From positions 1-35,975 of the forward strand of contig JACPYI010000002.1 of the NCBI GenBank assembly GCA_016196115.1: a stretch of DNA of 35,975 nucleotides. The letters run 5' to 3'. The position numbers were made by a program, and so were the translations under genes. Origin of the DNA: Candidatus Sungiibacteriota bacterium. Its GTDB lineage: Bacteria; Patescibacteriota; Minisyncoccia; Sungbacterales; HO2-52-23. The notes beneath the pieces are model-generated. The model searched no databases and had not been told where the DNA came from. It saw nothing but the letters and a program-made list of their open reading frames with translations. Shown here one piece after another: positions 1-35,975 of the stretch; within the stretch, counting starts at the first letter, position 1; each line of letters begins with the position of its first letter.

Positions 1-135
1 GGTACAGAAAGGTTACTTTTTCCTTCAAGGTATGATACACTGCGAGGGTAGGTTTCATACGAATGGCCATGGACTTCTTCATCATTTTAAGTGCATGGCT
101 ATTGGCATGATACCATATCAAAGGGAGTTTCGTAA
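1..135. other. Left edge, no gene supported
   Basis: I see no convincing gene here. The reading frame of the transposase remnant that follows is closed by TAA at 133-135. The stretch is probably the decayed 5' part of that element, but no transposase motif can be read in any frame. Confidence 0.4.
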
Positions 136-651
136 TTGAAAGATATTTCAGAACGGCCGGTCGTACGCACCACATGGGCGCCCAAAGGAAGAACGCCCAT
201 TCTTGCATCAACCGGATCATGGAAAAGCTTGAGCATGTCGGGAGTCATCATCACGACTCCCAAAGGCACCCGATCAAAACTGTTTCTTATGATCTTCCAT
301 GGAAGCATGCACGGAAAAGACTTTGTGTTCTACCTGAAGCAGTTGAAGCGGCATCTTGCGGGCAGAAAGCTCTTACTCATCTGGGATGGACTTCCCGCGC
401 ATCGGGCAGGGCCGGTTACCGAATATGTCCAAACACAACAGAAATGGCTGAAGCTCGCACGGCTTCCCGGATATGCCCCGGAACTCAACCCGATAGAATA
501 TCTCTGGTCTGCCATGAAGACGAAGGACATATCTGGATTGCCGGTACGGGGATTGCCAAATCTCAAACAGGCGATACACAGATCAAGACGGCGGATCAAT
601 GGCGATCAGAAGGTACTCACCGGATTTCTCAGAGCAAGCGGACTGTATTAA
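136..651 (+). pseudogene. IS630-family transposase, N-terminally truncated remnant
   Basis: The 171 codons match the C-terminal half of an IS630/Tc1-type DDE transposase (DDE_3 fold). The typical TWAPKG segment lies near the start, the second catalytic Asp in WDGLPAH, and the catalytic Glu in ELNPIEYLW. The N-terminal helix-turn-helix and the first catalytic Asp (normally a DES-like motif just before the RTTWAPKG region) are missing. A stop at 133-135 closes the frame and only a TTG is available as a start. I therefore read it as a broken copy unlikely to make active enzyme. A programmed frameshift from an upstream ORF, as in some IS630 members, is the alternative but cannot be tested because the window begins here. 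No terminal inverted repeat was identified. Confidence 0.75.
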
Positions 652-675
652 GGTAATGGTGAAAGGTCAGTAGGT

Positions 676-1830
676 ATGCTAAATCCTCAAAAAACTTTTT
701 CAATAGGTCTGTTTATCTTCATCACAGTCGCTTTCTTAGATATTCCCGTTTTCGCCCAAACGCTCCCGAGTTCCAATCCTCCGGCTATCTCGGGTGTTGT
801 TGCGGACAATATTACGCAATCCTCCGCGCTTATCTCGTGGACGACGGATGTGCCGGCAACCACGCGGCTGGATTACGGCTCGACGGGCGCGTATGAAATC
901 AATTCCATTATCGAGCCGAGTTTGCGGACGTTTCATCAGATCCAGGTCTTGCCGCTTGATACGGATACGACCTACCATTACCGGGTGCGCTCAACTGACG
1001 CGTCAGGCAGGGAGCGGGTTGGCACGGACAATACGTTCACGACAAAACCTCCTCTTGACTACATGCCCCCTGCTGAAATTACCTCGCTGCACGTGGCAAG
1101 CGCCACGGTAACTTCGCTCGTGCTGACGTGGATCGCGCCGGGCGATGACGGATCAATCGGCACCTCAAGCAGCTACGAGATCCGCGCCTCATACACCACG
1201 ATACCCGATATCGGCGCGCTGCAGTGGTGGAATAGCGCGAATGTGCTGCTTGGCCCGCCAAAGCCCAACGGACCCGGATCCAAAGAATCATACACGGCGC
1301 AAAATCTTGCAACAAGCACACAGTATTATTTCGCGGTTCGCGCGCGTGATAAGGCCGGGAATATTTCACCGATCTCGATCTCTGGTATCAAGTCGGGCAC
1401 GACGCTTGTCGCGCCGCCGCCGACCATAACCGTGGTTTCGGTTTCGACCTCGTCTCCGGCCACATCGACATCGGTGACGATTGCGACCTCAACTCCAGGA
1501 ATACCTGTTCCTTCCGCAGTTGGCGGACCTGTCCCTGTTCTGCCATCGCCAGTGGTGCCAACGCCCACCGCTTCAACCGTACTTCTTTGGTCCAGTACCC
1601 GCAGTCTTTCCTATGGTATGCGGAACCAGGACGTCAAAACGCTGCAAAGGATACTCATCGCGAAGGGACTTTTGAAAAAAGGAAGCGATTCGGGATTCTT
1701 CAATCTTCTTACGCAAGCCGCGGTACGGAAATTTCAGTGCGCTCAAAAAATTGTCTGTTCCGGCTCTGCCCGTACCACCGGGTATGGCGCGGTAGGAGCA
1801 AAGACTCGTCATGCTCTAAGCAATGGTTGA
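676..1830 (+). CDS. Secreted protein with two FN3-like domains and a C-terminal peptidoglycan-binding domain
   Basis: The 384-residue product begins with a signal peptide (charged start, hydrophobic residues 9-22, likely cleavage after VFA near residue 27). Residues about 33-124 and 128-245 look like fibronectin type III folds with the usual W, Y-RV and DxxGN-type positions. A Pro/Ser/Thr/Val-rich linker follows (about 246-305). Residues about 309-384 form a PG_binding_1-like domain: a repeated LQRIL-type helix, a GFF-LTQAAVRKFQ motif, and a terminal GAKTRHAL. Such exported adhesin-like proteins are frequent in Patescibacteria; the ligand is unknown. The ATG at 676 is the only start that gives a proper signal peptide, although no strong ribosome binding site precedes it. 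The stop codon (1828-1830) lies inside the -35 box of the rpsP promoter. Confidence 0.75.
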   Translation: MLNPQKTFSIGLFIFITVAFLDIPVFAQTLPSSNPPAISGVVADNITQSSALISWTTDVPATTRLDYGSTGAYEINSIIEPSLRTFHQIQVLPLDTDTTYHYRVRSTDASGRERVGTDNTFTTKPPLDYMPPAEITSLHVASATVTSLVLTWIAPGDDGSIGTSSSYEIRASYTTIPDIGALQWWNSANVLLGPPKPNGPGSKESYTAQNLATSTQYYFAVRARDKAGNISPISISGIKSGTTLVAPPPTITVVSVSTSSPATSTSVTIATSTPGIPVPSAVGGPVPVLPSPVVPTPTASTVLLWSSTRSLSYGMRNQDVKTLQRILIAKGLLKKGSDSGFFNLLTQAAVRKFQCAQKIVCSGSARTTGYGAVGAKTRHALSNG

Positions 1831-1855
1831 CTTTTTCCCCGGTTTTCCCCATACT
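1827..1855 (+). promoter_or_regulatory. rpsP promoter, leaderless geometry
   Basis: TTGACT (1827-1832) and CATACT (1850-1855) are separated by 17 nt. The -10 hexamer ends exactly 6 nt before the rpsP ATG at 1862, so the predicted transcription start is the A of the start codon. The -35 box overlaps the stop codon of the upstream gene. Confidence 0.7.
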
Positions 1856-1861
1856 CCGAGT

Positions 1862-2167
1862 ATGTTAGTCATTCGTCTTCAGCGCGTGGGCAGGAAAAAC
1901 GATCCGGCGTTCCGCATGGTTGTGGGTGAGCGGCGCTCAAAGCCGCAATCAAACGGCATGGAGGTGCTGGGGTCGTATCATCCCAAGACCAAAGAGACCA
2001 TTCTCAAACATGAGCGTATTTTGTATTGGATGTCGAAAGGCAGCCAGGTTTCGGATACCGCATATAACATACTGGTGGCAAAAGGCGTGATACGCGGGAA
2101 AAAGAGGGGCGTGGTACCTATCGTGAAAGTAGACAATAATACTGAAAAGGTCGAGAGCGAAGTATGA
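1862..2167 (+). CDS. rpsP: 30S ribosomal protein bS16
   Basis: The 101-residue protein begins MLVIRLQRVGRKNDPAFRMV, the standard bS16 N-terminus, and carries the family's LGSYHP motif. It binds 16S rRNA early in assembly of the small subunit. An in-frame ATG at 1823 would add 13 residues foreign to the family; the ATG at 1862 matches the family start and lies exactly where the promoter predicts transcription to begin. The stop overlaps the khpA start by 4 nt (ATGA), indicating translational coupling. The rpsP-khpA pair normally leads into rimM and trmD. Here rimM is absent and trmD lies 1.5 kb downstream behind an insertion sequence. Confidence 0.97.
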   Translation: MLVIRLQRVGRKNDPAFRMVVGERRSKPQSNGMEVLGSYHPKTKETILKHERILYWMSKGSQVSDTAYNILVAKGVIRGKKRGVVPIVKVDNNTEKVESEV

Positions 2168-2541
2168 ATTTTTTTGCGAAAGCAATGGCAATCATGACAC
2201 AAGACCAGGAATTTCTTGAATTCGTCGTCAAAGCGCTCGTGGATGTTCCGGATGCCGTACATACCGATCGCAAGGTGGATGAGATGGGCGTGTTGATCAC
2301 GCTGAAAGTCGACCCTGCGGATATGGGAAAGATTATCGGCCGCAACGGACAGACCGCAAAATCAATCCGGGCATTGCTTCGGGTCGTGGGCGTGAAAAAC
2401 AACGCGCGCGTCAACCTGAAGATCGAAGAGCCCGAAGGAGGCCGCGGCCCAGCCATGAGGCGAGAGGATCACGGGGATCGTTCCGAACATGACGCCCGCA
2501 TGCGGGACGTTGACGAGGTGGTTGACGACTTGAAACTGTAA
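2164..2541 (+). CDS. khpA: KH-domain RNA-binding protein KhpA (YlqC family)
   Basis: The 125-residue protein has a KH domain with the GxxG loop in IIGRNGQTAKSIRALL (about residues 57-72), flanked by the usual strand-helix elements. A charged tail of about 30 residues (GGRGPAMRREDHGDRSEHD region) is longer than in Firmicutes KhpA (about 80 aa). In other bacteria KhpA binds RNA, often with KhpB, and influences cell division and rRNA or sRNA metabolism. The start overlaps the rpsP stop by 4 nt, the conserved arrangement. An intrinsic terminator follows 15 nt after the stop, so rpsP-khpA forms a short unit. Confidence 0.9.
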   Translation: MNFFAKAMAIMTQDQEFLEFVVKALVDVPDAVHTDRKVDEMGVLITLKVDPADMGKIIGRNGQTAKSIRALLRVVGVKNNARVNLKIEEPEGGRGPAMRREDHGDRSEHDARMRDVDEVVDDLKL

Positions 2542-2555
2542 TCAAACATGTGAGA

Positions 2556-2588
2556 CAAAACCCGCCCCGATGCGTCAGGCGGGTTTTG
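2556..2588 (+). terminator. Intrinsic terminator of rpsP-khpA
   Basis: The stem CAAAACCCGCC (2556-2566) pairs perfectly with GGCGGGTTTTG (2578-2588) around an 11-nt loop. The A and T tracts make it potentially bidirectional. Confidence 0.85.
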
Positions 2589-2592
2589 TATT

Positions 2593-2624
2593 ATACTATT
2601 ATGACCGATCGGCAAGAATAGTAT
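2593..2624 (+). repeat. 3' hairpin with CGATCG apex, copy 1
   Basis: ATACTATT (2593-2600) pairs with AATAGTAT (2617-2624). The loop is centred on the self-complementary CCGATCGG. It lies just after the khpA terminator, and its last base coincides with the left end of the insertion sequence. Three further hairpins with the same apex logic follow other genes in this window. Confidence 0.5.
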
Positions 2625-2665
2625 TAGAACTTACGCGTTTGACCTTTGATATTGGGTAGTGAGCA

Positions 2666-2698
2666 TGAGATGATGGGGATAGCTCCCCTAACATCTCA
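2666..2698 (+). other. Hairpin just upstream of the transposase start
   Basis: TGAGATG (2666-2672) pairs with CATCTCA (2692-2698), and GGGGA (2675-2679) with TCCCC (2684-2688) around a TAGC loop. It ends 8 nt before the transposase ATG. By analogy with other insertion sequences it could block translation of read-through transcripts. Confidence 0.45.
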
Positions 2699-2706
2699 TT
2701 CCCACT

Positions 2707-3678
2707 ATGCAGTACCAAAAATGTTCTCTTGATCTCTATGTTGACTTCTTCATCGCAAGCCAGAAGCAGTATTCGGGGCTGGAACTCTCAAGGGTATCGC
2801 CTGATCCCATGGCGCACGATGCCGTAAGCCGGTGGCTGTCGAAGGAAAAGCTTACCCCCAAGATGCTGTGGCACGAAAGTCAGTATCTGATTGATCCGAA
2901 TGCCGGCTATCTCTCGATTGACGATAGCGTGCCTGACAAGCCCTACTCCCATGAAATCCCGCTTGTCAAAACTCAATACTCTGGCAAACACCATGGTCTT
3001 GTCAAAGGTATTGATATCGTGAATACGGTCTGGACTGACGGCGTCAAGATCATTCCCATTGACTATCGCATCTACGATCCGACCCATGATGGCAAAACCA
3101 AGAATGATCACGCGCGGGAAATGCTTACCATGGCTCAAAAGCGAGGATTGAGGCCGGAGTACGTCCTTATGGATGCATGGTTCACCTCGGTGGGTAATCT
3201 GAAAGCGATTACGCATCATGGCCGGAAATGGATCGGGGAGATCAAATCGAATCGTCTGGTTTCAACGAAGATGAATCAGTACGTCCCAGTCAAGAACTTG
3301 GATTGGACGAACAAAATCGTCCGCAAGGTCTGGCTCAAGGCATACGGGCGGATCGTGGTCAGCAAGATCGTTGCCCCAAACGGCGACATTGCCTACATTG
3401 CCACGAACGATCTGTCTCTTGATGATGCGGAGACGATCAAAACCCATTATGCCTGCCGATGGACGATTGAAACCTTCCATCGGGGAATCAAGGAGTGTAC
3501 TGGGATTGAAAGGTGCTATTCAACTCAAGAACGATCCCAACGAAACCACATTCTGTGCGCGTTCCTCGCATTCCTGAAGCTGGAATGGGAACGTATCCAG
3601 AACTCGATTTCATGGTATGAGCAGAAGTGGTCTATCCCGAGATTGGCGGTTACTGCTTATCTGGGGTCAAACGCGTAA
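2707..3678 (+). CDS. DDE transposase, IS4/IS701-like
   Basis: The 323-residue transposase has an RNase H-like catalytic core. The first acidic motif is SIDDSVPDKPYS (D72/D73), the second is VLMDAWFTS (D156), and the third is the YACRWTIETFHRG box carrying E255. The order and spacing fit the DDE enzymes of the IS4/IS701 group. The frame is intact and the terminal repeats are nearly identical, so the element may be active or recently so. The ATG at 2707 gives the family-typical N-terminus. No clear ribosome binding site is visible, but a hairpin lies immediately upstream. Assignment to IS701 rather than another IS4-like group needs an ISfinder comparison. Confidence 0.88.
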   Translation: MQYQKCSLDLYVDFFIASQKQYSGLELSRVSPDPMAHDAVSRWLSKEKLTPKMLWHESQYLIDPNAGYLSIDDSVPDKPYSHEIPLVKTQYSGKHHGLVKGIDIVNTVWTDGVKIIPIDYRIYDPTHDGKTKNDHAREMLTMAQKRGLRPEYVLMDAWFTSVGNLKAITHHGRKWIGEIKSNRLVSTKMNQYVPVKNLDWTNKIVRKVWLKAYGRIVVSKIVAPNGDIAYIATNDLSLDDAETIKTHYACRWTIETFHRGIKECTGIERCYSTQERSQRNHILCAFLAFLKLEWERIQNSISWYEQKWSIPRLAVTAYLGSNA

Positions 3679-3685
3679 GTCCTAA

Positions 3686-4012
3686 GTATAATAAAATTCG
3701 ATTCTGGGATTTTGAAAAAGAAAAAACCATGCTACGCTGGGCATGGCAGGAGACGATGCATCCGATGAGGCAAGCATCATCAATGGAGATAGTGATGCGA
3801 GGGGAGCCAAAAAGGAAAATACGCGGTGATCCTATCGATGATGGATTCGATCTGTGGCCAAGAAGGAACGAGGAGAATGAGAACCAATACCAGAAGAAGC
3901 AATATAACCGTTATGGAGGTATGTGACTTTTTCATTTCGCCCCCCTTTTTTTCAGGTGCTATGATAAGATCATATTAGCGCTATTCTATCTGAGCTGGCT
4001 CGAAGAATAAAC
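3686..4012. other. Spacer between the insertion sequence and trmD
   Basis: The stretch holds one doubtful small ORF (3729-3926), a pyrimidine run near 3941-3955, and a perfect short palindrome TATGATAAGATCATA (3960-3974) whose first half could serve as a -10 box for trmD. No clear -35 box is seen. It probably replaces the sequence that once joined khpA to trmD; no rimM remnant was recognised. Confidence 0.4.
3729..3926 (+). CDS. Doubtful small ORF, hypothetical
   Basis: This ORF of 65 codons is rich in Arg, Glu, Asn and Gln, with no recognised domain and no membrane segment. A purine-rich GAAAAAG lies upstream of the ATG but is not a clear ribosome binding site. It could be a small basic protein or chance. 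I include it because nothing else fills this spacer. Confidence 0.2.
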   Translation: MLRWAWQETMHPMRQASSMEIVMRGEPKRKIRGDPIDDGFDLWPRRNEENENQYQKKQYNRYGGM

Positions 4013-4723
4013 ATGCGTTTTGACATTATCACCATTTTCCCGAAAATTATTGATGCCTATCTTGGCGAATCAATCATGAGACGCGCGCGAGCAAAAAAAC
4101 TCGCGGAGTTTTACATTCATGATTTACGCGACTACACCAAAGAGCAACATCGCAAAGTTGACGATCGGCCGTTTGGCGGCGGCCCCGGCATGGTACTCAA
4201 AATCGAACCAATCGCGGGAGCACTTCATTCGATTTTGAAAATTTCCAATTTCCAATTTCCAATTTCCAAACGGAAAAAAATAAAAATAGTCGTTTTTTCC
4301 GCCGCAGGGAAGCAGTTTACTCAAAAAATGGCTGCCGAGTGGGCGAAAAAATGTGATCGGATTATTATGGTTTGCGGGCGCTACGAAGGGATCGATGATC
4401 GTATAAAAAAAGTAGTTATTGAAAATTGGAAATTAAAAATTGAAAATTTGTCGATAGGACCCTATGTGCTCACCGGCGGCGAACTGCCCGCGCTGATCCT
4501 GGCAGACGCGGTTTCGCGCCATATTCCCGGGGTGCTCGGCAAAGGTGAATCGCTCGAAGAAAATCGCTACGGCATCGGCGTGCCCGTCTATACCCGCCCT
4601 GAAGTTTTCCAATGGCCCGCCAGTGGGCGAGGTAAAAAAAAGAAAAAGTACCGCGTTCCCAAAGCGCTGCTTTCCGGAGATCACAAAAAAATAGGTGAGT
4701 GGCGGAAAAAATATGCCCGATAA
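4013..4723 (+). CDS. trmD: tRNA (guanine-N1)-methyltransferase TrmD
   Basis: TrmD makes m1G37 in tRNAs using S-adenosylmethionine, preventing +1 frameshifting. Family landmarks are clear: FDIITIFP at the start, DDRPFGGGPGM, the trefoil-knot segments VCGRYEGIDDR and IGPYVLTGGELPA, SRHIPGVLG (R169, equivalent to R154 of the Haemophilus enzyme), YTRPEVF, and LLSGDH-KIGEWR. At 236 residues it is typical in length. By eye, the position matching the catalytic Asp169 reads Asn184 (SLEENRYG). Two surface loops carry AT-rich repeat-derived insertions (about residues 75-88 and 135-147). The gene overlaps the GH1 start by 11 nt, implying co-expression. Confidence 0.95.
   Translation: MRFDIITIFPKIIDAYLGESIMRRARAKKLAEFYIHDLRDYTKEQHRKVDDRPFGGGPGMVLKIEPIAGALHSILKISNFQFPISKRKKIKIVVFSAAGKQFTQKMAAEWAKKCDRIIMVCGRYEGIDDRIKKVVIENWKLKIENLSIGPYVLTGGELPALILADAVSRHIPGVLGKGESLEENRYGIGVPVYTRPEVFQWPASGRGKKKKKYRVPKALLSGDHKKIGEWRKKYAR
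4240..4267 (+). repeat. Four tandem AATTTCC heptamers inside trmD
   Basis: Four exact copies of the 7-mer AATTTCC run through a variable loop of TrmD and are translated as KISNFQFPIS. Their total of 28 nt, with adjoining bases, keeps the frame open. Confidence 0.8.
4418..4448 (+). repeat. Inverted counterpart of the AATTTCC repeat inside trmD
   Basis: The segment contains TTGGAAATT, the complement of AATTTCCAA found 170 bp upstream, followed by AAAATTGAAAATT. It is translated as IENWKLKIENL in a second variable loop of TrmD. Confidence 0.6.
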
Positions 4724-5960
4724 TCTTCAATTTCCGAAAAATTTTTTGTGGGGTGCAGCCGCCTCGGCGCATCAGGTCGAGGGCGGCAATCACAATGACT
4801 GGAGCGAGTGGGAATTGGCCAATGCCGAGCGGCTTGCGGCCGAGGCCGAGAAAAGGTTCGGCCGCTTGCCGTCGTGGCCGATGATCCGCGAGCAGACAAC
4901 GCGCCCGGAAAATTATATTTCCGGCAGGGCGTGCGACCACTACCGCCGCTTCCGCGAGGATTTTGATATTGCTAGATCGCTTGGTCACACCAGCCATCGT
5001 TTTTCAATCGAGTGGTCGCGCATTGAGCCGGAAGAGGGAAGATTTGACGAGCACGAAATCGAGCATTACCGCGAAGTGATCATGGCGCTCCGCGAACGCG
5101 GCATGGAACCGTTTGTCACCTTGTGGCACTGGACTTTGCCGGTTTGGTTGCGAGATAAAGGGGGAGTTGAGAGTAAAGAGTTCCCTAAGTATTTCGCGCG
5201 GTACGTGCAAAATATTGTTAGTTCGCTTGGGACGAGTGTCCGATTTTGGATAACGTTAAATGAGCCCGATATTCAGCCAATGAATGCATACTTTCGTGGT
5301 CTGTGGCCGCCGCAAAGAACAGGGATTCTTGCCTATTCCCAAGCCGTACATCAACTCATTCGCGCTCATAAAGCGGCGTATCAAGTTATTAAAACGATTA
5401 GTCCCAACGCACAGATCGGGGTCTCGAAAGATAATGTATATTTTGAGTCGGCGAACTGGAATCCTTGGAATATTTTGTTACGAATGTTTGCTGATTATTT
5501 TTGGAACCACTATTTTTTTAATGCCATCAGCGGTCATCAAGATTTTGTTGGTCTCAATTATTATTTTCATAATCGTATTGACTGGTGGTATCAAAGAAAT
5601 GAGAATAGAAAAATTTCTGATTTGGGTTGGGAACTGTATCCAGCAGGGTTTTATTTTGTACTCAAAGATCTTGCGCGATATAAGAAGCCCATCTACGTAA
5701 CCGAAAATGGGCTCGCGGATATGCAGGACGAAAAGCGCGCCCAGTTTATCAAAGATTGTATTGCCTCTATGAAGCGAGCCATAGGTGAGGGCGTAGACGT
5801 CCGCGGATATTTTTATTGGTCGCTTCTGGATAATTTTGAGTGGGACAAAGGTTTCTGGCCGAGATTTGGATTGATGGAAATAGATTATAAAACGCTTGAG
5901 CGGAAAATCCGTCCAAGCGCGCGGGAGTTTAAGAGAATAATTGATGAATTATCGTTGTGA
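4713..5960 (+). CDS. Glycoside hydrolase family 1 beta-glycosidase
   Basis: The 415-residue product matches GH1 retaining beta-glucosidases/galactosidases in length and motifs. The N-terminal FPKNFLWGAAASAHQVEGG is the classic GH1 start. The acid/base Glu lies in ITLNEPD (about E184) and the nucleophile Glu in YVTENG (about E331). RFSIEWSRI and the terminal YFYWSLLDNFEW segment (aglycone/glycone site) are also present. There is no signal peptide, so it probably acts in the cytoplasm on short beta-linked oligosaccharides or glycosides; the exact sugar cannot be told. I prefer the ATG at 4713 over the in-frame GTG at 4695 because it fits the family start. It overlaps trmD by 11 nt. A second glycosidase-like domain is encoded 300 bp downstream. 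Confidence 0.93.
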   Translation: MPDNLQFPKNFLWGAAASAHQVEGGNHNDWSEWELANAERLAAEAEKRFGRLPSWPMIREQTTRPENYISGRACDHYRRFREDFDIARSLGHTSHRFSIEWSRIEPEEGRFDEHEIEHYREVIMALRERGMEPFVTLWHWTLPVWLRDKGGVESKEFPKYFARYVQNIVSSLGTSVRFWITLNEPDIQPMNAYFRGLWPPQRTGILAYSQAVHQLIRAHKAAYQVIKTISPNAQIGVSKDNVYFESANWNPWNILLRMFADYFWNHYFFNAISGHQDFVGLNYYFHNRIDWWYQRNENRKISDLGWELYPAGFYFVLKDLARYKKPIYVTENGLADMQDEKRAQFIKDCIASMKRAIGEGVDVRGYFYWSLLDNFEWDKGFWPRFGLMEIDYKTLERKIRPSAREFKRIIDELSL

Positions 5961-6203
5961 CATATCCACTAATTCTAGACATGCCGCGTAACCTGTTTTG
6001 GTGAAGATATGATACACGTCTCTTGATCGCTGTTTTCCCCAGTGTACTCCAATACAGTATTGGTCTCGACCTTCATCTACCATTAAGCAATTTTGAACGA
6101 CCCCCGCATCTCCTTGTTTAATCCTGCCATCGTCCAGATCTTTTTTGGCTCGAACAACTTGGTTCATCTTTAAATTTGTTTGTGCGCGGGTAAAAAATTC
6201 CAT
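5949..6203 (-). CDS. Small hypothetical protein, possible SH3-like barrel
   Basis: The 84-residue product is not a family I can name. Its pattern (MNQVVRAKKDLDDG, then KQGDAGVVQ, then YCIGVHWG) resembles small SH3/KOW-like beta barrels; this is inference only. Reality is supported by one of the best ribosome binding sites of the window: on the minus strand GAAGGAG lies a few bases upstream of the ATG at 6203. AT-rich -10-like boxes also occur in the 75-bp divergent spacer. Its 3' end overlaps the GH1 gene tail to tail by 12 nt, and it is divergent to the membrane-glycosidase fusion gene. Confidence 0.6.
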   Translation of the reverse strand: MEFFTRAQTNLKMNQVVRAKKDLDDGRIKQGDAGVVQNCLMVDEGRDQYCIGVHWGKQRSRDVYHIFTKTGYAACLELVDMSQR

Positions 6204-6277
6204 TATCTCTCTCCTTCTACAAAAAATGACAAAGGGCTATATAAGGGACACAATATAAAAGTATTATTGAACTGTCA

Positions 6278-8119
6278 ATGACCTGGCTCATTACTACGCT
6301 GATCGCGTCGGTCATCATCGGCACCGCGAGTATCTTTGATAAAATGCTGCTCAAGCGGCGCGGGTTTTCGGATCCGTGGGTGTACGCGTTTTGGGTCGGG
6401 ATTTTGGGATTTGCCGCGCTTCTGCTCGCGCCGTTCGGCGTGGTGGTGCTGCCGCTTGGGGTCATGGCGCTGGCGTTTGGCGCGGGTGCGGTGTTTCTCT
6501 TAGCGACGTTCTTTTTTCTGTGGGCGCTGCGCGACGGCGAGGCATCGGAGGCGCTGCCCATCATCGGCGGGCTCGCGCCCATTGCCACCTATCTTTTCGG
6601 GTTGTGGATTTTGCACGACCATCTGGGGATTGCGGAACTCATTGGTTTTTTTCTGCTGGTCGTGAGCGGGGTTATTTTTCTCGGCGTCGAGCACAAGGAG
6701 GTGCGCCTTGAGATCGCCGGACTTGCCGCAATCAGCGCCGTGCTGTTCGGCCTTTCCAATATTTTGAAAAAAATGACGTTTACGCGCGGAGATTTCTTGA
6801 GCGCTTTCGTCTGGATCAGCGTCGGCGGAGCGCTACTCGCCTTGGCGTCTCTGGCGCTTCCGCATGTCAGGAAAAAAATACACTCCACAATCAGCACCAG
6901 CAAGGCGTCAAACAAAGAATGGTATCTTGCCAACCGCGCATGGGCGGCGATCGGTACGATTCTCGTAAGTTTTGCGATCGCGATCGGGCACCCGGCGCTG
7001 GTGGAGGCGGCGCAAGGGTTTAAGTACGTCGTCATTTTTGTGGGCGGATGGCTGCTCCTGAAAGAAGAATTTTTCGGGCGTGTGCTCTTCTGGAAGATTG
7101 TCGCCACGATTCTGATCGTATGCGGACTTGGCTGGCTGGGCATCGCAGCGTATGCCGAGAGTATTCCGATTGACCCGTACCGGGACATCACGTGGGGCAT
7201 CACATTTTCGGACGAATACAGCCGGGACAAGCTGGGACTTGACTGGCGCGCCAATTTCAACGCCATCGTGGATGAGCTGCGCCCGAAAAAAATGCGCGTT
7301 GTCGCATACTGGGATGAGATCGAACAATCTCGGGGCGTATTTGATTTTTCGAATCTTGACTGGGAGCTTGCTCGCGCCCGCGAGAGCGGAATCGGGGTGG
7401 TCTTGGCGCTCGGGATGCGCGTGCCTCGCTGGCCCGAGTGCCACATGCCCGCATGGGCCGCAGCCCTTGATCAGGGGACCAAAGAAAGAGTGCTCGGTGA
7501 ATTTATCTCTCGCGTTGTCATGCGCTATCGCGATAATCCGGCCCTCCAGATGTGGCAGGTTGAGAACGAACCGTTTTTAAGATTTGGCCTGTGTGCGACT
7601 CGGCCGCGGCAGGCGCTTCAAGATGAGATCGCGCTGGTAAAATCGCTCGACCCTCTTCGCCCAGTCGTGGTAACGGACGGAGGCGAATTCGGATTATGGA
7701 CCCAAGCCATTCGCGCCGGAGACATATTCGGCACCACTATCTATCGGCGCACGTATCCACCTTCAGTAGGAAAATATACCGGCATCATCGACTATCCGTT
7801 GAGCCCATCATTTTTCAGATTCAAGCAAAAATTGGCGCGCCTGTTCACAGGCGAGTACGCGAAACCATTCGTCGTGATCGAGTTGCAGGCCGAGCCATGG
7901 GGACGCCTTGAGGTGCCGCTCATCTCGTACCAAGAACAAACCGATATTTTTTCTCTCGCTTATTTCCGCGAAACCATCGAGTATGCCAAACAAACCGGTT
8001 TTGACGAGTACTACCTTTGGGGTGCCGAGTGGTGGTACTATGTGCGGGAAAAAGAAGGTGATACCCAGTACTGGGATATTGTGAAAAATCTGCTTGACAA
8101 GAAAATGGGAAGAGAGTAG
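6278..8119 (+). CDS. EamA/DMT-type membrane domain fused to a glycoside hydrolase-like domain
   Basis: The 613 residues fall into two parts. Residues 1 to about 292 contain roughly ten hydrophobic helices in two similar halves, as in EamA/DMT transporters, including the typical short loop ALRDGEASEALPIIGGLAP. Residues about 300-610 look like a clan GH-A TIM barrel: KKMRVVAYWDEIE, then WQVENEP with a candidate acid/base E431, then FVVIELQAEPW with a candidate nucleophile E535, then YLWGAEWWYY. The family (GH5, GH39 or GH42-like) cannot be fixed by eye. One intact frame runs through the junction without an internal start, so a real fusion is likely. The enzyme would be tethered to the membrane, on a side that depends on helix count. 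A TATTAT box (6262-6267) lies 10 nt before the ATG. The 3' end overlaps the 16S promoter. Confidence 0.75.
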   Translation: MTWLITTLIASVIIGTASIFDKMLLKRRGFSDPWVYAFWVGILGFAALLLAPFGVVVLPLGVMALAFGAGAVFLLATFFFLWALRDGEASEALPIIGGLAPIATYLFGLWILHDHLGIAELIGFFLLVVSGVIFLGVEHKEVRLEIAGLAAISAVLFGLSNILKKMTFTRGDFLSAFVWISVGGALLALASLALPHVRKKIHSTISTSKASNKEWYLANRAWAAIGTILVSFAIAIGHPALVEAAQGFKYVVIFVGGWLLLKEEFFGRVLFWKIVATILIVCGLGWLGIAAYAESIPIDPYRDITWGITFSDEYSRDKLGLDWRANFNAIVDELRPKKMRVVAYWDEIEQSRGVFDFSNLDWELARARESGIGVVLALGMRVPRWPECHMPAWAAALDQGTKERVLGEFISRVVMRYRDNPALQMWQVENEPFLRFGLCATRPRQALQDEIALVKSLDPLRPVVVTDGGEFGLWTQAIRAGDIFGTTIYRRTYPPSVGKYTGIIDYPLSPSFFRFKQKLARLFTGEYAKPFVVIELQAEPWGRLEVPLISYQEQTDIFSLAYFRETIEYAKQTGFDEYYLWGAEWWYYVREKEGDTQYWDIVKNLLDKKMGRE

Positions 8120-8122
8120 TAT
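8094..8122 (+). promoter_or_regulatory. Probable 16S rRNA promoter
   Basis: A consensus TTGACA (8094-8099) and TAGTAT (8117-8122) are separated by 17 nt at the very end of the upstream gene. Transcription would begin near 8129, giving a leader of about 200 nt before mature 16S. Confidence 0.7.
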
Positions 8123-8233
8123 TGCTCCACGGTTTGTCTGAAATCTTTTCTGTGTGGAACGCAGATTTACAATTCGTGAATCCCAAAAATAGCAGCTGGG
8201 AACTGGCTCCCGATTTGCATCGGGATCCTCAGT

Positions 8234-8266
8234 GCCGTTGCCAAATTTTTTGAAAATTTGGACGGC
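8234..8266 (+). other. Strong hairpin in the 16S leader
   Basis: GCCGT (8234-8238) pairs with ACGGC (8262-8266), and CCAAATTTT (8241-8249) with AAAATTTGG (8253-8261). It is a structured leader element; no U-tract follows, so it is not an obvious terminator. Confidence 0.55.
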
Positions 8267-8276
8267 GTTGGGATTT

Positions 8277-8293
8277 TTCCAGCTGTTCCGATT
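8277..8293 (+). other. 5' arm of the pre-16S processing stem
   Basis: The 17 nt TTCCAGCTGTTCCGATT are perfectly complementary to 11482-11498 downstream of 16S. Pairing would bring the two ends of the precursor together, the known arrangement for RNase III-type release of 16S. Confidence 0.85.
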
Positions 8294-8299
8294 AAGTAT

Positions 8300-8325
8300 G
8301 GTCATCCCGACCTGTCGGGATGACC
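8300..8325 (+). repeat. 12-bp palindrome abutting 16S
   Basis: GGTCATCCCGAC (8300-8311) pairs perfectly with GTCGGGATGACC (8314-8325). It is a compact copy of the GTCATCCCG/CGGGATGAC repeat ends seen elsewhere in the window, placed between the processing stem and the 16S 5' end. Confidence 0.7.
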
Positions 8326-8394
8326 TTTATAGAGGATTTGATCCTGGTCCAGGATGAACGCTGGCGGCGTGGATAAGGCATGCAAGTCGTGCGG

Positions 8395-8890
8395 ACACAA
8401 TCGCCAACTTCTAATCGCTAATCTATAATGAAATTATGAAAATGCATTTCAGGGAATTTAAGGTCTATAGAGATGCAAAAACCTTAGTAGTTCAAACATT
8501 CCGTTTGACGAGAAAGTTTTCAAGAGAATTTTATTATTTGTCAGATCAGATAAACAGAAGTGCTTTGTCAATTGTCCTTAATATTGCCGAAGGGTCGGCT
8601 AAAGGGAGTGACAAGGACTTTAATCGATACATAAAAAATTCTCTTGGGTCAGCAACAGAACTATCTGCAGCTTTTGAAATCGCGGAAGACCTTAGGTTGA
8701 TCACCAAGGAGGAATACGATACCCTTGATGCTGAAATACAAGAAGTTATCAAACAATTGGGTGGTTTCTCGAAATATTTGCGGCGCAATGATTAATCAAT
8801 GATCGCTAATCGATAATAAAAAATTCAAGATTAGTGATTGTAGATTTCTGATTGCGTGAGCGATTGGAGATTATAAGTTGGTGATTGCGT
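8395..8890 (+). other. Intervening sequence in 16S helix 6 (V1)
   Basis: The insertion of about 496 nt is bounded by an imperfect inverted repeat: 8395-8423 pairs with 8862-8890, 24 of 29 positions matching plus two G-U pairs. It extends helix 6 as a long duplex of the kind cut out by RNase III in rRNA intervening sequences. It carries the four-helix bundle ORF (8436-8795). It has no group I or group II core, so it is probably excised without religation or retained. Confidence 0.8.
8436..8795 (+). CDS. Four-helix bundle protein of the rRNA intervening-sequence family (S23/TIGR02436 type)
   Basis: The 119-residue product has the family hallmarks: a start like FREFKVYRDAKTLVVQTFRLT, then SDQINRSALSIVLNIAEGS, then NRYIKNSLGSATELSAAFEIA, and a C-terminal LGGFSKYLR helix. 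Such proteins are known from intervening sequences in 23S rRNA genes of Leptospira and Coxiella and also occur as free genes and as diversity-generating-retroelement accessory proteins. Here the ORF lies inside 16S helix 6, in the rRNA sense direction. A perfect TATAAT (8424-8429) ends 6 nt before the ATG, suggesting its own leaderless transcript, although no good -35 box is visible. Its molecular role is unknown; basic residues and the location suggest nucleic acid binding. Confidence 0.88.
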   Translation: MKMHFREFKVYRDAKTLVVQTFRLTRKFSREFYYLSDQINRSALSIVLNIAEGSAKGSDKDFNRYIKNSLGSATELSAAFEIAEDLRLITKEEYDTLDAEIQEVIKQLGGFSKYLRRND

Positions 8891-9246
8891 TAGCGGCGAA
8901 CGAGTTAGTAACACCTTGGCACTTACCTCACAGACGGGCATAACTCCGCGAAAGCGGGGCTAATTCCCGATATTATCTCCGTCGCAAGACGGCGATGAAA
9001 GGCCGCAAGGCCACTGCGAGAGAGGCCTAGGTCCTATCAGGTAGTTGGCGGGGTAACGGCCCACCAAGCCGATGACGGGTAGGGGGCGTGAGAGCGCGAC
9101 CCCCAACGGCGGAATTGAGATACGGTCCGCACACCTACGGGTGGCAGCAGTCAAGAACATTCGACAATGGGCGAAAGCCTGATCGAGCGACGCCGCGTGC
9201 AGGAAGAAGGGTTTCGGCCTGTAAACTGCTTTTCACCGGGAACAAG

Positions 9247-9416
9247 TCCGGCCCTTTTTGGATTCTTGTGTATTGTGTCATCCTCGCGAAACTTGTCCTC
9301 GTGAAAACGGGGAGCGGGGATCCAGAAAAACTGGATTCCCGATCAAGTCTGGGGGAATGACAAGGAAGATAGTAACATACTTCTTTATTTTTGTCAAGAG
9401 TCCAAAAAGGGCCGGA
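9247..9416 (+). other. Intervening sequence in 16S helix 17 (V3) built on a dispersed repeat
   Basis: A 22-bp stem (9247-9268 with 9395-9416, one G-U) extends helix 17. Between the arms lies a copy, in reverse orientation, of the GTCATTCCC repeat family (about 9277-9363), including a GGATTCCCGATCAAGTC core also found upstream of rmuC and between atp genes. There is no ORF. The repeat appears to have landed in the tip of helix 17. Confidence 0.8.
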
Positions 9417-9512
9417 TTGAGCGTACCGGTGGAATAAGAGGTTGGTAACTACGTGCCAGCACCCGCGGTAATACGTAGACCTCAAGCGTTATCCGGATTT
9501 ATTGGGCGTAAA

Positions 9513-9526
9513 GGGTCTCGAACACC
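9513..9526 (+). other. Deletion junction in 16S (helices 21-23 absent)
   Basis: The conserved GGGCGTAAAGGGTCTC runs directly into GAACACCAAAGGCGAAGG. In E. coli the corresponding blocks are about 135 nt apart (roughly 579 to 713). Helix 20 remains pairable (GTCTC with GAGAC at 9573-9577), but helices 21, 22 (5' strand) and 23 with the 690 loop are missing. Confidence 0.75.
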
Positions 9527-9888
9527 AAAGGCGAAGGCAAACTCCTGGCCATTACCTGACACTCATGAGACGAAAGCGTGGGCAGAAAAAAGGATTAGAT
9601 ACCCTTGTATTCCACGCCGTAAACGATGCACGCTCGTTGTTCCGAGTATCGACCCTCGGAGTGACTTAGCTTACGCGTTAAGCGTGCCGCCTGGGAAGTA
9701 CGAGCGCAAGCTTAAAACTCAAAGGAATAGACGGGGATTCGCACAAGCGGTGGACCATGTGGTTCAATTCGACGGCAACCGAGGAACCTCACCAGGGCTT
9801 GAAATGGCAGTGACATTCCGGGGAAACTTGGAACTTCTCACAAGGACGCTGTCACAGGTGATGCACGGCCCTCGTCAGTTCGTGATGT

Positions 9889-10712
9889 GATCCAAAAATT
9901 CGCATCCTCGCGGAGTAATCCGCGATGTAAAACTCGGCTCATATTGGTGAAGTCCCGCAATTTGTGGGATAATACCAAGGGAAGTTGGAAAATTATATGT
10001 CGGTTGTCTTTCGAGCCCGAAAAAATCAAGAATTGATTCTCACGAATCGCCAATTTGAAATTATCATTGGCTCTCTCTTGGGAGACGCGTACCTCAGTCC
10101 GCTCGGGAAAGTTCAGTTTGAACATAGTACCAAAGCGGAAGAATATCTGAAGTGGAAATTCCAAGAACTTGATGGAGCGCGATATAAAAAAATTGGATAT
10201 GTGGAAAGAACAGTAAGCGGAAATCTTACGTTTTCTTGCCGGTTTTGGACAAGACAATTCTTTCGGGCATTACGAAACGAAATCTATAACCCTCAAGGCA
10301 AAAAATATATTTCTTCAGGATGGCTTCAAAAAATTACTCCGCTCGCTTTGGCCGTCTGGTATATGGATGACGGCCACTATGAGAAAGCAAAAAAGAGATG
10401 CATTATTGCCACTGACGGTTTTAGCGATGACGACCGAGAAAAACTGCAAAAGTTTTTGAAGGATACATTTGATCTGAAGATTACGATCTGGAGTAATGGC
10501 AAGATAGCCATGACTCAATTGGAGACACTGAAATTCTTTAAGATCATCGATCCTTTTAGAATCGAGTGCATGGCATATAAATTTCCTAACCCCTTAACGA
10601 CTAATCCCGGAAGGGGATTGATGGTCCCGACAAGATCGGGATCATAAAACGCCGAGCTCCTTCAGTATTATATTGAAGGATGAAGGTATAGTCTGGGTCT
10701 GTAAAAAGACCG
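9889..10712 (+). ncRNA. Group I self-splicing intron in 16S (near E. coli 1078)
   Basis: Splice sites can be deduced from pairing. P1 joins exon GATGT (9884-9888) to GCATC (9902-9906) with a U-G pair at the 5' site. P10 joins the adjoining AATTC (9897-9901) to the 3' exon GAATT (10713-10717). The terminal G is 10712. P2 is CGCGGA/TCCGCG with a GTAA tetraloop (9909-9924). P3 is CTCGGC (9933-9938) with GCCGAG (10651-10656). P5 spans 9953-9969, P8 10659-10679, the P7 strand GGTATAGTC lies near 10685-10693, and P9 is 10696-10711. The joined exons match the length of the E. coli sequence exactly. The intron is 824 nt and carries an endonuclease ORF. Confidence 0.9.
9997..10647 (+). CDS. LAGLIDADG homing endonuclease of the 16S intron
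   Basis: The 216-residue product has two LAGLIDADG-type motifs: IIGSLLGDAYLS (about residues 23-34) and LAVWYMDDG (about 118-126), each with the catalytic acidic residue (D30 and D125). This is the two-motif, monomeric arrangement. It would cut an intronless 16S allele at the exon junction and drive intron spread, and may assist folding. The ORF sits between P6-side sequences and P3', so translation does not cover the core P3-P5 strands. ATG 9997 is preferred over TTG 9985. The frame is intact, suggesting a recently active element. Confidence 0.9.
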   Translation: MSVVFRARKNQELILTNRQFEIIIGSLLGDAYLSPLGKVQFEHSTKAEEYLKWKFQELDGARYKKIGYVERTVSGNLTFSCRFWTRQFFRALRNEIYNPQGKKYISSGWLQKITPLALAVWYMDDGHYEKAKKRCIIATDGFSDDDREKLQKFLKDTFDLKITIWSNGKIAMTQLETLKFFKIIDPFRIECMAYKFPNPLTTNPGRGLMVPTRSGS

Positions 10713-11154
10713 GAATTGTTCCCTTAAGTGGGGTAACGAACGCAACCCCCGTTGCATGTTATATGTGTCATGCGAGACTGCCTTCGTATAGAAGGAGGAA
10801 GGAGGGGATGACGCGAGGTCAGCGTGTCCCTTTGATGCCCTGGGCTACACACGTGGTACAATGGCGCGTACAATGGGTCGCCAAGTCGCGAGACGGAGCT
10901 AATCCCATCAAAACGCGCCCCAGTTCAGATTGGAGTCTGCAACTCGACTCCATGAAGCCGGAATCGCTAGTAAACGCAAATCAGCTACGTTGCGTTGAAT
11001 ACGTTCTCGAATCTTGTACTCACCGCCCGTCACGTTAAGGGAGCCGGGAGTGCCCGAAAGTCCGGATTCGTCCGGAATTACGGTAAGCTCGGTAACATGA
11101 ACGAAGTCGTAACAAGGCATCCGTAGCGGAAGCTGTGGATGGAACATTTCCTAC

Positions 11155-11520
11155 TAGGGAATTTATAGAAGCGAAATACGCATGCTCGGATGGGATATAT
11201 CGCGCGGTCCTTTTCGGAACTCGGGATATGTCTTGAGCACTGCCGCTTCTCCCTAAGGTCGTTTCCCGACTCGTCGGGATATAGTGTTGGTCTTGCCCTC
11301 CTACGCTCTATGAGCTTCGGAAGGGTCTTCTTTCGTTAAAGCTTTGGAGACGTTTCTTCTCCTATTGTATTGGGAGGACTCGTCCTCCGAAGCCTTGGCG
11401 AAGGAGGAGAGCTTTAAATTAAGACCCTGCGGTTCCGTCAGTGAACGGAACGCCCTCCGACGCGCAAGCTTTGGAGGGTACAATCGGAACAGCTGGAAGA
11501 AGACAATTTATTTTTCTTGC
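11155..11520 (+). other. Structured 16S trailer rich in palindromes
   Basis: No gene is seen. A long nested fold is possible: GGGTCTT (11323-11329) with AAGACCC (11421-11427) and TTAAAGCT (11336-11343) with AGCTTTAA (11410-11417). Inside it lie degenerate copies of a CCTCCGAAGC...GCGAAGGAGG palindrome, and CCCTCC/GGAGGG (11453-11478) follows. These look like dispersed repeats collected in an untranslated spacer. Confidence 0.55.
11482..11498 (+). other. 3' arm of the pre-16S processing stem
   Basis: AATCGGAACAGCTGGAA is the exact reverse complement of 8277-8293. The pair closes a loop of about 3.2 kb that contains the whole 16S precursor. Confidence 0.85.
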
Positions 11521-11546
11521 AAAAGCACCTATTTTGGGTGTTTTTG
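11521..11546 (+). terminator. Terminator of the 16S unit
   Basis: AAAAGCACCTA (11521-11531) pairs with TGGGTGTTTTT (11535-11545), including two G-U pairs, around a TTT loop and ending in a T run. It separates 16S from the downstream tRNA. Confidence 0.7.
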
Positions 11547-11549
11547 TAT

Positions 11550-11578
11550 TTGCCAAAACAACATTTTTTTATTAGAGT
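11550..11578 (+). promoter_or_regulatory. Promoter for tRNA-Ile and mnmA
   Basis: TTGCCA (11550-11555) and TAGAGT (11573-11578) are spaced by 17 nt, with transcription predicted near 11585, four bases before the tRNA. Confidence 0.55.
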
Positions 11579-11588
11579 GTGTCAGAAA

Positions 11589-11660
11589 GGGCGACTAGCT
11601 CAGTGGTAGAGCGCTTCACTGATAATGAAGAGGTCGGAAGTTCGATCCTTCCGTCGCCCA
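11589..11660 (+). tRNA. tRNA-Ile(GAU)
   Basis: A 72-nt cloverleaf: acceptor GGGCGAC/GTCGCCC, anticodon stem CTTCA/TGAAG with loop CTGATAA (anticodon GAT at 11621-11623), T arm GGAAG/CTTCC, discriminator A at 11660. CCA is not encoded. tRNA-Ile(GAU) usually lies between 16S and 23S; here it has its own promoter and leads into mnmA, the start codon of which lies one base after the discriminator. Confidence 0.97.
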
Positions 11661-11661
11661 C

Positions 11662-12837
11662 TTGTTAAATACGAAGAAAAAAGTTTTTGTAGGGATGTCG
11701 GGCGGGGTGGACTCGTCGGTCGCGGCGGCGCTTTTGCAGGAGCGCGGTTTTTTCATAACCGGGGTGCATATCAAGATGTGGTCGGATCCGGAGATTCCGT
11801 GCGCGTTCAAGGAAGACCGGTATGATGCGATGCGGGCGGCGGCCCATCTGGGGATTCCGTTCGAGACATGGGATCTGACGGCCGAATACAAACATGCGGT
11901 GGTAGAGTATATGATTGCCGAATACGCGGCAGGGCGTACGCCCAATCCGGACGTGATGTGCAACCGCGAGATCAAGTTCGGCGTTTTTTTGCGGCGCGCG
12001 CTGGTGGAGGGCGCGGATTTTATCGCGACCGGACATTACTCCAGAATTACGAAGCACAAAACACGTAACACGACACAAGAATACAGTTTATTGCAAGCGA
12101 AGGATATAAACAAAGACCAGTCATATTTTTTGTGGACGCTCACGCAGGAGCAGCTCCGGCACTGTTTGTTTCCCATCGGCGATTATACGAAGCCGGAAGT
12201 GCGGGCTGTGGCAAAAAAACTTGGGCTTCCCAATGCGGGCAAGCCGGATTCGCAGGGGATTTGTTTTATCGGCGAGATAGATATGGCGGAGTTTTTAAAA
12301 AAATACATTCCGGTGTGCCGCGGATCGGTAGTCACGACTTCGGGCAACGTGGTTGGCGAGCACGACGGGCTCTCATTTTATACCATGGGCCAGCGCCATG
12401 GGTTGGGAATCGGCGGCTCGCCTTCGTCAGGACTTCGGCGGAGCGAAGGCGGAATTCCGTATTACGTGGCGGAGAAAAACGCGAAGACCAATACGCTGGT
12501 GGTGGCCGAAGGACCGTACGATGAAAAACTTTTTTCAAGCAATCTTGCGGTTGCGGATGTGAATTGGATCTCCGGTGTGCCGCCAAGATTGCCTTTTGTA
12601 TGCGAAGCGCGTATCCGGTACCGGCAGCCGTTGCAGAAGTGTGTCGTTTCTCTTTGTCATCCCGAACGAAGTGAAGCCCGCCTGCCGGACGGGCAGGGAT
12701 CTCGACGAGATGCTTCGCCTTTAGCTCAGCATGAAATGCGAGTTGTTTTTAACGAGCCGCAGCGCGCGGTCACGCCCGGCCAGTCCGCAGTGTTTTACTC
12801 CAAGGATGAGATGCTCGGCGGCGGAATAATCCGGTAA
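11662..12837 (+). CDS. mnmA: tRNA-specific 2-thiouridylase MnmA
   Basis: MnmA installs 2-thiouridine at U34 of Lys, Glu and Gln tRNAs using ATP and relayed sulfur. The PP-loop SGGVDSS is at residues 13-19, the two catalytic cysteines in NPDVMC (C100) and DSQGIC (C201), and the KDQSYFLW and YTMGQRHGLGIGG motifs are present. The only start giving the complete N-terminus is TTG 11662, one base after tRNA-Ile; the first ATG (11695) would cut into the PP-loop. Cleavage at the tRNA 3' end would leave a nearly leaderless mRNA. At 391 residues it is somewhat long because of two in-frame palindromic insertions (about residues 252-263 and 331-357). Confidence 0.93.
   Translation: MLNTKKKVFVGMSGGVDSSVAAALLQERGFFITGVHIKMWSDPEIPCAFKEDRYDAMRAAAHLGIPFETWDLTAEYKHAVVEYMIAEYAAGRTPNPDVMCNREIKFGVFLRRALVEGADFIATGHYSRITKHKTRNTTQEYSLLQAKDINKDQSYFLWTLTQEQLRHCLFPIGDYTKPEVRAVAKKLGLPNAGKPDSQGICFIGEIDMAEFLKKYIPVCRGSVVTTSGNVVGEHDGLSFYTMGQRHGLGIGGSPSSGLRRSEGGIPYYVAEKNAKTNTLVVAEGPYDEKLFSSNLAVADVNWISGVPPRLPFVCEARIRYRQPLQKCVVSLCHPERSEARLPDGQGSRRDASPLAQHEMRVVFNEPQRAVTPGQSAVFYSKDEMLGGGIIR
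12419..12451 (+). repeat. In-frame palindromic insertion 1 in mnmA
   Basis: CGCCTTCG (12419-12426) and CGAAGGCG (12444-12451) form an inverted repeat around an ACTTCGG-containing centre. It is translated as SPSSGLRRSEGG in a loop that is short in E. coli MnmA. Confidence 0.65.
12656..12734 (+). repeat. In-frame dispersed repeat, insertion 2 in mnmA
   Basis: A degenerate member of the GTCATCC...GGATCT...CTCAG-ATGA repeat family of this window is translated as part of the C-terminal beta-barrel domain (CHPERSEARLPDGQGSRRD). It contains a nested CCCGCCTGCC/GGACGGGC palindrome. Confidence 0.7.
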
Positions 12838-12928
12838 AGTGAGAAGGCAAGGTCTTGCCTGACGGTGCGATTTATTGTATTCATACATCAAGAGCAGTTT
12901 TTTGATAACTAAAGAAAGGACGCGCATC

Positions 12929-14202
12929 ATGACTATGCGTAAACATAAAAGGTATGGACAAACCGGACCCTATCGTTCCGAGGCGTTTGGACTCGACACC
13001 GATCTCGAAGAATCTCCCTACGAGCTGGAAGAGAATTTTGATAATCTGATCGCCCGTTATTTTGGGGATGTGCGCCAGTTTGATTTGCTCAACCGTGCCC
13101 AAGAGCATGCCCTGTGGAGTCGCATTGAGAGTGCGCAAAAGCGCGAACGCCGCATCTTGTGTCAAACGCCAATGGCTATTTCCGTTCTGGACGATTTTTT
13201 GGATGAAGTGCGGCATAGCGAACCACCAAAAGGTACAAGAGAAAAGCATCGTGCCTTATTTGCCCGGGAAAAAGAACAATGCATCCGTTTTGTTCAAAGC
13301 ATATCCTGCGAGGTTGACGAGATCGCGCATAGCCTGGGGGCAGCACGTTCCAGATCGGAATTGCGCGGTATATCGCGACGGTTGTTTAAGACGTGGGAAA
13401 CGCTATTGGCGTATCCTGAAGTATTTGAGAACATTCGCCAGAAGCTGCAGGAGGAGTATGACAAGAAGCAAAACGACGTTGCCCTGTCGGGAATATATCG
13501 CAGATGGCAGAAAGCCGGTCATAGACTCGAAGGGATGAAAGCCGGCATGATCCGCGCCAACCTGCGCCTGGTCATTCATATGGCGAATCGCTATCGGGGC
13601 AGCGGCGTACCGTTTCTTGACCTGATCCAAGAAGGCAATATTGGCCTGATGCGCGCGCTCGAAAAATTCGAGCCGAGCCGCGGGCTCAAATTTGTTACCT
13701 ACGCGCATTGGTGGGTGCATCAAGCAATCACTCGTGCCATTTCCCAGCAATACCGCACCGTCCGGCTCCCCAACCACATCGGTGAGCGGAAAAACAAACT
13801 GCGCGCTGCAGTGGATCGTCTCTTGAGCCAGTACGGTCGGCATCCCACCACGGAAGAATTGAGCCGCGCATTGCGTTGGACACTCGTGAAAGTGGAAGAA
13901 TTGCAAGCGGCGGTGCAGCCTGTTGTTCGTCTTCAGCAACCGTCGGACAGCGACGACGGGAATTTGATGGACACCCTGGAAGGCAGTGCCTGGCCGACTG
14001 CCTCGCCAGTTTGACGGAGCGCGAAGCCTTTATCTTGCGCCTGCGCTATGGTCTGGAGTCAGAACAACCCCACACACTGCAAGAAATCGCCGATATGCTT
14101 GAGATAAGTCGTGAGCGTGTCCGCCAGATCGAGCGGCAAGCATTTGAGAAGCTGCGCCAACCGCATCGCAGTGCCATGCTGGCCGATTTTGTCAGTCCCT
14201 AA
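12929..14202 (+). pseudogene. Sigma-70 family RNA polymerase sigma factor, frameshifted between regions 3 and 4
   Basis: The frame opening at 12929 encodes region 1.2 (NLIARYFGDVRQFDLL), a non-conserved spacer, region 2 (NLRLVIHMANRYRGSG, DLIQEGNIGLMRALEKFEP, FVTYAHWWVHQAI), and region 3 up to DDGNLMDTLEG. It then stops at 14012-14014. Region 4 (ASLTEREAFILRLRYGL and the helix-turn-helix SRERVRQIERQAFEKL) continues in another frame to 14202. Compared with RpoD-type factors, about 20 residues of linker are missing, so a deletion of non-multiple-of-three length at about 13985-13995 explains the shift. It is broken as written: a true pseudogene, an assembly error or, less likely, recoding. AAAGGA 8 nt before ATG 12929 decides that start over ATG 12875. 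Confidence 0.85.
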
Positions 14203-14212
14203 TTTTTTGCAT

Positions 14213-14242
14213 AACCGCCGTTCCGAGGAGCGGCGGCTTTTA
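14213..14242 (+). terminator. Terminator after the sigma factor gene
   Basis: CCGCCG (14215-14220) pairs with CGGCGG (14231-14236), extended by TTC/GAG, and is followed by CTTTTACTTTTTT. Confidence 0.75.
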
Positions 14243-14251
14243 CTTTTTTGG

Positions 14252-14280
14252 TTGTCCAAAAAGCGAAAATACGTTATCCT
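14252..14280 (+). promoter_or_regulatory. alaS promoter, near-leaderless
   Basis: TTGTCC (14252-14257) and TATCCT (14275-14280) are spaced by 17 nt. Eight nt separate the -10 box from the alaS ATG at 14289, so any leader is at most a base or two long. Confidence 0.6.
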
Positions 14281-14288
14281 GTTTTCAT

Positions 14289-16181
14289 ATGCAATCGTCC
14301 GAGATCCGGCAAAAATTTTTTGAGTTTTTCGAGGCGCGGGGGCATAGGGTAGTTCCTTCGTCTTCGCTTATACCCGACGACCCATCGGTGCTTTTGACGA
14401 CCGCGGGTATGCAGCAATTTAAGCCCTACTATACGGGCGATGCGGATTCGATGACCAGTGTGCATCCTATGCTTGGTAAACCGCTTGGTTCAAAAAATGC
14501 CGTATCAATTCAAAAATCGTTCCGTACATCGGACATTGATGAAGTGGGAGATGAGCGGCATCTTACATTTTTTGAAATGATGGGTAACTTCAGTTTCGGC
14601 GGATATTTCAAAGAAGGGGCGATTAAATTGGCACATGAATTTTTGACGTCAAAAGAATGGATGGATTTAGAAATTTCTTATGTTACTATTTTTCAAGGAA
14701 AAGAAGATATCGGGGTTCCAAAAGACGAAGAGTCGAAAGAAGATATCGGGGTTCCAAAAGACGAAGAGTCGAAAAGAATATGGCAGTCGCTCGGCATCGC
14801 CGACATTCGGGAAGAAGGCATGGAAGACGTATTCTGGGGTCCGACGGGATCGTCAGGGCCGTGCGGGCCGACCACGGAAATTTATTGCAAAAACGGCGCC
14901 GGGCAGGATATCGAGGTCTGGAATATCGTATTCAACGAATTTTTTTTCAACGGCTCGCGCGAGGAATTGCTCGCAGGCAACTCCGGAAAAAAACTGGAAC
15001 GGCTTAAAACCCCGGGTGTGGATACGGGCATGGGCTTGGAGCGGCTGGTGATGGTCGTACAGAAAACAACGACGATTTTTGAGACGGATTTATTCGCACC
15101 GATTCATAGTTTTATGCGAGGTAATGCGAGTCGTCAAGAAGAGATGCGTATTATCGCAGATCATGTAAGAGCCGTAACATTTTTGCTTGCCGATGGAGTT
15201 CGACCGTCGAATAAAGAGAGAGGGTATATTTTAAGACGATTGATCAGGCGCGCGATAATACAGTGGCAACAGTTAGGGTTTTCTCGTCATGGTCTCTCCA
15301 ATTTGATTAAGGGGATGATGGACCAATATGGAGTTTTCTATGAGGAGACTAAACATAATCAAGGAACAGTCGATCATGAATTTTATGTCGAAGCCGAGAA
15401 GTTTGATCGAACATTGAAAACTGGGGCAAAAGAATTTTTTGATAGATTTCCGGATATGAAAATCAAAGAGGGTGCGTTCGGCTTTCACCAGATAAAAAGA
15501 ATTTCCGGAGATGATGCATTTTATTTTCATCAAAGTTATGGCTTGACTCTTGATGTGATAAAGGACTTTGCAAAAAAAGGAGGGCACATCGTTGAGGTAG
15601 ACGAAAAGGAATTTGAGAGTGCATTGGAAAGACATCGGGAAATTTCCCGCGCCGGATCGCAGTCGAAATTCGGCGGGCATGGGTTGTATATGAAGACCGG
15701 AGAGGTTACGATCCGCGACGAATCCGAGGTGGAGAAGGTGACGCGGCTGCACACGGCCACTCACCTGATGCACGCGGCATTGCGGGCGGTGCTCGGGCCC
15801 GAGGTGCGGCAGGACGGGTCCGACATTACGGTGGAGCGCACACGGTTTGATTTTCGTTTTGGCAGGAAAGTGACGCCGGATGAATTGAAAAAAGTTGAGG
15901 ATTGGGTGAATGAAGCGGTTGAAAAAGACCTGACCGTGAAATGGGAAGAGATGTCATACGAGGAAGCCATCGCCCGGGGTGCGCTTGGATTTTTTCATGA
16001 AAAATATCCAGTGCGCGTGAAAGTGTACACCATGTTTGATCCAGACACCAACGAGGTATATTCAAAAGAATTGTGCGGCGGCCCGCATGTCGCGCATACC
16101 AACGAGGTCGGCCGTTTTCGCATTGTGAAAGAAGAGTCATCCTCCGCGGGCGTGCGCCGCATCCGCGGAGTGGTGGAATAG
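14289..16181 (+). CDS. alaS: Alanyl-tRNA synthetase, short form lacking C-Ala
   Basis: The 630-residue enzyme charges tRNA-Ala. The class II catalytic core is clear (FFEARGHRVVPSSSLIPDDPS, GMQQFKPYY, motif 2 region RHLTFFEMMGNFSFG, GVDTGMGLERL motif 3). The editing domain carries its zinc ligands HTATHLMH and CGGPH near the C-terminus. The usual C-Ala/dimerisation domain (total about 870 aa in E. coli) is absent; the protein ends directly after the editing domain, as in many Patescibacteria. A perfect 36-bp tandem duplication encodes KEDIGVPKDEES twice (residues 138-161). A short deletion-like gap relative to other AlaRS is not obvious. Transcription appears near-leaderless. Confidence 0.95.
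   Translation: MQSSEIRQKFFEFFEARGHRVVPSSSLIPDDPSVLLTTAGMQQFKPYYTGDADSMTSVHPMLGKPLGSKNAVSIQKSFRTSDIDEVGDERHLTFFEMMGNFSFGGYFKEGAIKLAHEFLTSKEWMDLEISYVTIFQGKEDIGVPKDEESKEDIGVPKDEESKRIWQSLGIADIREEGMEDVFWGPTGSSGPCGPTTEIYCKNGAGQDIEVWNIVFNEFFFNGSREELLAGNSGKKLERLKTPGVDTGMGLERLVMVVQKTTTIFETDLFAPIHSFMRGNASRQEEMRIIADHVRAVTFLLADGVRPSNKERGYILRRLIRRAIIQWQQLGFSRHGLSNLIKGMMDQYGVFYEETKHNQGTVDHEFYVEAEKFDRTLKTGAKEFFDRFPDMKIKEGAFGFHQIKRISGDDAFYFHQSYGLTLDVIKDFAKKGGHIVEVDEKEFESALERHREISRAGSQSKFGGHGLYMKTGEVTIRDESEVEKVTRLHTATHLMHAALRAVLGPEVRQDGSDITVERTRFDFRFGRKVTPDELKKVEDWVNEAVEKDLTVKWEEMSYEEAIARGALGFFHEKYPVRVKVYTMFDPDTNEVYSKELCGGPHVAHTNEVGRFRIVKEESSSAGVRRIRGVVE
14700..14771 (+). repeat. 36-bp perfect tandem duplication in alaS
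   Basis: Positions 14700-14735 and 14736-14771 are identical, each encoding KEDIGVPKDEES in the catalytic domain. The duplication is exactly 12 codons, so the frame is preserved. Confidence 0.9.
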
Positions 16182-16195
16182 AAAACCCGGCCGGA

Positions 16196-16225
16196 TTGGT
16201 GTTTCATTTTGAATTTTGGTATACT
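16196..16225 (+). promoter_or_regulatory. Leaderless promoter of the PilM/FtsA-like gene
   Basis: TTGGTG (16196-16201) and TATACT (16220-16225) are spaced by 18 nt. The -10 box ends exactly 6 nt before the ATG at 16232. Confidence 0.6.
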
Positions 16226-16231
16226 GCGGTC

Positions 16232-17290
16232 ATGTCTTTCCTGAGAAAAGAAAAATCGCATCTGTCTGCGGCGCTTGACGTCGGATCGCGGACCATCAAG
16301 GGGCTGGTGTTCGAAGTTTCCGATACGGGTCTGATCATAAAAGCCCACAAGCGCATCGTGATCCAGATGCCCGCCGCGTATCGCGCACCCAGGATCGTCG
16401 GCGAACTTCACACGACACTTGCCGATATAATCAAAGAATTCGGCCGGATTCCCGGAAAAGTAATCGCCGGATTCGGAACCAGTTTGGCTGAATATCGCGT
16501 CGAGCAATGGGATGTGGAGCCGAGGGAAAAAATGCGTCTTGACCGGAAATATCTGGCTGGATACTTCAACGGTCTATTTGGGCAGCATGAGGAAAAAGAC
16601 CGGGCAACGATGGCGACTCCGGTGAGTATCGAGATCAACGGATACCCGGTCAGGCCCGAAGTCCTTGACGGCGATGCTCGGCACTCCCTTTTCATGCTTG
16701 GAGGAGCGTGTCGCGACATCCGATTTCGCACCGTTGTCTCGTATTTTCCGTCCGAGATTAGGACCCTGCTTGCCGAGATGAAACAAATGCTTGGAGGGGT
16801 TCCGATTGAGTTTATTCCTTTAGCATCTGTATATCAGGAAGCATTGGCGTATCGGCTCAACGTGCGCGATGCGCTCCTGATCGATATTGGCGGGACCAGC
16901 ACCATGCTCGTGCTGCTCAAAGATGGGATGCTGGTGCAGACCGTTGCCTTTCCGTTCGGCGTTTTCTCCATCGGCAAGAAAGTTGCCAAAGAAACCAGTG
17001 TGTGGAGTCAGTGCTTGCGTAATGCAGCCGACTCTCTCTATTCTTTTGGTCCTCTCACCGGAGAGACGTATCTTGTCGGCGGCGGCGCCCGTATCCCGGA
17101 ATTGCGTTCGTATGTGGAGCAGGGCGAGTGGCTGAAAAGCATTTCGTATGCCGCAACTCCCCACGTGATCGTGCTCGAAGGTAAGTCATTGCTTGCTCGT
17201 GATGCCCTGGCTGGATTTTTGCAGGGTCCTGAAGATGCCGGGCTTGCGTCAGTGGTAGAGTACAGCATGCATCATGAAGTAATCATATAA
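16232..17290 (+). CDS. Actin-like ATPase of the PilM/FtsA type
   Basis: The 352-residue cytoplasmic protein shows the actin/Hsp70 nucleotide-binding pattern: phosphate-1 ALDVGSRTIKGLVFEV near residues 14-29, phosphate-2 LLIDIGGTSTMLVLL in the middle, and the adenosine motif TYLVGGGARIPELRSYV. PilM links type IV pilus assembly to the membrane; FtsA anchors FtsZ. A prepilin gene elsewhere in the window and the membrane-anchored partner immediately downstream (7-nt gap) favour a PilM-like surface-apparatus role, but the family cannot be fixed by eye. The frame extends upstream into alaS; I chose ATG 16232 because upstream residues do not fit and a TATACT box is placed for leaderless transcription from this codon. 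Confidence 0.7.
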   Translation: MSFLRKEKSHLSAALDVGSRTIKGLVFEVSDTGLIIKAHKRIVIQMPAAYRAPRIVGELHTTLADIIKEFGRIPGKVIAGFGTSLAEYRVEQWDVEPREKMRLDRKYLAGYFNGLFGQHEEKDRATMATPVSIEINGYPVRPEVLDGDARHSLFMLGGACRDIRFRTVVSYFPSEIRTLLAEMKQMLGGVPIEFIPLASVYQEALAYRLNVRDALLIDIGGTSTMLVLLKDGMLVQTVAFPFGVFSIGKKVAKETSVWSQCLRNAADSLYSFGPLTGETYLVGGGARIPELRSYVEQGEWLKSISYAATPHVIVLEGKSLLARDALAGFLQGPEDAGLASVVEYSMHHEVII

Positions 17291-17297
17291 GATCATT

Positions 17298-18737
17298 ATG
17301 GTCAACGATCCTTTGCATAAAAAAATAGCCGACGGCATCAGAGTCCGTTCTGCAAGCAAGATTCCGATCCAAAAACCGCCGAAAAAATCTGCTGCGTCAG
17401 ACAAGGGAGCCGAGGAACTGATCATTCATCCCTATGTGCCAACCGGTAACGGAGGTTTTACCACATGGTCTTCTTTTCCTCAAGCCCTGTCCGAACCAAT
17501 CCCATCCGGTCAGAGAACCATCATGGCCGATGTCGTGCGGCATGCATCCCCCAGACCCTATGCGCTCTGGGGTATGATGGCGGGCATGATCCTGATCGTG
17601 GGATCGGGCATTGTGCTCTCGACCGTATTGAGCCGCGCGACCGTGCGGGTCAAGCCCAAGATTGAGGTTGTGACCATCCAAAACGTGTCTGTTATTTTTG
17701 ATACGGCAATCTTCCAACCGATTCCCGAACAAAAAACAATTCCGGCAGAGCATCTGCATTTTACCGAAGCCCGTACGCAAGAGGTTGGTGTCAGCGTCGT
17801 AAAGTATGTTGAGGCGCATAGCCACGGCATAGTCACGATTTCCAACCAATACGGCATCGCACCCCAGCGTCTGATTGCGCAAAGCAGATTTCTCACACCG
17901 TCCGGAGTGTTGTTCCGCCTTGCCAATTCGCTTGTTGTTCCTGGCGCAGTATTGGAAAAGGGAACGCTCACGCCTCGATCAATTGATGCTGAACTGATTG
18001 CGGATATTCCGGGCGAGCACGCAAATCTTTCCGGTCCGATGCGGTTAAAGATTTCCGGATTTCAGGGCACGCCCAAGTATGACGGTTTTGCGGTAGTCGC
18101 GCCCAATGGTTTTGGCGGAGGTTTCCGGGGCACGAAAAAAGTTCCGAGCGATATGGATATGCAGGGCGCCCAACAAGCAGCCACCAAAAAAGTGTATGAT
18201 GAATTAAAACAGCAGATGCAGCAAAAAATTCCGCCCGGGTTGCGTCTTGTTGACGGGTTCCAGGAAATCCGCATTGTCAAGGTGGCTCTCGATGATCCTC
18301 GACCCCTTGGAGAGGGGATAATTGATCAAGGCCAGCAGCATGACAAACTTGCGGTGCGGGCGGTCGCCGAAGGTGATGCTCTGGTTTTTCACGAAGACGA
18401 CGTGATCGCATTGCTTAAAGGAGTGCTTCTGCCGCAAGACAATACCAAGGTATTTGTTGACAATTCCGTAAACCTAACCTACGCGGTGCATACGCTCAAT
18501 TTTGATCGGGGACGCGCCGATGCAATGATACAGGGAAGTATCAAAACAAAACAGCCCCTCACCCAGGTCCAGCGCGACGACTTGGCAACTGCATTGGCCA
18601 ATAAAAAACAGGGCTCGGTGCGGGAGTTTTTCAACTCGCGCAATGATGTTGTTTTGTCATCCCTCTCCGTGTTCCCTCCGTGGAAATCAACCTTGCCGTC
18701 CAGCGCCGGACGCATTCAGGTTGTGGAGGAAGAATAA
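17298..18737 (+). CDS. Membrane-anchored extracytoplasmic protein, baseplate-J-like in pattern
   Basis: The 479-residue protein has a cytoplasmic N-terminus of about 90 residues, one transmembrane helix (ALWGMMAGMILIVGSGIVLS), and a large outer domain. The outer part contains HGIVTISNQYGIAPQRLIAQSRF, LVVPGAVLEKG, and ISGFQGTPKYDGF. These resemble the proteins often labelled baseplate J-like in Patescibacteria genomes, but that name is tentative and no phage genes lie nearby. It follows the PilM/FtsA-like gene by 7 nt, so the two may form an envelope-spanning pair. A TATAAG box (17286-17291) ends 6 nt before the ATG and includes the upstream stop codon. Function is unknown. Confidence 0.6.
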   Translation: MVNDPLHKKIADGIRVRSASKIPIQKPPKKSAASDKGAEELIIHPYVPTGNGGFTTWSSFPQALSEPIPSGQRTIMADVVRHASPRPYALWGMMAGMILIVGSGIVLSTVLSRATVRVKPKIEVVTIQNVSVIFDTAIFQPIPEQKTIPAEHLHFTEARTQEVGVSVVKYVEAHSHGIVTISNQYGIAPQRLIAQSRFLTPSGVLFRLANSLVVPGAVLEKGTLTPRSIDAELIADIPGEHANLSGPMRLKISGFQGTPKYDGFAVVAPNGFGGGFRGTKKVPSDMDMQGAQQAATKKVYDELKQQMQQKIPPGLRLVDGFQEIRIVKVALDDPRPLGEGIIDQGQQHDKLAVRAVAEGDALVFHEDDVIALLKGVLLPQDNTKVFVDNSVNLTYAVHTLNFDRGRADAMIQGSIKTKQPLTQVQRDDLATALANKKQGSVREFFNSRNDVVLSSLSVFPPWKSTLPSSAGRIQVVEEE

Positions 18738-18775
18738 ATACGTATCCGACTCCTGCCGCATCAACGCATTATGTT

Positions 18776-19000
18776 TTATCTCGTCGTATACGGCACGAGC
18801 GCCAGATACCGCGCCCGCTTAGCCGCAACAGCAAGGCGGCGCTGGTGAAAGGCGCAGAGGCCGGATTTGTGGCGGGGATATATTTTCCCCTGGCTGCTCA
18901 TAAAACGGCGCACAAGTTCTGCGTCTTTATAATCAATCACGTCGCGATTGACGGTGCAAAAATAACATTGTTTTTGTTCTTGCTGCGGTTGCGGGCGCAT
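18776..19000 (-). CDS. rpsR: 30S ribosomal protein bS18
   Basis: The 74-residue product contains the bS18 signature: CYFC near the start, DYKDAELVRRFMSSQGKI, and PRHKSGLCAFHQRRLAVAAKRAR. It binds bS6 on the platform of the small subunit. It starts 2 nt after the ssb stop in the conserved order rpsF-ssb-rpsR. The two Cys pairs are zinc-type positions kept in some bS18 variants. Confidence 0.95.
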   Translation of the reverse strand: MRPQPQQEQKQCYFCTVNRDVIDYKDAELVRRFMSSQGKIYPRHKSGLCAFHQRRLAVAAKRARYLALVPYTTR

Positions 19001-19002
19001 AT

Positions 19003-19545
19003 TCAGAATGGAATGTCTTTTACGTCTATTTCCTGTTCGTCTCCGGGAAGTTCGATGATGGGGGTGGTGTCTTCGGCCGGAGATTTTTGTTCATGCTGGT
19101 CGGTCGGAGCTGACTGATTATATCCTTCTCCTTGTTGTCCGCTTCCGCTTCTTGGCGCGCCTTGCTCGCTGCTCATCCTGCCTGTGGAGAGCGGCGCCGA
19201 ACCACCTCCCATTCCTGCCGGACGCGGACCGAACTGAAATTCATCGACTACGATCTCGGTCCGCGTGTGCTTGGCCCCGCTCTGGTCGTCCCATGAGCGG
19301 GTCTGCAAGCGCCCTTCGATAAACATGCTGCTTCCTTTCTTCATATACTGTGCGATGATCTCGGCGGATCGAGCCCATGCGACAATGTTATGAAATTCAA
19401 CCTGTTCTTGCCGCTGTCCGGCCGCGTTATTAAAGGATCGGTTGGTTGCAATGCCAAATGTACATACGGCCTGCCCGTTGGGCGTTTGGCGAAGTTCCGG
19501 ATCACGCGTCAGATTGCCGAAAAGAAATACCTTGTTGAGATTCAT
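19003..19545 (-). CDS. ssb: Single-stranded DNA-binding protein SSB
   Basis: The 180-residue protein has an N-terminal OB fold (MNLNKVFLFGNLTRDPELRQ, FGIATNRSF, VEFHNIVAW, MFIEGRLQTRSWDDQ), then a Gly/Ser/Gln-rich disordered linker, and the acidic tail ending DVKDIPF that recruits partner proteins. An upstream in-frame start at 19590 would include translated repeat sequence, so ATG 19545 is preferred. It lies between rpsF and rpsR, the classic operon. Confidence 0.95.
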   Translation of the reverse strand: MNLNKVFLFGNLTRDPELRQTPNGQAVCTFGIATNRSFNNAAGQRQEQVEFHNIVAWARSAEIIAQYMKKGSSMFIEGRLQTRSWDDQSGAKHTRTEIVVDEFQFGPRPAGMGGGSAPLSTGRMSSEQGAPRSGSGQQGEGYNQSAPTDQHEQKSPAEDTTPIIELPGDEQEIDVKDIPF

Positions 19546-19554
19546 AACCCATCT

Positions 19555-19618
19555 GTCATCCTGAATGAAATGAAGGTTCTCTCGCTCCAATGAGATTCTT
19601 CGCTACACTCAGAATGAC
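19555..19618. repeat. GTCATCC...AGAATGAC dispersed repeat between rpsF and ssb
   Basis: The unit is bounded by GTCATCCTGAATGAA and CACTCAGAATGAC with GAGATTCTTCGC inside, matching the copy between atpE and atpF and the piece inside atpG. Confidence 0.75.
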
Positions 19619-19635
19619 AAGTCAAAGAAACCATC

Positions 19636-20103
19636 TTACCTTCCCAATATCTCCTCCAATTTTTTATCGAGCGCCTCCAAATCAAGCCGTGTGTCTTCGC
19701 TTGGGATCTGGCGCACTGGATCACGCATCTCTCGCACAGGACTCTTGGCGGTTGAACCAAAGGAGGTACGCGCGCCAATCGAACGGATAAAGGGCTTTCG
19801 CTTCTCGATTTCCTCTTCAAGTATAAGGAATCGGAGCGTCTCGCCGTGTCCCTTGAATTTCTTCTCAAACTCCGCGATGCGCCCGGGCTGCAACCGGAAC
19901 GTGGTGCATCCGAAGTACGCGTTGCCTTGTTTTTTAATCTGGTATGCGAGTTTCTGTTTTCTTGGCTGCTCCGCTCTGCGAATCGTGCCTCCCAGCTCAT
20001 CAATCAGGCCGGAGAGCTTTCCCACATACGCCAAAACCTCCGTTTCGGCGAGCGCAGGGGAAAGAAGATAGGCCGCTTCGTAGTTTTTGGCATCAGAATC
20101 CAT
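19636..20103 (-). CDS. rpsF: 30S ribosomal protein bS6
   Basis: The 155-residue protein has a bS6 core (KNYEAAYLLSPALAE, LGGTIRRAEQPRKQKLAYQI, NAYFGCTTFRLQPGRIAEFEKK, LRFLIL) followed by a C-terminal extension of about 50 residues ending in a predicted amphipathic helix (LEALDKKLEEILG). bS6 pairs with bS18 on the subunit platform. ATG 20103 is chosen over an in-frame start at 20139 because it gives the family N-terminus and lies just downstream of a consensus promoter. First gene of rpsF-ssb-rpsR. Confidence 0.95.
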   Translation of the reverse strand: MDSDAKNYEAAYLLSPALAETEVLAYVGKLSGLIDELGGTIRRAEQPRKQKLAYQIKKQGNAYFGCTTFRLQPGRIAEFEKKFKGHGETLRFLILEEEIEKRKPFIRSIGARTSFGSTAKSPVREMRDPVRQIPSEDTRLDLEALDKKLEEILGR

Positions 20104-20110
20104 GACTTTT

Positions 20111-20139
20111 AGTATACAAAATATTAAACTCTCGCACAA
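20111..20139 (-). promoter_or_regulatory. rpsF operon promoter, near-leaderless
   Basis: On the minus strand TTGTGC (20139-20134) and TATACT (20116-20111) are spaced by 17 nt. Seven nt separate the -10 box from the rpsF ATG. Confidence 0.7.
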
Positions 20140-20170
20140 TATTGACTCTTTCTTTACTTTATGTTCTAAT

Positions 20171-20218
20171 TTTAAATCAACAATCGATCCACGATCGTGT
20201 GTGAAATGTTGATTTAAA
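20171..20218 (-). repeat. 3' hairpin with CGATCG apex, copy 2 (after ychF)
   Basis: TTTAAATCAAC pairs with GTTGATTTAAA (11 bp); the loop contains CACGATCGTG. Read on the minus strand it shares TCAACATTT and CACGATCGT with the hairpin after rmuC. It could end ychF transcription, but no U-tract follows. Confidence 0.6.
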
Positions 20219-20239
20219 TCTTAATTCGCTCGTCGTTGA

Positions 20240-21304
20240 TTAAATCCGAAACTTGATCACGTCCCCGTCCATGACGGGGTATTGTTTTCCTTCAATGCGC
20301 AGCAGGCCGAGTTCGCGGGCGCGGGCGTATGAGCCGGTCTCGAGCAGTTTGTCATACGCGATCACCTCGGCGCGGATGAATTTTTCCTCGAAGTCGGAGT
20401 GGATGGCGCGGCCGGCGCGGGGAGCAAGCGATCCGGCCGGAATGGTCCAGGCGCGTGTCTCGTCTTCACCAGTGGTGAGGAAGGTGATGAGCCCGAGTGT
20501 CTCATAGCCCACGCGGATCAACTGATCGAGACCGCTTTGTGCGATACCCAAACTTTCGAGCAATTCTTTTTTTTCTTCCACGGGCAATTCGGAAAGTTCG
20601 GATTCGATCTTTGCGGATACCACTGCGTAAGGCGATGCGCCGATTTTTTCTTTCAACGCTCCGGTTGGCCGCCAACTATCCTGTACTTGTTTTTCCGAGC
20701 AGTTAAAGATATAAATGATTGGTTTTGCAGTGAGCAGTTGCAACTCGCCAAGCATGACCTCATCTCTATAAGCGCGCCGTCCGGCTTTGAGGTCCGGCTC
20801 GATCATTTCCAGGATACTCACGCGCTCCTCCGCGCCTTTTACGCGCGCGTGGAGTTCGCTTTGCGCCGCTTCAAGACGTTTGGACACGACCTCCAGATCT
20901 TTGAGGATCAGCTCATACTCAATCACGTCAATGTCCGATACCGGATCAATGTTGTCGCTGACGTGCGTAATATCGCCATCCTCGAATACGCGCACAACCT
21001 CCGCGATCGCGTCCGTCTCGCGGATATGCGAGAGAAATTTGTTGCCAAGCCCCTCGCCCTCGCTAGCGCCCTCGACCAGTCCGGCGATGTCCACGAATTC
21101 CACCACCGTCGGCACGATCTTTTTCGAATGCGAAAGCTCCGCGAGCTTGGCAAGCCGCTCGTCCGGAACCTCGACCACGCCGACATTGGGCTCAATCGTG
21201 CAGAAAGGGTAGTTGGCGATGTCAACCTTTTTGCGAGTCAAGGCGTTAAAGAGGGTGGACTTCCCTACATTGGGCAGTCCGACGATGCCGATCTTCAAAG
21301 ACAT
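20240..21304 (-). CDS. ychF: Redox-regulated ATPase/GTPase YchF
   Basis: The 354-residue protein belongs to the OBG-HAS GTPase family. The Walker A is GLPNVGKSTLFNALT (G1), G3 is DIAGLVEGASEGEGLGNKF, a coiled-coil region (LEVVSKRLEAAQSELHARV) sits mid-protein, and the C-terminal TGS domain (TGEDETRAWTI, HSDFEEKFIRAEVI, DGDVIKFRI) is complete. YchF proteins bind ribosomes and prefer ATP in several bacteria. Size is normal. Divergently transcribed from the HAD phosphatase gene; both promoters use the same palindromic GTATAC. Confidence 0.96.
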   Translation of the reverse strand: MSLKIGIVGLPNVGKSTLFNALTRKKVDIANYPFCTIEPNVGVVEVPDERLAKLAELSHSKKIVPTVVEFVDIAGLVEGASEGEGLGNKFLSHIRETDAIAEVVRVFEDGDITHVSDNIDPVSDIDVIEYELILKDLEVVSKRLEAAQSELHARVKGAEERVSILEMIEPDLKAGRRAYRDEVMLGELQLLTAKPIIYIFNCSEKQVQDSWRPTGALKEKIGASPYAVVSAKIESELSELPVEEKKELLESLGIAQSGLDQLIRVGYETLGLITFLTTGEDETRAWTIPAGSLAPRAGRAIHSDFEEKFIRAEVIAYDKLLETGSYARARELGLLRIEGKQYPVMDGDVIKFRI

Positions 21305-21314
21305 AATGAATAAT

Positions 21315-21322
21315 GGTATACT
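21315..21322. promoter_or_regulatory. Shared palindromic -10 region of ychF and the HAD gene
   Basis: GGTATACT reads TATACT on the plus strand (ends 6 nt before the GTG at 21329) and TATACC on the minus strand (10 nt before the ychF ATG at 21304). The two promoters would exclude one another. Confidence 0.5.
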
Positions 21323-21328
21323 AAAATC

Positions 21329-22111
21329 GTGAAAATTTCAAATCTAAAAAAGCTCAAGCCCAAAAAACTTATTGTGTTCGATCTGGACGGTACGCTGACG
21401 CCGAGTAAATCTCCGTTGCGACGCGATATGGCAGCACTTCTCTCACGTCTTTTGAAAGAAAAACCAGTGGCGGTAATCGGCGGCGGAACATACAAACAGT
21501 TTAAAACGCAGTTTGTCGCTCATGCGAAGCTTCCACCCGCGCTCATGAAAAATCTGTTCCTTTTCCCGACATCTTCAACAACATTTTATAAATACCATAC
21601 AGGCTGGAAAAAAGTATATGCCCATGGGCTTACTCGAGAACAAAAGAAAAAAATTTTTGCCGCGCTCCACCTCACATTTCGTGAAGGCGGCTATGTAAAA
21701 CCCAAAAAGACATATAGTAAGATCATCGAAGATCGGGGAAGTCAGATAACGTTTTCGGCGGTCGGGCAAAAAGCTCCGGTGAAGATAAAGGAGGCATGGA
21801 AAAGAAAATACGATGACCTGCGACTTCACATGACCAAGATATTACAGAAACATTTGCCAGATTTCGAGGTGCGCGCGGGAGGCCTTACCTCCATTGACGT
21901 AACCAAAAAAGGTATCGACAAGGCATACGGGTTGGAGCAGATCAAAAAGCATTTGCATGTGGACATCAAGGACATGCTCTTCGTCGGAGACGCGATCTTT
22001 CCCGGCGGCAACGACTATGCGGTCGTCCGAACCGGCGTGGACTATATTCCGGTAACCGGCCCGGAGCAGACCAAAGAGATTATCAGAACGTTGCTCAAGA
22101 GTGACCAGTAA
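21329..22111 (+). CDS. HAD-superfamily (type IIB) phosphatase, phosphomannomutase-like
   Basis: The 260-residue product has HAD motif I FDLDGTLTPSKSPL, motif II VAVIGGGTY region, motif III Lys in IDVTKKGIDKAYGLEQI, and motif IV LFVGDAIFPGGNDY. The type IIB cap carries RGSQITFSAVGQKAP, which resembles eukaryotic-type phosphomannomutases and sucrose-phosphate phosphatases. A role in sugar phosphate metabolism is likely but the substrate is not known. The start is GTG 21329, placed exactly for leaderless transcription from TATACT 21317-21322 (weak -35 TTCAAA at 21294). Confidence 0.8.
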   Translation: MKISNLKKLKPKKLIVFDLDGTLTPSKSPLRRDMAALLSRLLKEKPVAVIGGGTYKQFKTQFVAHAKLPPALMKNLFLFPTSSTTFYKYHTGWKKVYAHGLTREQKKKIFAALHLTFREGGYVKPKKTYSKIIEDRGSQITFSAVGQKAPVKIKEAWKRKYDDLRLHMTKILQKHLPDFEVRAGGLTSIDVTKKGIDKAYGLEQIKKHLHVDIKDMLFVGDAIFPGGNDYAVVRTGVDYIPVTGPEQTKEIIRTLLKSDQ

Positions 22112-22130
22112 TGGCTTACGCAAAAATAGT

Positions 22131-22172
22131 ATTACTGTCATTCTGATACGATCGTAATGAAATGATAGTAAT
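22131..22172 (+). repeat. 3' hairpin with CGATCG apex, copy 3 (after the HAD gene)
   Basis: ATTACTGTCATT (22131-22142) pairs with AATGATAGTAAT (22161-22172) with one G-U. The loop is centred on ACGATCGT. Confidence 0.55.
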
Positions 22173-22181
22173 CAAAAGCAG

Positions 22182-22209
22182 TTGACATTTTGTACGGTTC
22201 CGGTATGCT
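22182..22209 (+). promoter_or_regulatory. Promoter of the attenuated unknown gene
   Basis: TTGACA (22182-22187) and TATGCT (22204-22209) are spaced by 16 nt. Predicted transcription start is near 22216, giving a leader of about 95 nt, unusually long for this window. Confidence 0.65.
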
Positions 22210-22216
22210 GAAACTA

Positions 22217-22281
22217 ATGGGTTGCTGCAAAACAGCGACCATAAATGGATGATCAGAAGCAACCCATGCGGGGTTGTTTTT
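22217..22281 (+). promoter_or_regulatory. Leader with mutually exclusive stems (attenuator or riboswitch-like)
   Basis: ATGGGTTGCT (22217-22226) pairs perfectly with AGCAACCCAT (22258-22267). The second strand alternatively forms a terminator, CAACCC (22260-22265) with GGGTTG (22271-22276), followed by TTTTT. A small GCTG/CAGC hairpin (22224-22236) lies in the first loop. A further pairing TGGTC (22281-22285) with GACCA (22307-22311) could occlude the start region. Confidence 0.6.
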
Positions 22282-22310
22282 GGTCATCCCCGTTCTTTTG
22301 GAGGTGGACC

Positions 22311-22643
22311 ATGGCCATTCGGTTCCACGAGTCGCTCCCCCGCAACTGGAGCAAGCTCCTTCCAAAGACCAGCGAAGGGAAGGTGTTTGTGGTTGAAACA
22401 TCTTCCTTTGAAATTCTTTTTTTCTTGTGCGCTTTCGTGGTCTGCTGGGACAACGTGAAGGCGCTCGTGGGCGGGCAGAGGTTGACCGAAGGTGTTTTCT
22501 CGGTCAACGATGGTCTGCTTACCATTATTGTGAGGCGGACAAAAGACGGATGGCCTTCGCCCGGCCAGAAGGCCTACGTCTTGAGGGATATACAGGAAGA
22601 TCTGGAGTCGGACAAAGTCCGGCTCGAGATCATCCATGTGTAG
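22311..22643 (+). CDS. Hypothetical protein behind a structured leader
   Basis: The 110-residue product is unrecognised. It has an amphipathic basic N-terminus (MAIRFHESLPRNWSKLLPK), one hydrophobic stretch FEILFFLCAFVVCW (about residues 31-44, possibly a buried strand or helix), and a C-terminal basic/acidic part (IVRRTKDGWPSPGQKAY, then DIQEDLESDKVRLEII). There is no signal peptide. ATG 22311 is chosen because a full GGAGGT (22300-22305) lies 5 nt upstream, the strongest ribosome binding site in the window. Promoter, leader and terminator make it an independent monocistronic unit, and the canonical SD contrasts with its leaderless neighbours, which may indicate transfer or special regulation. 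Confidence 0.65.
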   Translation: MAIRFHESLPRNWSKLLPKTSEGKVFVVETSSFEILFFLCAFVVCWDNVKALVGGQRLTEGVFSVNDGLLTIIVRRTKDGWPSPGQKAYVLRDIQEDLESDKVRLEIIHV

Positions 22644-22662
22644 ATCCCGGGTCCGCGAACCA

Positions 22663-22695
22663 GAGAGTCCTCGCTCCACGGGGACTCTCAAAACT
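22663..22695 (+). terminator. Terminator of the attenuated gene
   Basis: GAGAGTCC (22663-22670) pairs with GGACTCTC (22682-22689) around an 11-nt loop, followed by AAAACTTTT. Confidence 0.7.
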
Positions 22696-22737
22696 TTTAT
22701 TTGCCTTTTTGTTATGGTATTCTTGACTAAGTTTAAT

Positions 22738-22803
22738 GTCATTTCCGACTTGATCGGGAATCCAGTGATTCTAGTTCTGGATTCCAACTTTCGTGGGAAT
22801 GAC
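22738..22803. repeat. GTCATT...AATGAC dispersed repeat upstream of rmuC
   Basis: The 66-bp unit is bounded by GTCATTTCCGACTTGATCGG and TTTCGTGGGAATGAC, with an inner inverted pair GGAATCCAG/CTGGATTCC. It is nearly the same as the copy between atpB and atpE. Confidence 0.9.
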
Positions 22804-22810
22804 AAGAATA

Positions 22811-23863
22811 ATGACTCCTGAATTCGTCATCCTCTTTCTGTTCATACTTGCCGGCTTTGCCGGGGTCTTTTGGTTTTTGAATAAATCGCGAAAAGGCGAT
22901 CCGCGCGATCGGGAGCACGAGCAGAGCGTGATGCTGCTCCTGCAGGGGCAGATCAACGAAGTCACGCGTACGCTCGACATGCGGCTTGCCGAGTCGACGC
23001 AGATGCTGCAGTCGCAGTACGGGACCACGGCGCGCATTACGGGCGAGATCACGGAAAAGCTCGCCAAGCTTGAGGAGACCAACCGGCAGGTGGTCGGATT
23101 CGCGGATCAATTGCAGAATCTGCAGGATATTCTGAAAAACCCGAAACAGCGTGGGATTTTAGGCGAGTATTATCTGGAAACATTGTTGAAAAACGTAATG
23201 CCCCCGGGCAGCTTTCAGATGCAATATCCGTTTCCGGACGGTCTGATCGCGGATGCCGTGGTGTTTGTAAAAGAAAAAAAAATCTGCATTGATTCCAAAT
23301 TTTCCCTTGAGAATTACAACCGCATTCTGGAAGCGCGCGACCCGGCAGAAAAAGAGCGGCTTGAGAAAATTTTCCGGCAGGATTTGAAAAACAGGATAGA
23401 CGAGACCGCAAAATACGTGAAGCCGGAAGAGGGGACCATGGAGTTCGCGTTTATGTTTATCCCGGCCGAGGCGATCTATTATGATCTGCTCGTCAATCAG
23501 GTGGGTGCGGTCAAAGTGAACACGCAGGACCTGATCCAGTACGCGTTCAAAGAAAAACGAGTGATCATTGTTTCGCCCACGTCGTTTCTCGCATATTTGC
23601 AGACCGTACTGCAAGGTCTCCGCGCCCTGCAGATCGAGGAGTCGACAAAAGAGATCCGCAAGCGCGTGGAAGAACTCGGCAGGCATCTGGGCGCGTATGA
23701 TACGTTTATGAAAAAACTAGGGCTCCATCTCGGCACGAGCGTAAACATGTACAACAGCGCCTACAAAGAATTTAGCAAAATAGACAAAGACGTGCTGCGG
23801 ATAACTGGAGAGAAAGCGGGCGTTGAGCCGATGATGGTGGCACTTCCGGAAGATATGGGTTGA
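22811..23863 (+). CDS. rmuC: DNA recombination protein RmuC
   Basis: The 350-residue protein has an N-terminal membrane helix (FVILFLFILAGFAGVFWFL), a coiled coil of about 80 residues, and the RmuC endonuclease-like core: NPKQRGILGEYYLETLL, DAVVFVKEKKICIDSKFSLENY, KNRIDETAKYV, FMFIPAEAIYYDLL, and VSPTSFLAYLQTVLQGLR. In E. coli RmuC limits recombination at inverted repeats, of interest in a genome so full of them. ATG 22811 is preferred to GTG 22793, which lies inside the preceding repeat. The 3' end is followed by a CGATCG-apex hairpin. Confidence 0.92.
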   Translation: MTPEFVILFLFILAGFAGVFWFLNKSRKGDPRDREHEQSVMLLLQGQINEVTRTLDMRLAESTQMLQSQYGTTARITGEITEKLAKLEETNRQVVGFADQLQNLQDILKNPKQRGILGEYYLETLLKNVMPPGSFQMQYPFPDGLIADAVVFVKEKKICIDSKFSLENYNRILEARDPAEKERLEKIFRQDLKNRIDETAKYVKPEEGTMEFAFMFIPAEAIYYDLLVNQVGAVKVNTQDLIQYAFKEKRVIIVSPTSFLAYLQTVLQGLRALQIEESTKEIRKRVEELGRHLGAYDTFMKKLGLHLGTSVNMYNSAYKEFSKIDKDVLRITGEKAGVEPMMVALPEDMG

Positions 23864-23870
23864 TCTGACC

Positions 23871-23910
23871 TATTCAACATTTACTCACGATCGTAAGAAA
23901 GTGTTGAATA
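23871..23910 (+). repeat. 3' hairpin with CGATCG apex, copy 4 (after rmuC)
   Basis: TATTCAACA (23871-23879) pairs with TGTTGAATA (23902-23910), extended by TTT/AAG-type pairs. The loop contains CACGATCGT. It shares TCAACATTT and CACGATCGT with the copy after ychF. Confidence 0.6.
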
Positions 23911-23936
23911 TGGATAGGCCTGTGCATAACTCTTCC

Positions 23937-23964
23937 TTGCGCCAATCGGGGGGGGCGTTATGAT
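23937..23964 (+). promoter_or_regulatory. Promoter of the small membrane protein gene
   Basis: TTGCGC (23937-23942) and TATGAT (23959-23964) are spaced by 16 nt; the ATG at 23974 is 9 nt after the -10 box, so the leader is about 3 nt. Confidence 0.55.
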
Positions 23965-23973
23965 GAACATATT

Positions 23974-24255
23974 ATGGATCTGCTCCAAGAATACAATAAA
24001 ACTCAACCAAAAATCCAGCTTCCCCATACATTGCCCACAGAGGGGCAGTTGCTGGCGCAGCGTTACGCTCCCGATGCCGGGTTCTTTGTACGATTGGTGA
24101 TGAAACTATCCGGCGGGAGAATACAGAATACGAAACAGGCGAGTATTATATTATTGATCTTTGCGATGATCGTCATGATAATATCGCTATTTTTATTTTT
24201 CGGCGGAGATACTGCGGATTTCTCTCCAGATTGGACTCCTTATACGGGCCGTTAG
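23974..24255 (+). CDS. Small single-pass membrane protein, hypothetical
   Basis: The 93-residue product has a polar N-terminal half (about 55 residues), one strongly hydrophobic helix (ASIILLIFAMIVMIISLFLFF) and a short outer tail. No family is recognised. It lies directly upstream of the prepilin gene, so an accessory role in the pilus or surface apparatus is conceivable, but only position supports this. Confidence 0.55.
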   Translation: MDLLQEYNKTQPKIQLPHTLPTEGQLLAQRYAPDAGFFVRLVMKLSGGRIQNTKQASIILLIFAMIVMIISLFLFFGGDTADFSPDWTPYTGR

Positions 24256-24286
24256 TGGTTTCGCTCAAATTTACTAAAATTCTCGT

Positions 24287-24781
24287 ATGTCGTTTCCCCA
24301 GACAAAAAAAGGATTCACGCTTATCGAATTGCTGGTTGTAATATCCATTATCTCGCTTTTGGCAAGCATAGTGCTTGCATCTCTCAACAGTGCGCGAGTG
24401 AAGGCGCGAGATGTACGCAGAAAGGCAGACTTGCGACAATTGGAGCTTGCAATCCAATTTTACTACGATACGGCAGGGACATTTCCGCCATCAGTAACCA
24501 CTGGCGTGGATAACATGCATAGTATTACGGAAGGCGGCGTAAATTGGCCGGTTGCTTTCAGAAATGAACTTGCTCCATACCTGTCTCCGCTTCCCTTTGA
24601 TCCTATCCATCCATCAAGGCTCTACGGAGCGGAACGAATGAATGGCAGAGCACCCGATGCAAAATGTAATGGTCAATTCGTATTGTGGATGTATTTGGAA
24701 AATTCCAGCGATCCTGATTGGGGGAAATTTTCCTGCGGATGGGCACCACTCCATTATTTCAGACTGTTAGGTGCGTTTTGA
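24287..24781 (+). CDS. Type IV prepilin/pseudopilin-like protein
   Basis: The 164-residue product starts with a prepilin leader: short basic MSFPQTKKG, cleavage after G9, then FTLIELLVVISIISLLASIVLASL with the Glu at mature position 5. The C-terminal globular part contains Asp/Pro-rich segments and two Cys near the end, as in minor pilins. It would be matured by a PilD-type peptidase and assembled on the membrane. A TAAAAT box (24275-24280) ends 6 nt before the ATG, giving leaderless geometry, with only a weak -35 region. Confidence 0.88.
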   Translation: MSFPQTKKGFTLIELLVVISIISLLASIVLASLNSARVKARDVRRKADLRQLELAIQFYYDTAGTFPPSVTTGVDNMHSITEGGVNWPVAFRNELAPYLSPLPFDPIHPSRLYGAERMNGRAPDAKCNGQFVLWMYLENSSDPDWGKFSCGWAPLHYFRLLGAF

Positions 24782-24799
24782 TTTTTCATGTCATTCTTC

Positions 24800-24828
24800 T
24801 TGCCCTTCCGCGAAAAATCTGATACGAT
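24800..24828 (+). promoter_or_regulatory. atp operon promoter, leaderless geometry
   Basis: TTGCCC (24800-24805) and TACGAT (24823-24828) are spaced by 17 nt; the -10 box ends 6 nt before the atpB ATG at 24835. Confidence 0.65.
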
Positions 24829-24834
24829 TTCCCC

Positions 24835-25575
24835 ATGCCCCACATCGAAATTGCGGCGGAAAAGCTTTTTTTCGTGTTCGGGTTTCCGGTGACCAATACG
24901 TTGCTTACCTCATGGATTGTGATGGGGATTTTGATCGGCTCTGCTTTTTTGATCTCGCGGCATGTGGAACTCGCGCCAAAGGGGCTGCAGAACGTGTTTG
25001 AGAGTTTTTGCGAGGGGTTTTTGAATCTGATGGCATCCATTTTCGGAAGCCGCGAGAAGGCCGAGCAGTATTTTCCGCTGATCGCGACGGTTTTTCTTTT
25101 TATCCTGATCTCGAACTGGTTGGGCATATTTCCCGGGGTTGGCTCAATCGGTTTTTATGAGATGGTACACAGCGAAAAACTTTTGGTACCATTTTTCCGG
25201 TCTGCAGCATCGGATTTGAACGTGACGCTTGCCCTTGCCACGGTCATGGTTTTTCTGGTACATGTATCTGGGATGGCGGCGCTGGGGGTGCGGGCGCATC
25301 TATCCAAATTCTTTTCGTTCAAGGGCCCGATCGAGTTCTTCGTCGGCATACTTGAATTAGTGTCGGAATTTGCTAAAATTATATCGTTCTCGTTCCGGCT
25401 TTTCGGCAATATATTCGCCGGTGAGGTGCTGCTCATCGTGACCGGGTTTCTGGCGCCGTTCGTGGCACCGCTTCCGTTTCTCGTGCTCGAGATCTTTGTC
25501 GGGTTCGTGCAGGCGCTGGTGTTCGCGATGCTCTCCATGGTATTTATCAGCATGGCCGTGGCGGAGCATCATTAG
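24835..25575 (+). CDS. atpB: F0F1 ATP synthase subunit a
   Basis: The 246-residue membrane protein forms the proton half-channels of Fo. The essential arginine lies in SFRLFGNIFAGE, with conserved residues downstream (LEIFVGFVQALVFAMLSMVFI). About five to six transmembrane helices are visible, starting with TNTLLTSWIVMGILIGSAFL. It heads the atp cluster and has its own leaderless-type promoter. Confidence 0.96.
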   Translation: MPHIEIAAEKLFFVFGFPVTNTLLTSWIVMGILIGSAFLISRHVELAPKGLQNVFESFCEGFLNLMASIFGSREKAEQYFPLIATVFLFILISNWLGIFPGVGSIGFYEMVHSEKLLVPFFRSAASDLNVTLALATVMVFLVHVSGMAALGVRAHLSKFFSFKGPIEFFVGILELVSEFAKIISFSFRLFGNIFAGEVLLIVTGFLAPFVAPLPFLVLEIFVGFVQALVFAMLSMVFISMAVAEHH

Positions 25576-25618
25576 ATCTTCGGCGAGATTCAAAATTAAA
25601 AAATTTATAAATCTATAT

Positions 25619-25684
25619 GTCATTCCCGACTTGATCGGGAATCCAGAAACCATAACGCTGGATTCCCGCTTTCGCGGGAATGAC
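25619..25684. repeat. GTCATT...AATGAC dispersed repeat between atpB and atpE
   Basis: Bounded by GTCATTCCCGACTTGATCGG and CGCTTTCGCGGGAATGAC, with inner GGAATCCAG/CTGGATTCC. Its end overlaps a possible ATG (25680) for atpE. Confidence 0.92.
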
Positions 25685-25694
25685 AACGCAAAAA

Positions 25695-25925
25695 ATGTAC
25701 GATGTTAATTCATTGCGGCTTATCGCAACCGCTGCCGCGATTATCGGCGGTACCATAATGCCGTCATTCGCCATCGGGCTGATCGGATCAAACGCGTTGA
25801 AGGCCATCGGCAGGAACCCGGAAGCGGCATCTAAAATACAGACGCCCATGATCCTTGCGATCGCGTTTGCCGAGGCCATCGCGATCTATGCGCTGGTCGT
25901 GGCATTAATTATAAAGTTCGTGTAG
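25695..25925 (+). CDS. atpE: F0F1 ATP synthase subunit c
   Basis: The 76-residue proteolipid has two helices joined by the polar loop GRNPEA. The ion-binding Glu lies in AFAEAIAIYALV of helix 2. No Ser/Thr follows that Glu and no Gln is seen at the matching site of helix 1, so proton rather than sodium coupling is more likely. ATG 25695 fits the family; ATG 25680 would add MTTQK and lies inside the repeat. Neither has a clear ribosome binding site. Confidence 0.95.
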   Translation: MYDVNSLRLIATAAAIIGGTIMPSFAIGLIGSNALKAIGRNPEAASKIQTPMILAIAFAEAIAIYALVVALIIKFV

Positions 25926-25934
25926 GAGAATCGT

Positions 25935-25995
25935 GTCATCCTGAACGCAGTGAAGGATCTTGATTCTTCTCCGCCAACTGGCGGATCAGAATGAC
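25935..25995. repeat. GTCATCC...AGAATGAC dispersed repeat between atpE and atpF
   Basis: Bounded by GTCATCCTGAACGCAGTGAA and GATCAGAATGAC, with GATTCTTC and a CCGCCAACTGGCGG palindrome inside. Related to the copy between rpsF and ssb. Confidence 0.85.
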
Positions 25996-26006
25996 TATGA
26001 AGGCGT

Positions 26007-26516
26007 ATGTCCGAGCTTATCTCGAAACTTGGCATTGATTGGCGGTTGCTCTTGGCACAGGCAGTCAACTTTTTCCTGCTGCTTTTTCTGTTGAAAAAGT
26101 TTGCATATAAGCCGATCCTGGTAATGCTTGCTCGTCGGCGGCAGGAGATTGAGAAAGGATTTCAGCTTCGGGCCGAGGCCGAAGAGACGCTCAAAAATGC
26201 GGACGCGCTGCGCGAGCAAACCCTGCAACAGACACGCACCGACGCGCTCGCGATGGTGAACGAGGCCGAGCAGGTCGGCAAGAAACGGCAGGAAGAAATA
26301 ATCGCGGAGGCCGCCAAAAAAAGCGAGCAAATAGTGCATGACGCCAAACGCATCATCGCGCAGGAGAAGGCGATCATGGGCGATGAAGTGTACGCGGTTG
26401 CGCAGGAATTGATCTGTAGCGGTCTTGTGAAGGTTCTCGGCAAAATCCCGCATGAGGAACGCGACCGGGAATTGATCCGCGACGCGCTTGCGGAGTTAAA
26501 AACTGTTTCGTCATAA
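26007..26516 (+). CDS. atpF: F0F1 ATP synthase subunit b
   Basis: The 169-residue protein has one N-terminal membrane helix (LLLAQAVNFFLLLFLLKKFAYKP) followed by a long charged helix rich in Ala, Glu, Gln and Arg that forms the peripheral stalk. The length is typical. The stop TAA (26514-26516) overlaps the atpH ATG by one base, so they are translationally coupled. GAAGG lies only 3-4 nt upstream of the start, too close for an ordinary ribosome binding site. Confidence 0.95.
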   Translation: MSELISKLGIDWRLLLAQAVNFFLLLFLLKKFAYKPILVMLARRRQEIEKGFQLRAEAEETLKNADALREQTLQQTRTDALAMVNEAEQVGKKRQEEIIAEAAKKSEQIVHDAKRIIAQEKAIMGDEVYAVAQELICSGLVKVLGKIPHEERDRELIRDALAELKTVSS

Positions 26517-26896
26517 TGAAATACCGCATTGCACAATATGCCGAAGCGCTCCACGCGGCCCTCAAAGATGCGCCCGCGTCCAAGCAAAAACAGATCATGC
26601 GCCGGTTTGCGGCACTGCTCGCGCGCCATCGCATGAGCGGGAAAAGCGATTCTGTGGTGGCGGCGTACGAGAAGATCGTGTTGCGGGAAAATGGCGTGCG
26701 GAAGGTCAAGATCGAATCCGCGGCCCCGGTGAGCGAACAACTGAAAAAAGAGATCGGTCAGATTCTGGGGAAAGAGGTTCTTATCGAAGAAAAAACGCGT
26801 CCCGACCTGCTCGCAGGCGTTAAAATTTTAGTGGATGGCGAATTGCTCATTGACGCTTCGGCCAAACGTCAATTGGAGAGAATTTTCCAAAAATGA
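26516..26896 (+). CDS. atpH: F0F1 ATP synthase subunit delta, short form
   Basis: The 126-residue protein is about 50 residues shorter than usual delta (about 175-180). The N-terminal helical domain is reduced (YRIAQYAEALHAALKDAP), while the C-terminal part is conserved (IESAAPVSEQLKKEIGQIL, then DLLAGVKILVDGELLIDAS, then a terminal helix). It joins the stator stalk to F1. Short delta subunits are common in reduced genomes. Confidence 0.88.
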   Translation: MKYRIAQYAEALHAALKDAPASKQKQIMRRFAALLARHRMSGKSDSVVAAYEKIVLRENGVRKVKIESAAPVSEQLKKEIGQILGKEVLIEEKTRPDLLAGVKILVDGELLIDASAKRQLERIFQK

Positions 26897-26906
26897 GAGG
26901 CGGTCT

Positions 26907-27003
26907 GTCATTCCCGCCATGCCTACCGGCAGGCAGGCGAAGGCGGGAATCTAGTAGTAAACCAATGGGGACTTTCTGGATTCCCGATCAAGTCGGGAAT
27001 GAC
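26907..27003. repeat. GTCATTCCC...GGGAATGAC dispersed repeat between atpH and atpA
   Basis: The largest copy (97 bp), bounded by GTCATTCCCGCC and AAGTCGGGAATGAC, with a nested GCCTACCGGCAGGC palindrome and GGATTCCCGATCAAGTCGG at the right side, the same core as in the 16S helix 17 insertion. Confidence 0.92.
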
Positions 27004-27028
27004 AAAGGAGTAAAGAGTAAATCCTATT

Positions 27029-28576
27029 ATGCAAAACAATATTGTCGAACTACTGAAATCGGAAATCGAGAATTACAAGCGGGAGATCAAGCTTGAAAAA
27101 GTCGGGCATGTTTTGGAAGTGGGAGACGGCATTGCAAAAGTGTCCGGGCTCTCGGGCGTTGCTTCTCAAGAAATGCTTGAATTCGCAACAAGCGATGGAC
27201 CGGTGATCGGCATTGCGTTCAACCTGGAAGAAGACATGGTTGGCGCGATCTTGCTTGGCGATTATTTGAAAGTGAAAGAAGGGGACGCGATCAAGCCGCT
27301 CGGCCGCGTGCTTTCGGTGCGGGTGGGAGATGAGATGATCGGGCGCGTGATGGATCCTTTGGGCAACCCGCAGGATGAGCGCGGCCCTCTTTTTCCTGCC
27401 GAGGGAGAATCCGAAAAAGAGAAACCCGTTTTTTATCCAATCGAACGCCTTGCGCCTTCGGTGACCATGCGCGAATCAGTAAATACTCCGCTCCATACGG
27501 GTATCAAGGCCATTGACGCGATCATCCCGATCGGCAGGGGACAGCGCGAGCTTATCATCGGCGACCGGCAGCTGGGCAAGACATCCATCGCGATTGATAC
27601 GATTATCAACCAGAAGCGCGATACGCGCCATCGGACCCCGATCTGCGTCTATGCCGCAATCGGGCAGAAAGAATCCAAGATCGCCAAGATCGTGGCCACG
27701 CTGAAAGACGCAGGCGCGCTCGAATATACGATTATCGTGTCCGCTCCGGCATCATCCCCGGCGTCGCTCTGGTATCTTGCTCCGTACACGGCCGCCGCGA
27801 TCGCGGAGTATTTTATGCATCAGGGGAAAGACACACTCGTGGTTTATGACGATCTCTCCAAACACGCATGGGCGTACCGCGAGCTCTCGCTTCTGTTGCG
27901 CCGACCCCCGGGGCGCGAGGCATATCCGGGAGACGTGTTTTACCTCCACTCGCGCCTGCTTGAACGCGCCGCTAAACTCAATAAAGAAAACGGCAGCGGC
28001 TCTATGACGGCGCTGCCGATCATCGAAACCCAGCTTGGCGACATCTCGGCGTACATCCCGACCAATGTAATCTCGATCACCGACGGCCAGATCTATCTTG
28101 AACCGGAATTGTTCTACCAGGGCGTGCGCCCGGCGCTCAACGTCGGGCTTTCGGTATCGCGCGTGGGATCGGCGGCCCAGACCAAGGCCATGAAAAAAGT
28201 TGCGGGCAAACTGCGCCTTGAGCTCGCGCAATTCCGCGAGCTTGCCGCGTTCGCCCAATTCGCGTCCGACCTCGACGAATCAACGCGCAAGCGCATCGTG
28301 CGCGGAAAAGTACTCACCGAACTCCTCAAGCAGCCCGAACTCGACCCGATCCTGTTTGAGAAACAAGTGGTCCTGATCTACGCCGGCACCGGCGGTTACT
28401 TTGACGCATACGACCCGGAAAAAGTCCAGCAGATCGGCCAGGACATGATCGCGTATCTCGAAAAACTGCACGGGCAAGACATTCTCGAAAAAATAAGAAC
28501 GTCAGGCGAACTGACCGCCGAAGTGGAGGAGAAATTGAAAACCGCAATCGGGGATTTTCAGAAATTATCGATATGA
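27029..28576 (+). CDS. atpA: F0F1 ATP synthase subunit alpha
   Basis: The 515-residue product is full length. Landmarks: [17 protein letters not shown] in the beta-barrel, P-loop [14 protein letters not shown] (Thr replaced by Leu relative to the common GDRQTGKT), [41 protein letters not shown], and the conserved Arg region [14 protein letters not shown]. It forms the non-catalytic sites of F1. The upstream spacer holds the 97-bp repeat. No close ribosome binding site is seen. Confidence 0.97.
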
Positions 28577-28736
28577 TTTCCCAAAAACTCAAAACAATTT
28601 TCGGCCTCTCCATACTGGCGGCTACTACCCCGGCCTCATCACCGCGTTAGGATTTCCGATCTTTGCATTTTTCTTTTGGAGAGAATTGCTGAAGAATTTA
28701 AAAACTAAAAAGCCGCCTGCGATGGCGACCCTTTAG
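28573..28736 (+). pseudogene. Possible frameshifted small membrane protein after atpA
   Basis: An ATG at 28573 overlaps the atpA stop (ATGA) and reads [16 protein letters not shown] one-base shift near 28612-28618 then continues as GGYYPGLITALGFPIFAFFF with a basic end to a stop at 28734-28736. The joined product would be a single-pass peptide of about 54 residues. It may be a sequencing error in a real small ORF, a decayed gene, or chance. Confidence 0.25.
28700..28729 (-). terminator. Terminator downstream of the minus-strand tRNA
   Basis: On the minus strand GTCGCC (28729-28724) pairs with GGCGGC (28717-28712) with one G-U, followed by TTTTTAGTTTTT. Confidence 0.6.
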
Positions 28737-28738
28737 TG

Positions 28739-28811
28739 TGGACCTGACGGGATTTGCACCCGTTACGCCGCTTGCGAAGGGCGGAATTTTACTACATAAA
28801 ACTACAGGCCC
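28739..28811 (-). tRNA. tRNA, probably tRNA-Arg(UCG), with unusual features
   Basis: A 73-nt cloverleaf on the strand opposite to the atp genes: acceptor GGGCCTG/CAGGTCC (one G-U), T arm ACGGG-TGCAAAT-CCCGT, and an AT-rich D arm (GTTT...AAAT). The anticodon stem CCGCC/AGCGG has a C-A mismatch next to a loop CTTCGCA; with U33 in place the anticodon reads TCG (Arg), but C at position 37 is unusual. A second sequence, TGGACCTG, just 5' of the acceptor can also pair with the 3' strand. Cys(GCA) is an alternative reading that would need C33. Confidence 0.65.
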
Positions 28812-28970
28812 AGGTCCACGAACGCATTATAAAACAAAAAGGACCCCTCTTGCAAGGAATCCTTTTTGTTCGCAAGCAACAAACCTATAGTTCTATAGGT
28901 TCCACCCTTTACTCCCCATTATACTCGAACCATGAAATTAGTCAATAGCGGCTGTGGATAATTAAAATGT

Positions 28971-31306
<2,336 letters not shown>

Positions 31307-31307
31307 A

Positions 31308-31392
31308 AATTCAAAGTTCAAATGACAAATGTCAAATAAATGTTTTGGAATTTTGAGCTTGATTTGAACTTTGGATTTTGACATTTGAAATT
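31308..31392. repeat. AT-rich inverted repeat between atpD and atpC
   Basis: TTCAAAGTTCAAA near the left and TTTGAACTTTGGA near the right are inverted, as are AAATGTCAAA and TTTTGACATTTG. It resembles the AATTTCC/GGAAATT type of repeat found inside trmD in composition and organisation. Confidence 0.6.
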
Positions 31393-31635
31393 ATGCATCT
31401 ATCCATCTACTCATTGCGAGAAACGATTTTCGAGGGAGAAGCCACGAGCGTGAGCCTTCCCACGCCGCTCGGCGAGATGACCGTGCTCGACCACCACATT
31501 CCTATGGTCTCGGCCGTGAGTCCGGGCCAAATTCACTACGTGCTTCCCGACAGTACGACCACGGTACTGCCATTCAACGGAGGCATCCTTGAGGTGCGTC
31601 CGGAGAGTAGTGTGATTGTGCTTGCAAATCCATGA
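31393..31635 (+). CDS. atpC: F0F1 ATP synthase subunit epsilon, N-terminal domain only
   Basis: The 80-residue protein contains only the beta-sandwich domain (MHLSIYSLRETIFEGEATSV, LPTPLGEMTVLDHHIPMVSAV, FNGGILEVRPESSVIVLA). The C-terminal helical hairpin that inhibits ATP hydrolysis in other bacteria is absent. ATG 31393 is preferred to 31378, which would translate the end of the repeat. The stop overlaps the next gene by 4 nt (ATGA). Confidence 0.9.
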   Translation: MHLSIYSLRETIFEGEATSVSLPTPLGEMTVLDHHIPMVSAVSPGQIHYVLPDSTTTVLPFNGGILEVRPESSVIVLANP

Positions 31636-32084
31636 ACAAATATATTTTTTCTCACCCCACCTCGCTTGACCACTATGTTGCGGACGCGTTTGTGGTGCGG
31701 TGCTTTGACAACCGTTTCTGGGGCGTATTCCACAAATTTATCAAAGCGCAAAACCTCAAGCATATTGATCTCGAATCGGTTGCCGGCGGCGCGAAAATAT
31801 TTTCCTCGCCCGAGCAGGAAGGCGACCGCGACTTCATGCTCCGCGAACTTGAGAAGTCAGTCAAGCTGCACCATACCAAAAAAGTCATGCTCTTCACGCA
31901 CCACGATTGCGGCGCCTACGGAGGATTTGCAAAATTTGAGAGCGATCCCGAGAAAGAATTCGCTTTTCATCAAAGTGAACACCGAAAAGCTATTGGGGCA
32001 ATCCAAGAACGCTTTGCTGATATACAGATTGAAACTTATTTTATTGACGATCAGGGAATCATAAAAATCTTACAAAGATTATGA
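31632..32084 (+). CDS. Beta-carbonic anhydrase-like protein
   Basis: The 150-residue protein keeps the beta-carbonic anhydrase zinc and catalytic pattern: CFDNR (C24, D26, R28; the CxDxR motif) and THHDCGAYGG (H90 and C93; the HxxC motif). It is shorter than usual (about 190-220 aa), so it may be a divergent relative rather than a working anhydrase. Its start overlaps the atpC stop and its stop overlaps the cyclophilin start, each by 4 nt, so the three are translationally coupled at the end of the atp operon. The coupling to ATP synthase is suggestive of a pH or bicarbonate link, but that is inference. Confidence 0.7.
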   Translation: MNKYIFSHPTSLDHYVADAFVVRCFDNRFWGVFHKFIKAQNLKHIDLESVAGGAKIFSSPEQEGDRDFMLRELEKSVKLHHTKKVMLFTHHDCGAYGGFAKFESDPEKEFAFHQSEHRKAIGAIQERFADIQIETYFIDDQGIIKILQRL

Positions 32085-32794
32085 AAAGATCAATATCTTC
32101 GATGTGGGCAGTTGTCGCGGCTCTCGCGATACTGGGGATAGTCGGGTTTATGTTCTCGCGCAAGAGCGCGGAGGAGGCGAAGGCGCCGGACATATTTGCG
32201 CCTGTCTTGAGCCAAGGGTCACCACAGCAGGCGCAGCCGGATCAGCAGCAAACGGCGTCGGAGAGAAGTGCAACTGGCAGCAATGGCAGCCAATCACCAA
32301 CTAAAGGAGTTCGTAATTTTATGCATATCATAAGCATTCAGACCAGTTTCGGGGAAATTCAGTTCGAGACGTACGACGCGGATGCTCCCAAGACCGTGCA
32401 GAATTTTATTTCGCTCGCGCAAAAGGGATTTTACAATACGCTCACGTTTCATCGGGTCATTTCCGGATTCATGATCCAGGGCGGCGATCCAAAAGGGAAC
32501 GGTACGGGCGGACCCGGATACCAATTTGAAGACGAGCTCAATCCGAACACCGAATCGTATAAGAACGGATACAGGAAAGGCGTGGTTGCCATGGCCAACG
32601 CCGGGCCAAACACCAACGGCAGCCAGTTTTTCATCATGCTTGCCGATTACCCGCTTCCCAACAATTACACGATTTTCGGTCGCGTGGTAAAGGGGCAGGA
32701 CGTGGTGGACACCATCGGCAAAGTTCAGACCGGCACCCAAGACCGGCCACAAAAACCGTTAACCATGCAGTCGGTCAAAGTAGTAGCGAAGTAA
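32081..32794 (+). CDS. Membrane-anchored peptidyl-prolyl cis-trans isomerase (cyclophilin type)
   Basis: The 237-residue protein has an N-terminal signal anchor (SSMWAVVAALAILGIVGFMF), a Gln/Ser/Thr-rich linker, and a cyclophilin domain from about residue 82: FHRVISGFMIQGGDPKGNG, GVVAMANAGPNTNGSQFFI, and NYTIFGRVVKGQDVVDTI. The active-site Arg (FHR), Gln (QGGDP) and FFI motif are intact. It would catalyse proline isomerisation of exported proteins on the outer face of the membrane. Last gene of the run begun at atpB. Confidence 0.93.
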   Translation: MKRSISSMWAVVAALAILGIVGFMFSRKSAEEAKAPDIFAPVLSQGSPQQAQPDQQQTASERSATGSNGSQSPTKGVRNFMHIISIQTSFGEIQFETYDADAPKTVQNFISLAQKGFYNTLTFHRVISGFMIQGGDPKGNGTGGPGYQFEDELNPNTESYKNGYRKGVVAMANAGPNTNGSQFFIMLADYPLPNNYTIFGRVVKGQDVVDTIGKVQTGTQDRPQKPLTMQSVKVVAK

Positions 32795-32798
32795 ATTT

Positions 32799-32827
32799 TT
32801 GACATCTATACGAAAAACCAATAAGAT
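32799..32827 (+). promoter_or_regulatory. hicBA promoter, leaderless geometry
   Basis: A consensus TTGACA (32799-32804) and TAAGAT (32822-32827) are spaced by 17 nt; the -10 box ends exactly 6 nt before the hicB ATG at 32834. Confidence 0.75.
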
Positions 32828-32833
32828 AGGGAC

Positions 32834-33088
32834 ATGAAGAAATCTTTATATATAGCAACCGAGTATGGGAGCCATTTAGTTGCGATTGAACCCGATGAAC
32901 GGCGCGGGTATGTTGTTGCCGCTCCTGCGCTCCCCGGAGTCATTACATGGGGTAAGAATCTGGCTCATGCAAAAGAAATGGTGCGAGAAGCCATTGAATT
33001 ATGTATTGAGTCGCTCGTGCAAAAGAGATCAGCTGTAAAGCCGACCTCACGTTCCAATAAATCTCAAAAGATACTGGTAAAAGTATGA
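32834..33088 (+). CDS. hicB: HicB-family antitoxin
   Basis: The 84-residue product matches the partially degraded RNase H-like fold of HicB (SHLVAIEPDERRGYVVAAPALPGVITWGKNLAHAKEMVREAIELCIESL). A basic tail replaces the usual DNA-binding C-terminus. It should neutralise HicA. Its stop overlaps the hicA start by 4 nt. In this order (antitoxin first) it resembles the hicBA rather than the hicAB arrangement. Confidence 0.85.
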   Translation: MKKSLYIATEYGSHLVAIEPDERRGYVVAAPALPGVITWGKNLAHAKEMVREAIELCIESLVQKRSAVKPTSRSNKSQKILVKV

Positions 33089-33315
33089 GTATCATCCCCA
33101 TAGTAACTCCGAGCGAACTCCTGTCAGTCCTGCTCAAAGCAGGATTTAAAATTATCCGGCAGAAGGGAAGCCATATCAGGGTCACCCGACCGGTTACTGG
33201 AAAAAGCACAACTATTGCCATGCATGCAAAAGATTTTTCCCGCGGTATGACCCTTAAAATTCTAAACCAAGCCGGCATCTCGACAAAAGAATTCTTAAAG
33301 CTGTTGGGGAAATAG
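33085..33315 (+). CDS. hicA: HicA-family mRNA interferase toxin
   Basis: The 76-residue protein has the HicA/YcfA double-stranded-RNA-binding-like fold: LLSVLLKAGFKIIRQKGSHI with the catalytic His in GSH, then TIAMHAKDFSRGMTLKILNQAGIS. The family cleaves mRNA when unbound by HicB. The frame and key residues are intact. Confidence 0.88.
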   Translation: MSIIPIVTPSELLSVLLKAGFKIIRQKGSHIRVTRPVTGKSTTIAMHAKDFSRGMTLKILNQAGISTKEFLKLLGK

Positions 33316-33335
33316 AATAAAGAACTGAAAATCAT

Positions 33336-33911
33336 ATGTCAGCGGAATCAGCGAACAACATGAATGCGAAACCCAACCGTCCGTTTGAGGTTGTAGAGTA
33401 TGATGCGAACTGGATCAAAGAATTTGAAAAGCGCAGAGAAAAATTGAAAGAGATACTCGGGGATGATATTGTGGATATCCAACACGTTGGTAGTACAGCT
33501 ATTCTTGGCATGATCGCGAAGCCACAGATAGATATTCTTATCGTGGTTGAAAATCTCGACACTATAAGAAGTAAATACGATGAGATGCGGGCTTCGGGTT
33601 TTGAACCGCGAGGTGATTATGCCGCCATTGGAGAAGAATATTTCACTGAAGACACTGAGCAGGGAGTGCGATTGGCGAGTATACATATTTTGCCCCAAGG
33701 ACATCCTGAAATAGCAGCAACAATAAATTTTCGAGATTACCCGAGTACGCACCAAGAAGACCGAGATCTCTACGGAGCGACCAAGAAAGAATTATTTATA
33801 AGACATGCGGATAACTACCTGGCATATGGCCGCGAGAAAAGTTCACTTATTGAAACAATACGAGAGCGCGCAAATCAATGGGCGAGACAACTTCTTGATG
33901 CAAACGATTGA
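33336..33911 (+). CDS. GrpB-family (UPF0157) nucleotidyltransferase-like protein
   Basis: The 191-residue protein matches the GrpB/UPF0157 family: FEVVEYDANWIKEFEKRREKL, IQHVGSTAILGMIAKPQIDILI, and NFRDYPSTHQEDRDLYGATKKEL. The fold is that of minimal nucleotidyltransferases, with GST-x(8)-DIDI-like acidic residues; some members have been linked to dephospho-CoA kinase as a C-terminal fusion. The cellular role is unknown. It follows hicA by 20 nt and may be cotranscribed. The internal ATG at 33360 is an alternative start. Confidence 0.85.
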   Translation: MSAESANNMNAKPNRPFEVVEYDANWIKEFEKRREKLKEILGDDIVDIQHVGSTAILGMIAKPQIDILIVVENLDTIRSKYDEMRASGFEPRGDYAAIGEEYFTEDTEQGVRLASIHILPQGHPEIAATINFRDYPSTHQEDRDLYGATKKELFIRHADNYLAYGREKSSLIETIRERANQWARQLLDAND

Positions 33912-33946
33912 ATCAAAGTAGAAAAATGATTTCAAGCGGAAACCAA

Positions 33947-33975
33947 TTGACTCATTGCCAATACTTTGCCATACT
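33947..33975 (+). promoter_or_regulatory. Promoter of the S41 protease gene
   Basis: TTGACT (33947-33952) and CATACT (33970-33975) are spaced by 17 nt, the same boxes as at rpsP, but here the ATG is 24 nt downstream, giving a leader of about 18 nt without an obvious ribosome binding site. Confidence 0.65.
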
Positions 33976-33999
33976 GGAGAGCAGTTGAAATGACGCTTT

Positions 34000-35217
34000 A
34001 TGCTTTCTCAAACACCTAAACACGGCTCGCGGATTTTTATTATTGCCATTTCATTGGTCCTCTTGGGGATCAGCTTTTTTGTCGGGGCATGGTACGGGTA
34101 TGAACATCGGCCCGCAGTTGAAAAAGTGCTTGGCGTTATGGGACAACGGCCTCCGGAGCAGTTTGCGAATGTTGATTTTAATCTCTTTTGGGATGTGTGG
34201 TCGCGTCTGGAGGATACATACGTGGACAAGGGCAAGATTAACCGTGAGAAGCTCGTATACGGTGCGATTCAGGGGATGGTTGGTTCGCTTAAGGATCCTT
34301 ATACTGAATTTTTCCCGCCCGCTGAAACAAAACAATTTGCGGAAGATGTCAAGGGTGAGTTTGACGGCATCGGCGCCGAGATTGGATTGCGAAAAAGTAT
34401 TCTCACGATCATTGCCCCATTGAAAAACAGCCCGGCTGAAAGAGCCGGTCTCAAAGCAGGAGATAAGATTTTCAAGATCGATGATCAGGCCACCGCAGAT
34501 GTACAGCTTGATGAGGCGGTGCGGTTGATTCGCGGGAAAAAAGGAACCAAGGTACGGCTCCTGGTTTTTCGCGATGGTTTTGATAAAGCGCGGGAGTTTA
34601 CGATTACGCGCGATACCATAGAGGTACAGACGATCTCAGCCGAGAAAAAATCTGATGGGGTCTTTGTGATCAAACTCAACCAGTTTTCGGAAAATGCCGG
34701 ATACGAGTTTAAAAAAGCGGTGCAGGAGTTTTTTGCAAGCGGATCAAAGAAGCTCATCTTTGATCTGCGCAATAATCCTGGAGGATATCTCTCGGTTTCG
34801 GTTGACATTGCAAGTTGGTTTTCAAATTCCGGCGATGTGATCGTTCGGGAACGTTTTGCCAACGGCACCGAAGAAGTGCACCGTTCACAGGGATATGGCC
34901 TGCTCAAAGGCGTGCCGACGGTGGTGCTCGTGAACGAGGGATCCGCGTCCGCATCAGAGATTGTGTCCGGAGCATTGCGCGATCTGAACGGTATAAAACT
35001 TATCGGGGCAAAAACATTTGGCAAGGGCTCGGTGCAGGAAGTGCTTGATCTTGCGCAGAAGTCCTCGCTCAAAGTCACGATCGCCAAGTGGCTGACGCCC
35101 AAAGGAACGGAGATCAACGGCAAGGGCCTTGAGCCGGATATTGCTGTGCAGCAGGGAGACGATCCCAAGAAAGACCCGGTTATGGACAAGGCGATCGAGG
35201 TGTTGGGGAAAATGTAA
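34000..35217 (+). CDS. S41-family C-terminal processing peptidase
   Basis: The 405-residue protein has an N-terminal membrane anchor ([23 protein letters not shown]), a helical segment with DPYTEFF, a PDZ domain (about residues 115-200, with [18 protein letters not shown]), and the S41 catalytic domain. The nucleophile is Ser317 in [10 protein letters not shown] and the general base Lys342 in TFGKGSVQ. It probably trims or degrades envelope proteins outside the membrane. The length and order match CtpA-type proteases. Confidence 0.94.
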
Positions 35218-35233
35218 ACACACACGGCCGCAT

Positions 35234-35713
35234 ATGAAAATCATCCTCTTGCAAGACGTGCCGCATGTAGGAAAAAAGAACGAAATCAAAGAGGTGAGCG
35301 GCGGCTTTGCGCGTAATTTTCTTTTTCCGCGAAAACTGGCCGTGCCGGCGACCGAACAGGCACAACGTTCTCTTGCGACCAAGAAAGAGCATGATGAGAA
35401 ACGAAAATCCGCCGCGCAGAAGCAGTATCAGAAACTTGCAGAAAAGTTGCAAGGGCTTCAGGTTTTAATTAGGATTAAGATCGGCGAGAGAGGGAAAGCG
35501 TTCGGTTCCGTCAATGCCGCAAAGATCGTCGAGCAGCTGAAAACCCAACATCATATCGAGCTTGAGAAAGAGTGGCTCCGTCTTGATGAGCCATTGAAAT
35601 CAACCGGAGTGAAAGAAGTGCCGGTGCGGTTTCCACAGGGCGTCGAAGGCACGATAACAGTCGATATTCAGCCGATTGAAGAAGTCCTCCTTCGCCAAGG
35701 ATTCGGAGGATAA
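35234..35713 (+). CDS. rplI: 50S ribosomal protein bL9
   Basis: The 159-residue protein has the N-terminal bL9 domain ([37 protein letters not shown]), the connecting helix, and a C-terminal domain with [16 protein letters not shown]. It reads IIL-QDV instead of the common LLE-DV start. ATG 35234 is preferred to an upstream in-frame start that would overlap the protease gene. bL9 is reported to be missing in Microgenomates, so its presence is consistent with a Parcubacteria-like origin. Confidence 0.95.
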
Positions 35714-35720
35714 AATTTAT

Positions 35721-35975
35721 ATGGCTACACCACGATATATCTTTGTGTGCGGAGGGGTGATGTCGAGCGTTGGCAAGGGAGTCGCGACCGCGTCCATTGG
35801 AAAAATTCTGCAGGCGCGGGGGTATAGGGTCTCGCTGGTGAAATGCGACATGTACGTGAATATCGATGCCGGCACCATACGGCCAACAGAGCATGGCGAG
35901 GTGTTTGTCGGGGAAGACGGCATTGAGGCAGATCAGGATATGGGCAATTATGAGCGCTTTACCGATCAGATCTCT
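35721..35975 (+). CDS. pyrG: CTP synthase, N-terminal part (cut by the window end)
   Basis: The 85 visible residues match the synthetase (amidoligase) domain of CTP synthase: [20 protein letters not shown] with the P-loop-like [10 protein letters not shown], then [35 protein letters not shown]. The enzyme makes CTP from UTP with glutamine nitrogen. GGAGG (35706-35710) precedes the ATG by 10 nt. The gene continues beyond the window. Confidence 0.95.

Follow-up and report, generated by a model that had tools for sequence, protein, structure and literature searches.

How can a protein be made from a gene that lies inside a ribosomal RNA gene, within an insertion that would be cut out of the rRNA precursor? 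The question is raised by an open reading frame (ORF) in the 16S rRNA gene of the window, by which is meant the whole stretch of 35,975 nucleotides that was analysed. In Coxiella, the best-studied case of an ORF in an rRNA intervening sequence (IVS), the Shine-Dalgarno region is lost when RNase III excises the insert, and S23p is probably not produced (PMC4990558), so a bypass of excision would be meaningful. The reading that we somewhat favour is that the ORF-bearing IVS in helix 6 is expressed from its own internal leaderless promoter, which would bypass excision by RNase III.

An ORF-bearing insertion in helix 6 of the 16S rRNA gene

The 16S rRNA gene starts with AGAGGATTTGATCCTGG at about position 8332, and about 500 nt of inserted sequence splits its helix 6. 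The 16S 5' sequence AGAGGATTTGATCCTGG...GCATGCAAGTCGTGCGG (about 8332-8393) was found upstream of the ORF and GGCGAACGAGTTAGTAA downstream. The insert cannot be bridged by cmscan, which therefore calls the 16S only from position 8815. This gene is the single SSU match in the whole of this CPR genome. The features of the locus are as follows.

8332-11154, + strand: 16S rRNA gene, interrupted by insertions (start set by homology, end by RF00177)
8387-8423, + strand: 5' arm of the lengthened helix 6, forming 33 pairs with 8862-8899, the expected RNase III substrate
8401-8406, + strand: weak -35-like hexamer TCGCCA (4/6) inside the 5' arm, with a 17-nt spacer
8424-8429, + strand: candidate -10 box TATAAT, beginning at the next base after the 5' arm (comparative enrichment)
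8436, + strand: predicted leaderless transcription start at the A of ATG (from the -10 spacing)
8436-8795, + strand: four-helix-bundle (IVP/S23p) ORF, 119 aa (profile matches, structure prediction)
8797-8846, + strand: second hairpin, immediately downstream of the stop codon (folding)
8862-8899, + strand: 3' arm of the lengthened helix 6, pairing with 8387-8423

A preliminary description had placed an ORF-bearing insert in 16S helix 6, and this is borne out by profile matches to PF05635 and TIGR02436, by the flanking 16S sequence and by relatives that align at the same site. The insert is best classified as an ORF-bearing rRNA IVS replacing the helix 6 loop, and by analogy it would be excised by RNase III. 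PF05635 ORFs in CPR 16S insertions have already been reported (Tsurumaki et al. 2024, PMC11270868); the placement of an IVP ORF in a CPR 16S gene is not new, and the window is one more case. The main text of that paper contains no helix-6 placement, promoter, arm layout, selection or expression analysis for these ORFs, and the word 'promoter' does not occur in it. A literature search, conducted mostly outside subscription journals and supplements, turned up no description of an internal or leaderless promoter driving IVP ORFs of rRNA insertions.

Helix 6 is empty in some of the aligned relatives. Among those from the same family or order, G009, G004, G015 and G018 have an empty helix 6, G005 and G011 carry a distant four-helix-bundle ORF there, and G003, G010 and G017 carry ORF-less hairpins. 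A GIY-YIG-like ORF, recognised by eye only, was seen at helix 6 in G021, of the same family or order. With empty, ORF-bearing and ORF-less states among relatives, helix 6 emerges as a hot spot for insertion. In L140, from a same-order relative, the GIY-YIG-like ORF of 16S helix 6 has GATACT 8 nt upstream of its start codon ATG. The ORF-less helix 6 hairpins of L135, L136 and L139 are built from similar word repeats and may be what is left of insertions that lost their ORF.

The 16S gene of the window lacks 132 nt of a region that is otherwise well conserved and present in close relatives, with 78 rather than 210 nt between GCGTAAAG and GGATTAGATACCC. The gap maps to positions 9517-9522, and the missing part comprises helices 20-23 with the 690 loop. 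No copy of the motif of the missing 132 nt was found elsewhere in the assembly. The loss suggests a local assembly fault, or else a very odd 16S; given the probable fault, the window's 16S is not reliable base for base. The helix 6 insert lies about 600 nt from the gap, and its layout agrees with that of relatives. The same gene contains a LAGLIDADG_2 ORF (PF03161) in another insertion, at about 9990-10700, and is also extended by about 170 nt, at about 9245-9415, between the complementary sequences GTCCGGCCCTTTTTGGA and TCCAAAAAGGGCCGGA.

The encoded four-helix-bundle protein

The ORF at 8436-8795 matches PF05635 23S_rRNA_IVP (E 5e-29) and TIGR02436 (E 8.5e-29), and one PF05635 gene is present elsewhere in the genome. 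The AlphaFold model of the 119-aa product (pLDDT 96.6) matches the structures of XCC0516 (2gsc, TM 0.91) and BT_0352 (2rld). The predicted fold is shared, more distantly, by Avd of diversity-generating retroelements (4dwl, 8ub7; TM about 0.8), at about 11% identity. The most likely role, put forward tentatively, is that the protein binds its own hairpin element at the level of nucleic acid and helps that element to persist or spread.

Helix-6 copies and the layout of the stem

The preliminary description had suggested looking for the same family in other 16S helix 6 insertions. Copies were collected by protein search of genome contigs and whole genomes, followed by identification of the 16S motif upstream, which yields a collected set and not a frequency in CPR. 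In this way 21 helix-6 copies were found besides the window, representing at least two distant four-helix-bundle types.

In the window, positions 8387-8423 and 8862-8899 form a 33-bp stem, and the whole region folds with z = -8.2. Complementary arms were present in all 22 helix-6 copies, with z > 4 in 21. The distance from the end of the 5' arm to the start codon has a median of 18 nt, and that from the stop codon to the 3' arm a median of 1 nt, so that the gap is upstream of the ORF, where a -10 box would have to lie. A comparable asymmetry (medians of 23 and 2 nt) is seen in stand-alone relatives, and the arm layout alone is therefore no proof of a promoter.

Several of the stand-alone relatives (L022, L029, L030, L034, L035, L043; L031, L032, L037) lie either between tRNA-Thr and tRNA-Tyr or immediately upstream of tRNA-Trp, and are flanked by inverted arms of repeated words. 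They represent the same hairpin cassette at different transcribed RNA loci. The same cassette occurs in L005, L006, L013 and L018, beside an apparent ribosomal protein L28 gene recognised by eye. The words that make up its arms vary across lineages (AACAATT, GATTAGC, CTTAAAG and others) yet remain complementary.

The arrangement resembles that of the 23S IVSs of Leptospira and Coxiella, in which an S23p/IVP (PF05635) ORF also lies in the sense direction in the loop of an extended helix with complementary arms. Those insertions occupy helix 9, 25 or 45 of the 23S rRNA, whereas the present one occupies helix 6 of the 16S rRNA.

A candidate -10 box before the start codon

A perfect TATAAT ending 6 nt before the ATG had been noted in the preliminary description and was confirmed: the box at 8424-8429 is followed by GAAATT (6 nt) and then by the ATG at 8436. 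This 6-nt spacing is one that places the transcription start on the A of ATG. The complete match, TCGCCA-17-TATAAT, scores 10/12, and chance would give 1.7 matches of this quality over the window. Insofar as the promoter scan of the window does not rise above chance, the box is suggestive at this locus and the evidence for it is comparative.

In leaderless genes of Deinococcus and Actinobacteria, a -10 box lies 6-7 nt before the start codon. The locus shares with these genes the order of TATAAT, about 6 nt and start codon, with no Shine-Dalgarno sequence. It differs from them in that an rRNA gene houses the putative promoter, which has the arm of a processing stem on one side and the ORF on the other.

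Enrichment of -10-like hexamers at leaderless spacing

The window had prompted the hypothesis and was left out of the comparison with shuffles, which covers the 21 other copies. A good box was defined as a hexamer that agrees with TATAAT at 5/6 positions or more and ends 4-9 nt upstream of the start, a range set after looking. Good boxes were observed in nine of the 21 copies and perfect boxes in three. Dinucleotide shuffles of the 60-nt flank gave expectations of 1.3 and 0.07, respectively, and none of 3000 shuffles reached 9/21. With the clades weighted equally, P was 0.0003 against dinucleotide shuffles; for the exact 6-nt position alone, 3/21 copies had a match of at least 5/6 (P = 0.001, dinucleotide shuffle). 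Under the strictest null, a shuffle of only the last 16-25 nt, about 4 good and 0.4 perfect boxes were expected (P 0.004-0.01). Under this null the hexamer TAATAT performs as well as TATAAT at 5/6, which speaks against the leaderless reading. A mere A/T effect was considered as the source of the enrichment and rejected: local shuffles weaken the signal to P about 0.01, and an excess remains. No excess of -10-like hexamers was found 10-33 nt before the start in helix-6 copies. An enrichment of -35-like hexamers was present in these copies and is not trusted, because the arms consist of words such as TTAACA/TTGACA.

The perfect boxes lie at exactly 6 nt in L128, which encodes a different four-helix-bundle type, at 7 nt in L028 and at 9 nt in L112. 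TATAAT is absent from, for example, L004, L014, L024, L042, L179 and L180, and L026 lacks the perfect box carried by its near relative L028. A universal TATAAT in helix-6 copies was rejected, a good box being missing in about half (12/22). The expectation, in the preliminary description, that TATAAT would recur in homologous insertions thus held as an enrichment of -10-like hexamers at leaderless spacing and failed as a general rule.

Good boxes were found in 45% of helix-6 copies versus 16% of CPR genes generally (P = 0.002), 2.7% of the latter having a perfect box. In stand-alone type I relatives the counts were 7/36 for matches of at least 5/6 and 0/36 for perfect boxes, and 10% of the genes of this genome had a match of at least 5/6, as measured on about a third of the genome, taken as stretches. 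LAGLIDADG ORFs elsewhere in CPR loci were collected as a second set; four were found, with best matches of 1-4 of 6. Across CPR genes, -10-like hexamers peak 6-8 nt before the start, which suggests that CPR genes use leaderless starts. No Shine-Dalgarno sequence was found in any of the 22 helix-6 copies. As sequence evidence, the box enrichment supports, without proving, a leaderless promoter inside the rRNA gene.

Selection and descent

The reading frame is open in each of the 22 helix-6 copies. Five pairs of these copies have dS < 2, with dN/dS of 0.06-0.19; the other pairs were saturated or nearly so at silent sites. These ratios indicate that the four-helix-bundle protein is kept by purifying selection. 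The ORF at this locus, under such selection and with a -10 box at leaderless spacing, differs from that of Coxiella, which is decaying and apparently silent (PMC4990558). On the best protein tree, eight changes are required to explain the helix-6 location, and a minimum of three by starred branches; two distant protein types are involved. Boxes have therefore arisen or persisted along more than one line of descent. When location was compared with the -10 box on the tree, only three independent pairs fell on supported branches, too few to separate the association from shared descent.

Alternative explanations

The RNA that is translated might be the rRNA precursor or the IVS after its excision, the TATAAT being an accident of an A/T-rich linker. 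The sense orientation, the very high transcription of rRNA and the A/T richness of the linker between stem and start codon would all suit such a route, as would the 12 of 22 copies without a good -10 box and the P of just about 0.01 under the strict null. We nevertheless regard this explanation as doubtful, though it merits serious attention: the helix-6 copies have no Shine-Dalgarno sequence, the Coxiella IVS ORF is probably unexpressed from excised RNA (PMC4990558), and the excess of -10-like hexamers is position-specific and weaker in stand-alone copies with similar flanks.

A relic ORF, unexpressed within a neutral or selfish rRNA insertion, appears improbable given the intact reading frames and the low dN/dS of the unsaturated pairs, although selection could partly date from residence of the copies elsewhere. 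The decaying and undetected ORF of the Coxiella IVS (PMC4990558) and the ORF-less hairpins with arms of the same style (L135, L136, L139) are what such a history would be expected to leave. Still harder to credit is that the insert is a self-splicing intron and not an IVS. Many introns are reported in CPR 16S genes (PMC11270868); at this locus no Rfam group I or II intron family scored above the gathering score, the long arms pair directly with the ORF filling the loop, and PF05635 is not a homing endonuclease family.

A proposed route of expression

Expression from an internal leaderless promoter would proceed as follows. In the rRNA precursor the two arms would pair, RNase III would cut the stem and the insert would be discarded, as extrapolated from 23S IVSs; excision and discard would block expression of the ORF from rRNA. 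The ORF would be transcribed from its own promoter, with the -10 box in the gap of roughly 12-20 nt that separates the 5' arm from the start codon. This transcript would start at or next to the AUG and hence without the 5' arm. Such an arm-less RNA would be unable to form the RNase III stem and would be translated as a leaderless mRNA.

The general form of this proposal, to which we give an even chance, is that CPR helix 6 hairpins carry their own leaderless promoters: the copy made from the strong rRNA promoter would be cut out and lost, and an internal, RNase III-proof mRNA would yield the protein independently of ribosome synthesis. If true, a leaderless internal promoter would be a concrete and testable answer to how IVS ORFs are expressed. 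The rRNA gene would then contain another transcription unit that overlaps it and runs the same way, and mRNA starts may account for some of the 5' ends mapped within CPR 16S genes.

Follow-up and report, generated by a model that had tools for sequence, protein, structure and literature searches.

A 132-nt gap in the only 16S rRNA gene of a metagenome-derived draft genome: probably an error of assembly

Can a bacterial 16S rRNA do without helices 21 to 23 and the 690 loop, or does a gap at this place say more about a draft assembly than about a ribosome? The P/E-site platform is believed to be essential in bacterial ribosomes, and we know of no bacterial 16S rRNA in which a platform segment is encoded in trans. 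If true, the deletion described here would break with that supposed essentiality, or would represent a 16S rRNA with a trans-encoded platform segment. On the most likely reading it is instead a caution that a '100% complete' genome may hold a core-deleted 16S gene, which would mislead 16S databases, the design of primers and surveys of ribosome structure in CPR.

The locus lies in the window, the whole stretch of DNA analysed, which comprises the first 35,975 positions of a 101-kb contig (C22). The assembly totals 842 kb in 39 contigs and is rated at 100% completeness and 0.45% contamination; its size, its relatives and the many insertions in its rRNA genes suggest that the organism belongs to the Patescibacteria/CPR. 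Its only 16S match spans approximately positions 8331-11155 on the plus strand and scores 1003.9 bits against RF00177, the bacterial 16S rRNA model (cut-off 50). The conserved core of all domains is present, and the contiguous h21-h23 with 690 loop expected of an RF00177 member is absent.

The gene is heavily interrupted. Alignments to the 16S 5' ends of relatives (95-100%) place its first exon, from the true 5' end to h6, at 8331..8396; Rfam/Infernal begins the gene at 8815 and missed this exon because an intervening sequence of ~490 nt in h6 (8397..8888) interrupts the 16S. The ends of that sequence pair strongly (duplex of both ends, -47.8 kcal/mol), and it carries an ORF for a 23S_rRNA_IVP four-helix-bundle protein (8436-8795, plus strand; PF05635, 5e-29). 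Rfam matches and alignment to relatives define the remaining plus-strand parts: the 5' domain (8889..9261), the 530 region up to the h20 5' strand GTCTC (9386..9519), the central domain with the h20 3' strand GAGAC and the 790 loop (9562..9890), and the 3' part (10713..11155). An insertion in h17 (9262..9385, plus strand, ends approximate) forms a single long hairpin, the fold of 9231-9440 reaching -103 kcal/mol, and contains a dispersed palindromic repeat that recurs at ~20 further genome sites, including 22737-22772, 25618-25646 and 26976-27005 of the window. After approximately E. coli position 1075, an intron-like insertion (9891..10712, plus strand) carries a LAGLIDADG_2 homing endonuclease ORF (9985-10647, plus strand; PF03161, 8.6e-32); the Rfam group I model matches only its 3' part (10525-10712) at a sub-threshold 17.2 bits. 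The same-genus genome G001 has an 850-nt insertion near the 16S 3' end (L034, G001:C4:254-1104) that the window's gene lacks.

In relatives, GGGCGTAAAGGGTCTC is followed by 132 nt running from CAGG to CGTGGG and then by GAACACCAAAGG; in the window, GGGCGTAAAGGGTCTC runs directly into GAACACCAAAGG. The first-pass annotation had proposed that conserved blocks are fused at 9519/9520, and the gap falls exactly there: each of the BLAST alignments to five relatives is interrupted at this point (plus strand). About 135 nt, E. coli 579-713, had been thought missing; the absence stands, with its size corrected to 132 nt, E. coli 582-713 by our own count of E. coli numbering. Helices 21-23 with the 690 loop had been listed as lost, which is correct for h21 and the loop, whereas h22 has lost its 5' strand only and h23 the greater part of its length. 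Both helices keep their 3' strands, so the gap follows no structural unit, unlike tolerated helix loss. Twelve other 16S genes from the class agree without exception at 644 columns; the window's gene is gapped at 43 of these, compared to 0-6 in controls, and the gap is therefore not a product of chance or misalignment. The absence of these 132 nt from the draft genome is thus confirmed as an observation.

The join itself is clean. The contig has no Ns at 9519/9520, and the breakpoints are blunt, with zero bases in common with the sequence of four family members (GGTCTC/CAGG...GTGGG/GAACACC); replication slippage and repeat collapse were rejected, since the breakpoints share no bases. Judged by alignments to relatives, the left and right flanks look to be of the same lineage. 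Helix 20 can still close across the gap by GTCTC/GAGAC, as had been pointed out at first pass, a closure common to same-order relatives.

We then asked whether relatives share the deletion. Measured from GGGCGTAAAG+6 to GAACACC or its variants, the segment is 131-133 nt long in all 28 relatives from which it was extracted and 0 nt in the window; one further relative (L014) has an extra insertion in h21. Of 383 genomes of the class, 222 have the intact spacing between identical flanking motifs, and no 16S but the window's own has the deleted spacing; a match in G117 does not resemble 16S. A scan of GTDB-220 species genomes, which demands exact flanking motifs and may omit the record of the window itself and those closest to it, gave three pattern matches in other phyla, all of them chance matches outside rRNA. 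Three genomes without a full gene (G022, G040 and G006) were likewise rejected as deletions, their contigs ending inside the 16S. The deletion is private to one assembly. The only other genome of the genus, G001, cannot serve as arbiter for an intact copy in the genus because the middle of its 16S is missing from the assembly.

The remainder of the gene has the marks of a working rRNA. Substitutions occur at 13 of the 644 invariant columns, compared to 4-22 in leave-one-out controls; because this load is ordinary, the window's 16S is not an old pseudogene. Within 9430-9470, the 507/524 pair of the 530-loop pseudoknot has changed from C-G to G-C with pairing kept. The swap is absent from all the relatives read at family and order level. 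At first pass, compensatory changes had been taken as a sign of selection; this holds for the gene as a working rRNA, and not for the deletion itself, because the strands left without a partner are unchanged and the ribosomal proteins bound by the missing helices have been kept.

Those orphaned 3' strands of h23, the h23a region and h22 (9520..9561, plus strand; 42 nt) are conserved, differing from three family members at 2-3 positions. Duplexes with the 5' h22 strand, taken in turn from four family members, still reach -17.1 to -18.9 kcal/mol, three of them in native register; with the strands of more distant relatives, pairing is mostly weaker (exceptions, L021 and L004). The missing helices are bound by uS15, bS6 and bS18, the last binding the missing region together with bS6. 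All three proteins are intact: uS15 including its HSRRGL...LDYL region, bS18 as a domain match at 18797..18943 (minus strand; PF01084, 4.2e-22) and bS6 at 19636..20112 (minus strand; PF01250, 3.1e-16). These results indicate that selection maintained the missing partner until very recently, so that its loss is extremely young, it is supplied in trans, or the loss is not real.

We probably face the last of these: either the assembly went wrong locally or a chimera arose in the library, at the single-copy 16S of a CPR genome recovered from a metagenome. The organism itself most likely has no such deletion. Misassembly was among the explanations offered at first pass and fits best, because the deletion is private, the substitution load ordinary, the orphaned strands unchanged and the binding proteins intact. 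The organism would then have an ordinary contiguous segment at this place and a normal 30S platform; contig ends may have stopped at the two highly conserved 16S blocks that flank the segment, and an assembler or gap closer could then have joined those ends without it. This reading is also preferred because the contigs of relatives stop here. One contig ends inside the missing segment (G006), another begins 5 nt inside the right flank (G040), and in G003, G026 and G053 contigs end within or just past the segment. In twelve genomes (G001, G003, G004, G017, G018, G020, G026, G029, G030, G039, G053 and G054) 16S matches begin or end at contig edges, and one relative (L018) has Ns within its 16S. 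Three further points weigh in the same direction: a dispersed repeat ~140 nt upstream of the junction, a 23S contig that appears foreign to the genome (see below), and the documented errors of metagenome assemblies, in which local errors unsupported by any read are known (PMC7111523). Those errors include unsupported joins in otherwise good scaffolds, a class to which the window's join would belong; the relatives' 16S contigs also break at this place.

Several observations count against an error of assembly. Repeat collapse in a de Bruijn graph does not usually leave a blunt join with no k-mer in common, and such a join is not the commonest type of assembly error either; this is the main reason why we do not hold the preferred reading with more confidence. 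The likeness of the flanks in lineage leaves no obvious inter-species chimera. The lack of Ns at the join, the closable h20 and the inability of G001 to confirm an intact copy were counted on the same side.

Some of these features suit a deletion that is real but very recent or confined to part of the population, or that sits in a second, dispensable 16S, an intact copy existing unassembled. A blunt join without Ns between flanks of one lineage fits such an event, and orphaned strands that have not yet drifted are what a young event predicts; nevertheless, we consider it unlikely. The dispensable extra copy put forward at first pass has no counterpart in the assembly, in which a search for a second 16S, intact or otherwise, returned a single match across the 842 kb. 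CPR genomes are usually single-copy for 16S (PMC11270868). Two 23S genes were considered as a sign of two operons and rejected. The second (L063, G000:C17:1-3345), on a 3.3-kb contig, has only ~70-80% identity to the genome's other 23S (C20) and is about as far from it as from those of other families; by sequence, the contig is probably foreign, a binning contaminant, and looks like contamination rather than a second operon.

That a free-standing bacterial genome should hold a sole 16S gene lacking h21-h23, its 690-loop segment being either unnecessary or provided in trans by a locus missing from the assembly, strikes us as quite improbable. The more specific form in which the 16S rRNA is split, with the 132-nt segment coming from another locus and joined in trans through the retained h22/h23 3' strands, we regard as highly improbable. 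It would explain why those strands are still complementary to their normal partner and why uS15, bS6 and bS18 are kept; insertions in rRNA are tolerated by this gene and its lineage, and mitochondria contain rRNAs in fragments (PMC3382252). We searched for the segment with a covariance model built from 28 sequences and run on 38 genomes. The model found it in 29 of the 38 at 118-149 bits (about 140 bits in family members), including genomes outside the training set such as G003, G011, G013, G016, G018, G019, G020, G026 and G029. In contrast, its best hit in the 842 kb and 39 contigs of the assembly was noise at 10 bits (E 4.6), and in the same-genus genome G001 it reached only 9 bits. The search for a separate 690-loop segment suggested at first pass was run across the 842-kb assembly and gave no match with up to 3 mismatches allowed, nor did 133 nt from a relative match anything there. 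Since the segment does not turn up anywhere in the 842 kb, we have no positive evidence that it is encoded separately, and the earlier suggestion of a fragmented rRNA finds no support in model, pattern or relative's DNA. Such a split is present in none of the relatives examined.

That the 30S subunits truly lack h21, h22 and h23 and have a reduced platform is the reading to which we give least credence, hardly any: h20 can still close and a Plasmodium mitochondrial SSU rRNA model apparently has neither H673 nor H722, which belong to this region (PMC3382252), but the binding proteins are retained, the orphaned strands are unchanged, no intermediate reduction of the h21-h23 region occurs among the related genomes with an extracted segment, and the fused loop is no more stable than shuffled sequences (z -0.88), which also led us to reject its adaptive refolding.

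Mitochondrial SSU rRNAs offer a partial likeness. The models for Plasmodium and C. elegans lack pieces of the h22/h23 region or show them incomplete, H673/H722 being only partly kept in C. elegans, and the region is therefore not strictly universal (PMC3382252). Those rRNAs are truncated across all major domains, however, and that of Plasmodium consists of many separately encoded fragments, whereas the window's 16S is an otherwise full-length bacterial rRNA from which a single block is gone.

Insertions like those of the window's gene are common in CPR: one survey reports insertions of at least 100 bp in 48% of 16S genes and describes features that the window's gene shares: a LAGLIDADG ORF in an intron-like insertion, a 23S_rRNA_IVP ORF in an insertion and a single 16S copy. 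What it describes, however, are insertions, and its accessible part names no case in which a block of the core is lost (PMC11270868). A second survey, of CPR rRNA helices, lists seven shortened 16S helices, with H12, H58 and H78 notably shorter, and in its accessible portion does not mention loss of h21-h23 (PMC12641178).

Elsewhere in the window, on the minus strand at 28739-28811 and between the genes for the ATP synthase alpha and gamma subunits, a stretch that ARAGORN does not call has a tRNA-like Rfam match (43 bits) with an odd-looking anticodon loop.

Follow-up and report, generated by a model that had tools for sequence, protein, structure and literature searches.

The 16S rRNA gene analysed here ends in an altered anti-Shine-Dalgarno (anti-SD) sequence. 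Probably this tail is a real, inherited anti-SD change in the Sungbacteria, one of numerous changes that arose separately in this Parcubacteria class, and reflects drift under a hairpin constraint in organisms whose translation initiation is mostly independent of the Shine-Dalgarno (SD) sequence. The window, meaning the whole 35,975-nucleotide stretch of DNA that was analysed (G000:C22:1-35975), comes from a genome of 841,823 bases in 39 contigs (G000), and its organism is placed with Candidatus Sungbacteria (Parcubacteria). Textbooks treat the anti-SD as universal. Its repeated loss or alteration within one class offers natural replicates in which the purpose of SD pairing can be studied, and a tail that changed while the mRNAs kept some of the old signal and did not shift to match it challenges the simple idea of SD/anti-SD co-evolution.

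A sequence-only reading of the window had claimed a change of the anti-SD core from CCUCC to UUUCC, and the claim is confirmed (Table 1). The E. coli tail is GGATCACCTCCTTA; relative to it, C-to-U changes are present at 11147 and 11148, and an A replaces U1532 (E. coli numbering). A normal helix 45 precedes GGAACATTTCCTAC, the stretch that closes a full-length RF00177 match. The pairing count given for AGGAGG with UUUCCU, four Watson-Crick and two G-U pairs, was also correct. When all 39 contigs were searched with RF00177, the window 16S was the only match; a further copy with CCTCC did not turn up.

Table 1. Coordinates of the 16S gene, its tail and neighbouring features in the window
Feature	Position	Strand	Basis
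16S rRNA gene, with two inserts and without 132 nt near 9519/9520	8815..11154	+	RF00177 1-1533, 1003.9 bits
16S insert of ~190 nt, 22-nt terminal inverted repeats 9247-9268 / 9395-9416 (95%)	9235..9422	+	blastn gap vs G009
Intron-like 16S insert of ~822 nt, LAGLIDADG endonuclease ORF 9985-10647	9891..10712	+	blastn gap; PF03161, E 8.6e-32
16S 3′ tail GGAACATTTCCTAC, altered anti-SD core UUUCC at 11147-11151	11141..11154	+	Sequence; identical in same-genus G001
Predicted pre-rRNA hairpin, 5′ arm (altered anti-SD)	11146..11152	+	RNAfold -4.4 kcal/mol, 7 pairs with 11156-11162
Predicted hairpin, 3′ arm, in transcribed spacer	11156..11162	+	RNAfold; covariation across lineages
tRNA-Ile(GAT), downstream of the 16S spacer	11589..11661	+	ARAGORN; RF00005

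Comparison with the 16S of close relatives, which had been proposed as a check, shows a lineage-conserved change. A different species of the same genus (G001) has the identical tail followed by the same TAGGGAATT, related changes occur within the order, and JACQRW010000008.1 (Sungiibacteriota) also has the window's tail. The tail pattern ATTTCYT was found in nine records from named genomes: four Sungbacteria/Sungiibacteriota, two Parcubacteria group, one Patescibacteria group, one bacterium and one Ruminococcus, the last of which (L138) is not rRNA. These records are the ground for placing the window with Candidatus Sungbacteria. Because a second species of the genus carries the same tail, the tail is not an assembly error. 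A broader artefact of assembly, binning or a pseudogene at the 16S 3′ end is very unlikely. It could draw on the 132-nt gap inside the same 16S gene and on foreign-looking 16S ends in some bins (G128:C6, G085:C118, likely G213:C15), but it would have to account for an identical tail in another species, for tails that members of a family share, and for matched substitutions in the spacer.

The anti-SD change is concentrated in this class and is recurrent. A helix-45 pattern that exposes the tail matched in 172 of the 256 genomes of the class, and 148 tails were typed, 147 among the matches listed plus G005, a closed single-contig Sungbacterium. Sixty tails have CCTCC, 20 only CTCC, 10 only TCC and 58 none, so that 88 of 148 are without CCTCC; these counts leave out genomes with an off-pattern helix 45 or a 16S broken at contig ends. 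Among 64 families, 21 hold an intact tail and 43 hold none. Elsewhere in the phylum, 10 of 119 genomes, counted by eye, are without CCTCC, and six of these form one family, f167, in which G516 has reached ATTTCC independently. The members of f167 (G481, G516, G468 and others) show TCTCC, CTTCC and TTTCC tails together with matching G-to-A changes in the spacer. The sequence-only reading had leaned on the rarity of such a change. The alteration of the anti-SD is real, but the argument from rarity is weakened because more than half of the tails typed in the class are altered. Some bins contain a second or foreign-looking 16S end (G128:C6, G085:C118, G213:C2/C15 and G020:C18), which calls for caution in the 16S-based placement of these MAGs.

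Changed tails often keep their pairing with the spacer just downstream through matched changes on both sides. Many canonical tails pair likewise with the spacer (CUCC with GGAG). For 76 distinct changed tails (70 in the class, six outside), a tail's own arm-spacer pairing beats that with re-dealt spacers, which were as good in 0 of 500 deals at each of four cut points (z -7 to -8). Sixteen tails that could be aligned have 94.8% of cells paired, and two pairs switch from CG to UA on both sides, in five and four sequences. The number of cells changed on both sides in these 16 exceeded all shuffles (0 of 500 as high), while neither the number of pairs with a change on both sides nor that of further pair types exceeded the 500 shuffles. 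This covariation is only illustrative, because the 16 tails were picked for fitting one length, and the test ignores relatedness. The hairpin is not universal, as none is predicted in 34 of 68 tails without CTCC. We infer that the pairing may act as a precursor hairpin for 3′-end formation.

The mRNAs of the window's genome give no sign of an AGGAAA code; they retain a few classical SDs, and -10-like boxes lie near many starts. We sampled 168 ORFs from 177,647 bases, called by length with the leftmost ATG, and counted motifs from -18 to -4, with stretches further upstream and within the CDS as controls. AGGAG or GGAGG precedes 15 of 168 ORFs (2 and 4 in the controls), a minority of genes. AAAGGAGN4-9ATG occurs 31 times across the genome against 14 for the reversed motif; GGAGGN4-8ATG shows almost no excess, with 150 occurrences against 144 at the wrong spacing (N14-18), a control that is not frame-balanced. 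Strong classical SD enrichment served by a second, intact 16S had been named as evidence that would speak against the altered tail. The enrichment exists in modest form, while the search of the 39 contigs gave no second 16S.

A co-evolved pair, in which the UUUCCU tail is read by AGGAAA-type SDs as in a natural orthogonal ribosome, has perfect complementarity in its favour, on paper only. Such a pair predicts enrichment of AGGAAA before genes, and the sequence-only reading had suggested this motif as the new mRNA partner. Neither the motif (1 of 168, with 1 and 0 in the controls) nor AGGAA/GGAAA (7 of 168 against 6 and 6) is enriched in the window's genome, and four Sungbacteria together have 17 of 486 against 11 and 20. 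When 16 C/U variants of the core were compared in the window's genome, UUUCCU failed to tell upstream regions apart from controls. Hybridisation of the organism's own tail is not stronger upstream of starts than in controls (d=+0.32, p=0.93), in a test that is sensitive to composition. Mean duplex energies were too composition-driven to use, and three columns were spoiled by N (G042 CDS, G034 CDS and the G087 far region). The co-evolved pair is therefore highly improbable.

The suggestion that the altered tail goes along with many leaderless-looking starts fared better. TAnnnT lies just upstream of 50 of the 168 ORFs, compared with 24 further upstream and 10 in CDS, and peaks 6 and 8 nt from the ATG, so that a -10-like box stands at leaderless distance from many starts. 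Such -10-like starts are also found in genomes with intact CCTCC, for example G122 (12 against 1 of 93), which further weakens the argument from rarity.

Under the drift account that we favour, selection on CCUCC would be weak. According to the accessible part of PMC10582724, the KH domain of Era reads GAUCA plus CCUCC. Era was over the cut-off in 0 of 55 relatives, and the matches below it covered only the GTPase portion of the model. An absence of Era from relatives, together with SD pairing that serves few genes, could leave CCUCC under weak selection. Era loss alone does not explain which lineages changed, because Era is below the cut-off in relatives with intact CCTCC too. Loss of bS21 was set aside as an explanation; bS21-like matches are weak, found in 38 of 55 relatives and not in the window's genome. 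The tail would then drift by C-to-U changes, with the precursor hairpin used in 3′-end formation as the remaining constraint. In the window organism UCCU could still be matched by AGGA, and wobble would let the final two G's pair with U; old SDs would thereby stay partly paired and be under no need to change. SD-independent starts would then make up most initiation, a share of them probably leaderless. For the Sungbacteria this plain account works, because C-to-U changes keep G-U pairing, AGGA pairs with UCCU, and few genes depend on an SD.

If tail and SD evolved together, SDs should be absent where CCTCC is gone. Contrary to that expectation, the SD signal across the class is independent of the 16S tail. 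AAAGGAG signal and reversed control are 2181/695 in 60 intact genomes and 2553/776 in 68 genomes with a lost anti-SD (p=0.93; by family p=0.73). Binned by the predicted energy of tail:AAAGGAGGU pairing from strongest to weakest, the ratios are flat (3.14, 3.82, 2.58, 3.15 and 3.78). The ratio of right to wrong spacing for GGAGG does not differ between the 60 intact genomes and the 58 with none of the core (p=0.64). In sampled ORFs, SDs precede 25 of 420 in the intact set (4 and 7 in the controls), 81 of 1181 in the lost set (19 and 32), and 44 of 486 in the four Sungbacteria (7 and 14). SD-like motifs have thus not been lost with the anti-SD class-wide. There are exceptions of both kinds: AAAGGAG has no excess in the lost genomes G009, G036, G145 and G223, nor in the intact genomes G035, G063 and G127, and the ORF-level signal is absent in f40 (G261, G064) and f18 (G128).

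These results raise the matter of who reads SDs where the tail cannot. In f39, f27, f21, f24 and f52 the tails hardly pair with an SD, and the wobble account fails there. An SD motif without a tail complement means either another reader or help without a specific partner. A hidden exon past an unseen intron was rejected: no GGATCACC-like site lies downstream of the tail in eight loci read over 3.0 to 15.6 kb, which contain only scattered CCTCCT or ACCTCC. A separate rRNA piece was also rejected after a scan of 31 genomes for GGNNCACCTCCTT, one RNA form, which recovered the 16S ends in four intact controls and, outside them, isolated chance-like matches. GGATCACCTCCTT was found in G213 and G128, both of which resemble mixed bins.

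Possibly, though less likely than not, SDs in genomes that lack an anti-SD are remnants, or their only benefit is that of an unstructured, purine-rich leader. The accessible part of PMC7043885 describes E. coli ribosomes with altered anti-SDs that still choose correct starts, with A-rich leaders helping, and the SD-bearing genes are a minority in the lost set (81 of 1181). The spacing of 5-9 nt is sharp and looks selected, however, as does persistence of an AAAGGAG excess in 16 of the 17 families with tail:SD dG above -1, and the equally purine-rich AGGAA/GGAAA is not enriched in the lost set (37 against 41 and 42 of 1181). Somewhat doubtful is a reading by another partner, be it a platform protein, a separate CCUCC RNA, or a mature 16S end unlike the encoded one. 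Those 17 families comprise 26 genomes with almost no tail complement to AAAGGAGG, and AAAGGAGN4-9ATG counts of 937/248 make their SD signal as strong as that of the 60 genomes with CCTCC. SDs also precede 13 of 139 ORFs in G005 (3 and 5 in the controls), 9 of 59 on the 16S-bearing contig G042:C24 (1 and 2), and 42 of 454 on ten 16S-bearing contigs, Sungbacteria included (8 and 13); the signal in G005 and G042:C24 counts against mixed bins as its source. A Pfam scan of 20 SD-bearing genes (14 from G042, six from G111) left seven without a match and returned FtsH-like, IF-2-like, sigma-70, permease and methyltransferase proteins among the others, so the genes concerned are not only mobile ones, and core genes are included. 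Against such a partner stand the lack of a separate GGNNCACCTCCTT 3′ end in most of the genomes without an anti-SD (one RNA form) and of CCTCC close downstream in the loci read. G005 is not a pure case because G-U pairing still allows its tail to match AAAGGAG, and median spacing differs only weakly (7 against 8.5 nt, p 0.03). It is rather unlikely that in many Parcubacteria SDs are still used while some other ribosomal component, a separate RNA or a 16S end changed after transcription has taken over the anti-SD function, freeing the encoded tail to evolve as half of a precursor hairpin. If canonical SDs do persist without a 16S complement, there is a second SD reader, or SD enrichment alone is not evidence of rRNA pairing. 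Either outcome, if true, would alter both the prediction and the interpretation of start sites.

Candidatus Campbellbacteria and Wolfebacteria are Parcubacteria. Loss of CCUCC in Parcubacteria is therefore not new, as category iv in the accessible part of PMC10783764 (2024) lists Candidatus Campbellbacteria, Wolfebacteria, Absconditabacteria and Peregrinibacteria without CCUCC. These are candidate phyla, as here, but single genomes in which SDs were judged by binding to the own tail, whereas our survey is class-wide; that part of the paper makes no mention of Sungbacteria, class-wide extent, spacer covariation, or canonical SDs kept without a complement. In its category iii, SD-abundant genomes without CCUCC, leaders bind the altered tail, unlike those of the window's genome as judged by the composition-sensitive hybridisation test (p=0.93). 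SD-like motifs have been reported lost along with the anti-SD in other groups (Lim et al. 2012, conference abstract PMC3522020; Amin et al. 2018, PMC6107228, accessible part). Such genomes resemble the present one, with its single RF00177 match and UUUCC tail, in having no 16S copy with CCUCC, and are commonly host-dependent or reduced; they lose SDs, whereas here a weak SD signal remains in the window's genome and a clear one in several relatives. SD and anti-SD are likewise uncoupled in Bacteroidota (Flavobacterium; PMC6847099, in the part available), where it is the SDs that are missing while the anti-SD remains, the reverse of the present case. A literature search, with subscription papers and preprints largely outside it, returned partial texts in which no report of class-wide extent, spacer covariation or SD retention was seen.

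Several other features of the window deserve mention. Compared by blastn with G009 and G005, the window 16S has a 132-nt gap at 9519/9520, within the helix 21-23 region. Since the 16S is single-copy and this region is functionally important, the gap is probably an assembly fault; the assembly is suspicious at this point, though not at the tail. The smaller of the two 16S inserts resembles a small mobile element or intervening sequence. The endonuclease ORF of the larger insert belongs to the LAGLIDADG_2 family, and Rfam matched only SSU rRNA, with no intron family, at E up to 0.1. A sigma-70 gene at 12875-14202 is split across two frames by a frameshift or sequencing error, with regions 2-3 in one ORF and region 4 in the next. 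An Rfam tRNA match at 28739-28811 on the minus strand (43.1 bits), absent from the ARAGORN output, could be a tRNA that is degenerate or unusual. The window also has two DDE transposase ORFs, from different families, at 136-656 and 2707-3678.
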